In this document: positions 1-48,086 of the stretch, in pieces | How the letters are laid out: each line of letters opens with the position of its first letter | Position numbering within the stretch: the first letter of the stretch is position 1 | From: Candidatus Eiseniibacteriota bacterium | GTDB taxonomy: Bacteria > Eisenbacteria > RBG-16-71-46 > CAIMUX01 | NCBI GenBank assembly: GCA_903844735.1 | Contig: CAIMUX010000005.1 | Span: forward strand, 1 to 48,086 | DNA: 48,086 nt | Direction of reading: 5' to 3' | Position numbers and translations under genes: made by a program | The notes under the pieces: model-generated | Seen by the model: the letters and a program-made list of their open reading frames with translations, nothing else | What the model was told of the DNA's origin: nothing | The model's database searches: none

Positions 1-207
<207 letters not shown>

Positions 208-405
208 TCAGCGCCGGACAACCGCTTGGCCCATCCCATCCCGGGAGGGCAACCCGCCGTGACCGACTGTGAGCGCGGATGAACCGGTGGGCTGCCAAGA
301 TGGAGCCGTATCTCTTCCTTGCTCTGGTTCCTGACCTGAAATGCTTCCTGACCTGCGATCCTTCCCAACCTCCGAACCAGCGACCCGCGGCGGCGCGGAC
401 CGATG

Positions 406-478
406 AGCCCACGATCAGAATCGAACTGATGACCTTCTCCTTACCATGGAGATGCTCTACCGACTGAGCTACGTGGGC
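406..478 (-). tRNA. thrT: tRNA-Thr(GGT)
   Basis: Cloverleaf read on the minus strand: acceptor GCCCACG pairs with CGTGGGC, the anticodon stem is TCTCC/GGAGA, and loop ATGGTAA gives anticodon GGT (Thr, codon ACC). The T arm contains GTTCGATTC. It has 73 bases and CCA is not encoded. It lies last before tuf. Confidence 0.95.
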
Positions 479-507
479 ACTACTACTACCACCACAGCTA
501 CTAGGTG

Positions 508-580
<73 letters not shown>

Positions 581-621
581 CGATCAGTCGAAGCCTGATC
601 CCTTCCCGCGGGACTTCATGG

Positions 622-704
622 TGGGGAGGGAAGGATTCGAACCTTCGAAGGCGTACGCCGACAGATTTACAGTCTGTTCCCTTTGGCCACTCGGGAACCT
701 CCCC
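622..704 (-). tRNA. tyrU: tRNA-Tyr(GTA)
   Basis: This is a class II tRNA with a long variable arm (83 bases). Acceptor GGGGAGG pairs with CCTCCCC, the anticodon loop gives GTA, and the T arm is GAAGG-TTCGAAT-CCTTC. CCA is not encoded. Confidence 0.95.
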
Positions 705-911
705 ACGCAACCTGACGGCCCGACACAAGTCCCGCTGCCGACATGGGCCAAAGCGACACAACCGCTACGTTGCGGCCGGAATCCTGCATCGCCGAAGCTC
801 TGTGCCGCCGGGATCCTGCACCGCCGGGATTTCGCCTCCCCGATGGCACTCGATCCCCTGTTCCTCTTCCTTCCGTCCCGGCGTAAAACCACCCTGAAAA
901 TCCCGGGGCTG
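705..911. other. Spacer between tRNA-Tyr and tRNA-Thr(TGT)
   Basis: Non-coding. It holds a short imperfect direct repeat (around 776-832, units resembling GCCGGGATCCTGCACC). No gene is seen. Confidence 0.5.
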
Positions 912-983
912 AGCTGGCGAAGGGATTTGAACCCCCGACCTGCTGATTACAAATCAGCTGCTCTACCACTGAGCTACGCCAGC
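912..983 (-). tRNA. thrU: tRNA-Thr(TGT)
   Basis: Acceptor GCTGGCG pairs with CGCCAGC, the anticodon is TGT (Thr, codon ACA), and the T arm contains GGTTCAAATCC. It has 72 bases and no encoded CCA. It is the first gene of the tRNA-tuf operon. Confidence 0.95.
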
Positions 984-1172
984 GGATTCCGCTCGGCGAT
1001 CTTTTACCGGCGCGCCAAAGGCGCAACCACCCAACCTCCCACCGCGCGAGTGGCCGGGAACACCGCGCGAGCGGCCGGGAGCCAAGCGCCGCCTCAAACA
1101 TCCATGCTCTGGTGCGTCGAAACGAAGGAAACAGAAGCTAGCCGTTTCCTCAGGCCAACACCAAAGACTGTC

Positions 1173-1201
1173 ATTCTATGAGCACATCGTTCGATCGTCA
1201 A
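1173..1201 (-). promoter_or_regulatory. Sigma-70 promoter of the tRNA-tuf operon
   Basis: On the minus strand TTGACG (1201-1196) and TAGAAT (1178-1173) are separated by exactly 17 bases; each box matches five of six consensus bases. Transcription would start near 1166, giving a leader of about 180 bases before tRNA-Thr(TGT). The rest of 984-1248 holds a short direct repeat (ACCGCGCGAGYGGCCGGGA twice, about 1041-1080) and no gene. Confidence 0.75.
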
Positions 1202-1248
1202 CTCTTTTTTCGAAGAGGGCATCAGGCTTGCAGATCGGTATGCCGGGT

Positions 1249-2673
1249 TCAGCGACAGGGTCGGACTTCGCTCTTTCCGCTCTTGTCCTCGACCAGAAAT
1301 CCCCGTGCCAGGATATCCTGTCGCAACAAATCCGCCTTTGCCCAGTCCTTGCTCCGGCGCGCTTCGGCCCTATCCTCTACCAGACGCATCACATCGGGCG
1401 GCGTCGCCAACTCATCTAGTGGTAACAGGTTAAGGCCAACCAAATCCGCAAGATGATGGAGAACCATCTGCCCCTCCTTGATCGTCGCTTCCTTCTCACC
1501 GGAGGCCGGCAGAGCGAGGTGACGGTTCAGGAAGCGAGACAGGTCGAAGAGATTGCCGATAGCCCTTGCGGAGTTGAAGTCGTCCTGTAGCGCCTCGATG
1601 AACTTCTCCATCACTCCGCGAATTTCGAGGTCGTGGATTTTTTCGGGCGGGAAGGGCTCCGCGGTGAGTCGCGGCGGCACCCCCACCGCCGCGCACAGAG
1701 CCGCGGCTGTGGACTGCAGACGAGCTAGGGCGACCCCTGCCTCCGCCAGCCGTTCCTCACTGAACTCGATGGGGCTACGGAAGTGGGTGGACAGCAGATA
1801 GTACCGCACCGTGTCGGGGTGGGCCACTTGGCAAACGTCCTCAATCAGAAAAAAGAGCTTCGTCGACTTCGACATCTTCTCGCCGCCAAGAAGCAGGAGC
1901 CCATGCTGGATCCAGTAGTTCACGAAGGTCTGGCCGGTGGCTGCCTCCGCCTGGGCGATCTCGTTTTCGTGGTGCGGGAAGATCAGGTCGATGCCGCCAC
2001 CATGGATGTCAAAGCTGGGCCCCAAGTACTTCATTGCCATGGCCGAGCACTCGATGTGCCAGCCGGGGCGGCCGCGTCCCCAAGGGCTGTCCCAGTATGG
2101 CTCCCCTTCCTTGGCCATCTTCCAGAGGGCGAAGTCGAGAGGGCTCTCCTTTCGATCGCCGACCTCGATGCGAAAACCGGATCGGAGTTCGTCGATTTTT
2201 CGCTTAGAGAGCTTGCCGTAGTCTGGGTAGCGGTCTACGCGAAAGTAGACGTCGCCCCCCGCGGGGTAGGCAACCCCCTTGCCAACGAGACAGGCGATCA
2301 AGTCCTGAATCTCGACCATGTGCTCGGTTGCCTTCGGGTAGAGCGTGGCGCGCCGGTTCCCCAGCAAATCGACGAACGACATGTAGCAGTCCATGTTCCG
2401 CTGCGCGATAGTGCGGTAGTCAGCACCCTCCTCGTTGGCGCGGTCGATGATCTTGTCGTCGACATCGGTGAAGTTGTTGAGGTACGTGACGTCGTACCCG
2501 AAGTAGGTCATCACGCGCCGGACCAAGTCTCCCACGACCGTCCCACGCATGTGCCCAACGTGGGGACGGTCCTGTACGGTCATCCCGCACATGTACATCC
2601 CGACCTTGCCCTCGCGCACCGGCTTGAATGGGAATCGATCGGCGCGCAGCGCGTCGTAAATCTTCAGGCACAT
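1249..2673 (-). CDS. cysS: Cysteinyl-tRNA synthetase
   Basis: This class I aminoacyl-tRNA synthetase charges tRNA-Cys in the cytoplasm. The 474-residue product is of normal length. The zinc-binding Cys of YMCGMTV lies near residue 29, the HIGH-type signature is HVGH (38-41), a GWHIECSAM segment carries the other zinc ligand, and KMSKS is intact in EKMSKSTK. The start overlaps the end of ddl by 10 bases, so the two genes are probably translated from one message. The synthetase lies directly upstream of, but is probably transcribed separately from, the tRNA-tuf operon. No oddities are seen. Confidence 0.96.
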
Positions 2674-3833
2674 GCTGTTCCACCCCTTCTATATTCCTGC
2701 CGCAGGGCTCGGGCCAAAGCCCGGTCGCACAACTCCGCCACCAGCCCGTCGAACGAGATGCCCACTGCAGCGGCGGCCTTGGGAATCAGGCTCGTCTCCG
2801 TCATCCCCGGCACCGTGTTCACCTCGAGCACGGCGCAGCGCCCGTCCGGCGCCAGTCGGATATCGGTCCGCCCCAGGTCCCGGCACTCCAGGGCACGAAA
2901 CGCCCGCAGACCCAAATCCTCGAGGCGGACACGATCCGCGTCAGGCACGCGGGCCGGAACATCATACTCTGTCCGCCCCTGCTCGTACTTGTTTCGGTAA
3001 TCGTAGAACCCGTATTTCGGCCGGATTTCGAGCAGCGGCAGCGCCCGATCACCCAACACCCCCACGGTCAACTCGCGGCCGGGAATGAACTCTTCCACGA
3101 GAAGGCCCCGCTCGGGGTCGGCCAGCGGACCGCCGGCGACCCACGCTGCCTCCCAGTCACCCGGGCCATGCACGATGGTGAGGCCGAGGGTAGAGCCGCC
3201 GTCGATCGGCTTGACGACCAGAGGGTAGCCACCGGTGGCAGCCACCTGGTCGGGCGTCGGGAACGCCGGGACCTGACTGCGCAACGCGGCAGAGGCATCG
3301 GCGCTCTGGCCGCGGGCCACGTTGGAGGTATCCCGGTCATGGCCGTGGGTCATGCCGGAGGAATCCCGGTCCTGACCGCCACCCCAGAGGAACTCCCGCG
3401 CGACCGGGATACCCTCCGCCCGAAACATCCGCTTGGCCAGGACCTTGTCCATGGCCACGGCGGCGGCGGCAGGGCCGGAGCCGAAATACGGTACACCGAC
3501 GAGCTCCAGGATCGAGGCCACCTGCCCGTTCTCGCCCGCGCCGCCGTGGAGCAGGTTGGCCACGAGACCGGTTTCGGCCGGGTCGAGGGCGGCTAGCAAG
3601 GATAGGATGCGGCGGGGATCCGGGGTCAAGGCGGCGATCTCGGTCCACGCACTTGCAGGGTCATCCGCGAGGCAAAAAAAACGAGTGTACCCAGTTGCGG
3701 GGTCGAGAAGGCGGACCGCGTGACCCAGACGAGCCAATGCCCCGGCAACCGCTAGGCCGGAACGGATCGAGACCGGGCGCTCGCCGGTGTCACCGCCGAG
3801 AAGGACAACCCGGAGTTCACAGGACTGCGACAT
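2664..3833 (-). CDS. ddl: D-alanine--D-alanine ligase (Ddl)
   Basis: This ATP-grasp ligase makes the D-Ala-D-Ala dipeptide for peptidoglycan. The N-terminus has the expected LLGGDTGERPVSIRSG. The ATP-grasp core is recognisable (VVKPIDGGSTLG, VEEFIPGRELTVGVL, YDYRNKYEQG) and the C-terminal metal and substrate segment is intact (GRTDIRL, LEVNTVPGMTETSLIPKAA). I chose the ATG at 3833 (389 residues) because GGAGGG lies six bases upstream; the ATG at 3839 would sit directly on that Shine-Dalgarno. An unusual Asp/Ser/His/Gly-rich insertion between the first part of the ATP-grasp domain and the VVKP strand is a 33-bp tandem duplication (listed separately). It overlaps cysS by 10 bases. Confidence 0.93.
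   Translation of the reverse strand: MSQSCELRVVLLGGDTGERPVSIRSGLAVAGALARLGHAVRLLDPATGYTRFFCLADDPASAWTEIAALTPDPRRILSLLAALDPAETGLVANLLHGGAGENGQVASILELVGVPYFGSGPAAAAVAMDKVLAKRMFRAEGIPVAREFLWGGGQDRDSSGMTHGHDRDTSNVARGQSADASAALRSQVPAFPTPDQVAATGGYPLVVKPIDGGSTLGLTIVHGPGDWEAAWVAGGPLADPERGLLVEEFIPGRELTVGVLGDRALPLLEIRPKYGFYDYRNKYEQGRTEYDVPARVPDADRVRLEDLGLRAFRALECRDLGRTDIRLAPDGRCAVLEVNTVPGMTETSLIPKAAAAVGISFDGLVAELCDRALARALRQEYRRGGTACA
3306..3371 (-). repeat. 33-bp tandem duplication inside ddl
   Basis: Two in-frame 33-bp units encode DRDSSGMTHGH and DRDTSNVARGQ. They form a hydrophilic loop absent from typical Ddl proteins. The unit is a multiple of three, so the frame is kept. Confidence 0.75.
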
Positions 3834-4073
3834 GAACATCCCTCCGCCCGCGGGGCAAAGCACCGCGTCCGCTCGTTTTCGGTGCGTGAACGTCAGTTCC
3901 CTCTCGCGCGCCGAGCGAAGCCTCGCATGGAGCGCGCGTGGGTTACCCCAGCCCCGCGCGTTCGGATTGCCCGGCCGCCTCCGGCCAAGCGGGGCCTCGG
4001 GCCGCAGTATAGGATGGAGACTCCACGCTATGCCACCCGGGGAAACAAGCTCCGACGAAACGAGGTCGCGAAG
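3834..4073. other. Non-coding spacer between the phosphatase gene and ddl
   Basis: About 240 GC-rich bases. No convincing gene, RNA or promoter is seen. Confidence 0.5.
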
Positions 4074-6500
4074 TCATCGCCGCCGCACCACCAATACCGT
4101 CACGTCGTCGGTCTGCCCCGCGCCGCCCGAGAATGTCCGTACTTCCTCCAGCGTTTCCCGCAGGATCTCGCGGCAGGGCTCGGTGCGGTTGCGGCGGAGC
4201 AGGTCAAGGAAACGCTCCTCACCGTAGAAGCGTTCATCCTCATCCATCGCTTCGCTCACGCCGTCGGTATAAAGAGCGAGGAGATCGCCCGGCAGCATCA
4301 CCGTCTCGGCCTGCTGGTAGACGGTCGTCCCGAAGAGTCCGAGCACGAGGCCGCCATGGCGCAGGAGGTGGGGATCCTCGGCTCCCCGGCGGAGAAGCAT
4401 CGGCGGGTTGTGCCCGGCGTTGGAGTAGACCAACCGGCCCGTAGCCGTGTGGAGCACGGCCAGGAACGCGGTGACGAAACGCCCGGGCTCGACGCTGTTG
4501 TGGAGAAAGGCATTCACGCGAGCCAGCGTGAGCGCCGGCCCCTCCCGGTCGATGTCGGCGGAGAGGAGCGAAGCCCGGAAGCTGGACATGAGGAGCGCCG
4601 CCGGGACCCCCTTCCCCGAGACATCGGCGATGACAAGGGCCACGCGATCGCCACTCAAATGAAGGGCGTCGAAGTAGTCGCCCCCGACTTGCCGGGCCGG
4701 GAGCGAGCGACCGGCCAGTTCGCAGCGCGGGATTGTGGGCAACTCCACCGGCAGGAGCCGATCCTGGATCTGACGCGCGAGTTCGAGCTCCCCCTCGATC
4801 CGCTCGTTCTCGATCTCCAAGTCGCGCGCCTTGTCCAGGTCTCCGGCCATGTCGTTGAACGAGTGGGCGACGTCCCATAGCTCGTCGTCGGCTTCCACCG
4901 GGATGCGGTAGCGGAAGTTTCCGCTGCGCAGGCGGGCTGTCCCCTGACGCAGCGCCGAAAGAGCACGCAGGACGCTCCGGCTCATCGAGACCACCATCCC
5001 GACCGTGAGAACCTCCACCAGCACAAAGAGGCCGGCCACCACAGCCAGGAAGACGAGTGAGACAACGTTGAACGTATTCTCGCCCAGATTCCGGGTCAGC
5101 CCACGCAGGGCCTGCACGAACCCGACCCGAACTCCCAGGAGGACTTGCCGGTCGCACCAGCCACCGCCTGACCATTCCACAGCGGGAAGCAACGCCGCGC
5201 CACGAGACGTCTCCCCTGAGCCCGCGAACTCGGAGTCGACTTCTTCCTCCGTCGTTGAGGACTGCGTGGGTTCATTCGGCGACCGGTCCTCGGAGCCGAC
5301 CACAGAGCCGGTCTCGATATGAGCCCGCACGTCGAACATATCCTGGAACGAGGCTCCCAATAGATCCTGCACAGGAACCAAGACGACCGCGGCGGGTGCG
5401 GTCTCGGCCCCACGCCGGAAGGCGGCGGCGCCAACATAGGTCCGTCCCCCGAGGAGCACGACTCCGGCACTGCGACACCCACGCCCCCAGGCCATCAGAG
5501 CCGGCTCACCTGGGATCGTGTCGCCGAAGACACGCACCAGCGCGAGATCGGACGGACGCGGCGCTCCGGCAGCGCCCACCGCAGGTGGACACGTGCCCCC
5601 GCACCAGGCCCGCAAGCCGGGCCAGACCGAAGAGGAGAGACGGGCCCAGGTCTCGACGGCCTCGCGGGATGTGCCCGGTGCACTGACCGCGCCGACGAGC
5701 GTCGTGCCGATGTCGTCAGCCGATCCGGAAAGGAAGCGTGCGGACAGCCGCGCCCGCTCGCCGCTCACCGAGAGGTAGGTGCTCAGTCCCCAAAAGAGCA
5801 CCACGAGCACCAGCGGCACGAGCCCGGCCAACAGGTGGGAGACAAGAAGCCGTCGGCGCACACTGCGGATCGGCAACTCTACGCCCCACAAAAGACGCGG
5901 AAGCGCTAGGAACATGTACGTCCAGGAAACGACCCGCACCCAGTCGTAGAACCGGTGCAGCCCCGCGGCCAGCGAAGACGCCGCGTCAGCCCCCACCGCC
6001 ACTGGAGTCGGAGTGAGGTTGAGGTTGAGCAAAAGGAACAGCAGGCCGAAGAGCCCGGTCAGGCCACGCACGGAAGCGCTGACCTCGCGACGCCAGCGCA
6101 GGCGCGCCAGCGCTGGGACGGCGATCAGCTCCGCCAGACCGACAGGCAGGGTCGGCACCAGGCCGCGCACGACGAGCGAGACAACGACGAAAGGAGCCAT
6201 CCAGCCCAACTCGCGGGGCCGGACGCGGTAGAGAAACAAGCGGGTGAGCGCAACCCACAGCGGCATCGCAGAGGCGGCGAGGAGCGCGCTCTGGGCGCCG
6301 AGGAGGAAACCCGCCGGAAGCCGTTGCCCGAGGGCGGAGTGCGCGATCCCGCGAAAAAAGAACTCCAGCACTAGCGCTGAGACCCAGGCCACGCCGCCGA
6401 GGAGCAGCGATCCCGCAGCGGGGGCCGGCCCCTCCCGGCGATTGCGACGCACCTCGATGACGGCTAGGGCGAGCGCCACCACCCCGAGCAGGTAGAACAT
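4074..6500 (-). CDS. Membrane-bound SpoIIE/RsbU-type PP2C phosphatase with HAMP domain
   Basis: This is probably a serine phosphatase acting on an anti-sigma-antagonist or similar switch protein. The 808-residue protein has about seven hydrophobic segments in the first 200 residues, a further membrane segment (LLAGLVPLVLVVLFWGL), an extracytoplasmic sensor region of about 250 residues, another membrane segment, and a HAMP region (around LRSGNFRYRIPVEADDELWD). A coiled linker leads to a C-terminal SpoIIE phosphatase domain with metal-binding motifs VGGDYFDA, VIADVSGKG, YTDGVSEA and TDDVTVLVV. Its ATG at 6500 overlaps the ispF stop by one base, so it is coupled to ispD-ispF. The stimulus and the target are not identifiable here; no SpoIIAA/AB homologue lies nearby. 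Confidence 0.88.
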   Translation of the reverse strand: MFYLLGVVALALAVIEVRRNRREGPAPAAGSLLLGGVAWVSALVLEFFFRGIAHSALGQRLPAGFLLGAQSALLAASAMPLWVALTRLFLYRVRPRELGWMAPFVVVSLVVRGLVPTLPVGLAELIAVPALARLRWRREVSASVRGLTGLFGLLFLLLNLNLTPTPVAVGADAASSLAAGLHRFYDWVRVVSWTYMFLALPRLLWGVELPIRSVRRRLLVSHLLAGLVPLVLVVLFWGLSTYLSVSGERARLSARFLSGSADDIGTTLVGAVSAPGTSREAVETWARLSSSVWPGLRAWCGGTCPPAVGAAGAPRPSDLALVRVFGDTIPGEPALMAWGRGCRSAGVVLLGGRTYVGAAAFRRGAETAPAAVVLVPVQDLLGASFQDMFDVRAHIETGSVVGSEDRSPNEPTQSSTTEEEVDSEFAGSGETSRGAALLPAVEWSGGGWCDRQVLLGVRVGFVQALRGLTRNLGENTFNVVSLVFLAVVAGLFVLVEVLTVGMVVSMSRSVLRALSALRQGTARLRSGNFRYRIPVEADDELWDVAHSFNDMAGDLDKARDLEIENERIEGELELARQIQDRLLPVELPTIPRCELAGRSLPARQVGGDYFDALHLSGDRVALVIADVSGKGVPAALLMSSFRASLLSADIDREGPALTLARVNAFLHNSVEPGRFVTAFLAVLHTATGRLVYSNAGHNPPMLLRRGAEDPHLLRHGGLVLGLFGTTVYQQAETVMLPGDLLALYTDGVSEAMDEDERFYGEERFLDLLRRNRTEPCREILRETLEEVRTFSGGAGQTDDVTVLVVRRR

Positions 6501-7006
6501 CACGGACCGCTCGCAGCGACGGCCAACACTACCGCGTAAGCGGCGATCGCCTCCCCCCGGCCGACGGCATCGAGCCCCTCGTTCGTCCGCCCCTTGAAAG
6601 AAACGGCGGCCGGATCGAGACCCAGAGCCGCAGCCGTGGCCGCCTGCATGGCCGCCCGGTGCGGCGCCAAGCGCGGGGCCTCGGCCACGATGGTGACGCT
6701 GACCTGGAGCGGGCGCAGACCCCGCTCCGCCAGCAGGCGGCGGGTCTCGGTCAGGAGTTCGCCGCCCCCCACGCCGGCCCAGCGCGGATCGCCCGGCGGG
6801 AAGTGGGTGCCGATGTCTTCGAGTCCCGCCGCACCGAGTAAGGCATCCGCCACCGCGTGGGCAGCCGCGTCGCCGTCGGAATGCCCGTCCAGACCGCGCG
6901 AAAAGGCGATCTCCACGCAGCCGAGAAAGAGCGGCCGCCCTTCCACCAGTCGATGGATGTCGTAGCCAAACCCGACTCGCGGAACGCTGTCAGGATCGCG
7001 AACCAT
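6500..7006 (-). CDS. ispF: 2-C-methyl-D-erythritol 2,4-cyclodiphosphate synthase
   Basis: This enzyme catalyses the fifth step of the MEP isoprenoid pathway, cyclising CDP-ME 2-phosphate. The zinc and substrate motifs GFGYDIHRL, LDGHSDGDAAAHA, DIGTHFPPGD and FKGRTNEGLD...GEAIAAYA are all present. The ATG at 7006 gives the usual length (168 residues) and overlaps the ispD end by 17 bases. A GTG at 7027 would add seven residues. IspD and IspF catalyse steps of the same pathway and are adjacent, as in many bacteria. Confidence 0.96.
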   Translation of the reverse strand: MVRDPDSVPRVGFGYDIHRLVEGRPLFLGCVEIAFSRGLDGHSDGDAAAHAVADALLGAAGLEDIGTHFPPGDPRWAGVGGGELLTETRRLLAERGLRPLQVSVTIVAEAPRLAPHRAAMQAATAAALGLDPAAVSFKGRTNEGLDAVGRGEAIAAYAVVLAVAASGP

Positions 7007-7913
7007 TGCCGCCCCGCGACCGCGCACGGGCGCGCGGACGCGTCTCCAGCAACCTCTCCGCCAACTCCAGGTCCCCGGGAAAGGTCACCTTCAGATTCTC
7101 GGGATCGCCGGGGATGAGCCGGACCGGCAACCCCTGCCATTCGAGGAGTGCCGCGTCATCGGTGGCTCGTAAGCCATACCGGTGAGCACGACGATGGGCC
7201 TGGAGGAGCGGGCCGAAGCGAAACACCTGCGGCGTCTGCACGGCGTAGAGTCCTTCCCGAGGCTGGGTGTTGATCACTCGATCCCCGTAGACAAGTTTCA
7301 GGGTCTCCCGCACGGGCAACCCCGGCGCCACGCCGGCCGGCAGCCGACCGGTCTCCTCATTGCCGGTCAGTCCCGGCAAGTCTCCCTGCCCACCGAATGG
7401 AAGTCGCACTTCCATGGCCTCAAGGCAGCGCGTAACCAGGTCCGGCCGCAAGAGCGGGCGCGCCGCGTCATGCACGAGAACCATCGCGTCCGGCGGAGCG
7501 TTGTCTTCTTCCAGCGCCACGAGGGCAGCGAGGACCGAATCTTGCCGCTCAGCACCCCCGGGCACGAGTCTCACGCAGCGAGAGGCGACGGGACCGAACG
7601 ACTCTCCTAGAAGCAACATCATAGCATCAAGCTCGGCCGGGTCGTCGGGAGTCACCAAGAGCACGTCCCGAACCCGGGGATGCTCAAGGAGGGTGCCCAG
7701 AGCGTGGAGAAACAACGGCGTCCCGGCCAGCGGGACCCGGGCCTTCGGCAACCCGAATCCCAACCGCTCACCGCGACCCGCCGCGACCAGGATCGCCCGC
7801 GCCGGCTCGACGATGCACGCAGTCTGGTGGCCCGCTGACGCGTGGTCAGCCGGCATCAGCGGTGTTTCCGATCCCGGATTCGGTCGGTTCGCGTCCATCG
7901 GTCCCGAGCCCAT
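6990..7913 (-). CDS. ispD: 2-C-methyl-D-erythritol 4-phosphate cytidylyltransferase
   Basis: This enzyme transfers CMP to MEP in the MEP pathway. The nucleotide-binding start ARAILVAAGRGERLG, the VHDAARPL motif, a TQPREGLYAVQTPQVF segment and ATDDAALLE identify IspD. The catalytic domain begins about 38 residues after the chosen ATG (7913), which has GGAGG four bases upstream. Earlier in-frame codons reach 8012 and a later ATG at 7856 would remove the unconserved N-terminal stretch, so the start is uncertain. A short insertion around FGGQGDLPGLTGNEETG lies between the two halves. Confidence 0.92.
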   Translation of the reverse strand: MGSGPMDANRPNPGSETPLMPADHASAGHQTACIVEPARAILVAAGRGERLGFGLPKARVPLAGTPLFLHALGTLLEHPRVRDVLLVTPDDPAELDAMMLLLGESFGPVASRCVRLVPGGAERQDSVLAALVALEEDNAPPDAMVLVHDAARPLLRPDLVTRCLEAMEVRLPFGGQGDLPGLTGNEETGRLPAGVAPGLPVRETLKLVYGDRVINTQPREGLYAVQTPQVFRFGPLLQAHRRAHRYGLRATDDAALLEWQGLPVRLIPGDPENLKVTFPGDLELAERLLETRPRARARSRGGNGSRS

Positions 7914-8168
7914 GCAACCTCCGACTGTGCCGACCGCCGATCCGGCGTTCCGGCTGGGGCCGGATCTTGGCACGCGATCGGAGTTCCGTCCATCCGGGAA
8001 TGTGACGGCCAACGAAACTCGATACTGTCGCAGCCTGCGCTTTCGCTTCCCACGCCACGATCCGTACGCGGTGCTCTGCGCGACCGCCGCGGCAAGCGAG
8101 ATCCCGGGCCCTGTGCTGCGCCGAATCAGCGCCGGGCGGGTCCGTGTCAGGGCTTGGCGAGCTTCAGC

Positions 8169-8390
8169 TTAGCCCGCCGTATCGAGCAGCCCCAGCAACA
8201 ACCGCTCGATGGCCTCCACCATCCGCTCCACCGAAAAGCGCGCGGCGACGATCTCCTGCCCGCGGCGGCCCATCGCGGCGCGACGGCCAAGGAGATAGAC
8301 GGCAGGGCCCGCCGCGCTCTCCGGGCGAAGTGGAACCGCGCCCTCGCCCGGAGGAAAACCGGCCGACATCCACGCGCGCGAACAATAGCC
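8169..8390 (-). pseudogene. Glycosyltransferase (GT4-type) C-terminal remnant
   Basis: A minus-strand frame ending in TAA at 8169 reads GRRAAMGRRGQEIVAARFSV then ERMVEAIERLLLGL. This matches the C-terminal helices of GT-B, group 1 glycosyltransferases (typically MGxxGRxxVxxRFSxERM). The nucleotide-sugar-binding half upstream is missing; what precedes it is shuffled sequence. I infer a truncated gene left by a rearrangement next to ispD. Only the C-terminal about 60 residues are supported. Confidence 0.5.
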
Positions 8391-8431
8391 CGGGTGGTCG
8401 TCGTAAGTCCTCTTGATAACGCTGCTTCTGA

Positions 8432-8872
8432 GGAGTACAGTCTCACTTGTCTCATGACGGGCTTTGGACGGTCGCGTTGCAGGTCTGGGATGTCGGGGAT
8501 GGGGGCGTGGGTGGGGGCAATGCGCCATCAACGGACTCAAGCTACTGGCATGGCAGCCTCAGTGGTGTGGGGGACCGCCGGATCTACGTTCCCGATTTCG
8601 CCCTCTCGCGCGGGCAGCCCAATCCGAGCAGCAATTGGGTGGCCTGGGACATACGGCGGCAGTCGGGGGGCAAGGTGAACCTCCGTGTTGTCGGCGTTGA
8701 CGGACGACGCGTGAAGTCGTGGTCAGAGAAGACGATTCCGGCCGGGCCGACGAGGATCCTCTGGGATGGCCGCGATGACCAGGGCCAGCGTGTTGCGTCT
8801 GGCAGGTACTTCCTGGTTGTGACCGACGAGACCGGACACATGCGGACGAACGCCGCCACAGTCGTCCGATAG
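8432..8872 (+). pseudogene. Secreted-protein C-terminal fragment with FlgD-like Ig domain
   Basis: The frame is open from 8432 to the stop at 8872. Its last 80 residues form a FlgD-like Ig domain: QPNPSSNWVAWDI, VNLRVVGVDGRRVKSW, ILWDGRDDQGQRVASGRYFL, ending NAATVVR. Similar domains close two other proteins in this window (31154-32566 and 35594-38236). There is no signal peptide and the only upstream in-frame start is a TTG, so this is probably the tail of a larger secreted protein whose front has been lost. It could conceivably be translated as a short protein. Confidence 0.6.
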
Positions 8873-8935
8873 GCAATCCACATCGGCAGGTGCGCGTTCG
8901 GCCTGCGCCGAGTGCGCACCCGCGGGGAGATACTC

Positions 8936-10147
8936 ATGCGGCGTGCGTTTGCGACAACCGGTCGGCGGTCGCCCCTTCCCGGGATCGCTTGCCTACTGGT
9001 CCTTCTCTGCGGAGGCTCGGGATGGCCGGCCCGAGCCACACTCCGGCGCGTACCAGAGATGTACCCGACGATCCAGGCTGCGATCAATGCCGCTGTCGAG
9101 GCCGACACGGTCCTGCTGAGCCCCGGCACGCATAGGGGTATCGGCAACCGCGACGTCGAGTTCGGTGGCAAGGACCTCGTGATCACGTCCAGCCACGGGG
9201 CGGAACAGACTATCATCGACTGCGAGAACGCAGGGCGAGGATTTCGGGTGCACCAGTACGAGTCACCGGCCGCGCGTATCGAGAAACTCACCATCATCAA
9301 TGGGAATGCATTCACGGGCGAGGGCGGCGGCATCATCTGTGATATGGCGTCTCCCACCATATCAGAATGCAGAATCTTGAACGGCCGCGCGCGTTACGGC
9401 GGGGGCCTGGGTCTCATGGTCTTTGCCGGGGTCGTAGACCGGTGTGTGATCGCCGGGAACGCGGCCACCGATGGTGGTGGCGGCATGACCTCGATGTTTG
9501 GCTGCTGCGTGACCATCACCAACTGCGTGATCAGCGGCAACTGGACCCATCGAGGTGGCGGCGGTGTGGGATTCGGTGATGACGGCGGTGGCAACACTCT
9601 CAGCGGCTGCACGGTGACCGGAAACGTGGCAGAGGATTGCGGAGGCGGAGTCTACTCCTACCACGGGCTGACGATCGATCGGTGCGTTGTACGGGACAAT
9701 TGTGCACCTCAGGGCGCGGACCTGTATGCGATGCTCGACGAGACGTCCTTCCTCTGCTCAGCCGTGGATAGCGCCGGCGTGGACGTCTGGTACGCATCGA
9801 TCAACTACGATGAGCATTGCGTCTTCACAGACCCCATGTTCTGCGCTCCGGTTCCCTGCGGGCAGACCACTGCGGGCGATTGGACGCTCAGCGAGTCGTC
9901 CCCGTGCCTGCCATCCAATAGCCCGTGCGGCCAGATCATCGGGGCGCTCGACGCCGGGTGTGGCGCAGCATTCCCGCCCGGTGCCTGTTGTCTCGTCGGA
10001 GGGGCGTGCGTGGTGGTGTCGGAGTACGCTTGCTCGGCACAGCAGGGTTTGTACCGGGGCAACGGCACGCTGTGCCAGCCGGATCCCTGCGGGCCGACGC
10101 CGACGGAGAGGACGAGCTGGGGGCGGATCAAGGCGGCGTATCGGTAG
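8936..10147 (+). CDS. Secreted right-handed beta-helix protein with Cys-rich C-terminus
   Basis: The 403-residue protein starts at an ATG with GGGGAGA five bases upstream, followed by a signal peptide (RR...GIACLLVLLCGGSG). The body is a parallel beta-helix of the pectate-lyase/NosD type: VPEMYPTIQAAINAAVEADT at the start, then repeated turns such as GGGIICDMASPTISECRI, GGGLGLMVFAGVVDRCVIAG and GGGVYSYHGLTIDRCVVRDN. A Cys-rich module follows (PGACCLVGGACVVVSEYAC...CQPDPC) and the protein ends TSWGRIKAAYR. The beta-helix suggests glycan binding or cleavage, but no catalytic residues can be assigned. The end lies 16 bases from the convergent radA gene. Confidence 0.85.
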   Translation: MRRAFATTGRRSPLPGIACLLVLLCGGSGWPARATLRRVPEMYPTIQAAINAAVEADTVLLSPGTHRGIGNRDVEFGGKDLVITSSHGAEQTIIDCENAGRGFRVHQYESPAARIEKLTIINGNAFTGEGGGIICDMASPTISECRILNGRARYGGGLGLMVFAGVVDRCVIAGNAATDGGGGMTSMFGCCVTITNCVISGNWTHRGGGGVGFGDDGGGNTLSGCTVTGNVAEDCGGGVYSYHGLTIDRCVVRDNCAPQGADLYAMLDETSFLCSAVDSAGVDVWYASINYDEHCVFTDPMFCAPVPCGQTTAGDWTLSESSPCLPSNSPCGQIIGALDAGCGAAFPPGACCLVGGACVVVSEYACSAQQGLYRGNGTLCQPDPCGPTPTERTSWGRIKAAYR

Positions 10148-10163
10148 GGGCGGCGAGACAAGC

Positions 10164-11621
10164 TCAAGATCCGGTCCCTTCCCGCCTTTGCAGCCCCTCC
10201 CCGAGCGCTTCCGCCACCGCCTGCACGCCGGAAAGGGCGATCCCCTCGCGGCTCGCTCCCAGGTCGCGCGCGTTGGCCGCGGGCAAGAGCGCCCGCGTGA
10301 ACCCGAGCCGCGCAGCTTCCGAGAGGCGCCATTCCGGGTGGGAGACCCGCCGCACTTCCCCCCCGAGACCGACCTCCCCCAGGACCAGCATCTTCGGGTG
10401 CGGCGGCCGGTCGAGCCGACTCGAGGCAACGGCCAGTAGGATCCCGAGATCGACTCCCGGCTCCTCGACACGCAGACCTCCGGCCACACTGACGAAAACG
10501 TCGTGCTGCGAGGTCTCCACCCCGCCTCGTTTGGCCAGTACCGCCAGAAGAATGGCGAGCCGCCGGGCGTCGTAGCCGGTAGAGACGCGTTGCGGCATGC
10601 CGTAGCGGGTTTCGTGCACGAGTGCTTGGACCTCCATGAGCAAGGCCCGCGTGCCCTCGAGTCCGGCCACCACCACCGAGCCGACCGCCCCGGAGGTGCT
10701 CTCTCCGAGGAAGAGCTTGCTCGGGTTGGGGACCTCGCGCAGTCCATCGTCGGCCATCTCGAAGACGCCGATCTCGTGCACGCTGCCGAAGCGGTTTTTC
10801 ACACAACGGAGGACCCGGTAGTGCTGGTAGCGCTCTCCCTCCATCGAGAGAACGACATCGACCATGTGCTCGAGCGTCTTCGGACCCGCAAGCATGCCGT
10901 CCTTGGTGACATGGCCGACAAGGATGGCCGCCATGCCTCGCGACTTGGCCAAGTTGAGAACAGCCAGAGCCGATTCACGCACTTGGGCGAGGCTGCCCGG
11001 CGCCGAGGCGACCGACGAGAGGTAGGCCGTCTGGATCGAGTCTAGGAACAGAACCTGCGGGTCGAGCTGCTCCACCGCCGCAGCCACCGCTTCGAGATCG
11101 GTTTCGGGGAGAAAATGGAGACCGGCCGCAGTGCCGTGGAGGCGCTCGCTGCGCAGGCGCACCTGGCCCGCCGACTCCTCGCCACTGACATAGAGGGTGC
11201 GGATGCCCGCGGTCGTGAGCACGCCACCCACCTGTAGAAGGAGGGTTGACTTCCCGATTCCGGGGTCACCACCCAGGAGAACCACAGAACCGCCCACCAA
11301 TCCCCCGCCGAGAATCCGGTCGAATTCGCCGATTCCCGAGGCAATCCGCGGCGCGCTGTCGACCGGGATCTCACCGAGCCGAACCACCGCGGCGCGCCCG
11401 GTGCGCCCGACCGTGCCCGTCGTACCCCGCCTAGCGCGCGGGCCATCCAGTGCGTCGGCGACTCGATGCTCCTTCAGTGAGCCCCAGGCGTTGCACGAGG
11501 GACAGCGTCCGAGCCACTGGCCGAAGCTGTCTCCACACTCGGTGCAAAGAAACTGGACCCGCCCGGCTCGGCGAGGGGTCCGCGGCCCACCCCCCGGGCC
11601 ACTCCCGGCCTCACGCGGCAT
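10164..11621 (-). CDS. radA: DNA repair protein RadA/Sms
   Basis: This RecA-like branch-migration helicase is used in recombination. The 485-residue protein has the N-terminal zinc finger (CTEC...CPSC), Walker A GDPGIGKST, the RadA-specific KNRFG motif (VKNRFGSVHEIGVFEM) and the Lon-like C-terminal domain (DVFVSVAGGLRVEEPGVDLG). The ATG at 11621 has GGAGGG about seven bases upstream. Length and motifs are standard. Confidence 0.97.
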   Translation of the reverse strand: MPREAGSGPGGGPRTPRRAGRVQFLCTECGDSFGQWLGRCPSCNAWGSLKEHRVADALDGPRARRGTTGTVGRTGRAAVVRLGEIPVDSAPRIASGIGEFDRILGGGLVGGSVVLLGGDPGIGKSTLLLQVGGVLTTAGIRTLYVSGEESAGQVRLRSERLHGTAAGLHFLPETDLEAVAAAVEQLDPQVLFLDSIQTAYLSSVASAPGSLAQVRESALAVLNLAKSRGMAAILVGHVTKDGMLAGPKTLEHMVDVVLSMEGERYQHYRVLRCVKNRFGSVHEIGVFEMADDGLREVPNPSKLFLGESTSGAVGSVVVAGLEGTRALLMEVQALVHETRYGMPQRVSTGYDARRLAILLAVLAKRGGVETSQHDVFVSVAGGLRVEEPGVDLGILLAVASSRLDRPPHPKMLVLGEVGLGGEVRRVSHPEWRLSEAARLGFTRALLPAANARDLGASREGIALSGVQAVAEALGEGLQRREGTGS

Positions 11622-11805
11622 CCTCGACCCTCCTTCTCCCCGTCACGTCCCCTTCCGCCCTGCCCCTCTCCGTCGCGTCTGCGACGGCCACCCCTCGATC
11701 CGCAAAGAGCGTTCCCGCTTCGCCCCCGGGCTCGACTCGCCCATGGGGTGCCCATCCTTCCCGATCGCGGTCCGGCCCGGAGGGCGAGAATGTCCCGATT
11801 CCCCA

Positions 11806-13851
11806 TCAGGGGATCAGTTCCGACGGCTTGCGGTCATTCCGTTCGTAGAAACGACAACCCTGCACTCCCTCTACCGGACGGTAGCGCTGCATCAGCCAGG
11901 CACGAAAGTCGGGGTAGGCCTCCAGCGGCTGGTCTTTGAGGAAGAGCGAAGAGGCGTCGACGACAAGGGCCGGCCGTTCTTTGTCGAGGTCAGCCTTCAG
12001 CAATTCCCACGATCGCTGCTCTGTGCGGATCATTCGGCCCTCCACGGTCTGCCCCGAGAGGATGGCGGTGAAAGTGAACCGCGTGGCCGGCCGCCGGCGG
12101 GCCAGAACATAGAGCTGGGGGCAGAAGCCCCAGACAAAGACAGATTCCTCGGGGCCGGACATCGCCTGCATCACTTTCGCGACCGCGACGTGGTTACGGT
12201 CAATCATGATGTCCTTGAACCCAGCGCCCACGTCGTCGCGCCCCAGAACGAAGCGCTGTACGCACCGGGCGTGGTTGCGGCCCTGGTAACGGTAGTAGGG
12301 CAAGACGCTGAGCAGGAGCACCGCGGTGAGAAGCACCAGGCCGAGGACGAGCGACGGTGCCGGGGAAGCGGCGGACAGCGCAGGTACGGCGACTCCGGCC
12401 GACGCCTCGGATCGGCCGCGGTGACCACTTTGGGGGGCGTCCCCCCCTCGGGCGCCGTGGGCCCTTTGCAGGGCGGCGCGGGCGGCCCGCCGTGCCCCCA
12501 TGGGTGGACGTCCGCCCGTTGAGCCAGGGGACTTCGTTCCGTGCGTCGCCCACCATTGCGGCAGATGCAAGGAGCCAAGGAATCCGACCGTAGCCAACAT
12601 CAGCGGCGGATACCATGGAACGAAGTAGTGCCCGTGAAAGCGCCCCCCCTGGCCCACCATATACCCCGCACCCAGGCACCAGAGCCCGAGGTACACCGTT
12701 TTCGGCTCGGCCGGGATCCGACGGAGAATCATCCTCCCCACGCGACCGGCCAGCACGACCAACGCCATCAAGACCGAGGTCCACAGGGCCGGCGCATGCA
12801 AGAAGAGGCTCCGCAACGAGGCCACGGCATGAAGGAGCCAATCGATCCCGTGCCGGCCCGCTTCGCGGTAGCGAAGGTTGTGCGTAATCATGAGGTAATA
12901 CGCGTCCCGCGCCACGCCGTAGGCGAAGAGCCACCCCACGAAGATCGCCAACGGGACGACCGCGCCGGCCCCGAACACCGCGGCATCGGCCACCGCTGCG
13001 CGCACCGACACAGAGGCGGCGGGATGCACGCGATTGGAAGGCGAACTGCCCGGCAAGCGAGAGGCGTCCGGCCCGGACGCCACCCCGCGCAGCCACGGCC
13101 GGAGGAGGAGAAACAGACCCGAGACCGGCACGATCATGGCGCAGGCTTCCCGGAAAAGACCGCCGACCATGCCGGCCGCGCCCGCCGCGGCCAGCCAGAT
13201 CCAACGCCGGTGACGCCGGTGCCGTGGCTCCCCCGCGGACCCTCCGTCGACCGGCGTTTCGAGCCCTCTCCAGAGAAACAGCACGCACAGGAGAAGGAAG
13301 GGCAGGCCACCCAGCTCGTGGTTCGTGGCCATGAAATCGTAGCGGTAATAAAGAAGGCTGTAGGGCACGAGCAGCATCGCCGCCCAGGGGGCCGTTTCGC
13401 GCGGGAGGAGCCTTCGGCCCACAAGTCCCAGAAGGACGACCACACCGGCGTAGATGAAAGCCCCCACCGCATGCACGGCGGTCATGTTCCACGGGCCGAA
13501 GAGGTCGAAGATCAGCCTGTAGAGGTAGAAGCTGAGCGGCGGCTTGTGGTCCCAAACACCGCCGTAGAGGAACGCGCCCTCCTGCAACCGGATGGCGATG
13601 GCGGCATTGATCGCCTCGTCGATGTTGAAGACCGGCACCGGTGACTGGGGCAGGCGGACAGCCAACGTGACGGCCGCGGACAGAAGCACCGGCCACCAGA
13701 AACGGCCGCGCCAAGCCAGGAACGCCGCCAGCGCCAAGGCCCCGCCAAAGCCGAGTGTCGAAAGGAAGGCGCCAGTATGCACAGTCGTCCCCACCGAATC
13801 GCTTGCCGCGAACGAAAAGCGTGGAAGTCCGGCAACCTTGCCGGTTGCCAA
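11806..13851 (-). CDS. GT-C family membrane glycosyltransferase (PMT/ArnT-like)
   Basis: The protein has up to 681 residues and about ten hydrophobic segments. Near the N-terminus is the acidic loop motif FNIDEAINAAIAIRLQEG followed by WDHKPPLSFYLYRL, characteristic of GT39/GT83 enzymes that transfer sugars from polyprenyl phosphates to proteins or lipid A outside the membrane. The C-terminal region is partly soluble. The first codon of the open frame is a TTG at 13851 without a clear ribosome site; a GTG about 24 codons later is a possible alternative. The acceptor and donor cannot be told. It may be co-transcribed with radA downstream (about 185-base gap). Confidence 0.8.
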   Translation of the reverse strand: MATGKVAGLPRFSFAASDSVGTTVHTGAFLSTLGFGGALALAAFLAWRGRFWWPVLLSAAVTLAVRLPQSPVPVFNIDEAINAAIAIRLQEGAFLYGGVWDHKPPLSFYLYRLIFDLFGPWNMTAVHAVGAFIYAGVVVLLGLVGRRLLPRETAPWAAMLLVPYSLLYYRYDFMATNHELGGLPFLLLCVLFLWRGLETPVDGGSAGEPRHRRHRRWIWLAAAGAAGMVGGLFREACAMIVPVSGLFLLLRPWLRGVASGPDASRLPGSSPSNRVHPAASVSVRAAVADAAVFGAGAVVPLAIFVGWLFAYGVARDAYYLMITHNLRYREAGRHGIDWLLHAVASLRSLFLHAPALWTSVLMALVVLAGRVGRMILRRIPAEPKTVYLGLWCLGAGYMVGQGGRFHGHYFVPWYPPLMLATVGFLGSLHLPQWWATHGTKSPGSTGGRPPMGARRAARAALQRAHGARGGDAPQSGHRGRSEASAGVAVPALSAASPAPSLVLGLVLLTAVLLLSVLPYYRYQGRNHARCVQRFVLGRDDVGAGFKDIMIDRNHVAVAKVMQAMSGPEESVFVWGFCPQLYVLARRRPATRFTFTAILSGQTVEGRMIRTEQRSWELLKADLDKERPALVVDASSLFLKDQPLEAYPDFRAWLMQRYRPVEGVQGCRFYERNDRKPSELIP

Positions 13852-13929
13852 AGGGCGTGGCGCATCATGTCCGCCACACCCCGGGGCATCAGAGCGAGAG
13901 CCGCGCGGGCCACGGTCTCCCGGCGGTCA

Positions 13930-14439
13930 TCACATCGGAGCGAAGTTCTGGTCAGCCCAGAAACGCTGCTTGAGGTCCTCCTCAAGCCACCCCATCCACT
14001 TGAGGTGGTCCTCCTCCCAGCCGACAAGCCACTCGAAGACCTTCCGCCCCTCAGGGTCCGGGGTCTCCTTGGCGGCCTTTTGGTAGAATGCGACCGCCTT
14101 CGCCTCAAGGGTGGCCCCGAGAGAAACGACCGCAAGTTCCATGGTGCCGAACTGGAGCGACTTCCGCCAGTTCTCGTCGGCCACCAGGCTCTCGAACCCC
14201 TCGCCGTGGGCCAGCGTCGGCGGCGGCTTCCACTGCTTGTCCTGCATCAGGCTCTTGAACTGCTCGTGGAGCATGCGGCTGTGCCCCTCCTCCTCCTTGG
14301 CCAGGAGGTGGAACATCCGGCGTGCCTCCGGGTCCTGCGTTCGCTCGGCCGCCGCCTTGTAAAGCTCGTACCCCTGCATTTCGGTCAGGATGGCCGTCTT
14401 GACCGCATCGATAGCGGAGGTCAACTGTTTCTCGTCCAT
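13930..14439 (-). CDS. Rubrerythrin-like ferritin-fold diiron protein
   Basis: The 169-residue all-helical protein has two ferritin-like ExxH-type pairs: TEMQGYELYKAAAE with KEEEGHSRMLHEQF, and GATLEAKAVAFYQKAA with WEEDHLKWMGWLE. There is no C-terminal rubredoxin domain, so it is an erythrin/ferritin-like form probably acting in peroxide or oxygen detoxification or iron handling. The start has GGGAGG seven bases upstream. It follows the PiT phosphate transporter by 119 bases; a functional link is not evident. Confidence 0.85.
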   Translation of the reverse strand: MDEKQLTSAIDAVKTAILTEMQGYELYKAAAERTQDPEARRMFHLLAKEEEGHSRMLHEQFKSLMQDKQWKPPPTLAHGEGFESLVADENWRKSLQFGTMELAVVSLGATLEAKAVAFYQKAAKETPDPEGRKVFEWLVGWEEDHLKWMGWLEEDLKQRFWADQNFAPM

Positions 14440-14558
14440 GTGGTCCTCCCATCAGCCCTGTATGTCCCCGCGCGTCCCCCGCCGGGGCGCGGCCCTCTGC
14501 GGGGCGACGCCGCGCGGGCCCGCCCGCCGCTGCGCGTAGGCAGGGCGACGGGCGGATT

Positions 14559-15560
14559 CTAGCGCAAGAGATCGATGAGCGCCATGGAGAGGGCGGCGAT
14601 CGCCGCTGCGGCCGGAATCGTGAGGATCCAGGCCCAGACAATCCGGGCGGCGACCCCCCAACGAACCGCCGAGGCTCGCTTGATGGAGCCGACCCCGACG
14701 ATGGCGCCGGTGATCGTGTGGGTGGTGGAAACCGGAATACCCAGGAAGGCGGTGCCGAGCAGCGTGATCGCGCCGGCCGTTTCGGCGGCACAGCCGTCGA
14801 CCGGACGCAGGTGGGTGAGCTTCATGCCCATGGTCTTGACAATCCGCCAGCCTCCCGAAAGGGTTCCCAGGGCGATGGCAGCATGGCAGGCCATGATGAC
14901 CCAGAACGGAATGCTGATATCCCCGTTCGCCTGGCGCTGCATGTAGCCCGAGGTAATCAGAACCCCCACGATGATCCCCATCGTCTTCTGAGCGTCATTC
15001 GTTCCGTGCCCGAGACTGTACAGGGCGGCGGAAACGAGCTGGAGCTTACGAAAGAGGTGGTCGACTTTCCGCGGACTGCTCCTCCGGAAAACCCAGAGAA
15101 TGAGGAGCATCAACAAGAAACCGAGCACGATGCCGATCGCCGGCGCCACGACCATGAACACGACGGGGCGGGCCCAGCCGCTCCAGATGATCGCCTTGAG
15201 TCCGGCGTGCACCGCGGCGGCTCCGGCGTAGCCGCCGATGAGTGCGTGCGAACTGCTGGTCGGCAGCCCCAGCCACCACGTAATGAGATCCCACACGATG
15301 GCGCCGATCAGCCCGGCCAGGATCACCTCGGGGGTGATCATGTCGAGATGGACCAAGCCCTTCCCCATCGTCTTGGCCACGTGAACGCCGAAACCGAACG
15401 CGGCGACGAAGTTGAAGAACGCCGCCCAGACGACCGCCTGCCCCGGCGAGAGGACCCGCGTCGAAACCACGGTGGCGATCGAGTTGGCCGCGTCGTGAAA
15501 CCCGTTGACATAGTCGAAAACAAGGGCCAGGGCGATGATGACGATGACAAGGATGAGCAT
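14559..15560 (-). CDS. pit: Inorganic phosphate transporter, PiT family
   Basis: This low-affinity, ion-coupled phosphate permease sits in the inner membrane. It has 333 residues and about ten transmembrane segments. The two PiT signature repeats are clear: FDYVNGFHDAANSIATVVST near the N-terminus and SLGHGTNDAQKTMG in the second half. The GLPTSSSHALIGGYAGAA and GIPVSTTHTITGAIVGVG segments are also typical. It begins 15 bases after the DUF47/PhoU-like gene, a widespread pair. Confidence 0.95.
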   Translation of the reverse strand: MLILVIVIIALALVFDYVNGFHDAANSIATVVSTRVLSPGQAVVWAAFFNFVAAFGFGVHVAKTMGKGLVHLDMITPEVILAGLIGAIVWDLITWWLGLPTSSSHALIGGYAGAAAVHAGLKAIIWSGWARPVVFMVVAPAIGIVLGFLLMLLILWVFRRSSPRKVDHLFRKLQLVSAALYSLGHGTNDAQKTMGIIVGVLITSGYMQRQANGDISIPFWVIMACHAAIALGTLSGGWRIVKTMGMKLTHLRPVDGCAAETAGAITLLGTAFLGIPVSTTHTITGAIVGVGSIKRASAVRWGVAARIVWAWILTIPAAAAIAALSMALIDLLR

Positions 15561-15575
15561 CGCGGCGGCGCCCCC

Positions 15576-16223
15576 TCAGCCCTGCTTCACGAGAACGTTC
15601 TCGATGAGCACGGCGGCGTCCTCGCAGCGGTCAGTGGCGGACTCGAGCACGGCCAGCAGCTCCTTCTGCTTGATCAGGCTGATCGGATCCTTCTCGTCCT
15701 GGAAGAGCAGACCCAGCGCCCGATGGAAGACCTCGTCGGCCTCATTCTCGTAGGCGTTGACGCGGATGCAAGCGGTGCGCATCACCTCCAGCTCCTTGAG
15801 GTCGCGCAGTAACGGAATCGCCCGGCTCAACTCGCCCACGCTCAGCTCGATGATCTTGCAGAGGTCGCGGACGTGCTCGTCAAACTCGGTGATCCGGTAG
15901 AGCCGGATCGAGGTGGCCGCTCGGTCGATGTTGTCGAGGATGTCGTCGAGGGAAGAGGCCAAAGCGCCGATGTCCTCCCGGTCGAGGGTGGTGATGAACG
16001 TCAGGCTCAACTGGGTGAAGACCCGGTGAGTGATCTCGTCGCCGCGGTGCTCCAAGTCCTCGATCGCCTGGACCAGCCGAATCCGGTCGGCTTCCGTGGT
16101 GGCATCGAGCAGTTCGCGCAGCACACGACAGGCTGCGGCGATGTTCGCGATATCCTGAATGAACAGGTCTAGAAAGGTGTCGGTGCGCGGCAGAAGCCGG
16201 CGGATCCAGCGATCGATGATCAT
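15576..16223 (-). CDS. DUF47 family PhoU-like phosphate transport regulator
   Basis: The 215-residue helical protein has the PhoU-like architecture of DUF47 proteins: FLDLFIQDIANIAAACRVL, DLEHRGDEITHRVF (metal-cluster E/D-x-E/D motif) and later NAYENEADEVFHRAL, CEDAAVLIENVLVKQG. DUF47 proteins are encoded next to PiT permeases and are thought to modulate them. The ATG has GGAGGACGC just upstream, and the PiT gene follows after 15 bases. Confidence 0.93.
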   Translation of the reverse strand: MIIDRWIRRLLPRTDTFLDLFIQDIANIAAACRVLRELLDATTEADRIRLVQAIEDLEHRGDEITHRVFTQLSLTFITTLDREDIGALASSLDDILDNIDRAATSIRLYRITEFDEHVRDLCKIIELSVGELSRAIPLLRDLKELEVMRTACIRVNAYENEADEVFHRALGLLFQDEKDPISLIKQKELLAVLESATDRCEDAAVLIENVLVKQG

Positions 16224-16359
16224 GCGTCCTCCATCCGTCCCCGCCGAGATCCCGGCCGGTTCCAGGCCGAGAGACTAGCCGCTGTGGCTCCACTTCTCAA
16301 GGGGCGCTTGGAACCGCTGAGACTCGCAGAAGGGCGCGAATAGGACTGGCCCCGGGCTT

Positions 16360-17745
16360 CTAGAACGGCTCCTCCCTCCCGGTCTCCAGCGACTCGAACC
16401 GGGCCAGCTCGTTGATGAAGGCCAGCTCCAAGCTACCGGTCGGCCCGTTGCGGTGCTTCCCGATGATGACCTCCGCCTTCCCCTGCGCCTCGACCTTGTT
16501 CGGACGGTAGAACGCCTCGCGGAAGATGAAGATCACGAGGTCGGCATCCTGTTCGATGGCGCCTGATTCACGCAGGTCGGAGAGAAGCGGTCGTTTGTCC
16601 TCGCGCTGCTCCACCGCGCGGGAGAGCTGCGAAAGGGCCACGACCGGCACCGCGAGCTCCTTGGCCAGTGCCTTCAGCGACCGGGAAATCTGCGAAATCT
16701 CCTGCTGGCGGCTCTCAGGCTGGGCGTAGCCACGGGCGAGTTGCAGGTAGTCGATGATGAGAAGGCCCAGGCCATGCTCGTTCTTGAGGCGGCGCGCCTT
16801 AGCCCGCATCTCCATCACGCTGATCGACGGCGTGTCGTCGATGAAGATCGGCGCTTGATCCAGAACGCTGGCGGCGTGGGTGATCGCCTCCCATTCCGCC
16901 GGACTCAGGTAGCCGGTACGCAGCCTCTGCGATGGCACCCGTGCCTGGGAGGAGAGAAGGCGCAGCACCAACTGCTCGCGGCTCATCTCCAGTGAGAAGA
17001 CCCCCACCGGGATGTTCTCGTGTACCGCGACATGCTCGGCGATGTTCAGCGCCAGCGAGGTCTTCCCCATCGAGGGACGACCGGCGATCACGATCAGGTC
17101 CGAGCGCTGGAACCCGGAGGTCAGGCGGTCTAAGTCCAGGTAGCCGGTGGGGACGCCCGTGACAGAGCGCTTCTTCTCTGAGATCTCCTCAATCACCTCC
17201 ACAACGCCATGGAGGAGTGATCGCAGCGGCATGAAGGAGCGTTTTAGCCTTGGATCGTTGATGGAGAAGATCGCCGCCTCGGCGCGGTCGATGAGCTGGG
17301 CCGATTCCTCCCCCGCCTCGTAGCCGCGCTGCACGATCTCGGTGGCGACCTCGATCAGACGGCGCAGGACCGATTTCTCCAGCACGAGGTTCGCGTGGTA
17401 CTCGACGTTGGCCGCGGTGGGCACACTGTCGAGGAGGCGACTCAGGAAGGCGGCTCCCCCCACCGTCTCGAGCTGGCCGCGCTTGCGCAGTTCCTCCGCA
17501 AGGGTGATGAGGTCGGCCGACTCGTTGCGGTCGTAGAGGGCGATCGTCGCCTCGAAGACACGGCGATGCGCGTCGCGGTAGAAACAGCCCGGCTCGAGGA
17601 TCTCCAGTGCTTTCCCGATCGCGTCCTTCTCCAGGAGCATGGCGCCGAGGACACAGGTCTCCGCCTCGAGCGCCTGGGGGGGAATGCGGCCACCGGCCGG
17701 TAGGGCGGGACCGCCGGAAGGCCGGTCGTGGGAATTGTGGTCCAT
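16360..17745 (-). CDS. dnaB: Replicative DNA helicase DnaB
   Basis: This hexameric helicase acts at the replication fork. It has 461 residues. The N-terminal DnaB domain (PPQALEAETCVLGAMLLEKD) precedes the RecA-like core with Walker A AGRPSMGKTSLALN, GVFSLEMSREQL, LIIDYLQLARG and a C-terminal IIGKHRNGPTG. No intein interrupts the P-loop or H4. The start has GGAGACACC directly upstream. Confidence 0.97.
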   Translation of the reverse strand: MDHNSHDRPSGGPALPAGGRIPPQALEAETCVLGAMLLEKDAIGKALEILEPGCFYRDAHRRVFEATIALYDRNESADLITLAEELRKRGQLETVGGAAFLSRLLDSVPTAANVEYHANLVLEKSVLRRLIEVATEIVQRGYEAGEESAQLIDRAEAAIFSINDPRLKRSFMPLRSLLHGVVEVIEEISEKKRSVTGVPTGYLDLDRLTSGFQRSDLIVIAGRPSMGKTSLALNIAEHVAVHENIPVGVFSLEMSREQLVLRLLSSQARVPSQRLRTGYLSPAEWEAITHAASVLDQAPIFIDDTPSISVMEMRAKARRLKNEHGLGLLIIDYLQLARGYAQPESRQQEISQISRSLKALAKELAVPVVALSQLSRAVEQREDKRPLLSDLRESGAIEQDADLVIFIFREAFYRPNKVEAQGKAEVIIGKHRNGPTGSLELAFINELARFESLETGREEPF

Positions 17746-17800
17746 GGTGTCTCCGTTGGCTCGCGGCCGCGATCATCGTGCTGGTTGCTGTCTGAGTGGA

Positions 17801-17940
17801 CAGAATCCAGGAGTCAGAATTCAGAAGGGGGATGCGAATAGGCATCCAATACCACCGAGTCATCAACTCACGTCGCCGGCCTCCTCATTCTGACTCCTGA
17901 CTTCTGACTTCCGGCCTGTGGCTCCTGGCTTCTGACTACC
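17801..17940. repeat. Heptanucleotide repeat element, two inverted blocks
   Basis: At 17801-17828 the plus strand runs in 7-base steps (CAGAATC, CAGGAGT, CAGAATT, CAGAAGG). At 17885-17940 eight 7-base units run in the opposite sense (TCATTCT, GACTCCT, GACTTCT, GACTTCC, GGCCTGT, GGCTCCT, GGCTTCT, GACTACC). Between them is a perfect 6-bp hairpin GGATGC/GCATCC. The right block runs over the stop codon of the glycosylase gene. A related copy lies at 21889-21923. Confidence 0.8.
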
Positions 17941-18880
17941 CGAGAATCTCCCCCCCATCGAGGATGCGCCGCACGAGCTGCACATCCTCCCACACCGCGG
18001 CCTTGGCGGAAGGGTTCCGCAGCAGGTAGGCCGGGTGGAAGGTCGGCAGGATGGGCCACCGCCCCTCCGTGTTGAGCCGCCCGCGCAGCTTCCCGATCGG
18101 CAGGGCGCTGTCGAGTAGCAACTGCGCGGCAAAGAGCCCCAGGGTGCAAATCACTTTGGGCCGAAGGAGCTCGAGCTGGCTTTCGAGGAAGTGGCGGCAG
18201 GATGCGATCTCGTCCGGCAGCGGGTTGCGGTTCTCCGGCGGCCGGCACTTCAGCACGTTGCAGATGTAGACCTGCTCGCGTGTGAGTCCGATCGCCTCGA
18301 TGATCTTCGTCAGGAGCTGCCCCGCCCGACCTACGAATGGTTCCCCCGACATGTCCTCGTCGTGACCCGGCGCCTCGCCCACAAAGACCAGGGGGACTAC
18401 GCCGCTGCCCGTGCCGAAGACGACCTTCTGTCGCGTCTCACAGAGCCCACAGGCGGTGCAGCCCGCGGCCTCCGCTCCCAACGCGGCGAGTTGCCCACGC
18501 CAGTCGTCGGCGCGGCCCACGGCATCCGCCGGCAGCCCCCAGGCCGGACGCGATGTACCCGGGCGCGCATCGTCGGTGGGGGCAGCAGCAGCGGAAACGG
18601 AGGCAGCCGCACGGGCAGGGGCAGGGGCAGCGGCAGCCGCAATACGGCCAGGCGCCCGTCGCGGCGGGAGAGACATCGCCCTCGGTGCCGTCGACTCACC
18701 GGAAAGGCCGCGCACCCGGTCACGCAGCGCGACCGCCAGATCCGGATCGAACCAGTAGCGAATCCCGCGGCGGCGATCATCCTCCGCGAGGCGGAGGATC
18801 TCCTGCAGCGCGGCGAGTTCTGGATCCGTGGCGCCCGACCCCGATGGACCGGCAAGCCGAGGACCGCGTTCCCGGTTCAC
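17936..18880 (-). CDS. Family 4 (4Fe-4S) uracil-DNA glycosylase
   Basis: The enzyme removes uracil from DNA to start base-excision repair. Fe-S ligands are C141 and C144 (CTACGLC), C212 (LKCRPPENRNP) and C228 (ASCRHF). Motif A is VGEAPG (167-172) and the C-terminal motif is PTFHPAYLLR. Compared with compact family members (about 200 residues), this one has an N-terminal extension of about 130 residues: a helical segment (LAALQEILRLAEDDRRRGI) and an Ala/Pro-rich linker. I chose the GTG at 18880 because GGGAGG lies six bases upstream and it makes a GTGA overlap with the coaBC stop. The longer frame to 18973 would overlap coaBC by 97 bases. Confidence 0.93.
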   Translation of the reverse strand: MNRERGPRLAGPSGSGATDPELAALQEILRLAEDDRRRGIRYWFDPDLAVALRDRVRGLSGESTAPRAMSLPPRRAPGRIAAAAAPAPARAAASVSAAAAPTDDARPGTSRPAWGLPADAVGRADDWRGQLAALGAEAAGCTACGLCETRQKVVFGTGSGVVPLVFVGEAPGHDEDMSGEPFVGRAGQLLTKIIEAIGLTREQVYICNVLKCRPPENRNPLPDEIASCRHFLESQLELLRPKVICTLGLFAAQLLLDSALPIGKLRGRLNTEGRWPILPTFHPAYLLRNPSAKAAVWEDVQLVRRILDGGEILG

Positions 18881-20178
18881 CGCGTCCTCCCGCGCCCACT
18901 GCGTCGCGCAGGCCGCACCGCGGTCTTCCCGCCCCGTCGCACCGGCGGCCCGGACGCGGACCCTGCGGTACATTTCTCCGCCAGAATCTCCTCGGCGTGA
19001 CGCAGGATCTCCTCGGCCACCCGGCGCTTCGTGGAAAGCGGCAGCACCTCGGTACGACCAACGGCGAAGAGAAGGGTCACCTCGTTGGTCTCGCCGCCGA
19101 ACGCCGAGCCGGGTCGCGTGGGATTGTTGAGCACAATGCAGTCGGCCCCCTTGGTCTCGAGCTTGCGCCGCGCGCCCTCCATCTCGGCCTCGGTTTCGAG
19201 CGCGAAGCCGATCGTTACCTTGCCGGCGCGCTTGCCGCGCAGCGAGGCGAGGACATCTTCCGTAGGCTCCAGGTCCAACGTAAGCCGGCGCTGGCGCCCC
19301 GGGATTTTCCGTGGCTCGACGTGGCGAGGACGGTAGTCAGCCACCGCCGCGGTCATGACCACGATCTCATGCTCCTCGTGGCGAGCCGCCACTGCGCGGG
19401 CCATCTCGGCCGCGCTGCGAACCCGCACGACCTCGACGCCAAGAGGCGGCTCCACCGACGTCGTCCCCGCCACGACGGTCACGGCATAACCCCGGTCGCG
19501 CGCCGCCTCGGCCACCGCGAACCCCATGCGACCGCTGGATCGGTTGGTGAGGAAACGCACCGGGTCGAGGTCCTCTTCGGTGCGACCCGCGGTGACGAGC
19601 AGCCGTCTCCCCCGCCCCTCGGTGCCCAGTTGCCGGAGCACGAAGGCGACCACTTCCGCCGGATCCGCCATGCGGCCGGTCCCCATCTCGCCACACGCCA
19701 AGGAACCCGTCCCGGGGGTCACGAAGAGGAAACCGCGTTCCTCGAGCAGGCGCACGTTGGCCTTCACCGCCGCGCTCTCCCACATCCGTGTGTTCATGGC
19801 GGGCGCGAAGACGACCGGGGCCGAGGAGGCCATGATGGCGGTGGACAGAGCGTCGTCGGCGATCCCGTGCGCCACCTTGCCGAGGATGTTCCCCGACGCG
19901 GGAGCGACGAGGAGGAGGTCAGACTCGCGAGTGACTTGGATGTGGCGGATGCCGCCGGTCACCTCGTCGAACATGCCGGTCGTGACCGGCTGGCCCGAGA
20001 GCGTCCCGAGTGTGAGCGGCGTGATGAACTCGGCCCCGGCGCGGGTCAGGATGCAGTGCACTTCGACACCCGCCTTCTGCAGGAGCCGCACGATCTCGGC
20101 CGACTTGTACGCCGCGATGGAACCGGACACACCCAGGACCAACCGGCGCGGCGGGCGTGAGGCAGCAGGTTCGGACAT
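18877..20178 (-). CDS. coaBC: Bifunctional phosphopantothenoylcysteine decarboxylase / phosphopantothenate--cysteine ligase
   Basis: It performs two steps of coenzyme A synthesis. The N-terminal flavoprotein CoaC half has GVSGSIAAYKSAEI, the catalytic His in GGIRHIQVT, PAMNTRMW and the flexible CGEMGTGRM. The CoaB half has VTAGRTEEDLDPVRFLTN, RSSGRMGFAVAEAA, AAVADYRP and IVLNNPTRPGSAFG. The ATG at 20178 has GGAGGG seven bases upstream; the frame also opens with a TTG one codon earlier. It is coupled to the glycosylase gene by a 4-base GTGA overlap and follows gmk by 40 bases. Confidence 0.96.
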   Translation of the reverse strand: MSEPAASRPPRRLVLGVSGSIAAYKSAEIVRLLQKAGVEVHCILTRAGAEFITPLTLGTLSGQPVTTGMFDEVTGGIRHIQVTRESDLLLVAPASGNILGKVAHGIADDALSTAIMASSAPVVFAPAMNTRMWESAAVKANVRLLEERGFLFVTPGTGSLACGEMGTGRMADPAEVVAFVLRQLGTEGRGRRLLVTAGRTEEDLDPVRFLTNRSSGRMGFAVAEAARDRGYAVTVVAGTTSVEPPLGVEVVRVRSAAEMARAVAARHEEHEIVVMTAAVADYRPRHVEPRKIPGRQRRLTLDLEPTEDVLASLRGKRAGKVTIGFALETEAEMEGARRKLETKGADCIVLNNPTRPGSAFGGETNEVTLLFAVGRTEVLPLSTKRRVAEEILRHAEEILAEKCTAGSASGPPVRRGGKTAVRPARRSGRGRTR

Positions 20179-20218
20179 CAAGGCTCCCTCCCCGACGGCA
20201 GCTCAGCACGTTCTGACA

Positions 20219-20854
20219 TCAACCTTTCCTCCGCGGTGGCGGCTCCCAGCCGGGTGCGATCCGCCGCGACGTGCGCGAACGCTCGCCGTGCACCACCGAG
20301 ATGAGGTCTACCGCCGCCTCGTCCAGCCGATCGTTCATGATCACCGCGTCATAGCGCGGCAACACCCGGATCTCCCGCTCGGCATTGCGCAGGCGGCGTT
20401 GGATCTCTTCCTCCGCGTCAGTCCCGCGTCCGCGCAGGCGCGCCTCCAACGCCCCCCACGACGGGGGCAGCAGAAAGACCAGCAGCGCCGACGGGTACAC
20501 CGTCCGCACCTGCAGGCCACCCTGGACATCGATGTTGAGCACCGCCGACTCGCCGGCCGCCAGCCGTTCGTCGAGCCACGAGCGCGGTGTGCCATACAGC
20601 CGCCCGTGCACCTCGGCCCACTCGGCGAGCCCGCCGCGATCGATTTCGGCTCGGAAGCGCGTCTCGTTCCAGAAGAAGTAGCTCTGCCCATCCCGCTCGT
20701 CGGGGCGGGGCGGGCGCGTGGTGGCGGAGATGGATCGCACCATCCGCGGCAACGAGTCGCAGAGCCGGCGGCAAAGCACCGTCTTGCCGACCCCGCTGGG
20801 GCCGGATACAACCACCGGAAAGGCCGGCAGAGCGAGTCCGAAATCCTGATCCAT
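20219..20854 (-). CDS. gmk: Guanylate kinase
   Basis: It phosphorylates GMP to GDP. The P-loop SGPSGVGKTVLCRRL, SISATTRPPRPDERDGQSYFF (GMP-binding), EWAEVHGRLYGTP and LNIDVQGGLQV are diagnostic. The 211-residue length is standard. It lies 15 bases after yicC and upstream of coaBC; rpoZ, usually found between gmk and coaBC, is absent here. Confidence 0.96.
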   Translation of the reverse strand: MDQDFGLALPAFPVVVSGPSGVGKTVLCRRLCDSLPRMVRSISATTRPPRPDERDGQSYFFWNETRFRAEIDRGGLAEWAEVHGRLYGTPRSWLDERLAAGESAVLNIDVQGGLQVRTVYPSALLVFLLPPSWGALEARLRGRGTDAEEEIQRRLRNAEREIRVLPRYDAVIMNDRLDEAAVDLISVVHGERSRTSRRIAPGWEPPPRRKG

Positions 20855-20869
20855 GCCGGCCCCCGGGAG

Positions 20870-21748
20870 CTATTCGAAGTTCTGCACTTGTTCGCGAATC
20901 TTCTCGATCTCTTCCTTCAGGCCGATGACTTCGCGCGCGATGACCGTGTCCTGGGCCTTTGACCCGATGGTGTTGGTCTCGCGGTTCATCTCCTGGAGGA
21001 GGAAGTTCAGCTTTCGGCCCGCGGGTTCGGGGGCCCGCACCAGCTCCCGGAACATCGCGAGATGGGAGCGCAGTCGCACCGACTCCTCGGTGCAGTCGGT
21101 CCGATCGGCGAAGAAAACGATCTCGGTCTCGATACGGGAACGGTTGTACTCGAAATCGTTTCCCGCCTCCGCCAGCCGTTCCGTGATCCGGTTTCGCAGC
21201 GCTCCGACCATCCCGGGCACGCGCTCTTCGATGCGGGTGAGCGCCACCTCCATCCCGTCGATGCGGGCGAGGAGATCGTGGCCGAGGGTCTCCCCCTCGC
21301 GCCGCTTCATGTCGAGAATGTCCGCCACCGCGGCGTCGAGGGCCGGGGTCAGGAGCTCCCAACCCTGGTCCTCGGAGAGCTCCGCCCGCTCCCACGTAAG
21401 GACGTCGGGCAGGGTCAGAAACGCCGCGAGGTCGATACTGCCCGCCAGGCCGTAGGTCTGCTTCAACTCGATGAGAGCATTGTGGTAGCGCCCGGCGATC
21501 TCATGGTTGATCAACAGCTTCCCGAGCTCGCCGTCCTCTCCCTCCAGGGAGACGGTCACCGTCACCTTGCCGCGAGAGAGGCGCTGCCCGATCCGCTCGC
21601 GCATCCGTCCTTCGAGAAGCGAAAGAACCTTGGGAAGCCGGATCGAGATCTCACTGAACCGGTGGTTCACCGAGCGGATCTCGACATCGAGAGTCCCCTT
21701 TTCCGTGCGCGCCTCGCCCCGCCCGAACCCCGTCATGCTGAGCAGCAT
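20870..21748 (-). CDS. yicC: YicC family endoribonuclease
   Basis: YicC proteins are ring-shaped endoribonucleases. The protein starts MLLSMTGFGRGEA, the family's invariant N-terminus, and ends with the DUF1732 domain (KLNFLLQEMNRETNTIGSKA, VIGLKEEIEKIREQVQNFE). The ATG at 21748 has GGAGGAATCG directly upstream. The frame extends 34 codons further but that part is not conserved. Length is 292 residues, as expected. It is the first gene of the yicC-gmk-coaBC-glycosylase operon. Confidence 0.96.
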   Translation of the reverse strand: MLLSMTGFGRGEARTEKGTLDVEIRSVNHRFSEISIRLPKVLSLLEGRMRERIGQRLSRGKVTVTVSLEGEDGELGKLLINHEIAGRYHNALIELKQTYGLAGSIDLAAFLTLPDVLTWERAELSEDQGWELLTPALDAAVADILDMKRREGETLGHDLLARIDGMEVALTRIEERVPGMVGALRNRITERLAEAGNDFEYNRSRIETEIVFFADRTDCTEESVRLRSHLAMFRELVRAPEPAGRKLNFLLQEMNRETNTIGSKAQDTVIAREVIGLKEEIEKIREQVQNFE

Positions 21749-22148
21749 CGATTCCTCCTCCCCATGGGGGGGGACAGTACACCGGCGAGGGGGCGGGGTC
21801 AACGCGGGCGGGCAACATCCGCACCGATCTCCCCGGGGGATCGCTCTCATTGCAACCCGCTGTAAGATAATCGATTCGTAACTATTCAGGTAGCCGGAAG
21901 CCGGAGTTCAGGAGTCAGAATGAGGCCGCTCCTCGACGAGATTGGAGGACCCTTACATGTACGTGAGCGTTGACTGAAGAGTAGCCCCCCCTGCCCACCT
22001 CCTGGCCGAGGGTTTGCCGGGCCGATCCGTCGGACGCTGGGAGGCAGGGTAAGCGGCGGGGTGGCCGGGGTGGCGGGGCGTGACTTGCGACCGCTACGAG
22101 AGCTCCTTACAATCCCGCAGCTTCGCGGAAACGATGGAGGACTGTGCG
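21749..22148. other. Divergent intergenic region between yicC and the peptidase MA gene
   Basis: About 400 bases with no gene. It should hold the promoters of the yicC operon (minus) and of the plus-strand secreted protein. It contains the heptanucleotide repeat copy at 21889-21923 and a G-rich stretch (22000-22080). Confidence 0.6.
21889..21923 (+). repeat. Heptanucleotide repeat element, short copy
   Basis: Five 7-base units GGTAGCC, GGAAGCC, GGAGTTC, AGGAGTC, AGAATGA match the reverse complement of the block at 17885-17940, including its unit order at the AGGAGTC/AGAATGA end. Confidence 0.75.
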
Positions 22149-25100
22149 ATGGATCGAACCGGGACGGGACGGGGCGGGATCTGGGTGGGCCGCGATCAGG
22201 GAGTCAGGCCCGACCAGGGAACCTTGGCCGCGCGGTCCAGGTCCGCCGGTCCGCGCATCTCCACCCGCTGCGACCTCGCGATTCTCGCGGCGCTCGCCCT
22301 CGCCACGGCCGCCATCTCCACACCTGCCAATGCCCAGGACATCAAGCCGAACCAAGCCTGGCGCGTCATCGAGAGCGCACACTTCCGGGTCACCTACGCC
22401 CCGGGGCTCGACTCCCTCGCCGCCCGCGCCGCGGTGGCCGCCGAATCCGTGCGCATCGTGTTGACGCGCGACCTCGGACCACCTCCCGCCGGAAAGATCG
22501 ACCTGGTGCTGAGCGACGATACCGACGACAGCAACGGGTTCGCCGCTCCGTTCCCATCGAACCGCGTCGTCCTCTTCGCCCATCCGCCCGCCGACGAGGT
22601 CCTTCTCGGAGACTTCGATGCCTGGATGCACGGACTCCTCGCCCACGAGCTGACACACATCTGGCAAATGGACCGGGCGGGATGGGCGGGGCAGGCACTG
22701 CGCGTCGTGTTCGGCAGGCTGCCTTCCGGCTGGCCGCTCTTCCCGGTCATCGGGGCTCCGAACTGGTTCATCGAAGGGAACGCGGTGAGCTACGAGACAG
22801 AGCTGACCGGCCGCGGGCGGCTCGCCGGACGCGTTCACGAGATGATGCTGCGGACCGCATTGCTGGAGGGGCACGCCGAGCCGTACGACAGGATTTCCAA
22901 TCCGACCTCCTCGTGGCCCGCGACGAACCGCGCCTACGCCTTCGGCTCCTTGTTCGTTGATCATCTTGCGCGTTTGCACGGTCCCGACGTGCGCGCGATG
23001 CTGACTGCGAGATGCGCGGGTGCCGTGGTCCCGCCGCCGCTCGCCTTCGACCGCGTGGCCGAGCGTACGTTCCGTCATTCCTTTTCGGGGTCGTACCGCG
23101 ACTGGCAAAGGGATCTCGCCGTGCAGTACGGGATGCTGCGCGACTCGCTGACCTCGGCGGGGCTGACCGCCACCGAGGTGCTGGCCGAAGGCGGCGCGTG
23201 GAGCGGACCGACTCGGTTTTCGCCCGACGGACGGTGCCTGGTGTATCACCGGTCCGATTGGCGCAGGCCGGCCATGGCGGTCATCCTTGACCTCGAGTCC
23301 CGGCGCGAGCACGACCTGTGGCGCCACGATGCCGCAGCGAACTACGCTTGGCTGCCCGGCGGCGATCTCGTCACGGCCCAGTCCGAGATCCTTGAAACCT
23401 ATCGTTCCTACTCCGACCTGTGGCGCATTCGACCCGACGGGCGCGCGCGGCAACTCACGCACGGCGCGCGCCTGGACGATCCTGATGTCTGCTTGCGCAC
23501 GGGCGAGGCGATCGCAGTGGAGAACGGGCGCGGGACGACAAGGCTCGTCATGGTCGATCTCGCGAAGGGGCCCGTAATCCGTCGTTTCCCGTCGCCGCCG
23601 GAGGTGGTGTGGGCACACCCACGCTGGTCTCCCGACGGTTCACGGATCGCAGCGGAACGGCTTTCCGACGGAAGCCGCGATATCGTGGTTCTCGACCGCG
23701 ACGGCAACGTGCGCGTGGAAATCACCGGTGACCGGGCATGCGATGCGTATCCCGCATGGTCTGCTGACGGACGGTTCGTCGTCTTCGCCTCGGATCGCAC
23801 GGGGATCTGGAATCTCTTCGCCGCGGCGATGGATGGTCCCGCGGCAGCTCCGGGCACCGGGGTGACGGATGCCGCAGCCGACAGCTCCGGCCTGATGATG
23901 GATGCCGCGGTCGACCGCTCCGGCCTGCCACCGGATGTCGAGGACGTTGTACAGCCAGGGGACGGCTCCCGCGCGACGCCGCATCCACGCCTGCAGCAGG
24001 TGACGAATCTCCTCGGCGGCGCGCTCCAACCGGATGTATCACCGGACGGCAAGTGGATCGTTTTCTCGTCCTACCACGCCGACGGAATGCGGATCGAGCG
24101 GATCCCGTTCGACCCGGCGGCGTGGCGGGAAGCGGCGGCCACGACGGAGGGCCTGTCATCAGCGGCTGCGACGGCAATCACCACAGCGAAGGCGGAAGCG
24201 GCGACGGACGCAAGGACGGAGGCAAGGACGGAGGCGGGGACGGGGACAGAGGCGATGACGGAGGCAGGGACGGAGGTAGGGACAGGCACGTCGAGCACGC
24301 AACTTGCTCCATCCCCGCCGCCGGCTTTCACGTCCCGCCCCTACCACGCCTGGCGTTCGCTGCGGCCGCACTACTGGATGCCCCAGTACCTTGCCGGCAC
24401 GGAAACCGGCGAATACTACGGGCTCAGCTCGTCCGGAGAGGACATGGTGGGGCTGCACCGGTGGAGTGCCTGGGCCGTGACGGAACCACAAAGCGGACGC
24501 AGGCAAGGCGCCGCCGGCTACTCCTGGTCCGGCCTCGGCAACCCGGTTCTGGGATTCAGCGGTGGGCAGACCTGGGACCTGCTCCGGGCGTCCTACAGCG
24601 ACAGCTCCCGCCACACCGCGCGCGAGCGGGAGCAGCGTTTTGCGGCGAGTGCGACCTTCCGCCGACCGCGCCGGCACGGCAGCGCCTGGTTCACCCTCGG
24701 TAGCGAGATCATCCGGCGCCGGCGCATACCGGATCGCGTCTATGCCGACTCACTCGGCGATCCGGTTATGCTGCGATATCCGAACGGGCGGCTCTTCGGG
24801 TTCGGCGGCACCCTGGCCTACTCGAACACGAGCGCGCGATTCTACTCCATCAGCCCGGAAGACGGGGTTACATTCCGTCTCGACCTTCGCCGCCGCTGGG
24901 ACCTCGGCCGGTACCCGACACCCGATCTCGGCGACACCGAGACTCGCGTATCGATGGCCGCCTACCGCGCCGTGACGCGGATCGCCTGGTCGAGGGCCGT
25001 GCTGGCGGCGCGCGCCAATGGGGTCGTGCGCAACGGCCGCGGCGCCTCGTGGGCCGACCTGGGCGGGGTTTCGGAAGGAACGCTCAACCTCGAGATCGTC

Positions 25101-25658
25101 ACCTTCGGCGGCAGTCGCCTCTTGCCGCTGCGCGGCTTCCCTTCGGGAGTCCGTTCCGGCACACGCGCCTGGTCGGCCGGGCTCGAATGGCGGATGCCGC
25201 TGTTTCTGGTGGAACGAGGGCTCGATACTCCGCCGATCTTTCTCGAGCGGACCTGGGCGGTTGCATTCCTCGACGCCGGCGATGCGTGGGCGCCGCAGAG
25301 CCAGGGAGGCAGGCAGACCGGGTGCGGCGGAGGCCCCTGCCTCGACGGTTACACCCTGGATCCGCTGGTGAGCGCCGGTGCCGAGCTGGCACTGCGCGGC
25401 ACTGCTATCCACTGGCTGACCGTTGCGCTGCGGTTCGGCGTCGCCCGGCAGTTGGCGGGTGGGTCCGCGACGGTCACCTACCTGGCCCTGGGCGGCGGAG
25501 GCATCGGGGGAACGGCCCTCAAGCTCGAGCCACGGGCCAGCCATCGGACTCTTCAACTCGGCGAGTCGAGCTTTCCCCCGCGGAGTACACGGCGGGCCGC
25601 ACAGGTCAGCGCACCAGATGCAACCAATCCCCCAGCAGGAAATCCAGCCGCCCGATGA
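22149..25658 (+). CDS. Secreted peptidase-MA-like / beta-propeller / outer-membrane barrel protein
   Basis: The 1169-residue protein's ATG at 22149 has GGAGG eight bases upstream. A signal peptide (ILAALALATAAISTPANA-Q) follows a longer than usual N-terminus. A gluzincin-type metallopeptidase domain carries HELTH (166-170) with a downstream Glu in NWFIEGN (E209). TolB-like propeller repeats follow (GPTRFSPDGRCLVYHR, PRWSPDGSRIAAERL, YPAWSADGRFVVFASDRT, LQPDVSPDGKWIVFSSY). After a low-complexity Thr/Glu/Ala linker, the C-terminal 400 residues look like an outer-membrane barrel (ARTEAG linker to EWRMPLFLVERG). The set suggests a cell-surface protease, substrate unknown. The 3' end overlaps the convergent gene by 53 bases. 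Confidence 0.85.
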   Translation: MDRTGTGRGGIWVGRDQGVRPDQGTLAARSRSAGPRISTRCDLAILAALALATAAISTPANAQDIKPNQAWRVIESAHFRVTYAPGLDSLAARAAVAAESVRIVLTRDLGPPPAGKIDLVLSDDTDDSNGFAAPFPSNRVVLFAHPPADEVLLGDFDAWMHGLLAHELTHIWQMDRAGWAGQALRVVFGRLPSGWPLFPVIGAPNWFIEGNAVSYETELTGRGRLAGRVHEMMLRTALLEGHAEPYDRISNPTSSWPATNRAYAFGSLFVDHLARLHGPDVRAMLTARCAGAVVPPPLAFDRVAERTFRHSFSGSYRDWQRDLAVQYGMLRDSLTSAGLTATEVLAEGGAWSGPTRFSPDGRCLVYHRSDWRRPAMAVILDLESRREHDLWRHDAAANYAWLPGGDLVTAQSEILETYRSYSDLWRIRPDGRARQLTHGARLDDPDVCLRTGEAIAVENGRGTTRLVMVDLAKGPVIRRFPSPPEVVWAHPRWSPDGSRIAAERLSDGSRDIVVLDRDGNVRVEITGDRACDAYPAWSADGRFVVFASDRTGIWNLFAAAMDGPAAAPGTGVTDAAADSSGLMMDAAVDRSGLPPDVEDVVQPGDGSRATPHPRLQQVTNLLGGALQPDVSPDGKWIVFSSYHADGMRIERIPFDPAAWREAAATTEGLSSAAATAITTAKAEAATDARTEARTEAGTGTEAMTEAGTEVGTGTSSTQLAPSPPPAFTSRPYHAWRSLRPHYWMPQYLAGTETGEYYGLSSSGEDMVGLHRWSAWAVTEPQSGRRQGAAGYSWSGLGNPVLGFSGGQTWDLLRASYSDSSRHTAREREQRFAASATFRRPRRHGSAWFTLGSEIIRRRRIPDRVYADSLGDPVMLRYPNGRLFGFGGTLAYSNTSARFYSISPEDGVTFRLDLRRRWDLGRYPTPDLGDTETRVSMAAYRAVTRIAWSRAVLAARANGVVRNGRGASWADLGGVSEGTLNLEIVTFGGSRLLPLRGFPSGVRSGTRAWSAGLEWRMPLFLVERGLDTPPIFLERTWAVAFLDAGDAWAPQSQGGRQTGCGGGPCLDGYTLDPLVSAGAELALRGTAIHWLTVALRFGVARQLAGGSATVTYLALGGGGIGGTALKLEPRASHRTLQLGESSFPPRSTRRAAQVSAPDATNPPAGNPAAR
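23872..23945 (+). repeat. Tandem repeat within the peptidase MA gene (first)
   Basis: Two units of about 36-39 bp encode DAAADSSGLMM and DAAVDRSGLPPD in an insertion between propeller blades. Confidence 0.6.
24195..24300 (+). repeat. Degenerate short tandem repeat within the peptidase MA gene (second)
   Basis: Multiple units of about 12 bp (like GGACGGAGGCAA) encode a low-complexity ARTEARTEAGTGTEAMTEAG linker between the propeller and the barrel. The frame stays open. Confidence 0.75.
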
Positions 25659-26292
25659 GCAGTGACATGCGGCTCATCACCGTGTAGCCGAAGCTCGCCC
25701 CGAAGGTGACCATGAGGAAGAGGATCCCGATGCGCGCCGTCACCCCGACCGCCTTCTTATGCTCCAGCGAGAAGAAGAAGTAGACCAGTCCGGTGAACGT
25801 CCCCACGAAGACAAGCAGAGGATTCCAGTAGGGGTTGAACGGCGGCGGCGGCCACAGATGTTTGTAGAACTCCGCGGTGATGAGCGGGGCTTGGATAGTG
25901 GCCTTCATCTGCTCCAGCGCATTCGACTGCAGGTAGGTGATAAAATAGAGACCGGCGGTCGCCCCCACGATGAATGCCATCGGCCAGCGGGAAATCCAGC
26001 CCACCTTCGGCAACAGTCGCATCAGCATCATCACCCCGAGGACGCCGGCCACGAGATACACGACGCCGCCACCGGGGCCGTGGCCATGGACCAGCGCGGT
26101 CACGACGTCGCGCAGGTTCAAGACCAGCTTCGGCCAGATGTTCTGCCAGAAGAGGCTCACAAACCAGTAGCCGGCCGACACGCCGATGAAGATCGCCTCG
26201 CACACCTTGTAGACCGGGTTGTCCTTGTACAGGAACGAGATGATCCCGAGCGTGAGGAACGCCCCCAACCACACTCCGAAGTCGAGACTCAT
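25606..26292 (-). CDS. Polytopic inner-membrane protein, last gene of the B12-riboswitch cluster
   Basis: The 228-residue protein has about six hydrophobic segments (FGVWLGAFLTLGIISFLY, VVYLVAGVLGVMMLMRLL, WPMAFIVGATAGLYFITYL, LLVFVGTFTGLVYFFF, IGILFLMVTFGASFGYTVM). Between the third and fourth is a hydrophilic loop with LITAEFYKHLWPPPPFNP. I do not recognise the family with certainty. The ATG overlaps the stop of the preceding gene as ATGA, so translation is coupled. The C-terminal 53 bases overlap the convergent peptidase MA gene. It is probably a subunit of a membrane complex with the three genes upstream. Confidence 0.8.
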   Translation of the reverse strand: MSLDFGVWLGAFLTLGIISFLYKDNPVYKVCEAIFIGVSAGYWFVSLFWQNIWPKLVLNLRDVVTALVHGHGPGGGVVYLVAGVLGVMMLMRLLPKVGWISRWPMAFIVGATAGLYFITYLQSNALEQMKATIQAPLITAEFYKHLWPPPPFNPYWNPLLVFVGTFTGLVYFFFSLEHKKAVGVTARIGILFLMVTFGASFGYTVMSRMSLLIGRLDFLLGDWLHLVR

Positions 26293-27140
26293 GGCGCGCC
26301 TCCCGCCGAGCCCTTCCGTCGCGTGAGGAAGTAGGCGAGGTTGCCCACCACGATGAACAGGATCACCACCAAGTGGGCCGCCGCCTGCGAGAGCATGTAG
26401 ACGGTCCCCTTCCCACGGAACCCGCTGATCGCCTCATACTCCGCGGCCCCCTTCATGCCGCCGAGCAACCCCGTGAGCTGCTGCGGCCAGTACGGGTAGA
26501 TCTGCGGCGCCTGCACGGCGGTCGAACCGGAACCGATGGGAACATGGAACCGGTCGCCCGCGAACTGCACCCACTGCAGCGTTCCGGGATCACCGGCCGA
26601 AACATTGAAGAGGTAGGAGATCGCGGTGAGGTCGCGCACCCCCTTCATGATCGGAAACTGTTCCAGCGGCCGCCCGCGATAGTCGCGCGGGAAGATGGCG
26701 GAAATGTCCGAACCCATCCGCTGGATGACCACCTCGTTTCCCGACTGATAGCCGAGATTGACATAGTCGATGCCGTACTGGGGGTTGCGCGCCGCCACGC
26801 CGGGCTCCCGCATCGCCTCGGCGATCGCCAGGTCGGCCTGCTGCGGCCCCTGCGGCCAGAGTCCGACGATGATGACGCGCAGCCCGCGCCCAAAAGCATG
26901 CTTGAGGAACGTCACCGCCATCGGCTGCAGCTCAGCCGCGGTGCCGGGGTCGTAATCGGCGGCGAACATCACCTTGGATCCGGGGGGCAGCGCCTCTACC
27001 GCGTCGTAGATCCCGCGCGCCTCCGGGGTCACGTCGATCTTGAGGTCGCGGTGCATGAAAAGCGGTGCTGCAACCGCTACCCCGACAAAGAGGAAGATCC
27101 AGCGCCGGTCGATCCGTAACAGCAGCTCAAAGAAGCGCAT
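26289..27140 (-). CDS. Membrane-anchored protein with extracytoplasmic alpha/beta domain
   Basis: The 283-residue protein has an N-terminal membrane anchor (WIFLFVGVAVAAPLFM), a middle domain of about 200 residues and a C-terminal membrane segment (AAAHLVVILFIVVGNLAYFL). The middle part begins GIYDAVEALPPGSKVMFAAD and VTFLKHAFGRGLRVIIVGLW, a Rossmann-like pattern loosely reminiscent of GldG-type auxiliary domains; this resemblance is an inference. The ATG at 27140 has GGGAGG seven bases upstream and overlaps the stop of the preceding gene by one base (TGATG). The frame extends upstream to 27266 but that part lies inside the preceding gene. Function unknown. Confidence 0.8.
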   Translation of the reverse strand: MRFFELLLRIDRRWIFLFVGVAVAAPLFMHRDLKIDVTPEARGIYDAVEALPPGSKVMFAADYDPGTAAELQPMAVTFLKHAFGRGLRVIIVGLWPQGPQQADLAIAEAMREPGVAARNPQYGIDYVNLGYQSGNEVVIQRMGSDISAIFPRDYRGRPLEQFPIMKGVRDLTAISYLFNVSAGDPGTLQWVQFAGDRFHVPIGSGSTAVQAPQIYPYWPQQLTGLLGGMKGAAEYEAISGFRGKGTVYMLSQAAAHLVVILFIVVGNLAYFLTRRKGSAGGAP

Positions 27141-27793
27141 CAGTCGCCTCCCAGGTGCGACCGCTCGATCCCCAGGATGAGCCGCAGCGACGTGGCCGCC
27201 GTGCCCAGAGCGATACCGATCATGATGGCCCGCTGTCCGGCCAGGTTCGGAACCTGCATGATCCAATTCGCCACCGAGGAGAGACGGTACTGTTCCGGCA
27301 GAACACCGGTAAGCTGGTCACCCAACGGCACGCGTCCCAGCATCACGAGAACCCCAGCGACCAGCAGGAGGGTCGCCTCCAGGTTGCGTGCTCGAAAAGC
27401 GCGGTAGGCGGCGCTGGCCACGTAGAAGGCGAGCACTGCGAACATCGTCGCCGAAAGAGGGTTATACACGTTCTGGTAGATCCAGTCGAACGGCGTGCCC
27501 GGCTCCTGGAATCGCTCCCCGCTGCTGAAGAAGAAGCCCACAACGGCGGTGGCCAGGAAGCTCACCACCACGATCCCGGCGTACGGCCAGCCCTTCTCGC
27601 GGCGCGCAACCGCGTTCCCCGACACCTTCATCAGGTTCAGCGCCCCGAGCCAGATGGCGAACGCGGTAATGATCGACACGAAGTCGCTGAGCAGGTTCTG
27701 CAGGACGGAGAACGGCCAGTGCGGCACGAAGTACTGGACGATGTAGATGATCCCCACAAGTCCGGTGAGAAAGAGCGGGACGGTTCGCTTCAC
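27140..27793 (-). CDS. Polytopic inner-membrane protein of the same cluster
   Basis: The 217-residue protein starts at a GTG with GGGGGAG just upstream. It has about six membrane segments (VPLFLTGLVGIIYIVQYFV, FVSIITAFAIWLGALNLM, YAGIVVVSFLATAVVGFFF, PLSATMFAVLAFYVASAAY, ATLLLVAGVLVMLG). It ends one base into the next gene. No family could be named. Its tight spacing between the DUF6754-like gene (72 bases upstream) and the anchored alpha/beta protein indicates one functional unit. Confidence 0.8.
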   Translation of the reverse strand: MKRTVPLFLTGLVGIIYIVQYFVPHWPFSVLQNLLSDFVSIITAFAIWLGALNLMKVSGNAVARREKGWPYAGIVVVSFLATAVVGFFFSSGERFQEPGTPFDWIYQNVYNPLSATMFAVLAFYVASAAYRAFRARNLEATLLLVAGVLVMLGRVPLGDQLTGVLPEQYRLSSVANWIMQVPNLAGQRAIMIGIALGTAATSLRLILGIERSHLGGD

Positions 27794-27865
27794 GCTCTCC
27801 CCCTACCCGGCTCGCGCACGCGGGTGACGCCGAAGAGGTGCGGGGCTCGCATCATGCCCTTCCCC

Positions 27866-29239
27866 CTACTCCGCCCGCAGCAGGCGCGTGAAGTCGAAGA
27901 GGTGCAGGGTCTGCACCAAGGCCCCGACCAGCAGCACGAGCAGGATCACCGCCTTGGAAAGATCCTGCCCCTTGATGCTCCCGAGTTGCCGCGGCTCCCG
28001 CGAGAGATAGGCCCCGGCCACGAAGAGTTCCTCGCCGAGAAGGGTGTAGTCGCACGCGGCGACGAAGAACGGCAACTGCGCCGGCTGGGCTGTTCCCGCG
28101 ATCTGGATGGCGCCGATCGAGTTTCCCGTCTCCGCCAGGATGAGGGACTCCGCATAGAAGGAGCCCTGCATGAAAATGGTGGCGGGTTTCTCGCGCACCA
28201 TGATCCCCTCGATGGCGGCGGCATAGCCGAACTGGTCATCCGTCAGATAGTAGACCATATCGTCGTTGTACAACTCGGGCCGGCCTGTCGCGAGATACGA
28301 CTCCTTCACCGTCTCGCGAGCTGCGACCATGACCAGCGAACGGCTGACCGGCACGGTGAGCGACGTCTCGTACTCGGCGGTAAGGCGCGCCACACGCCCG
28401 AGGATGGCGATCCCAGCGAGGGTCTGCACCTGGTCCATGTCCTGCGTCCCGGGGATGTAGAGGATCCTTCGCCCCATCTCGGTGGCGCGGCCGACCGCCT
28501 CGTCCACAGCCTCCAGGCCCGCGATTTTGCGAATGAATATGTTTCCGCCGCGCCGCGCATGCTCGATGTAGTACAGGACAAGGCCGGAAAGCACAAGCAC
28601 CGCAACGAGCATGGAGATCCGCCCGAAATGGAACCATTGTCCCTTCGGCACCGCCGGACCGGCGATCCCGGAGACAGACGCCTCGTTGCCGAGGAAAGAA
28701 GTGCCGGGAGTGAAAGCCCCCTCCTTCAAGCCGACCGCGACCTCTCCCCCGGCCTGAACATCCGTTTCCCCCGTCGCCCGCACGCGATACCAGTAACGGG
28801 TGCCATCGCGCAGCCCCTCGGCATCCAGGAACTCGGCCAGCCCGCGCGGCGCGCGGCCGATCTCGGCGAAGGGGCCTTCCGGCACCGTGGCCCGCAGGAT
28901 GAGATAGCCCGCGAACGCTACATTCTCGCGGGCGTCATCGGGTGAGGGCGACCATCGGATCACGATCCGCCCCCCGTCGTCGTTCGGGGCATCGGCGACC
29001 GTGATGGCCGTGGGCGGACGCATGGCGGAGACAGCGTGCGTCGCGATCACCCCGGCGCGACCCTCATGACCGACCGGGGCAGAACCGGTTGCGCCGGTTG
29101 CCTGGGCCGGGGTGGCGGAAAGAAAGGTGGAGTACACGAACCAGGCGATGAGGAGTGCTCCATACGAGAGAGCGGCGCCGCAGGATCTTGCCCGCACCCT
29201 ACCGGGGGCTGAAGCCTGCCTCCCTCGCCTTTGTGTCAT
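27866..29239 (-). CDS. Fibronectin type III / DUF6754-like membrane protein
   Basis: The 457-residue protein's ATG at 29239 follows GGGGGA. An N-terminal signal anchor (ALLIAWFVYSTFLSA) is followed by an Fn3 domain (PTAITVADAPNDDGGRIVIR, FAGYLILRATVPEGPF, GTRYWYRVRATGE). A membrane segment (ISMLVAVLVLSGLVLYYIEH) leads into a domain of about 200 residues containing GRRILYIPGTQDMDQVQTLA and ETGNSIGAIQIAGTAQPAQL. A final membrane segment closes it (AVILLVLLVGALVQTLHLF). The second domain resembles what I remember as DUF6754, a family of unknown function; this needs a profile search. It is the largest subunit of a four-gene membrane module. Confidence 0.75.
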   Translation of the reverse strand: MTQRRGRQASAPGRVRARSCGAALSYGALLIAWFVYSTFLSATPAQATGATGSAPVGHEGRAGVIATHAVSAMRPPTAITVADAPNDDGGRIVIRWSPSPDDARENVAFAGYLILRATVPEGPFAEIGRAPRGLAEFLDAEGLRDGTRYWYRVRATGETDVQAGGEVAVGLKEGAFTPGTSFLGNEASVSGIAGPAVPKGQWFHFGRISMLVAVLVLSGLVLYYIEHARRGGNIFIRKIAGLEAVDEAVGRATEMGRRILYIPGTQDMDQVQTLAGIAILGRVARLTAEYETSLTVPVSRSLVMVAARETVKESYLATGRPELYNDDMVYYLTDDQFGYAAAIEGIMVREKPATIFMQGSFYAESLILAETGNSIGAIQIAGTAQPAQLPFFVAACDYTLLGEELFVAGAYLSREPRQLGSIKGQDLSKAVILLVLLVGALVQTLHLFDFTRLLRAE

Positions 29240-29378
29240 CTGGTGATCCCCCACATCACGTAACTCGCATCGACTGCATCGCGCTCGCCCCGCCCGAAGC
29301 ATGGACGAGCGAAGACGGCAGCGTCCATCCGCGCGACGACACGCATGTCAGCGCTGCGCCCTTGTTGCACGGACCGCC

Positions 29379-31043
29379 TCACCCTCCCAGCGAGAATTCC
29401 GGGATCGGAACCGACACATCCAGCCGCAGCCCCATCGGCTTCTTGGTGAACTTGGAGGTGCCGTTGATGAGGTATCCCGCGGCCGGTCCCGGCGCGAAAC
29501 TCCCGCCGCGCAGCGTCACCGTCACGTGATCGGGCAAGGTCCAGTCGATGCGGCCATCGATCTCCGTTCCGAGGTCGGTCGACTGGCTGCCGGGATAGAG
29601 AAGGAGAGGATGGGCGGGGTCGGGGTCGCCATACGGGTCATGGTCGTACTCGTTCGGGGTGATCACGCCATCACCCGGTCCTCCGAGATCCTCCCCCAGC
29701 ACAGGCGCGTCCCGCCACGGCCTGAGCGGCTGGGTAGCCCGGAGCATCGTCCACGAAACGCCGACCTTCAGGCTTGGGCGCACCTTGAATGCGACCAACG
29801 CCTGGATCGCCGTGGTGTTTTCGAGGCCTCGGTAGGCCCGCACGTCAGGGTTGGCCAGCCCCTGCGGCGCGATCCCGATATCCTCCAGCGAAAGGCCGTT
29901 CCCCCACACCTCGGTGAGGAACCAGCGCCCCTGGGTGTGCAGCGCATTGATGTTCCCCTCGTCACGGAACGGGTGAGGGTCTCCGGAACCACTCGCATAG
30001 GTGCCGGCCAGCTCTAGGCGTGTACCGGTCCAGGCGAGGCGGCCGTATATGTTCCTCCCCTTGAGATCGCCGTTGTTCACGTCGCGCGTTCCGAGAGGGC
30101 CTGAGCCGGGCCAGAGGCTGTCGCCTCGCACGCGGTCCGCGCCCGACAGAATATCCAGCTCGGCATCGATCCGCAGTGACTTGCCCGCGCGGGAGGCGGC
30201 AATACCGATCACGGTAGCCTGGCTGATGTTCGGCCGGAACCGCGCCTGAAGCTCGTGGCCGTCCGGTAGGAGGGTCGTGCTGTCTGCGTTGCTCCGGTCG
30301 ACGTAGTAGACGGCGAACGGATTCAAGAAAAACCCCTGATTGTCCTTGCCAAGACGCACTTCCCCGAGAAAGAGATCGGCATCGCGACCATCCACGACTC
30401 TCCTCGGAGTGCTCAGCGAGTCGACGCGAGAGAGATCCGCGATCGTCCCGGACTCCGATTCCTTCGCGAAGCCGAACCCCAGCGCCCTGGTCGGGCCGAA
30501 GTCGCGCCACACCTGCAACCCGGGGGCGTCCTCATCGAGAACGAGGAGATTCCCCAGCGCGAACTGTTGCCGGCCGATATACCAGCGCGTCGAGGTCCGA
30601 CGGTGCCGGTACGAGAGGTAGGCGTGATCGACGCGGAGGTCGAAAAACTCTTTCCGCTTCAGGGTCAGGTTTGCGGAGGAGTCCGGCGAGGCTCCAGGGA
30701 GGCCCCACACGCCATGGGCGAGATCCATCTTCATCGTAATGTTGAGGTCGTCGGCCAGGATCAGCCGCGGTCGCAGGGTGAGCCGCTGCGTCCAGAAGGC
30801 ATCGAACTCCCCCTTCCCCGCGGTGTCCGCGCGCGCGCCGAGGAAGAAGTATTTCTGCGAGTAGGCGTCCACCTCGAAGCTGCCCGAAAGCGTCAGGCGG
30901 GACCGAGGCGCGCCCTCCGGCGCTCCTCCGGTCGGAGCTTCCTTTCCGGGGTTGCCCTGACCGTACGCCACTGCGGGAGAAAGCAACGCAGCCACAAACC
31001 CGAGCAGAAGCCCCGCCGCGCCCGATTGCCGTACCAGAATCAT
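29379..31043 (-). CDS. Outer-membrane beta-barrel (alginate-export/porin-like)
   Basis: The 554-residue protein's ATG at 31043 has AAAGGAG seven bases upstream. The signal peptide is AGLLLGFVAALLSPAVAYGQ. The body alternates short amphipathic strands: RLTLSGSFEVDAYSQKYFFL, HAYLSYRHRRTSTRWYIGRQ, GFFLNPFAVYYVDRSNADS, RNIYGRLAWTGTRLELAGTY. The strand style and the WYIGRQQFALG segment recall the alginate-export porin family. It lies 110 bases after the propeller gene in the riboswitch-headed cluster, so it may provide an outer-membrane channel for the same system. The substrate is unknown. Confidence 0.78.
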   Translation of the reverse strand: MILVRQSGAAGLLLGFVAALLSPAVAYGQGNPGKEAPTGGAPEGAPRSRLTLSGSFEVDAYSQKYFFLGARADTAGKGEFDAFWTQRLTLRPRLILADDLNITMKMDLAHGVWGLPGASPDSSANLTLKRKEFFDLRVDHAYLSYRHRRTSTRWYIGRQQFALGNLLVLDEDAPGLQVWRDFGPTRALGFGFAKESESGTIADLSRVDSLSTPRRVVDGRDADLFLGEVRLGKDNQGFFLNPFAVYYVDRSNADSTTLLPDGHELQARFRPNISQATVIGIAASRAGKSLRIDAELDILSGADRVRGDSLWPGSGPLGTRDVNNGDLKGRNIYGRLAWTGTRLELAGTYASGSGDPHPFRDEGNINALHTQGRWFLTEVWGNGLSLEDIGIAPQGLANPDVRAYRGLENTTAIQALVAFKVRPSLKVGVSWTMLRATQPLRPWRDAPVLGEDLGGPGDGVITPNEYDHDPYGDPDPAHPLLLYPGSQSTDLGTEIDGRIDWTLPDHVTVTLRGGSFAPGPAAGYLINGTSKFTKKPMGLRLDVSVPIPEFSLGG

Positions 31044-31153
31044 CCTCGGACTCCTTTCCCGCGCCGATCGGTACCCACCCGAGACGGGGGATTCTTGTCC
31101 ACAACGGCTACGGGGTCCAGTCTCTTCTGTGTTGGCCACCTGAGAGGCTCGGC

Positions 31154-32566
31154 TCAACGGACGATGCGCACGGGTCGAGCCATGGTTCGCCCACGGCCCG
31201 ATTCCAGGCTGAGCCAGTAGACGCCGCTCGGCACAGACCGCCCGGCGTCATCGCGCCCGTCCCAGAGGAGATCGGCATCTTCGCCGGCTTCCTGCAGTTC
31301 GATGGATCGGACCCGGCGGCCATGGACGTCATGCACCTCGAATCGACTCGGCCGGTCCGCTCCCGGCGCGGTCCACGACAGGCGAACCGGTCCGGCGGAT
31401 GGGTTGGGTTTCGCGTCGGCAACCTGCCAGGGTGAACCGGGCACCTGGGAGGTCACAGCGGGGAGGACGACAAGCTCGTTCGGAGGCAGACCGGCCGCCA
31501 GGGGTCCGGCCAGCAGGGCCCCGGTGGCCGCTTCGTAAACCCGAATGCCGGGATTGTTGAAATCGCGATCGCCGAGAAAGAGCTCTCCCGCGGGGTGAAC
31601 CAGAAGATCGCTCAGAACATATCCGCCGGGATTGTAGACCGTACCGGTTCCTTGGCCGGTCGTAGGGTTGAAGGTGAGCAACGCGGTGTTGAACCCGGGG
31701 AGGGAGACGAGGGCATAGCCGCGACTCGCGGACCAGATGGCGAAGTCAATCAGATCCCCGCCCAACGCCGCCTCGGTGACCACGAATCCCAGCGACCTGA
31801 GGGAGACCGGATCCACACGATCGAGACCCGCCGTGTCGATCACGCCGTACTGCCCCGCCTCCGGAACGAGAAGGCAGCCCGTCGCGGAATCGACCTGCAT
31901 CGGCCCGATCGGATTGGTCCCGGCCAGTGCGATCCCCTGCACCCCCGGCGTCGCCGGGTCAGCGTCGACCAGTTGGCGCGTGGTGAGGTCGATCACGGCC
32001 AGGAGCGAAGGCACGACCGGCAGCCACAGATCAGGCCAGGGCTGACGGTGCATCCGTTGCAGTTCTACGAAAAGCCGGTTCCCGTACACTTCCATCCGGT
32101 GCATCTCGCAGAGACCATCGATGTCGGCGAAGGACGCCAGAGAGATCGTGCCCGTCTGTGCTCCCGTCGACGGGTTCACTTCGAGAAGGTCGTTGCTCTC
32201 GTAGCGGGAAACGTACGCGCGGGTCGTGCTGATGATGGCGATATCCTGCGGATTGGATCCGGACCCGACCGAGAACTCGCGGATGACGCTCCAGCCGGCG
32301 GGATCGATCACCTCAACGTTGTCGCAACCAAGCCGATTGACGGCGTAGACCAGACCGCCCTCAACCCGGAGCACAGCGTCGGCGCAAATCGGCGCCAGAT
32401 TCGATTGAACGTTCCAGGGGGGAGCGACCGGCAAGGCGGCGATCGATCCGGTGGCGTAGTCGGTCGTGAGCGCTAGAATCCGGTCCTGGGCGGCAGCCGG
32501 GCTCGTAAGAAGACCGATGAGCGCGGCGGCCGCGGCGGCGGTGCGGTTCTGATGTGGCATTCTCAT
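31154..32566 (-). CDS. Secreted YncE-like beta-propeller with FlgD-like Ig domain (BtuG-like role)
   Basis: The 470-residue protein has a signal peptide (AAAAAALIGLLTSPAAAQ). A beta-propeller follows with repeated strand blocks: LTTDYATGSIAALP, LVYAVNRLGCDNVEVID, NPQDIAIISTTRAYVSRYES, NDLLEVNPSTGAQTGTISL, SLLAVIDLTTRQLVDADP. The last 80 residues are a FlgD-like Ig domain (ADAKPNPSAGPVRLSW, FEVHDVHGRRVRSI, LLWDGRDDAGRSVPSGVYWL). The ATG at 32566 has AAAGGAG upstream and shares one base with the stop of the BtuB-like gene, so synthesis is coupled. In Bacteroidetes a surface propeller, BtuG, partners BtuB and captures B12; position and fold suggest the same role here, without proof of homology. 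Confidence 0.78.
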   Translation of the reverse strand: MRMPHQNRTAAAAAALIGLLTSPAAAQDRILALTTDYATGSIAALPVAPPWNVQSNLAPICADAVLRVEGGLVYAVNRLGCDNVEVIDPAGWSVIREFSVGSGSNPQDIAIISTTRAYVSRYESNDLLEVNPSTGAQTGTISLASFADIDGLCEMHRMEVYGNRLFVELQRMHRQPWPDLWLPVVPSLLAVIDLTTRQLVDADPATPGVQGIALAGTNPIGPMQVDSATGCLLVPEAGQYGVIDTAGLDRVDPVSLRSLGFVVTEAALGGDLIDFAIWSASRGYALVSLPGFNTALLTFNPTTGQGTGTVYNPGGYVLSDLLVHPAGELFLGDRDFNNPGIRVYEAATGALLAGPLAAGLPPNELVVLPAVTSQVPGSPWQVADAKPNPSAGPVRLSWTAPGADRPSRFEVHDVHGRRVRSIELQEAGEDADLLWDGRDDAGRSVPSGVYWLSLESGRGRTMARPVRIVR

Positions 32567-34713
32567 CACTGCTCCTTTGTCCGGGAGGCATCGTGCTCCC
32601 CGGATGCCATTCCGTAGGTGATCTCCGCCAGAAACGAGCGCCCCGGCAGTGGAAACCCGTCCATGTCTTCGATCCGTCGGTCGAACAGGTTCTGCGCCTC
32701 GAATCGCAGGTGGAGCGAATCTCGCAGCAGCGCGCGACCCAGTGAGGCAGCGTGTACGGCGGATGCCGGTGTCCGCTTCTGCGGGCTGTTGTAACGATCG
32801 CGATAGTGGGCCGATCGAGCCGAGATCTCCCAGCGACCGTCCCAGGCGCCGCGGAGCAGGCGCAGCGAAGCGAAACCCTCGCGCCCCGGAAGGGCCGGCA
32901 GTTCCTTCCCGCGATAGGTCACGCTGGGCCCCACGTCCCGGGCCTCCTGCCAGGTAAAGCTCCCCTGCAGCTCGATCGCGATCTTGCCCGCCGGCTCGAT
33001 GCGAGTGAAGCCCGAGGACTCGACACCGCGCACCCACGCGCGTTCCAGGTTCATCGCCTTGACCGTGCGCTGGCTGTTCTGCACCAGCATGACCTGGTCC
33101 TCGACCACGCTTTCGAAATAGGCAGCCTCGAGGCGGAAAGGCGAATCAGGCCCGAACTGGATCCCGGCATCCCACTGGATCCCGTGCTCCGGCCGCAGCG
33201 CCGGGTTTCCTTCCTGCACTCCGTTCTGACCGAACAGCTCTGGAAACGTCGGGAATCGGGCCAGCCGGCCGCGGTTCGCCTTCACAAGGAGTCCGCCCCC
33301 GCAATCCACCCTGGCCCCGAAGGTCGGCCCCTCGTGACGTTGGCGCCGGGGCGCCGACGGCTCCGGCGGCCGGCCCCAACCGATCGGCCCGGCGTAGTTG
33401 TCGATGGCGCGGGCTTTCCGGTACGACGCCTCGCACGTCAAGCGACCGAGCGTGAGGCGGTCCTCCAGGGAGACAGTCTGGTGTTCCCGTGAGCGGGTGA
33501 AGTCGCGGATTCCCCGCAGCCGATCGTACGGCGTCCATCGCTCCGTGCGCCGGTCGATCGTCACGCGCGGTTCCTGCCGCAGGGGCGGGATCACCACAGA
33601 GAACGTCCATCTCCAGCCGGTGTCGACCGTGCGGTTTTCCGTGTCTACCCGGGCCAGACCCACTTCGCCATCCCGGTTGTCAAAGTGATCCAAAACCCAC
33701 TCCCGGTGCACCGCGGCCTCCAGATGCAGCGGCCAAGAGACCGGCAGGCGATCATCGAGAGTGAACTGGTGGCGCGTTCGATCGGTCTCGAACAGGACGT
33801 GGCGCGTCTGGATTGTTTCGGTCCCTGGAACGCCACCGCTGCGATCGAAGCGTTGTCCTGTGTAATCGACGCGGAGGGCATTTCCAAACAGACCCGGTCT
33901 GTGTCGGGCCCGCCATGGCCGCAGCGTCCCTTTCCAAAGCAGTGCCGTGTCCTGAAAACGGTTGTTGGCGCGGCGCTCAATCCGGTCGTCGGCTGTGTTG
34001 TGGAAGTCCGTTCCGTTGCGGTTCAGGTATGGGAAGTCGCCGCGGCTGCGGCGGTGCTGACCGGACACAAATGCCGAGACATCGCCCCGTACGCCCCCCC
34101 ACTGACCGCGGGCGATGGCGGTGCCGAAGCTCCCTCCCGCGATCGTCGAACGGAGCGGCACGGCGATCGCATCGGGCGTCACGAGATTGATCACGCCCGC
34201 CGCGGGGGGCCCACCAAACGACGCGACCTGCGGTCCGCGGTAGATCTCCGCTCGCCCGAAGCTGCTCGCCGGAAGTCGCGCCAGGTCGACGAATCCGTCG
34301 CCGGCCGAGGCTACCGGCACGCCGTCGACACAGATCAGCACCTGTCCCGGCGTACTACCGCGCATGCTGGCAAGCGCAAAGGAGCCCAATCCCCCATGCC
34401 GGTGCACCTGCAATCCAGCCGTGCGATCAAGGATGTCGGTCAGATCCCGCCCCGCGGGAGCAAGATCGCCGAGGACGACCACGCTGCCGAACGCGGACCG
34501 CCGTTCCAGCGCCCGAAGCGGATCCGGCCGCCGGGCGACCACCCGCACCGTGTCGAGAGGCGTCGGCCAGAGTGTCTGGGCTCGTGACGAGGTGGAAACC
34601 AGGGATACGAGCAGGAGCGACGCTGGAACGAGAGCCGCACAGGGGAAGAATCGGGGAATGGCTGACCGAACGGCCGCAAGAGCGGCCATGGGGACACGAC
34701 AGACGAGAGCCAC
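32566..34713 (-). CDS. btuB: TonB-dependent receptor, BtuB-like (cobalamin uptake)
   Basis: This outer-membrane gated transporter has about 715 residues. After a signal peptide (PASLLLVSLVSTSSRAQ) comes a TonB-box-like stretch (LDTVRVVARR), then the plug domain (DLTDILDRTAGLQVHRHGGL, RGSTPGQVLICVDGVPVAS, IYRGPQVASFGGPPAAGVIN) and a 22-strand-type barrel. A cobalamin riboswitch lies directly upstream, which makes B12 (or a corrinoid) the likely substrate. I chose the GTG at 34713, which has GGAGGG four bases upstream; an ATG at 34689 is the alternative, and the frame opens earlier inside the riboswitch. The C-terminus carries an extra hydrophilic tail after the last strand (ITYGM then about 13 residues). 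Confidence 0.9.
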   Translation of the reverse strand: MALVCRVPMAALAAVRSAIPRFFPCAALVPASLLLVSLVSTSSRAQTLWPTPLDTVRVVARRPDPLRALERRSAFGSVVVLGDLAPAGRDLTDILDRTAGLQVHRHGGLGSFALASMRGSTPGQVLICVDGVPVASAGDGFVDLARLPASSFGRAEIYRGPQVASFGGPPAAGVINLVTPDAIAVPLRSTIAGGSFGTAIARGQWGGVRGDVSAFVSGQHRRSRGDFPYLNRNGTDFHNTADDRIERRANNRFQDTALLWKGTLRPWRARHRPGLFGNALRVDYTGQRFDRSGGVPGTETIQTRHVLFETDRTRHQFTLDDRLPVSWPLHLEAAVHREWVLDHFDNRDGEVGLARVDTENRTVDTGWRWTFSVVIPPLRQEPRVTIDRRTERWTPYDRLRGIRDFTRSREHQTVSLEDRLTLGRLTCEASYRKARAIDNYAGPIGWGRPPEPSAPRRQRHEGPTFGARVDCGGGLLVKANRGRLARFPTFPELFGQNGVQEGNPALRPEHGIQWDAGIQFGPDSPFRLEAAYFESVVEDQVMLVQNSQRTVKAMNLERAWVRGVESSGFTRIEPAGKIAIELQGSFTWQEARDVGPSVTYRGKELPALPGREGFASLRLLRGAWDGRWEISARSAHYRDRYNSPQKRTPASAVHAASLGRALLRDSLHLRFEAQNLFDRRIEDMDGFPLPGRSFLAEITYGMASGEHDASRTKEQ

Positions 34714-34750
34714 GGTTCCCTCCGGTCCACGAAAGGGTGTTTCCGCTATC

Positions 34751-34938
34751 CCCACCGGCAGGTCTTCTGGCTCTCGGATCATCCCGGTGGCCGCGCCTTC
34801 CCATCGCGCTGATCCGCGACAGTGGCATCGTGCGGCTCCGGTCCCCGACTACAGCGGCGGGACCGCGACGGCATTTGACCGTCTTCCCTCTTGTCTCCCG
34901 GCTTCGCGCGAACGCGGGGCCGGGGGCGCACCGGTGGG
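34751..34938 (-). promoter_or_regulatory. Cobalamin riboswitch
   Basis: On the minus strand the closing stem is CCCACCGG (34938-34931) with CCGGTGGG (34758-34751), a perfect 8-bp pair. Inside are the conserved blocks GCCGGGAGACAAGAGGGAA, CCGCCGCTGTAGTCGGGGAC, the B12 box GATGCCACTGTC, GGGAAGGCGCGG and the 3' signature GAGCCAGAAGACCTGCC. The 3' end lies 38 bases from the proposed GTG of the TonB receptor, so control at the ribosome-binding site is plausible. It would repress the btuB-propeller unit, and perhaps the whole cluster, when cobalamin is bound. Confidence 0.95.
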
Positions 34939-35057
34939 ATTCCTGTGCGGGGGTAGTGTCCGACGGATGGGGCGGCGCGGTCAAGCGGGATCGGGAGGAG
35001 GCCGGGATCGTCAGAATCCGACCGTCGAGGAAGAACGGGTCTTGGCAATATGGTCTG

Positions 35058-35069
35058 GTCTGGTCAGAC
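35058..35069. promoter_or_regulatory. Palindrome upstream of the antitoxin gene (candidate operator)
   Basis: GTCTG-GT-CAGAC is a perfect 5-bp inverted repeat, part of a GGTCTGGTCTGGTC run. It lies 25 bases before the ATG and about ten bases after a TTGGCA (35042-35047) that could be a -35 box. Phd-family antitoxins repress their own promoters through such palindromes. Confidence 0.4.
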
Positions 35070-35093
35070 TAGGTAGCAGGAGGCACGGACCCG

Positions 35094-35366
35094 ATGCATA
35101 TCACCAGCATTTCCGAAGCCAAGGCGCAACTGTTCTCCCTGATCGAACGGGTGCTCGCCGGTGAAGAGGTGCTCATCGGCGAAGCAGGAAAACCGGTGGC
35201 CAAGCTCGTCCGTTACGAGCGGAGCGACAAGAACCGCGTCCCCGGAGCCTTGAAAGGCAAGATCAAGATCGCGGCTGACTTCGATGTGTTGCCCACGGAC
35301 CTTGCCTGGGCGTTCGGAGGTTCGGTCACGACGAACACCGGCCGCAAGATCTCGTTGTTCGAGTAG
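35094..35366 (+). CDS. Phd/YefM-family antitoxin, apparently orphan
   Basis: The 90-residue protein has the Phd fold N-terminus (ITSISEAKAQLFSLIERV, GEEVLIGEAGKPVAKLV) and the linker typical of PIN-toxin partners (PGALKGKIKIAADFDVLPTD). The C-terminus (GGSVTTNTGRKISLFE) departs from the usual short end after LAWAFGG. AGGAGG lies about ten bases before the ATG. The next 227 bases hold no PIN/VapC or Doc toxin in any frame, so the pair is broken or the antitoxin acts alone or on a distant toxin. Confidence 0.88.
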   Translation: MHITSISEAKAQLFSLIERVLAGEEVLIGEAGKPVAKLVRYERSDKNRVPGALKGKIKIAADFDVLPTDLAWAFGGSVTTNTGRKISLFE

Positions 35367-35593
35367 TTCGAGACGGTGTACTCGGCCCAGCGGGCGGTCC
35401 CGTTCGAGTGACGACGGCAAGATAAGAGATTGGCAACCAGCACCCAGATCGCCTCGGGTTGGCCGCTGAACGCGGCAGGCCGTCTCTTCTCCCGGGGCCG
35501 CCTCCTGCCGATCGCACGGGTAGTCGTGGAACACCAGACAAATCGGAACAGAAGGCAGCCCCACCGCATCTCACCCCAGACCCGTCCGGCAGG
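35367..35593. other. Spacer after the antitoxin gene
   Basis: No toxin or other gene is seen in this 227-base stretch between two convergent genes. Confidence 0.5.
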
Positions 35594-38236
35594 CTACTTG
35601 ACGTGGACCAGTCTCCGCGTCCAGTTGCGATCCTTCATGGAAAGACGGGCGAAATACACTCCCGGTGCAAGATCCTTCCCTTGCGAATCCCGTCCATCCC
35701 AGATGACGGACTGCCCTTCCGCACCGCTCCGGCCGGGCGCCAGGGACCACACCCCGCGCCCGCTCACGTCGAAGATCTCCAGGCGCATCGCCCCCGCCTC
35801 CGGCAACCGGTACCGGAGCACCGTGGCGGCCGAAAACGGATTCGGACTGCACGCCGTGAGGCCGTCTCCTTCACCGACGGCGAGGGAAGGCACGCCGTTG
35901 ACGGCCGCTTCGGAGATCGGCCAGCGCCACGTGCCTATGAAGAGATCCTTCAGGTTCACGTGCGCCGCCGCACAACTCGCAAGAAAGAAGTTGTCCACCG
36001 CCTCCTGGGTTGTCGTTGCGGCGGGACGGGCGGCGCACTCTCTCCACACCTGCTGGACAAAGGCGTCGCCGCCGTAGTCCCGGCACAGCCGAAACAAGAA
36101 AGACGCGAACAGGTCCGTCGCACCAAGACCCGAGGGGTTGTTGGCCTGCGGCTGGCCCACGCGCAGCGTGTTGGACCACGTCTGGGTCGGGTCCGCCAGG
36201 TAGAGGTCGATCATCTCCTCCACCCGGGTCCGGAACTCCGGGAAGGTCCAGCTTCCGAACGGTCCGCCGTTGACTCCGGCGGCGTCCATCGCCATGAACC
36301 GCATGAACACGGCAAATCCGGTGGTGATGGCGCCGTGGTTGTCGCTACCGAGGTACTCGATCTGCGGACCAAGGTGCCAGAAGTTCCGCCCGAATTCATA
36401 AAACACGACTTGGTCGAACTCGTTGTCATCGCGGACCCCGTTGTACAACAGGTCGAAGTAGTAGTTCTGGATCTCGATGCCCGTCGCTCCGAGGTAGGCG
36501 CAACCGGCGCCACACGTGCTGGGCACGTCGGAGATGGTGGTCTTTCCGTTGTAGGACTTGGCAAGCGGGGGGGTGAACCCCGTGGCGCCCTGGTAGTACA
36601 GGTACGCGCTGTCGGTGGCGTCCAGGATTCTGCCCACGGCCGTGTTGTCCAGGTCCCAGCGGCGGCTCTGCAGCACCGTCTGCGCGCCTTCCCAGGCATA
36701 GAGGGAAAGCGATTCTCCGTTGAAATCGACATAGCCGGTGGGCACGGGCGACAGGATCGTGCCGAAGGCACAACCGCTCGACCAGTCGCCGAACCCCTCC
36801 GGGCTACAGAGCGACGGTATGTTGTTGTTCCTGGCCCGGACGCGCCAACTGTAGGTTACGTTCGCGGGAACGCCGATCCAAGTGTAGGTAGTGTCGGACA
36901 CGCTACCGGCGAAGGCGGGTGGGTCGGAACAGTCCGGATTGGTGAAGAGCTCGTACTCGTAGGAGGTGGCGTTGGCGGCCGCGCTCCAGACCAAAGGCAC
37001 GTTTCCGGCCGGGGTGTAGCCACCGCACACTGGTAAGCAGGGCGTGGGCGTCTCCGGGGTTGTGCAAGGAAGCGGGTCGCCCCAGCGGGCAATCCTGGCC
37101 GATACCTCGCCGCCGGCATGCAGAAAGCTCCCCCCGGCGAAAAGCGCCCCGCCGATCGCCTGCACGTCTTCCACGGGACCATCCGTACCGGAACCCAAGG
37201 GTGACCACTGCGTACCATCCCACCTCGCGACGTGGTTGGCCGGGACCGTGCCGGCGTTGGCAAACAGGCCACCCGCGATCAGCGCGTTGTCATAGACGCA
37301 CACCCCGTACACGTTCTGATCCATGCCCGGCCCGAACGCACTCCAGGAGACACCGTTCCAGGAGGCGATCCTGCCCGCGGCGACGCCTCCGGCCTGCGTG
37401 AACTCGCCGGCCACGATCAGATTGCCGTTGCTGATCTCAAAGTCCCGGGGCGTGGCGTTCACTCCGGAGCCCATGGTGCTCCAGGCTGTCCCGTTCCATT
37501 TCGCAATGTGATTCGCGGCGATGCCGCCTGCCTGTCCAAACCATCCACCGGCGATGAGGCTGCCGCCGTAGGTGCCGAGTACCCACACGGCATTGTCCAT
37601 GCCCGACCCGATGGCACTCCACGCGGCCCCGTTCCACCGGGCTACCCGGTTGGCTGCCACGCCACCCGCGGCGTTGAAGAACCCACCCGCGATCAGATCC
37701 GCATTGTAGATAGCCAGCGACAGACCCTTGTCATTGAAGCCTGTACCGATCGCCGTCCACTGGACCCCATCCCACTGCGCGATGTAGTTGACGAGGACTC
37801 CACCCGCATGGGTGAAGAAACCGGTGACGATGAGCTTGGCACCATAGACGAGCATCTCCTGAACCTGGCCATCGAGTCCCGAACCCAGCGAGCTCCACGA
37901 AGATCCGTTCCACGCGGCAATGTAGCTGGCCGGGGTTCCGCCGGCGGAACTGAAGTAGCCTCCGGCAATCAGGGTGCCGTCGAACTCGGCCAGGGCGTAG
38001 ACGGGACCGTTGAACCCCTGCAGACTGAAGCCGTCCCACCATTGGTCATCACGGGAAGGGTAGCCCGTGGCGAAACGGGGGTCGCCGGCGTTGGGCGAAC
38101 TGATGGCGACCGCGCACGGATTCGGAAGAAGGACGTCGGCGGCCACGGGGCCTGTCGCGATCTCTGCCGCGGCCGTTGTCGCGCACAACGTGACGAGAGC
38201 GAAGACGACAGATGCGAGCTGCTTGGATGACGACAT
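35594..38236 (-). CDS. Secreted propeller-repeat protein with Fn3, degenerate metallopeptidase-like and FlgD-like Ig domains
   Basis: The 880-residue protein's ATG follows AAGGAGAAACGTC. The signal peptide is SVVFALVTLCATTAAA. Residues about 60-390 contain roughly seven repeats of about 42 residues, such as IAAWNGSSWSSLGSGLDGQV followed by LIAGGYFSSAGG. An Fn3-like domain follows (NVPLVWSAAANATSYEYELF). The next domain (FDQVVFYEFGRNFWHLGPQI) resembles the HExxH region of M60-type metallopeptidases, but both zinc His are replaced (YEFGR). A FlgD-like Ig domain ends it (CSPNPFSAATVLRYRL, VIWDGRDSQGKDLAPGVYFA). It is probably exported; a binding or structural role is more likely than proteolysis. 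Confidence 0.82.
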   Translation of the reverse strand: MSSSKQLASVVFALVTLCATTAAAEIATGPVAADVLLPNPCAVAISSPNAGDPRFATGYPSRDDQWWDGFSLQGFNGPVYALAEFDGTLIAGGYFSSAGGTPASYIAAWNGSSWSSLGSGLDGQVQEMLVYGAKLIVTGFFTHAGGVLVNYIAQWDGVQWTAIGTGFNDKGLSLAIYNADLIAGGFFNAAGGVAANRVARWNGAAWSAIGSGMDNAVWVLGTYGGSLIAGGWFGQAGGIAANHIAKWNGTAWSTMGSGVNATPRDFEISNGNLIVAGEFTQAGGVAAGRIASWNGVSWSAFGPGMDQNVYGVCVYDNALIAGGLFANAGTVPANHVARWDGTQWSPLGSGTDGPVEDVQAIGGALFAGGSFLHAGGEVSARIARWGDPLPCTTPETPTPCLPVCGGYTPAGNVPLVWSAAANATSYEYELFTNPDCSDPPAFAGSVSDTTYTWIGVPANVTYSWRVRARNNNIPSLCSPEGFGDWSSGCAFGTILSPVPTGYVDFNGESLSLYAWEGAQTVLQSRRWDLDNTAVGRILDATDSAYLYYQGATGFTPPLAKSYNGKTTISDVPSTCGAGCAYLGATGIEIQNYYFDLLYNGVRDDNEFDQVVFYEFGRNFWHLGPQIEYLGSDNHGAITTGFAVFMRFMAMDAAGVNGGPFGSWTFPEFRTRVEEMIDLYLADPTQTWSNTLRVGQPQANNPSGLGATDLFASFLFRLCRDYGGDAFVQQVWRECAARPAATTTQEAVDNFFLASCAAAHVNLKDLFIGTWRWPISEAAVNGVPSLAVGEGDGLTACSPNPFSAATVLRYRLPEAGAMRLEIFDVSGRGVWSLAPGRSGAEGQSVIWDGRDSQGKDLAPGVYFARLSMKDRNWTRRLVHVK

Positions 38237-38432
38237 GACGTTTCTCCTTCCGATCTCCGGCAGGGCCTAACCCAGCCTCATGACGCCGCTCACCGGGTCT
38301 GCGGACACAGACGGCGAATCGGCCGTTCGGCTCCAGCGCGATTCCGATCGGCACCGGGATCTCCGGGCCACGGAAAACGGCGAGAACGGCGAGGATCGAA
38401 GCCACGGACACCGTCGCTGCGGCCGCCTGCGT

Positions 38433-38561
38433 TCGACGCAGGCCTCGATCCTCCCATTCCCCCCGGGGGTCTCCCGAATTCCCGCATTCCGACCTTTCGG
38501 TGAACCGGGGACCCAACGGACTCCCACCGACAGAAGCCGACGAAACCCCCTGACATAACAG
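38433..38561 (-). repeat. Diverged 129-bp repeat, copy A (upstream of the 880-residue secreted protein)
   Basis: Plus-strand copy begins TTCGACGCAGGCCTCGATCC and ends GACATAACAG. It aligns end to end with 40103-40232 with many scattered substitutions. It lies about 200 bases upstream of the start codon at 38236. The rest of 38237-38701 holds nothing recognisable. Confidence 0.7.
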
Positions 38562-38701
38562 GCCTTCCCTTTACTCGCCCGCCTACTTCCCAGGCGACGT
38601 CACGGATCTCGCTTCCGTGGGGGCGAGAACGCGCCTCCTGGAACTCTCTCTGAGGTCGGATTCCGGCCGGCGGCGCCCCGAACTGGAGAGGCCGAGGTTC
38701 G

Positions 38702-38837
38702 CTTGTAGTCCAGGACCAGCCCTTCGAGGCGATTCGAGGCCGACAGGCACCCGGCGGGGACACTTCTCGGTGGGGCCCAGGAGCCAGTCGAGGAACCTGA
38801 CCCAGTACAGGTAGAGCGGAAGTTCCTGCTCAGGCAT
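38702..38837 (-). pseudogene. bAvd-like four-helix bundle gene, frameshifted and truncated
   Basis: From the ATG at 38837 the translation reads MPEQELPLYLYWVRFLDWLL then GPTEKCPRRV, a close match to the N-terminus of bAvd/four-helix bundle proteins (typically ELPxFxxWxxFLxWLLxTTEKFPKRVRF). These assist the reverse transcriptase in diversity-generating retroelements but also occur alone. Near 38745 the reading frame shifts: the continuation SASNRLEGLVLDYK, equivalent to the family's SSRIDxLALDI, is in another frame. Similarity then stops, so helices two to four are lost. No reverse transcriptase is present in the window. Confidence 0.65.
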
Positions 38838-38942
38838 GGGCGGGGATTTCTGGAGAAGGACCCGAAGTCGACGCCGAATCGCCGGGCGTCTCAATCGCCG
38901 TGGGCCGACCTCCGTCCGCGGCGGGGACCGGGACGGGTGCCT

Positions 38943-40019
38943 CTACGTCCGCGAGATCCGGGACGGGAAAGGCCGCGGCCGCGGCATCCGGAACAGTCGG
39001 GGACACCGACGAGGGTACGCACCGCGGATCCGCGCTGCCGCGAACAGGATCGAGAAGCACCCGGCCGCATTCTGCAGCCGGGCCGGCCTGTATCCGGTCC
39101 GAGGATCGTTGAGTAGCGGCAATGAATTGCCGATCTTGACGCCATCCATCCAGACATCGATCCGGTGGGTGCTCAGGTTCACATCGGCCTTGAACGTGTA
39201 CCAGCGCTGCTTCTGGAACGTGGCGAGATTCTGGGAAATGCATGACACCGTCACCACTCCGTTGTCCACGTTCAAGATCCCGGCGTTGTCGTGGGCCATG
39301 CAGCATCCATCGCTCTGCTTGAAGCCGAAGCTCGTACCCTTGCGGTCATCCCACATGTAGCAGGACACCTGGAAGATCGCGTGGCCGGAGGTGAAGCTCG
39401 ATGGGGAGAGGCGGATTCCGTCGTGCCGGTTCCAGTTTTCGCAGGCCTCGTTCAGGAAGCTGTTCGGCGACGATGGAGCAGTTCCATCTGTGATGGCATA
39501 TCCCAGGCGTCCCGACCAGAGGGCATGGAGGGAGGCGCGATACTCACCCTTGGCGGTGGTGTCGAAACTCTCAGTCAAGAGGGGCCGGGTGCCGTCCCAC
39601 ACCTTTTCCACCTGGTTGGGTCCCGCATGGATGTGCGACGCCCCCCTGAAATCGGTGTAGTCTCCGAGATCGCAGTTGTTGAATGTGACGTGTGCTCCTA
39701 CGGTCCCCTCTGCCACCTCCATTTGCGTGTGGACTTCACCGTTGACCACCGGGGCGGTGACGGTTGTTGATTGACGGGCTCCGCTCATATCCACGCCGCT
39801 GATATCGATGGTGATCGTGGGCGGGTCCGCCAGCTCCTTAGGCGTGATCCTGACTTGTGAAAGCGGCACCACACCAGTGCCGACGTGGAAGGCAAAGCTG
39901 ACGGTGGCCTTGAGCTGTTCCGGCGTAACGGACTTGCCCTTGCCGTCCGTACCGCACCCGCTCGCAATCACTCCCGCCAGGATCAGCGCTACGACCACGA
40001 CCCCGGCGTACCACGACAT
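38943..40019 (-). CDS. Putative lipoprotein with LamG-like domain
   Basis: The 358-residue protein starts with a hydrophobic leader and lipobox-like IASGC at residue 22 (the -3 Ala is not optimal). A central region of about 200 residues looks like a concanavalin-type jelly roll: GHAIFQVSCYMWDDRKGTSF, RWYTFKADVNLSTHRIDVWM, DGVKIGN. The last 45 residues (from about GCFSILFAAARIRG) are Arg/Pro-rich and do not look like a natural LamG end, so a frameshift near 39060 is possible; another frame stays open to 38830. It carries the second copy of the 129-bp repeat upstream. Function unknown. Confidence 0.65.
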   Translation of the reverse strand: MSWYAGVVVVALILAGVIASGCGTDGKGKSVTPEQLKATVSFAFHVGTGVVPLSQVRITPKELADPPTITIDISGVDMSGARQSTTVTAPVVNGEVHTQMEVAEGTVGAHVTFNNCDLGDYTDFRGASHIHAGPNQVEKVWDGTRPLLTESFDTTAKGEYRASLHALWSGRLGYAITDGTAPSSPNSFLNEACENWNRHDGIRLSPSSFTSGHAIFQVSCYMWDDRKGTSFGFKQSDGCCMAHDNAGILNVDNGVVTVSCISQNLATFQKQRWYTFKADVNLSTHRIDVWMDGVKIGNSLPLLNDPRTGYRPARLQNAAGCFSILFAAARIRGAYPRRCPRLFRMPRPRPFPSRISRT

Positions 40020-40392
40020 CTTCTACATTACTGCACTTTCCTGTGTTTGGTTCAGTTGCCTATCCGATCCATTCCATCGGCGTGATCTCGGGGCCGCATA
40101 GATTCGACGCATGCCTCGATCCTCCCGTTTCTCATCCGGGCTTCCCTGATTTCCGGAATCTGATGATCCGGAGAACCGGGAACCCGGCCGGATCCCGCAG
40201 ATAGAAGGCACCGAGACACGCGGACATAACAGCCACAGGCATTTCCCGGCGCACGTATCTCCGGATTCCCGGCTCGCGCTCTCCAGCCGGACCTTCCCCG
40301 GCGCGCCAATGCCTTGCCCCCCCCCACACCGTTGTGCCAGAGTTGCTTCGAGCGCATCGTGACGCTCAGGTCGGACCATCCCGGGAGCCATC
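40020..40392. other. Divergent intergenic region between the lipoprotein and sigma-factor genes
   Basis: It holds repeat copy B (40103-40232) and presumably the promoters of both flanking genes. GGGAG at 40381-40385 is the ribosome site of the sigma gene. No gene is seen. Confidence 0.5.
40103..40232 (-). repeat. Diverged 129-bp repeat, copy B (upstream of the lipoprotein)
   Basis: It begins TTCGACGCATGCCTCGATCC and ends GACATAACAG, as copy A does, with nearly the same length (130 against 129). Shared sequence may continue beyond the GACATAACAG end (GGGAA...GCCTGT on the minus strand). Confidence 0.7.
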
Positions 40393-41034
40393 ATGGGCAA
40401 ACACCTCGATATCCATCCCATGAGCGAAGAAGAAACCCTCGCCCTGGTCCACGACTGCATCGAAGGCAGCAACCCCGCCTGGCGCCTCTTCTACGCCCAC
40501 TGCCGCCGGGTCCTCTCCGGCCCCATCCGCAGCTTCCGTCTCCCCTCCGACCAGGTCGCCGAGATCGTCCCCGACTTCCTCTACTACCTCTGGGCCAACA
40601 ACTGCCGCGTCCTGGCGACCTACCGCCCCCAACCCCCTTCTCGCTTCGATAGCTGGCTCCGCGTCTGTTTCCGCCGCTTCGCGTTGCGCTGGATTCGCAC
40701 GCGTCCGCTGCCCCACTGGGACGCGTCGGTCGACGTGGAGGCGCTGCTCGACGCCAGCCGGTCGGCTCCCTGCGAGGATCCGCATCTCCTCCTTGGGGTT
40801 AGCCGTGTCTTCGACCAGCTTTCGGACCGGCACCGACGCATCCTCAGCCTCTCCATTCTGCGAATCCCATACGCCGAAATCGGAAGCCGAGAGGAGATGA
40901 AGGAAGGACACGTCGCGGTGGAGGTGCAACGGCTGCGGGAACGTCTCCACGACCTGCTCGCCGACCAGGTGTTAGATCTCGACTCGTTCCGGTCTTCTCC
41001 AGGCGGGAGGGGTACCCAGCGGAGGCAGGAGTAG
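40393..41034 (+). CDS. ECF-like sigma-70 family RNA polymerase sigma factor
   Basis: The 213-residue protein has a sigma-2-like region (GSNPAWRLFYAHCRRVL, VAEIVPDFLYYLWANNCRVL, FDSWLRVCFRRFALRWIR) and a sigma-4-like helix-turn-helix (RVFDQLSDRHRRILSLSI, IPYAEIGSREEM, EVQRLRERLHDLL). The ATG has GGGAG eight bases upstream. It is the first gene of a three-gene plus-strand operon whose second gene has an anti-sigma zinc finger, two bases after this stop. The regulon is unknown. Confidence 0.82.
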   Translation: MGKHLDIHPMSEEETLALVHDCIEGSNPAWRLFYAHCRRVLSGPIRSFRLPSDQVAEIVPDFLYYLWANNCRVLATYRPQPPSRFDSWLRVCFRRFALRWIRTRPLPHWDASVDVEALLDASRSAPCEDPHLLLGVSRVFDQLSDRHRRILSLSILRIPYAEIGSREEMKEGHVAVEVQRLRERLHDLLADQVLDLDSFRSSPGGRGTQRRQE

Positions 41035-41036
41035 AT

Positions 41037-41915
41037 ATGCAGTGTCCCGACGACATGGAGTTGGCCCGTTGGACGGACGGGCAGCTTCCGCGGGAGCAAG
41101 CCGAGGCGGTCGTTCTCCACTTGCAGGAATGCCTGGAGTGCCGCCTGATCGTGGGAGAGCCTGCCGACGAACTGCTCCTCGACACTCTCGGCGAGGAGGG
41201 GCCGGTGACGCTCCCCCCTTTCGCGGAGATCGAGGGAAAGCTCCGGGCGTCCTACCATGGATGGTCGGAGCCGGACACCTCGTTCCTCGATCCCGTTCTC
41301 TCGGACGAGTTCCTCGACCCGGTGCTTTCGGACGCGCTTCCGGTCCTCATGGCCGCGGACACCGAGAATCGCGCCGGCACCATGACCATCCCCTCCTACT
41401 ACGGCGAGGGCGGACGGCTCGTGGTCACCTTCCGGGTCGATGACGAGTCACGCGTCAGGGCCTTCTTCGTGAGCGAGGAGGTCGAGCGGGTCCGATTCCG
41501 CGCACTGCGGGTCGGCGACCGGCTCTTCCTGGGAGATGCCGATGGCCGCGTCGTGCTCTCCGGCGTGACGGCGGAAGAGGTGCTCGGGTGCGACATCTCG
41601 GTGCCACCCGTGCTCGCGACGGCCGTGCGGTCCTACCCCGATCTGGTGTCAACTGGGGAGACGGTCCTGGAGCTCCTTCCCTGGGGTGCCCGGGCCCCGG
41701 AGGGACCGCTCCGCCTGAGGGTCACCGCCGACGCGAGCGGTCTGGGGCTTCTGCTGAGGCTGGAAGGGACCGCTCCGGAAGGAAACTTGGTCGTCGTCAT
41801 CGCCGACGATCGTACCGCCCAGGTTCTGTCCTTCGTTCTGGAGGATCCGGCCCGGTGCCCACTCGGCGCCCCGGCACCGGAGGTTGTGCAATTCCACCTT
41901 CTCGGCCGCTCCTGA
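41037..41915 (+). CDS. Putative anti-sigma factor with zinc-finger N-terminus, no membrane segment
   Basis: The 292-residue protein begins with a zinc-binding anti-sigma domain: CPDDMELARWTDGQLP followed by HLQECLEC, the HxxxCxxC motif. A short duplicated motif FLDPVLSDE/FLDPVLSDA (about residues 82-98) precedes a region of about 190 residues of beta-rich sequence (GGRLVVTFRVDDESRVRAFF, GPLRLRVTADASGLGLLLRL) that I do not recognise. No transmembrane segment is visible, so it acts in the cytoplasm, perhaps sensing through its C-terminal domain. AGGAG precedes the ATG. By position it should control the sigma factor encoded just upstream. Confidence 0.78.
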   Translation: MQCPDDMELARWTDGQLPREQAEAVVLHLQECLECRLIVGEPADELLLDTLGEEGPVTLPPFAEIEGKLRASYHGWSEPDTSFLDPVLSDEFLDPVLSDALPVLMAADTENRAGTMTIPSYYGEGGRLVVTFRVDDESRVRAFFVSEEVERVRFRALRVGDRLFLGDADGRVVLSGVTAEEVLGCDISVPPVLATAVRSYPDLVSTGETVLELLPWGARAPEGPLRLRVTADASGLGLLLRLEGTAPEGNLVVVIADDRTAQVLSFVLEDPARCPLGAPAPEVVQFHLLGRS

Positions 41916-41921
41916 TCCGCC

Positions 41922-43952
41922 TTGGATTCGTCCCAGCTTGAGCGGCTGAGCGCGTTGACGCGCTCCCTGACGACCAGCACAGCCTCACCGCTGCTGCGGC
42001 TCTACTACTGGACCGTCTTCCTCGATCTCTATCTCAAGTCCGGCATCCGCAGCCCCGTGTACCTGGAGGACGCGCTTCCCGCCATCCTTGGCCTGCTGGA
42101 GCGAGCCGCGAAGGATCTGGTCGATCCGGAACTCAAGGCAGACCTGGAAAGGCTCGCGGCATCCCCGCTGTTGCCCGAGACCAAGCTGACCGCGACCTTC
42201 CGCCATGCGGTGGCGGTCGCCGCGCGTCCTCACGAGCTCAACGTCGTGCCCATGGAGGAACCGGAACTCCAGGCTTGGATTCTCCTCGTACCTGATGGTC
42301 CCGAACTCCTGGGTCACCGCCCCAAGCTGGCCGTTCCCGCGCTGCTCTCGGTGCGCGCCTCGCGGGGGTTTCGCAAGCCGGGTGACGTCGTCTGGCGCAT
42401 CGCCCGGCAGGAACACGACCCGATCGAGGCCGTGGCCTCCCACGCGCTGGCCGCCGCTCGGTTGAGCACGGGAAACGGACGCCCCACCCTGAGCTACGAG
42501 ATCCGCCTTCAGCGGGCCGACTGGCACCTGCGGGGCAGCTCGCTTGGCCTGGCGCTCGCCGTCCTCTTCTACGCCTTCGAGGCGGCGGAGAAACGGCGAC
42601 AACCCCGCGTCGTGGCCTCCGATGTCGCGATTCTGGGATCCGTGGACGAGCACGGGAGCGTGGTCCCGGTCGCGGCCGCCACACTCCCGCAGAAGATCCG
42701 GGCGGTCTTCGGCGCCGGGCTGTGCGCAGTCGCTCTGCCGGTCGAGAACCTGCCCAGCGCCCAGGACGAACTCCGTCGATTGAAGGAGAGATTCCCCCGG
42801 AGAGAGCCCCCTCGCCTCGTCGGAGTGCGAACGCTGGCGGAGCTACTCGACCAGGAGGAGCTGTTCGTGCGCCCGGCCCAGCCGATCCGCGGTCTCGTCG
42901 CGCGGGTGCGGACGCCGAGAATCTGGGCCGCGGTCGTGCTCGCGTTCCTGGTGCTCGGATGCGCGTACTGGTTCCGGCCGCGCACGTGGCTGCCGGAGAA
43001 CACCCGGATCGACCCCGGCTGGCCTGGCTCCAAAGTTGTCACGGTGCGACTCGCGGGCTTCCCGCCGCATGAGCGGCACTGGCGCTTCGACACGGCCGTC
43101 GGCGCGGCACTCCTCGATAGCCTACCGCCGAGATCCCGGGCGGTGCTGCTGGTCGGCACCAACCCGAACGGGCTCCACCCGGCCAATCTGTTCTGCTACG
43201 ACCTGAACTCGCCAAAGCTGCTCTGGAGCCGGGATCTCAGTGACCTCCTGGACCTGCCGGAGCCCACCCGGTCCACCGTCAGCATGCAAATCCCGGAGAT
43301 CATCACGACCGATCTCGACAACGACGGCCGGCGCGACGTGATCGCGGTGGCCCAGGCCAACCCGATGAGTCCCTGCTTCGTCTACTGGCTTAGGGACGAC
43401 GGCAGCACACGATCGATCTACGCCCACCGAGGCTATCTGTTCGAACCCCAAGCTGTGGACTTCGAGCAGGACGGCAAGTCGGAGCTTTTCCTCAAGGGAA
43501 CCTCCAACTTCGATGGGCATATGGCGAGGTGGCCCTCGCTGAAACAGAACGCCACCCTCGTCGTGCTGGACCGAGACCACTTCGCCGGCTGGCCCGGGGA
43601 TGGCCCCTTCGAGGGCTCCACGCGGGCGCCGTTTGATTCCTGCCTGGCCCGTGTGGTGTTTCCTCCCATCCCCGAGCATTGTCGCATCCTTAACTCACCG
43701 GGATATCTCGTGAAATCGTGCATCGTGCGCGCCTCGGCGACCGATCCGATCGTACTGGTCAAGGTGGGGTGGGACGTCGGCCCCGGCCTCGTGGTCACGC
43801 TTGGCCGCGACTTTCGGCCGGTCCGGGTGGTGGCCGAAGACGACCTCGGCCCTGTCGTGCAGAAGGCGCTGGAATCAGGGGAGATTCACGAGGACTTCAC
43901 GACGCCAGAACGGCTGCAGCCGTATCTCCAGGAGATCAAGAGAGTGCGGTGA
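41922..43952 (+). CDS. Membrane protein with Lon (S16)-like N-terminal domain and FG-GAP/VCBS-like outer domain
   Basis: This frame is 676 residues from a TTG six bases after the anti-sigma stop; no clear ribosome site, so the start is uncertain. A helical N-terminal region (about 1-90) precedes a Lon-protease-like fold (about 165-310): LRGSSLGLALAVLFYAF aligns with the catalytic Ser loop (S207), and VAILGSVDEHGSVVPVAA and KIRAVFGAGLCAVALPVEN follow the Lon order. The Lys of the Ser-Lys dyad appears to be Pro256. One membrane span (334-351) leads to an outer region with a Ca-binding-type TTDLDNDGRRDVIAVA. I infer a regulator or partner of the sigma/anti-sigma pair. Confidence 0.7.
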   Translation: MDSSQLERLSALTRSLTTSTASPLLRLYYWTVFLDLYLKSGIRSPVYLEDALPAILGLLERAAKDLVDPELKADLERLAASPLLPETKLTATFRHAVAVAARPHELNVVPMEEPELQAWILLVPDGPELLGHRPKLAVPALLSVRASRGFRKPGDVVWRIARQEHDPIEAVASHALAAARLSTGNGRPTLSYEIRLQRADWHLRGSSLGLALAVLFYAFEAAEKRRQPRVVASDVAILGSVDEHGSVVPVAAATLPQKIRAVFGAGLCAVALPVENLPSAQDELRRLKERFPRREPPRLVGVRTLAELLDQEELFVRPAQPIRGLVARVRTPRIWAAVVLAFLVLGCAYWFRPRTWLPENTRIDPGWPGSKVVTVRLAGFPPHERHWRFDTAVGAALLDSLPPRSRAVLLVGTNPNGLHPANLFCYDLNSPKLLWSRDLSDLLDLPEPTRSTVSMQIPEIITTDLDNDGRRDVIAVAQANPMSPCFVYWLRDDGSTRSIYAHRGYLFEPQAVDFEQDGKSELFLKGTSNFDGHMARWPSLKQNATLVVLDRDHFAGWPGDGPFEGSTRAPFDSCLARVVFPPIPEHCRILNSPGYLVKSCIVRASATDPIVLVKVGWDVGPGLVVTLGRDFRPVRVVAEDDLGPVVQKALESGEIHEDFTTPERLQPYLQEIKRVR

Positions 43953-44000
43953 CGTCGGGGTCCTCGTGCTCCGCGGCCGTCTTGGCCCGGCGCGACCGGG

Positions 44001-44594
44001 TCAAGCCTTCCGGGCGACCTTCGCAGGATCCTTCGCAGCAACTTTCCCCACCGGCCGGATCGCCCGCCGCGGCCTCCAGCCAAATCGATCGAGATCGACC
44101 CGGTCGCCGAACCCGAACTCGACGCCTTCATCCTCCAGCCGGGCCCGCTGCTCCTCGCCGCCCCGCGCCGGAGGAAGCGCAATCTCACCGTTCTTGCGCA
44201 AGACCCGGTGCCACGGGAGCCGCTCCGGCCCAGCACAGGTGTGGAGGATGCGGACGACCTGGCGAGCGGCTCCGGGGCTGCCCGCGAGTTGGGCCACCTG
44301 CCCGTAGCTCACGACGCGGCCCCGCGGGATCGCACCGAGCACGGCCTTGACCCGCGCGGTGAAGTCGACCGCCCGGGCAGCGCGGCCGTTGATGGAAGCC
44401 GCCTGTCGGGCGCCCCCTCCGGCAACGCCCGCACTCGAAGCGGCTCTCCGCGCGCCTCCGCCAGCGGCGCCATGGACCGGAGCCGCTTTCCGCGCGCCTC
44501 CCCCGGCACCGCCCGCGCCCTCGGAGATCTTCAGCGTCTCCCCGCCAGCTTGTCCATCGCCACGCGCCACTCCTCGCGCCGTGCCGCGAACCAT
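44001..44594 (-). CDS. Alkyltransferase-like (ATL) DNA-damage protein, MGMT fold
   Basis: The C-terminal about 130 residues match the MGMT DNA-binding domain: FTARVKAVLGAIPRGRVVSY, GQVAQLAGSPGAARQVVRIL. The acceptor-Cys motif PCHRV is PWHRV, the Trp replacement that defines ATL proteins, which flag alkylated guanine for nucleotide excision repair. The tail is Lys/Ala-rich. The N-terminal part is a low-complexity repeat (GGGARRAA-type, three units). The start is unclear: ATG 44594 or GTG 44570 lies inside the SRPBCC gene (about 64-base overlap), and no start codon occurs between the repeat and the domain. The frame open to 45050 is mostly a shadow of the neighbour. Confidence 0.8.
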   Translation of the reverse strand: MVRGTARGVARGDGQAGGETLKISEGAGGAGGGARKAAPVHGAAGGGARRAASSAGVAGGGARQAASINGRAARAVDFTARVKAVLGAIPRGRVVSYGQVAQLAGSPGAARQVVRILHTCAGPERLPWHRVLRKNGEIALPPARGGEEQRARLEDEGVEFGFGDRVDLDRFGWRPRRAIRPVGKVAAKDPAKVARKA

Positions 44595-46222
44595 CGTTCC
44601 GACGCCGTGTAGGTCACGAAGCTCATGCTCAGCCGACTCGACTGCGGATCCGGATCCGGCGCCAGCCACCACTCGATGAGGGCCGGCTCGGGAGTGGTGA
44701 GTTCCACCACCGCCTCCATCGGAGGGTGGCAGACCGGGACGTGGCCCTTGAACTCGTGCTTCCCGTCTACCTCGTACTCGAAGCGCCCTCCCGGCTGCAT
44801 CTCGACGGTCGCGCGGCTGGCCAGCCAGGTAGTCAGCCCGGCCGCGGTGGTGAGCAACTCGTGGGCCTTCGCCGGGGGTACCGGCAAGCGACGGCGATAG
44901 CTGAACTCCCGCGGCTCCTTCCCCGCGCCCTGGCGGAGATAGAAGTCGAGCATCGCCACAACGCCCGCCCAGCCGCTTTCGTGGGAGCTCCGCTCCTCGT
45001 CCCAGGCCGGACCTTCGCCCCAGCCGGAGTGTGTGATCTCGACCGTACACAGACCGGGCTGCTTGTCGTTCGCGATGACGCGCAGGATCACGTCGGTCGT
45101 CTCACCCAGCGCGTCCAGGTCCCACGAGAATCGCAGAAGCTCACCGGGCTTCACCTCCAGGACGCGCCCGATTAGCTCCCCGGATGTGTTCCAGAGAAGG
45201 ACATACTCCGCCCCAACTCGCGGTTCAAGGTCGCTCCACGCCACAAACCAACGGCGCAGCAGCGAAGCGTCGGTGAACGCGGCCCATGCTCGCGCCGGCG
45301 TCGCCTCTACCTCCCCGCGAACCGTGAAGCTCCCGGTACCGACGGGGGCTTTGCCGAGCGGTCGCCGCTGCAGGAATTGCGCCAGCCGCTCGAACCGGCG
45401 ATTCCAAAGCGCCTGGATGATCGGCCGCTCCCCTTCCATCAATGCGAAGGAACGAAGCGTGAGCGTGATCGTCACGCCGTCAGCACCCGGCCAGAAGGAG
45501 ACGCCGAGTAGGCCGCGCACACCTCCCTCGCTCCAGCTCATCCGCAGGTGCCGGTCGGCCTCGATGCGGTGGAAATGGACCGAGAGGGCGCGACCGGTGT
45601 CGAGGGTGACGCCGGTGAGCTCGCCTCCCTCCTCCGGCACAACGAACGCGTCGCGCGCCATCCACGCCGCCAGCCCGGTGGGACTGAGCCACGCACGGAA
45701 CGCGCGCTGCACCGAGGAGGCAACCGGTACGGTGGTGCGGAAATAGAAGAGGTGCTTCCCCTCTCCTTGTTCCTCGAGGAGAAAGCGCAGATTGAGAAGC
45801 ACCTTGTCCCACTCCAGCCCGACCTGGCGGAAGCGCGGCAGCCACTCCGGCTCGCCGGGCAGCCCGGTTTGCCGGAAACGCAGGATCGTCCCACCGCCAC
45901 CGCTCGCCGGGCCTTCCGCGCCGGGAGCGTCCTCCAGGTCGAAGCTCGCGGCGGAAGTAACGCCGTCGGCTTCCATGGTCCAGGAGAGGACCAGCCTGCG
46001 GTCGGGCACCAGCTCAAGGATCTCCCCCGCGGCCGAGGCCGGAGCAGCCGAGTCGCGCCACTCGAACGAGTAGCCGCCACCCTGCTCGGCGTTCAGGTTC
46101 ACGGTGGCGAACAGCCAGCGGGAGAGCGTGCCCGGATCAAGCAGCGCGCGGAAGACCTGCTTGCGGCCCGCCGCTATAGTCAAGGTCCGCTCGATCGTGC
46201 GATCGGTGGTCGTGGCGGTCAT
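44531..46222 (-). CDS. Protein with four tandem SRPBCC/AHSA1-like domains
   Basis: The 563-residue protein has four successive START-fold domains, each with the AHSA1 hallmarks. Approximate limits are 8-145 (ERTLTIAAGRKQVFRALLDP, LSRWLF), 158-300 (FRTTVPVASSVQRAFRAWLS, LAAWMA), 303-435 (TVRGEVEATPARAWAAFTDA, LLRRWF) and 440-555 (FSYRRRLPVPPAKAHELLTT, LTTWLA). AHSA1-type domains bind hydrophobic ligands or act as Hsp90 co-chaperones; bacterial members are mostly uncharacterised. The start codon is the last of four repeats of ATGACCGCC (see the leader repeat). It overlaps the ATL gene at its 3' end. Four copies in one chain is unusual; the domains have diverged, so this is an old duplication. 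Confidence 0.85.
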   Translation of the reverse strand: MTATTTDRTIERTLTIAAGRKQVFRALLDPGTLSRWLFATVNLNAEQGGGYSFEWRDSAAPASAAGEILELVPDRRLVLSWTMEADGVTSAASFDLEDAPGAEGPASGGGGTILRFRQTGLPGEPEWLPRFRQVGLEWDKVLLNLRFLLEEQGEGKHLFYFRTTVPVASSVQRAFRAWLSPTGLAAWMARDAFVVPEEGGELTGVTLDTGRALSVHFHRIEADRHLRMSWSEGGVRGLLGVSFWPGADGVTITLTLRSFALMEGERPIIQALWNRRFERLAQFLQRRPLGKAPVGTGSFTVRGEVEATPARAWAAFTDASLLRRWFVAWSDLEPRVGAEYVLLWNTSGELIGRVLEVKPGELLRFSWDLDALGETTDVILRVIANDKQPGLCTVEITHSGWGEGPAWDEERSSHESGWAGVVAMLDFYLRQGAGKEPREFSYRRRLPVPPAKAHELLTTAAGLTTWLASRATVEMQPGGRFEYEVDGKHEFKGHVPVCHPPMEAVVELTTPEPALIEWWLAPDPDPQSSRLSMSFVTYTASERWFAARREEWRVAMDKLAGRR

Positions 46223-46309
46223 GCGACACGCTCCGTGGTGGTGGCGGTCATGCGGCTCGTCCGAAAGTCCTGGCGGTCATGCGGCACGCTCCGTGATCAT
46301 GGCGGTCAT
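46200..46309 (-). repeat. 29-bp tandem repeat carrying three coupled leader mini-ORFs
   Basis: On the minus strand ATGACCGCC recurs at 46309, 46280, 46251 and 46222, always 29 bases apart. Units one to three each encode ten codons and a TGA that overlaps the next ATG as ATGA: MTAMITERAA (46309-46277), MTARTFGRAA (46280-46248) and MTATTTERVA (46251-46219). The fourth copy is the start of the SRPBCC protein (MTATTTDRTI). The first ATG has GGAGGAGCC a few bases upstream; GGAG or CGGAG in each unit could serve the next start. Confidence 0.9.
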
Positions 46310-46340
46310 GGTCGGCTCCTCCGCTCGCTGTGGCACTCTT

Positions 46341-46778
46341 TCAGTCATCCAGGTTCGAGTTGTAGGTGTACGACCTCACCCGCCCGTCGGGATCGAAGCG
46401 GAGGTAGAGGTCCCGCGTCCGTAGATTCTCCCCAAACAAGCGGACCTTGTAGTAGACGTAGGTCCAGGTTGAGTCACCGTCTTCGATCCCGCGCCGGTAG
46501 GGCAGCCCGAAATCACCGAGCAGTTGCGCTTTGGTCGTCTCGCCGATCTTGACGCGCGCGACGTTCTCGGGTGGAAATCGGTTGCCGATCGTGGCGCAGG
46601 ATAGGGTCACGGCAGCGAGGGCGACAGCGGCAACCACCGCGAGGCGCGCAAGCGGCGCTGGAGAAACGGGGAGAGTGTTGAGAGCGGCCGGCGCGAGATC
46701 AGCGCGTCGCGCCCATCGAGAACCGGGCCGGGTCAGCGGCGGGAATGCGCGGAGAGTCGCAAGAAGATCTCGGTGCAT
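46341..46778 (-). CDS. SmpA/BamE-like outer-membrane lipoprotein
   Basis: The 145-residue protein has a long basic N-terminus, a hydrophobic stretch (LARLAVVAAVALAAVTLSC) and a lipobox-like LSC-A. The mature part has the BamE/OmlA pattern ENVARVKIGETTKAQLLGDF, GLPYRRGIEDGDSTWTYVYY and LYLRFDPDGRVRSYTYN. BamE-like proteins stabilise outer-membrane assembly complexes, though many small homologues have unknown roles. AGGAGG lies four bases before the ATG. It lies upstream of the leader repeat and the SRPBCC gene; co-transcription is possible. Confidence 0.78.
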   Translation of the reverse strand: MHRDLLATLRAFPPLTRPGSRWARRADLAPAALNTLPVSPAPLARLAVVAAVALAAVTLSCATIGNRFPPENVARVKIGETTKAQLLGDFGLPYRRGIEDGDSTWTYVYYKVRLFGENLRTRDLYLRFDPDGRVRSYTYNSNLDD

Positions 46779-47177
46779 GGGGCCTCCTGCGGGCGACTGA
46801 GCCCGAACGGCAGGACGGTATCAGCCTCGATGCGGGGGGTCAATCGGGGCTTCTGTCCCGGACCAATCCGGCTATCGAGAGCGCGGCCTTGCGCGGGCGA
46901 GCTCACGATCTACCGGAGGAATCAGAAGCATCCGCAGCTTAGAATCGGGGATCGCGTCTTCCGGGTCGTCCTCGGCCGACAACGACGACATCTTCGGGCA
47001 GTTCGGCAAACGCGTATCAAGACACCACCGAATCGATCCAAGCGCCCTGACACATGCGACCCCACGGCCCCTCGGGGCCGCAATTCCGCCTGAAGCCGCG
47101 TGGTTGATTCTCCAGAGATCGGTGGGCTGCATCATCACTGCCGGCGCGTCGCGGCTTGACCCACCTCCCGCCCTCAC
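46779..47177. other. Non-coding or decayed stretch before the hsdR remnant
   Basis: The minus-strand frame stays open to 46872 but after the hsdR similarity ends it resembles nothing known. There is a strong inverted repeat at 47065-47080 (CGGCCCC/GGGGCCG). I see no gene; this is likely decayed mobile or restriction-module DNA. Confidence 0.45.
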
Positions 47178-47700
47178 CCGCCGAAACGACTCGTTGTCAC
47201 TGAACTGTCGGAACAACTCCGTATCGTCCTGCAGCACGGACGTCATGACCCGCTGCAGTGCCTTGTCGTGCTCGATCCGCGCATTCCGCTGGTCCGGATT
47301 CTTCCGTGCGTTTTGGTGGGCGCCGTCAGCCAAGACCCGGGAAGGGATGTCCTGCGGAATGAGCTTGTGGATCCGTTCGCGGTCGGTCGAGGCGACGTTG
47401 CCGGACGGGTCGTTGAACGCCCGGATGATGTTGCTCAGACGATCCATCTAGGGTTCGGGCTTGTTCCCGCCGCCGGCGGTGGGAACCGGTCCGATCTCGC
47501 CGTTCTGGTCCGGCAGGTGCAGCGCGCGGGTCGTCAGCTTCTCGGCCCGGTAGCTGTCCATGTCGATCGTCTCGAGGATCCCCTTGGCGAGATCCGCGTC
47601 GATCGGGGCGGGCAGCTTAGGTGTCAGGAAGTTCAGGAAGATCGGCAGTTTCTCCCACGCGGCGTTGGAGTACGGGTGGAACCCCGAGCCCTTCCCGGTC
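47178..47700 (-). pseudogene. hsdR: Type I restriction enzyme R subunit (HsdR), C-terminal remnant
   Basis: Two adjacent minus-strand frames read through one HsdR C-terminus: AAWEKLPIFLNFLTPKLPAP, AKGILETIDMDSYRAEK, GPVPTAGGGNKPEP, an in-frame TAG at 47448-47450, then MDRLSNIIRAFNDPSGN, NARIEHDKALQRVMTSVLQD, DTELFRQFSDNESFRR. Intact HsdR subunits read continuously through the EP-x-LDRLSNII junction, so the TAG is a nonsense mutation. The ATPase and nuclease portions are missing upstream and the last residues after SFRR are replaced. No hsdM or hsdS is present. A transposase fragment lies directly beside it. Confidence 0.8.
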
Positions 47701-47705
47701 AGGCG

Positions 47706-48086
47706 GGTGCACATCCGGACCTCGTGATCGTCCACCGCCGGATGAACCACGCACCGCGAACCCTGGCCAACGACATGTTCCCGTGCAATCTGGTCGACCT
47801 GCTGCTCCGCCACTGCGGAGCCGATCACCGCCGGGAGACGATCGCCTACGACAAGCGCCGACAGGGGGGACTGGAACGGTTGGCGATCTTCACGGTCTGG
47901 CGCAACGCCATCAAGTGGCGCCGGGAGAACCCTCCCGGAGAAACCACGGCAATGAAGGCGGGGATGGCGAAACGACGCCTGCGGTGGGCGGAGGTCTTTG
48001 CTCGCCGCCGCTTTCCGCGGGAACGCGAGCTGCCCGGATCGTGGTGGAAGTACTACTGGCGGCAGGTGAAGACCGCGGCTCTGGGC
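47706..48086 (+). mobile_element. Transposase C-terminal fragment (runs off window)
   Basis: A plus-strand frame open from before 47712 to the window end reads HPDLVIVHRRMNHAPRTLAN, HRRETIAYDKRRQGGLERLA, IFTVWRNAIKWRRE and TTAMKAGMAKRRLRWAEVFA. The pattern (VxxHRR, RETIxFxxxxxxxLxRLAIF.VW.N..K..R, TPAMxAG) recalls the C-terminal half of DDE-type transposases of environmental bacteria. The front is missing. The break point with hsdR at about 47700 suggests a mobile element truncated the restriction gene. Confidence 0.5.

Follow-up and report, generated by a model that had tools for sequence, protein, structure and literature searches.

Downstream of a cobalamin riboswitch in the window (the entire contig C5, 48,086 nucleotides, from a 5.40-Mb draft genome of a Candidatus Eiseniibacteriota bacterium in 142 contigs, 95.8% complete), we found a line of minus-strand genes that very probably comprises two unrelated units with a barrel gene between them: a B12-capture operon (34939-31154), and a DUF6754 module (29239-25606) that lies outside B12 uptake. 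The riboswitch, btuB and the propeller gene g2 most likely constitute a BtuB-BtuG B12-capture pair outside Bacteroidota, a reading based upon the conserved pairing of these elements among related genomes and upon searches of the PDB, where the propeller matched BtuG and the receptor matched BtuB. From the riboswitch downstream, the cluster contains:

34740-34939, minus strand: complete cobalamin riboswitch aptamer, RF00174 (94.6 bits, model positions 1-189 of 189).
32566-34713, minus strand: g1, BtuB-type TonB-dependent receptor (Pfam Plug and TonB barrel).
31154-32566, minus strand: g2, secreted BtuG-like beta-propeller with a C-terminal FlgD_ig domain; its start overlaps the btuB stop.
29379-31043, minus strand: g3, lineage-restricted outer-membrane beta-barrel with weak porin resemblance.
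27866-29239, minus strand: g4, signal/transmembrane segment, Fn3, transmembrane segment, DUF6754 domain and C-terminal transmembrane segment (PF20539, 403.8 bits).
27140-27793, minus strand: g5, polytopic membrane protein that follows g4 in a conserved block.
26289-27140, minus strand: g6, protein with an alpha/beta domain between two transmembrane segments (AF2 pLDDT 94.7).
25606-26292, minus strand: g7, polytopic membrane protein, the conserved last gene of the block.

The aptamer scored 94.6 bits with the RF00174 covariance model (gathering score 31.5) over all 189 model positions, and a search of the genome found RF00174 at this cluster alone; the preliminary description of a canonical cobalamin riboswitch placed before a BtuB-like receptor was thus borne out, as were its seven consecutive minus-strand genes (g1 to g7) with overlapping starts and stops, and the gaps of 110 and 139 bases around the barrel gene. 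The overlaps are TGATG for btuB/propeller and for g5/g6, and ATGA for g6/g7; the gaps are 110 bases between g2 and g3, 139 bases between g3 and g4, and 72 bases between g4 and g5. Terminator-like sites were not found on the minus strand of these three gaps, nor was a sigma-70-like promoter found anywhere in the cluster region; a promoter or terminator separating the membrane genes from the first two, which the preliminary description had named as evidence against its proposal, did not appear. Pfam recognized the TonB receptor, FlgD_ig and DUF6754 (403.8 bits), and assigned no family to the barrel g3 or to g5, g6 and g7. The leader RNA fold was no more stable than that of shuffled sequences (z -0.96), so folding was left out of the argument on mechanism. 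The cluster is bordered upstream by a divergent Phd/YefM-type antitoxin gene just before the riboswitch (35094-35366, plus strand) and by a gene for a large secreted propeller protein with an FlgD_ig-like tail (35594-38236, minus strand), and downstream by a convergent PD40-repeat protein gene (22080-25658, plus strand).

The probable start of g1 is the GTG at 34713, which follows a GGAGGG sequence and lies 26 nt downstream of the aptamer. Both domains of a BtuB, the TonB plug and the barrel, were recognized by Pfam; the score with TIGR01779 was 89 bits against an equivalog cutoff of 599.7, so that g1 is named as BtuB-type and not placed in TIGR01779, the cutoff probably being tuned to proteobacterial BtuB. 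The best PDB matches of g1 were the BtuB of the Bacteroides BtuBG complexes and E. coli BtuB, and these matches, along with the riboswitch context, point indirectly to a probable corrinoid specificity.

The identity of g2 was assessed by searching the whole PDB with a profile built from 25 propeller domains. The top nine matches were all BtuG sequences of Bacteroides (E 5e-6 to 1.7e-5), including chains of 8okv, 8p97, 8bmx, 3dsm and 8baz, and the only further match to E=5 was a hydrazine synthase subunit at 0.004; the BtuG identity of several of the matched entries was confirmed in PMC10404256. At about 29 bits the match is modest, and most of it lies in one blade region. The propeller sequence is thus closest to BtuG, and its gene is linked to btuB and to a B12 riboswitch; the window protein has no lipobox or surface-lipoprotein export signal, for which reason it is called BtuG-like and is not placed within the defined lipoprotein family. 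The criteria for BtuG also include femtomolar corrinoid binding and a complex with BtuB. BtuG is the nearest structural relative of g2, and g2 is predicted to bind B12. The FlgD_ig domain at residues 405-455 was assigned by Pfam and is likely a surface-sorting or attachment domain; a literature search found no paper in which BtuG was combined with FlgD.

The pairing is conserved among the 47 genomes of the phylum that were surveyed. One riboswitch each was present in 39, and a propeller orthologue, counted when full-length or near and with E below 1e-56, in 30; for 25 of these 30 the propeller lay on the riboswitch contig at a distance of 1.6-4.0 kb, and for the other five the riboswitch was on a different contig (three genomes) or was not found (two genomes). 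The common order at the loci of relatives is riboswitch, btuB, propeller; within G002 the riboswitch immediately precedes the propeller gene. Most propeller copies have a signal peptide and a C-terminal tail: an extension after the propeller was seen in 26 proteins, the window g2 (with FlgD_ig) and 25 orthologues. Three copies (L058:4158-5294, L073:4419-5438 and L186:119-1144) have an N-terminal lipobox and end right after the propeller, with no tail; the copy at L063 has the tail and a lipobox-like stretch that was judged ambiguous, and that at L190 is truncated at a contig edge. The alternation of lipid anchor and tail on the same propeller fits the predicted surface display. Four loci from another group of families (L064, L065, L066 and L068, of G012, G013, G014 and G016) were of another kind; there the riboswitch stands before the gene of a small membrane protein that by eye resembles a transporter, with a more distant btuB present and the propeller absent.

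The barrel gene g3 does not belong constantly to the B12 operon, since it was confined to three genomes of one family (G000, G001 and G002, among the 47) and in two of these was placed apart from or opposed to the propeller gene: for G001 it lies on another contig than the propeller, after an SbcC-like gene (by eye), and for G002 it adjoins the propeller gene convergently. The g3 gene has its own GGAG-type ribosome site, and its protein scored 28.5 bits with NF033939, below cutoff.

That no BtuF, BtuC or BtuD is present holds for the cluster and not for the genome, where a BtuF/C/D-like set (PF01497, PF01032 and an ABC ATPase) was found on contig C80 (L039:9396-12534), so that a replacement importer is not needed. 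Among the best named relatives of this set are BtuC, at 235 bits, and a corrinoid ABC ATPase, at 231 bits, both scores being below the NCBI equivalog cutoffs; the C80 proteins may serve for B12, or could carry heme or siderophore instead. A second ABC set, on C129, lies within an apparent hydrogenase gene cluster. Eight B12-binding domains and a single weak, partial match to GATase_3 were detected in the source genome, which fits an organism that uses and scavenges B12.

The genes g4 to g7 were previously suggested to replace or partner the usual corrinoid ABC importer. Pfam found no ABC ATPase, FecCD permease or Peripla_BP_2 domain in them. The g4 protein is a clear member of PF20539 (403.8 bits, gathering threshold 27), a family that proves here to be one component of a fixed four-gene block; the Pfam entry gives no function for DUF6754, and a literature search found no paper naming the family. 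The AF2 model of g4 contains an Fn3 fold, and its fold search returned the Fn3 domain and poor glycosyltransferase-like matches; the fold search of the PDB with g6 gave nothing at E<=0.001, with weak glycosyltransferase-like matches (TM at most 0.36), and PDB profile searches with g4 and g6 found nothing. Homology between the alpha/beta domains of g4 and g6, whose element order is alike by eye, was considered and dropped when profile comparison gave nothing.

DUF6754 occurs in 45 of the 47 phylum genomes, with five copies in the source genome. The copies first examined, within five genomes, all had the order g4-g5-g6-g7 and were without a btuB or g3 homologue; propeller matches at two of these loci cover the FlgD_ig tail. 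The closest copy to that of the window (G004:C110, 80% identity, sister in the tree with support 0.999) is on an 8.6-kb contig from which btuB, the propeller, the barrel and the riboswitch are all absent. A scan of GTDB genomes returned at least 566 module relatives, of which 80 loci outside the phylum were kept, from Zixibacteria, WOR-3/Stahlbacteria, Fermentibacteria, Latescibacteria, Neomarinimicrobia, Cloacimonadota, Planctomycetota and others. The module keeps a strict g4-g5-g6-g7 order, and all four genes were present at 68 of the 80; eight of the remaining 12 are cut by a contig end, which does not account for L086, L100, L103 and L137. A btuB homologue was found within 8 kb at none of the 80, and a cobalamin riboswitch (Rfam RF00174) neither in 32 of the outside loci nor in nine further loci of the phylum. 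The fixed gene order suggests that g4 to g7 encode a membrane complex. For Zixibacteria and relatives, modules were seen two or three head-to-tail (tandem modules at L087, L088, L091, L094, L097, L099, L107, L115, L129, L132, L141, L147 and L150). The 571-aa ORF at L140:13316-15031 resembles a g6-g7 fusion, which suggests that the two proteins may be in direct contact.

Of the 39 riboswitch-bearing genomes, only one had the module at 10 kb or less from the riboswitch. From module counts and genome sizes, the number expected by chance over the 39 genomes, within 6 kb, was 0.08 for same-strand downstream placement and 0.33 for either side, compared to one observed; the arrangement in the window is for this reason mildly unusual and provides no evidence of a functional link, and the module is probably a neighbour of the B12 unit by chance. 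A B12 role for the DUF6754 module was rejected on its distribution without btuB or riboswitch. The preliminary description had named precisely such a wide occurrence as evidence against its importer proposal, which is not supported in view of this distribution, of the BtuFCD-like set encoded elsewhere and of a proximity near chance; the co-occurrence with B12 riboswitches and BtuB that it had proposed to look for came to 1 of 39 riboswitch-bearing genomes, the source genome itself, and to 0 of 80 outside loci for btuB.

The module's own partner seems to be MutL and not btuB. A MutL-family gene (PF13941) was found on the same strand within about 4 kb of a module in 28 phylum genomes, and the order there and in other phyla is small protein, small protein, MutL, lipoyl-like protein, g4-g7; sets of this type, with one or two small proteins, include L054:3272-9911, L051, L117, L121, L130, L134, L155 and L157. 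The MutL gene, the lipoyl/biotinyl-like protein gene and the module are often beside glycine-cleavage genes. A MutL-type set of the source genome (L192:666-4225) is truncated where contig C121 begins, and since it runs into the contig edge, a sixth module copy in this genome is probable. The MutL/GlmL family (PF13941, TIGR01319), found next to a single copy of the module in each of 28 phylum genomes and next to copies in other phyla, is absent at the window module, and the MutL beside the module is below the GlmL equivalog cutoff. We tentatively regard the DUF6754 block as an undescribed membrane complex, composed of the alpha/beta and transmembrane proteins g4 and g6 and the polytopic g5 and g7, in whose probable ancestral form the four genes come after those for an ASKHA ATPase of the MutL family and a lipoyl/biotinyl-like protein, with up to seven copies per genome and a presence in many candidate phyla; the window copy would be a stand-alone paralogue. 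We give this fuller picture somewhat less than an even chance.

Other readings of the cluster were weighed against two separate units. Were all seven genes one B12 regulon, with the DUF6754 module recruited for inner-membrane corrinoid transport in place of or beside BtuCD, the single strand, the short gaps and the lack of a detected terminator between the units would fit; the BtuF/C/D-like genes elsewhere do fall under the equivalog cutoffs, and the gene that usually neighbours the module, MutL, comes from a family that takes its name from accessory proteins of B12-dependent mutases. Nevertheless, the presence of the module near a riboswitch in one genome of 39, the absence of btuB from all 80 outside loci, and four more module copies without btuB in the source genome itself make such a regulon very improbable. 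A weaker form, in which the riboswitch transcript reads into g3-g7 and makes them B12-responsive in the source strain with no role in B12 uptake, we consider rather unlikely. One transcript for all seven genes is possible, as they lie on one strand with gaps of at most 139 bases and no terminator found, and the 110- and 139-base gaps gave no promoter match; against read-through control, g3 carries a ribosome site of its own and is convergent to g2 within G002, and translational control, as suggested by the ribosome site just after the aptamer, would hardly affect distal genes. The early reservation that the riboswitch may control the first two genes only was in this respect well placed, and control of these two by B12 is likely.

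Within the first unit, the alternative is that g2 is a YncE-like surface protein of a general type rather than a BtuG, and that it adjoins btuB but does not bind corrinoid. The modest score to BtuG, concentrated in one strong stretch, and the frequency of FlgD_ig tails on unrelated secreted proteins of the phylum would agree with this; however, nine BtuG sequences headed the matches from the whole PDB, the riboswitch-btuB context is that of BtuG and is kept in 25 genomes, and for G002 the propeller gene is the first after the riboswitch, so a YncE-like protein is unlikely.

For the BtuB-BtuG pair with a separate module, we propose the following mechanism. When B12 is plentiful, the riboswitch would lower the expression of btuB, and that of the propeller would be lowered too through the TGATG overlap. 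A surface-displayed BtuG-like propeller would catch corrinoid and pass it to BtuB, which would use TonB energy to move it through the outer membrane; an ABC importer of the BtuFCD type, with genes elsewhere, would then bring it into the cytoplasm. The FlgD_ig tail may replace the lipid anchor of Bacteroides BtuG, and the second unit, a four-gene inner-membrane module with DUF6754 of which the genome has at least five copies, would have no role in B12 uptake.

The window shares with the Bacteroides systems (BtuB1G1, BtuB2G2 and BtuB3G3) the cobalamin riboswitch, BtuB and an adjacent exported beta-propeller, but there is a single locus, with no BtuH seen and ABC genes not adjacent, and the named relatives of the module lie outside Bacteroidota, with no near match from that phylum; whereas Bacteroides BtuG has a lipobox and lipoprotein export signal, most copies here have a Sec signal and an FlgD_ig tail. 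With the btuB/btuFCD system of E. coli, the source genome shares a riboswitch-controlled BtuB and a BtuFCD-like ABC set; E. coli is without a surface propeller, whereas the source genome has a candidate for one. The BtuG of Bacteroides is a lipoprotein of the cell surface that covers BtuB as a lid (PMC6143338, PMC10404256), and Wexler et al. (2018) found BtuG only in Bacteroidetes by BlastP of 313 human gut strains (PMC6143338). Two things are new here: a probable BtuG-like pair in a phylum other than Bacteroidota, with a different anchor, and the DUF6754 module, which is widespread and undescribed. If the proposal is true, a BtuG-like partner under riboswitch control across another phylum would imply a greater age or a wider distribution of B12 capture at the cell surface, and the propeller would present a natural swap of surface anchor, lipid versus FlgD_ig tail, on the same protein. 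The module once taken for a B12 importer is instead an abundant, unexplained membrane system with MutL as a clear partner to test.

Follow-up and report, generated by a model that had tools for sequence, protein, structure and literature searches.

Between positions 25606 and 29239 of the window (the whole 48,086-nucleotide stretch of DNA that was analysed), four open reading frames, here called A to D, were found in this order on the minus strand (Table 1), and they are genuine genes forming a true unit. Each of the four starts is preceded, a few nucleotides upstream, by a purine-rich GGGG or GGGAGG motif read from the sequence. The initial annotation had described these genes as tightly packed with ATGA and TGATG overlaps, which held for the B/C junction (TGATG, 1 nt overlap) and the C/D junction (ATGA, 4 nt overlap) but not for A and B, which are separated by a gap of 72 nt. 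The 3' end of D overlaps a convergent plus-strand open reading frame (22080-25658) by 53 nt. Scanning of the window locus gave no promoter-like site, and a count of terminators not above that of shuffles.

Table 1. Coordinates of the four cassette genes, the two domain regions of A and the neighbouring porin-like gene in the window.
Feature	Position	Strand	Description
Porin-like gene	29379..31157	-	592 aa; 28.5 bits to outer-membrane porin model (cut-off 250)
Gene A	29239-27866	-	457 aa; signal peptide, Fn3, TM, DUF6754 alpha/beta domain, TM
A, residues 70-199	28643..29032	-	Fn3-type domain, predicted periplasmic
A, DUF6754 domain with two flanking TM helices	27887..28645	-	Rossmann-like residues 240-413, predicted cytoplasmic
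Gene B	27793-27140	-	217 aa, GTG start; six predicted TM helices
Gene C	27140-26289	-	283 aa; TM, alpha/beta domain (about residues 35-250), TM
Gene D	26292-25606	-	228 aa; polytopic

A Pfam profile search matched residues 199-451 of A to PF20539 (DUF6754) with E=2.7e-121 (404 bits against a cut-off of 27), so that A exceeds the curated cut-off and is a member of the DUF6754 family. The Fn3 domain fell below the Pfam cut-off by sequence (11.8 versus 25 bits) and was clear by fold, as the AlphaFold2 model of A (pLDDT 86) matched 4bqb_A in this region (Z 12.7, rmsd 2.4, 97 aligned). In the DUF6754 region the model matched the Sir2 structure 1s7g_A (Z 11.6, rmsd 3.3, 140 aligned), in a search that used the whole-protein model and thus barely probed relatives of DUF6754. 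Sequence searches of solved structures found none for A alone, and the A profile recovered essentially Fn3 chains only. The DUF6754 domain displayed 16 invariant columns across 70 sequences, about ten A proteins had no Fn3 region or too little sequence for one, and the N-termini of A varied between cassettes.

B, C and D gave no Pfam or NCBIfam family over cut-off, and no gene from A to D was given a known function. D showed five clear hydrophobic peaks, probably has six TM helices, and carries the invariant residues N25, E32, R92 and Q128. The AlphaFold2 model of C (pLDDT 95.9) matched 1kjn_A (Z 10.1, rmsd 3.2, 137 aligned), CODH/ACS epsilon (Z 8.4) and transhydrogenase dIII (Z 7.8), scores that are middling for Rossmann-like domains. 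Foldseek with C returned no useful match, its hits being largely receptor fusion constructs and Rossmann enzymes. Sequence searches of solved structures found none for C alone, and the C profile gave no hit below E=1. Neither the alpha/beta domains of A and C nor the pair B and D gave a profile signal of homology (hhalign probability 2.8 and 0.35, respectively), and homology was rejected despite the similar layouts of each pair. Positive-inside counts predicted a cytoplasmic DUF6754 domain, with low K+R near the membrane on the Fn3 side of A, and placed the Fn3 domain and the alpha/beta domain of C outside; both termini of B were predicted to be cytoplasmic. These predictions back the earlier suggestion that the four proteins expose domains on both sides of the membrane.

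The porin-like gene lies on the same strand and ends 77 nt short of the open reading frame of A and 139 nt short of the start codon adopted for A, and in this position the initial annotation had seen a hint of a function spanning the envelope. Searching with the porin-like protein by tblastn turned up no relatives among the comparison loci. At the barrel position, other genes occur in the closest orthologous locus (L167, in the same place as L014, with A 62% and B 75% identical). The porin-like gene is probably not part of the system, and it is very improbable that ABCD spans the envelope together with it.

Across genomes the four genes were nearly always found together, with A followed by B, C and D on the same strand in 142 of the 147 A genes that had enough downstream sequence. 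The 150 complete cassettes found, with short median gaps (A-B 12 nt, B-C 3 nt, C-D 6 nt), show that the arrangement is not due to chance. Judged by record titles, cassettes were present in about fifteen phyla, many of them mostly uncultured groups, and A was present in all 26 good genomes of the window's phylum, at one to seven copies per genome (the window's genome has five cassettes). They have been duplicated, dispersed and tandemly arrayed as whole units. The distance matrices of A to D correlated with r of 0.66-0.81, and inside tandem arrays with r of 0.74-0.87 compared to at most 0.38 for within-locus swaps; by these sequence distances the cassettes diverge as units, tandem arrays included. 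The strict gene order and the co-divergence support a complex, as the initial annotation had suggested; A to D are very probably one inner-membrane protein complex. Neither of the two outcomes that the initial annotation had named as counting against it, genes rarely found together or confident assignment to unrelated functions, was observed. Old operons can persist, but for functionally unrelated genes to have been kept together by descent is barely plausible, given that entire cassettes have been copied, scattered and arrayed and that their members diverge together.

With predicted domains on both sides of the membrane, several cassettes per genome and variable A N-termini, ABCD may also be read as a transmembrane sensor or transducer, in which the Fn3 domain or the C domain would sense outside and DUF6754 would signal inside; 10 of 40 B proteins gave weak matches to 7TMR-DISM_7TM. 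These matches are below cut-off, however, the cassette has no kinase, cyclase or other output domain, and the loops of DUF6754 are strongly invariant, so that we consider this reading improbable.

From comparison of genomes, the cassette is tied to a pair of soluble proteins, M and Z, and this link is new in the present analysis. M is a likely ATPase of the MutL/GlmL family, matching PF13941 over its whole length with 425 bits (cut-off 27; 396 bits for the M of the window's genome), and Z is composed of barrel-sandwich and KOW-like modules. The pair lies outside the window and was absent from the initial annotation. In 42 of 49 Z loci M was no more than 1.5 kb away, in several phyla M-Z immediately preceded A, and in three Marinimicrobia the two were fused in one frame upstream of A. 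Z was detected in 48 of 50 A-bearing genomes and in 43 of 47 genomes of the window's phylum. Among 149 Planctomycetota, 36 had both A and Z, five had A only, two had Z only and 106 had neither; in 11 of the 36 with both, the genes were not adjacent. Some A-bearing genomes had no detectable Z (five Planctomycetota, two of the window's phylum and two of the 50 in the other set); assemblies are often incomplete. M-Z was nearly always single-copy, against one to seven copies of A, with two Planctomycetota having two near-full Z matches each. No cassette was seen next to M-Z in the window's genome; a sixth was expected there from synteny, and the sequence after Z was found to be a 42-bp minisatellite running to the contig end, with no A-like frame. 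By sequence, the best match of Z to solved structures had E=0.05.

We infer a physical complex, its contact with M-Z and its coupling to ATP from the gene order, co-divergence, topology, models, M-Z adjacency and fusion, A-Z co-occurrence and the PF13941 match. Our preferred reading, held tentatively and at rather less than even likelihood, is that the four ABCD subunits make up an inner-membrane complex, with M-Z driving or servicing it from the cytoplasmic side. B and D would form the membrane core, A would display its cytoplasmic Rossmann-like DUF6754 domain and usually also a periplasmic Fn3 domain, and C would display a periplasmic alpha/beta domain. M, with its actin-like fold, and Z would work on the cytoplasmic side, where ATP turnover would most likely alter the state of the cytoplasmic domain of A; this change would pass through B and D to the periplasmic domain of C, and the complex would then move or release cargo or transmit force. 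In genomes with multiple cassettes, one full-length M-Z would, as a rule, serve several specialised complexes.

M-Z might serve as chaperone or enzyme rather than as an engine, and the genes beside some cassettes point to metabolism as much as transport: upstream gcvT-H-P genes occur at 13 loci in the window's phylum and at five in Fermentibacteria, and peptide ABC transporter genes lie downstream in one family. ABCD might be a membrane-bound enzyme complex whose alpha/beta domains bind a nucleotide or metabolite, with M-Z as an ATP-dependent soluble enzyme in the same pathway, which might belong to amino-acid or one-carbon metabolism. This reading draws on the fold matches of the A and C domains, the best of which include Sir2, CODH/ACS epsilon and transhydrogenase dIII; these three fall within a single SCOP fold (DHS-like NAD/FAD-binding). 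We judge it unlikely, as the fold scores are no more than middling, the C domain is predicted to be periplasmic, where nucleotide cofactors are rare, and most cassettes have no gcv neighbours.

The cassette is near-universal in the window's phylum and spread over about fifteen phyla, yet literature searches yielded no published description of it, nor a paper bearing the name DUF6754. Its conservation, its presence in up to seven copies and its old tandem arrays make it probable that the module serves a basic need of the envelope or the energy economy in many uncultured bacteria, and the strict pairing with one M-Z provides a concrete, testable partner. The system is one for which no characterised relative was found, and a new mechanism is a separate claim. 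A speculative proposal is that ABCD and M-Z represent a class of ATP-driven transmembrane machine not described before: a single actin-fold MutL/GlmL-type ATPase, together with its barrel-sandwich adaptor, would energise a number of specialised inner-membrane complexes in parallel, across FCB lineages and Planctomycetota.

Among known families, the full DUF6754 domain (PF20539) is present in A, where the Pfam entry denotes a domain of unknown function and Pfam models leave B, C and D uncovered. C presumably has a layout like that of GldG/ABC_transp_aux (TM, periplasmic alpha/beta domain, TM), but this family was absent from the 25 of 31 families listed for 71 C proteins and from the fold-match list of C (absence from the fold-match lists of A or C excludes nothing). 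Against an ABC transporter, Pfam and NCBIfam profiles found no ABC ATPase in A to D, and such genes adjoin cassettes in some lineages only. Z resembles RnfC and NqrA in its barrel-sandwich, with 13 of 22 Z proteins matching RnfC_N (best 1.2e-6) and seven NQRA_N, but 17 of the 22 fitted plain Biotin_lipoyl about equally well. Rnf/Nqr membrane subunits were not among the families listed for 40 B (25 of 86) and 40 D proteins (25 of 32), and the window's B and D matched no Rnf/Nqr family over cut-off. The actin-like fold of M also occurs in PilM, of the type IV pilus/T2SS platform.

In the GlmL/MutL group (PF13941, TIGR01319, NF040745), M is closest to GlmL, the accessory protein of a B12 mutase. 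By this likeness, and with one M-Z for up to seven cassettes, M-Z may act in maintenance, as a chaperone that reactivates or assembles ABCD in the manner of GlmL, the complex itself being driven by something else such as an ion gradient or a substrate. We consider this alternative to a complex energised by M-Z unlikely, as M falls below the equivalog and family cut-offs for GlmL (235.6 versus 475 and 172.8 versus 204 bits) and no glutamate mutase was found over cut-off. M is also about 130 aa longer, and has Z rather than a mutase as its neighbour. Glutamate mutase was rejected as the partner of M, with PF06368 over cut-off in none of 47 genomes (controls matched only below cut-off); PF09043, for lysine aminomutase, was likewise found in none of the 47, an uninformative result since the controls gave no match either. 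The strict pairing of the cassette with one M-Z suggests that the name of the glutamate mutase accessory protein may have been wrongly given to proteins in these phyla.

The four membrane genes A to D form a cassette that is inherited as a unit, has a predicted topology with domains on both sides of the membrane and is linked to a soluble protein pair, M-Z. Only A, which carries DUF6754 (PF20539; match of 404 bits), belongs to a recognised family, as B, C and D gave no Pfam or NCBIfam match over cut-off. In the window A and B are spaced by 72 nt, B and C overlap by TGATG and C and D by ATGA. The neighbouring 1192-aa ORF overlaps the final 53 nt of D tail-to-tail, and no toxin-like frame was seen downstream of the small gene that we presume to encode an antitoxin.

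Features of the window and of other loci
Feature	Location	Strand	Remark
A	window 29239-27866	-	DUF6754
B	window 27793-27140	-	
C	window 27140-26289	-	
D	window 26292-25606	-	
Upstream barrel gene	window 29379-31157		at most porin-like (28.5 bits, cut-off 250)
1192-aa ORF	window 22080-25658	+	PD40/TolB-like repeats; HELTH metalloprotease-like motif, by eye
90-aa protein	window 35094-35366	+	taken to resemble Phd/YefM antitoxin
B of third cassette	L107 15175-16950		single 591-aa frame with two B matches
Minisatellite	L165 (window's genome, contig C121) 1-290		42-bp unit, 6 copies, 93% match, up to contig end
991-aa protein	L166 (window's genome, contig C33) 3923-6898		M-like part fused to divergent Z-like part

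Gene order was scanned in 135 stretches, some sharing a genome (the window, four loci of its own genome, L041-L159 and L165-L175, leaving out the short L001-L006 and L011-L040). These held 176 A matches, 29 of them truncated by a contig or locus end, and B, C and D followed A in order in 142 of the remaining 147, the exceptions being L096, L100, L102, L107 (B doubled) and L136 (other genes inserted). The window's genome has five A copies, each with B, C and D downstream. Over 150 cassettes the median gaps were 12 (A-B), 3 (B-C) and 6 nt (C-D), and the A to D distance matrices correlated with r of 0.66-0.81, compared with at most 0.11 in 200 shuffles. Within 23 multi-cassette loci r was 0.74-0.87, while swapping members within a locus gave at most 0.38, so cassettes diverge individually as units, which is what would be expected of a complex. 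We infer that A to D form one complex. In a midpoint-rooted FastTree of 163 aligned A proteins (clades given without support values), positions 1, 2 and 3 of Zixibacteria arrays formed largely distinct clades, that of the first position including the window's A.

The AlphaFold2 model of A (70-sequence alignment, mean pLDDT 86) places a hydrophobic helix at the N-terminus and after it the residues AQA, taken as a signal-peptidase site, then an Fn3 domain (fold match 4bqb_A, Z 12.7), predicted transmembrane helices at 205-229 and 416-444, and a Rossmann-like domain at 240-413 between them. In the model of C (pLDDT 95.9) two transmembrane helices flank an alpha/beta domain. Charge counts averaged over alignments of 70 (A), 40 (B), 71 (C) and 40 (D) sequences predict the DUF6754 domain and both ends of B to be inside, and Fn3 and the domain of C outside. 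DUF6754 is densely conserved (16 invariant columns in 70 sequences), and among 71 sequences of C 11 columns are invariant, the majority within the domain of C. Approximately 10 A proteins, their start sites called heuristically, are too short to fit Fn3, which is therefore not essential. The alpha/beta domains of A and C match nucleotide-binding folds at middling strength, which does not establish a cofactor.

DUF6754 was found in 45 of the 47 genomes examined of the window's phylum, Eisenbacteria (26/26 good ones), at 1-7 copies per carrier, in 41 of 149 Planctomycetota genomes and in none of 14 control genomes. At least 502 relatives were confirmed by genome contig search, and the 79 loci kept come, by record titles that are nearly all of MAGs, from Zixibacteriota, WOR-3/Stahlbacteria, Latescibacterota, Cloacimonadota, Neomarinimicrobiota, Fermentibacteria/Aegiribacteria, Eisenbacteria, Edwardsbacteria, Coatesbacteria, Gemmatimonadota, Planctomycetota, Poribacteria, Caldithrix, Acidobacteriota and Deltaproteobacteria.

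Neighbourhood clustering revealed a recurrent locus, gcvT-gcvH-gcvP(two genes)-P-Y-M-Z-A-B-C-D (gcv names by reading of the sequences), full or nearly full in Eisenbacteria and Fermentibacteria, with a shorter (Y-)M-Z-ABCD form in Planctomycetota and elsewhere. P, a small membrane protein, weakly matches bacterial PH, Y is a small protein without a match, and M is a PF13941 protein scoring under the NCBIfam GlmL cut-offs. Pfam has no family specific to Z, whose members weakly match barrel-sandwich (Biotin_lipoyl, RnfC_N) and KOW models. Z is strikingly conserved across phyla (45-62% identity, 21 sequences against the first). Of 49 Z loci, 42 have M no more than 1.5 kb away from Z, and three Marinimicrobia encode M and Z in a single frame of 993-1014 aa that lies immediately upstream of A. 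ExbB/ExbD/TonB-like genes, named by reading of sequence, follow the cassette in WOR-3 (L097, L104, L105, L108, L125), behind a series of small conserved genes, and in Fermentibacteria (L124, L139, L140, L147); apparent peptide ABC transporter genes lie downstream in L049-L059, one Eisenbacteria family.

The window's genome carries Z, M, Y, P and the gcv genes on contig C121, where no cassette was seen and where a minisatellite follows Z closely and continues to the contig end. This genome has only two MutL-family genes, this M and an M-Z fusion. Divergent Z matches within long frames also occur in further genomes.

Full-length Z is single in most carriers, with two near-full matches in Planctomycetota G104 and G135. 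Z was matched in 48 of 50 A-bearing genomes drawn from the 79 loci (misses G047 and G085; broken pieces only in G068) and in 43 of 47 Eisenbacteria, where G018 and G023 had neither gene and G011 and G043 had A only. The 149 Planctomycetota comprised 36 with both, 5 with A only, 2 with Z only (one a 28-residue edge fragment) and 106 with neither (Fisher p 1e-26, without correction for descent). Among the 36, A and Z were separated by more than 4 kb or lay on different contigs in 11 genomes, so the link is not one of gene order alone.

In searches mostly outside subscription journals, no paper was found containing DUF6754, PF20539 or PF13941, and other wordings for the system gave nothing relevant among the matches listed. 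The initial annotation had drawn a trans-envelope hint from the upstream barrel; being at most porin-like and without relatives in the comparison loci, the barrel offers no argument for such a role of ABCD. M, in which motifs that we take to be phosphate and adenosine motifs were seen by eye, probably binds ATP, and M-Z would act on the cytoplasmic side. A single M-Z pair alongside up to seven cassettes is compatible with either a shared chaperone or a shared engine, of which we modestly favour the engine.
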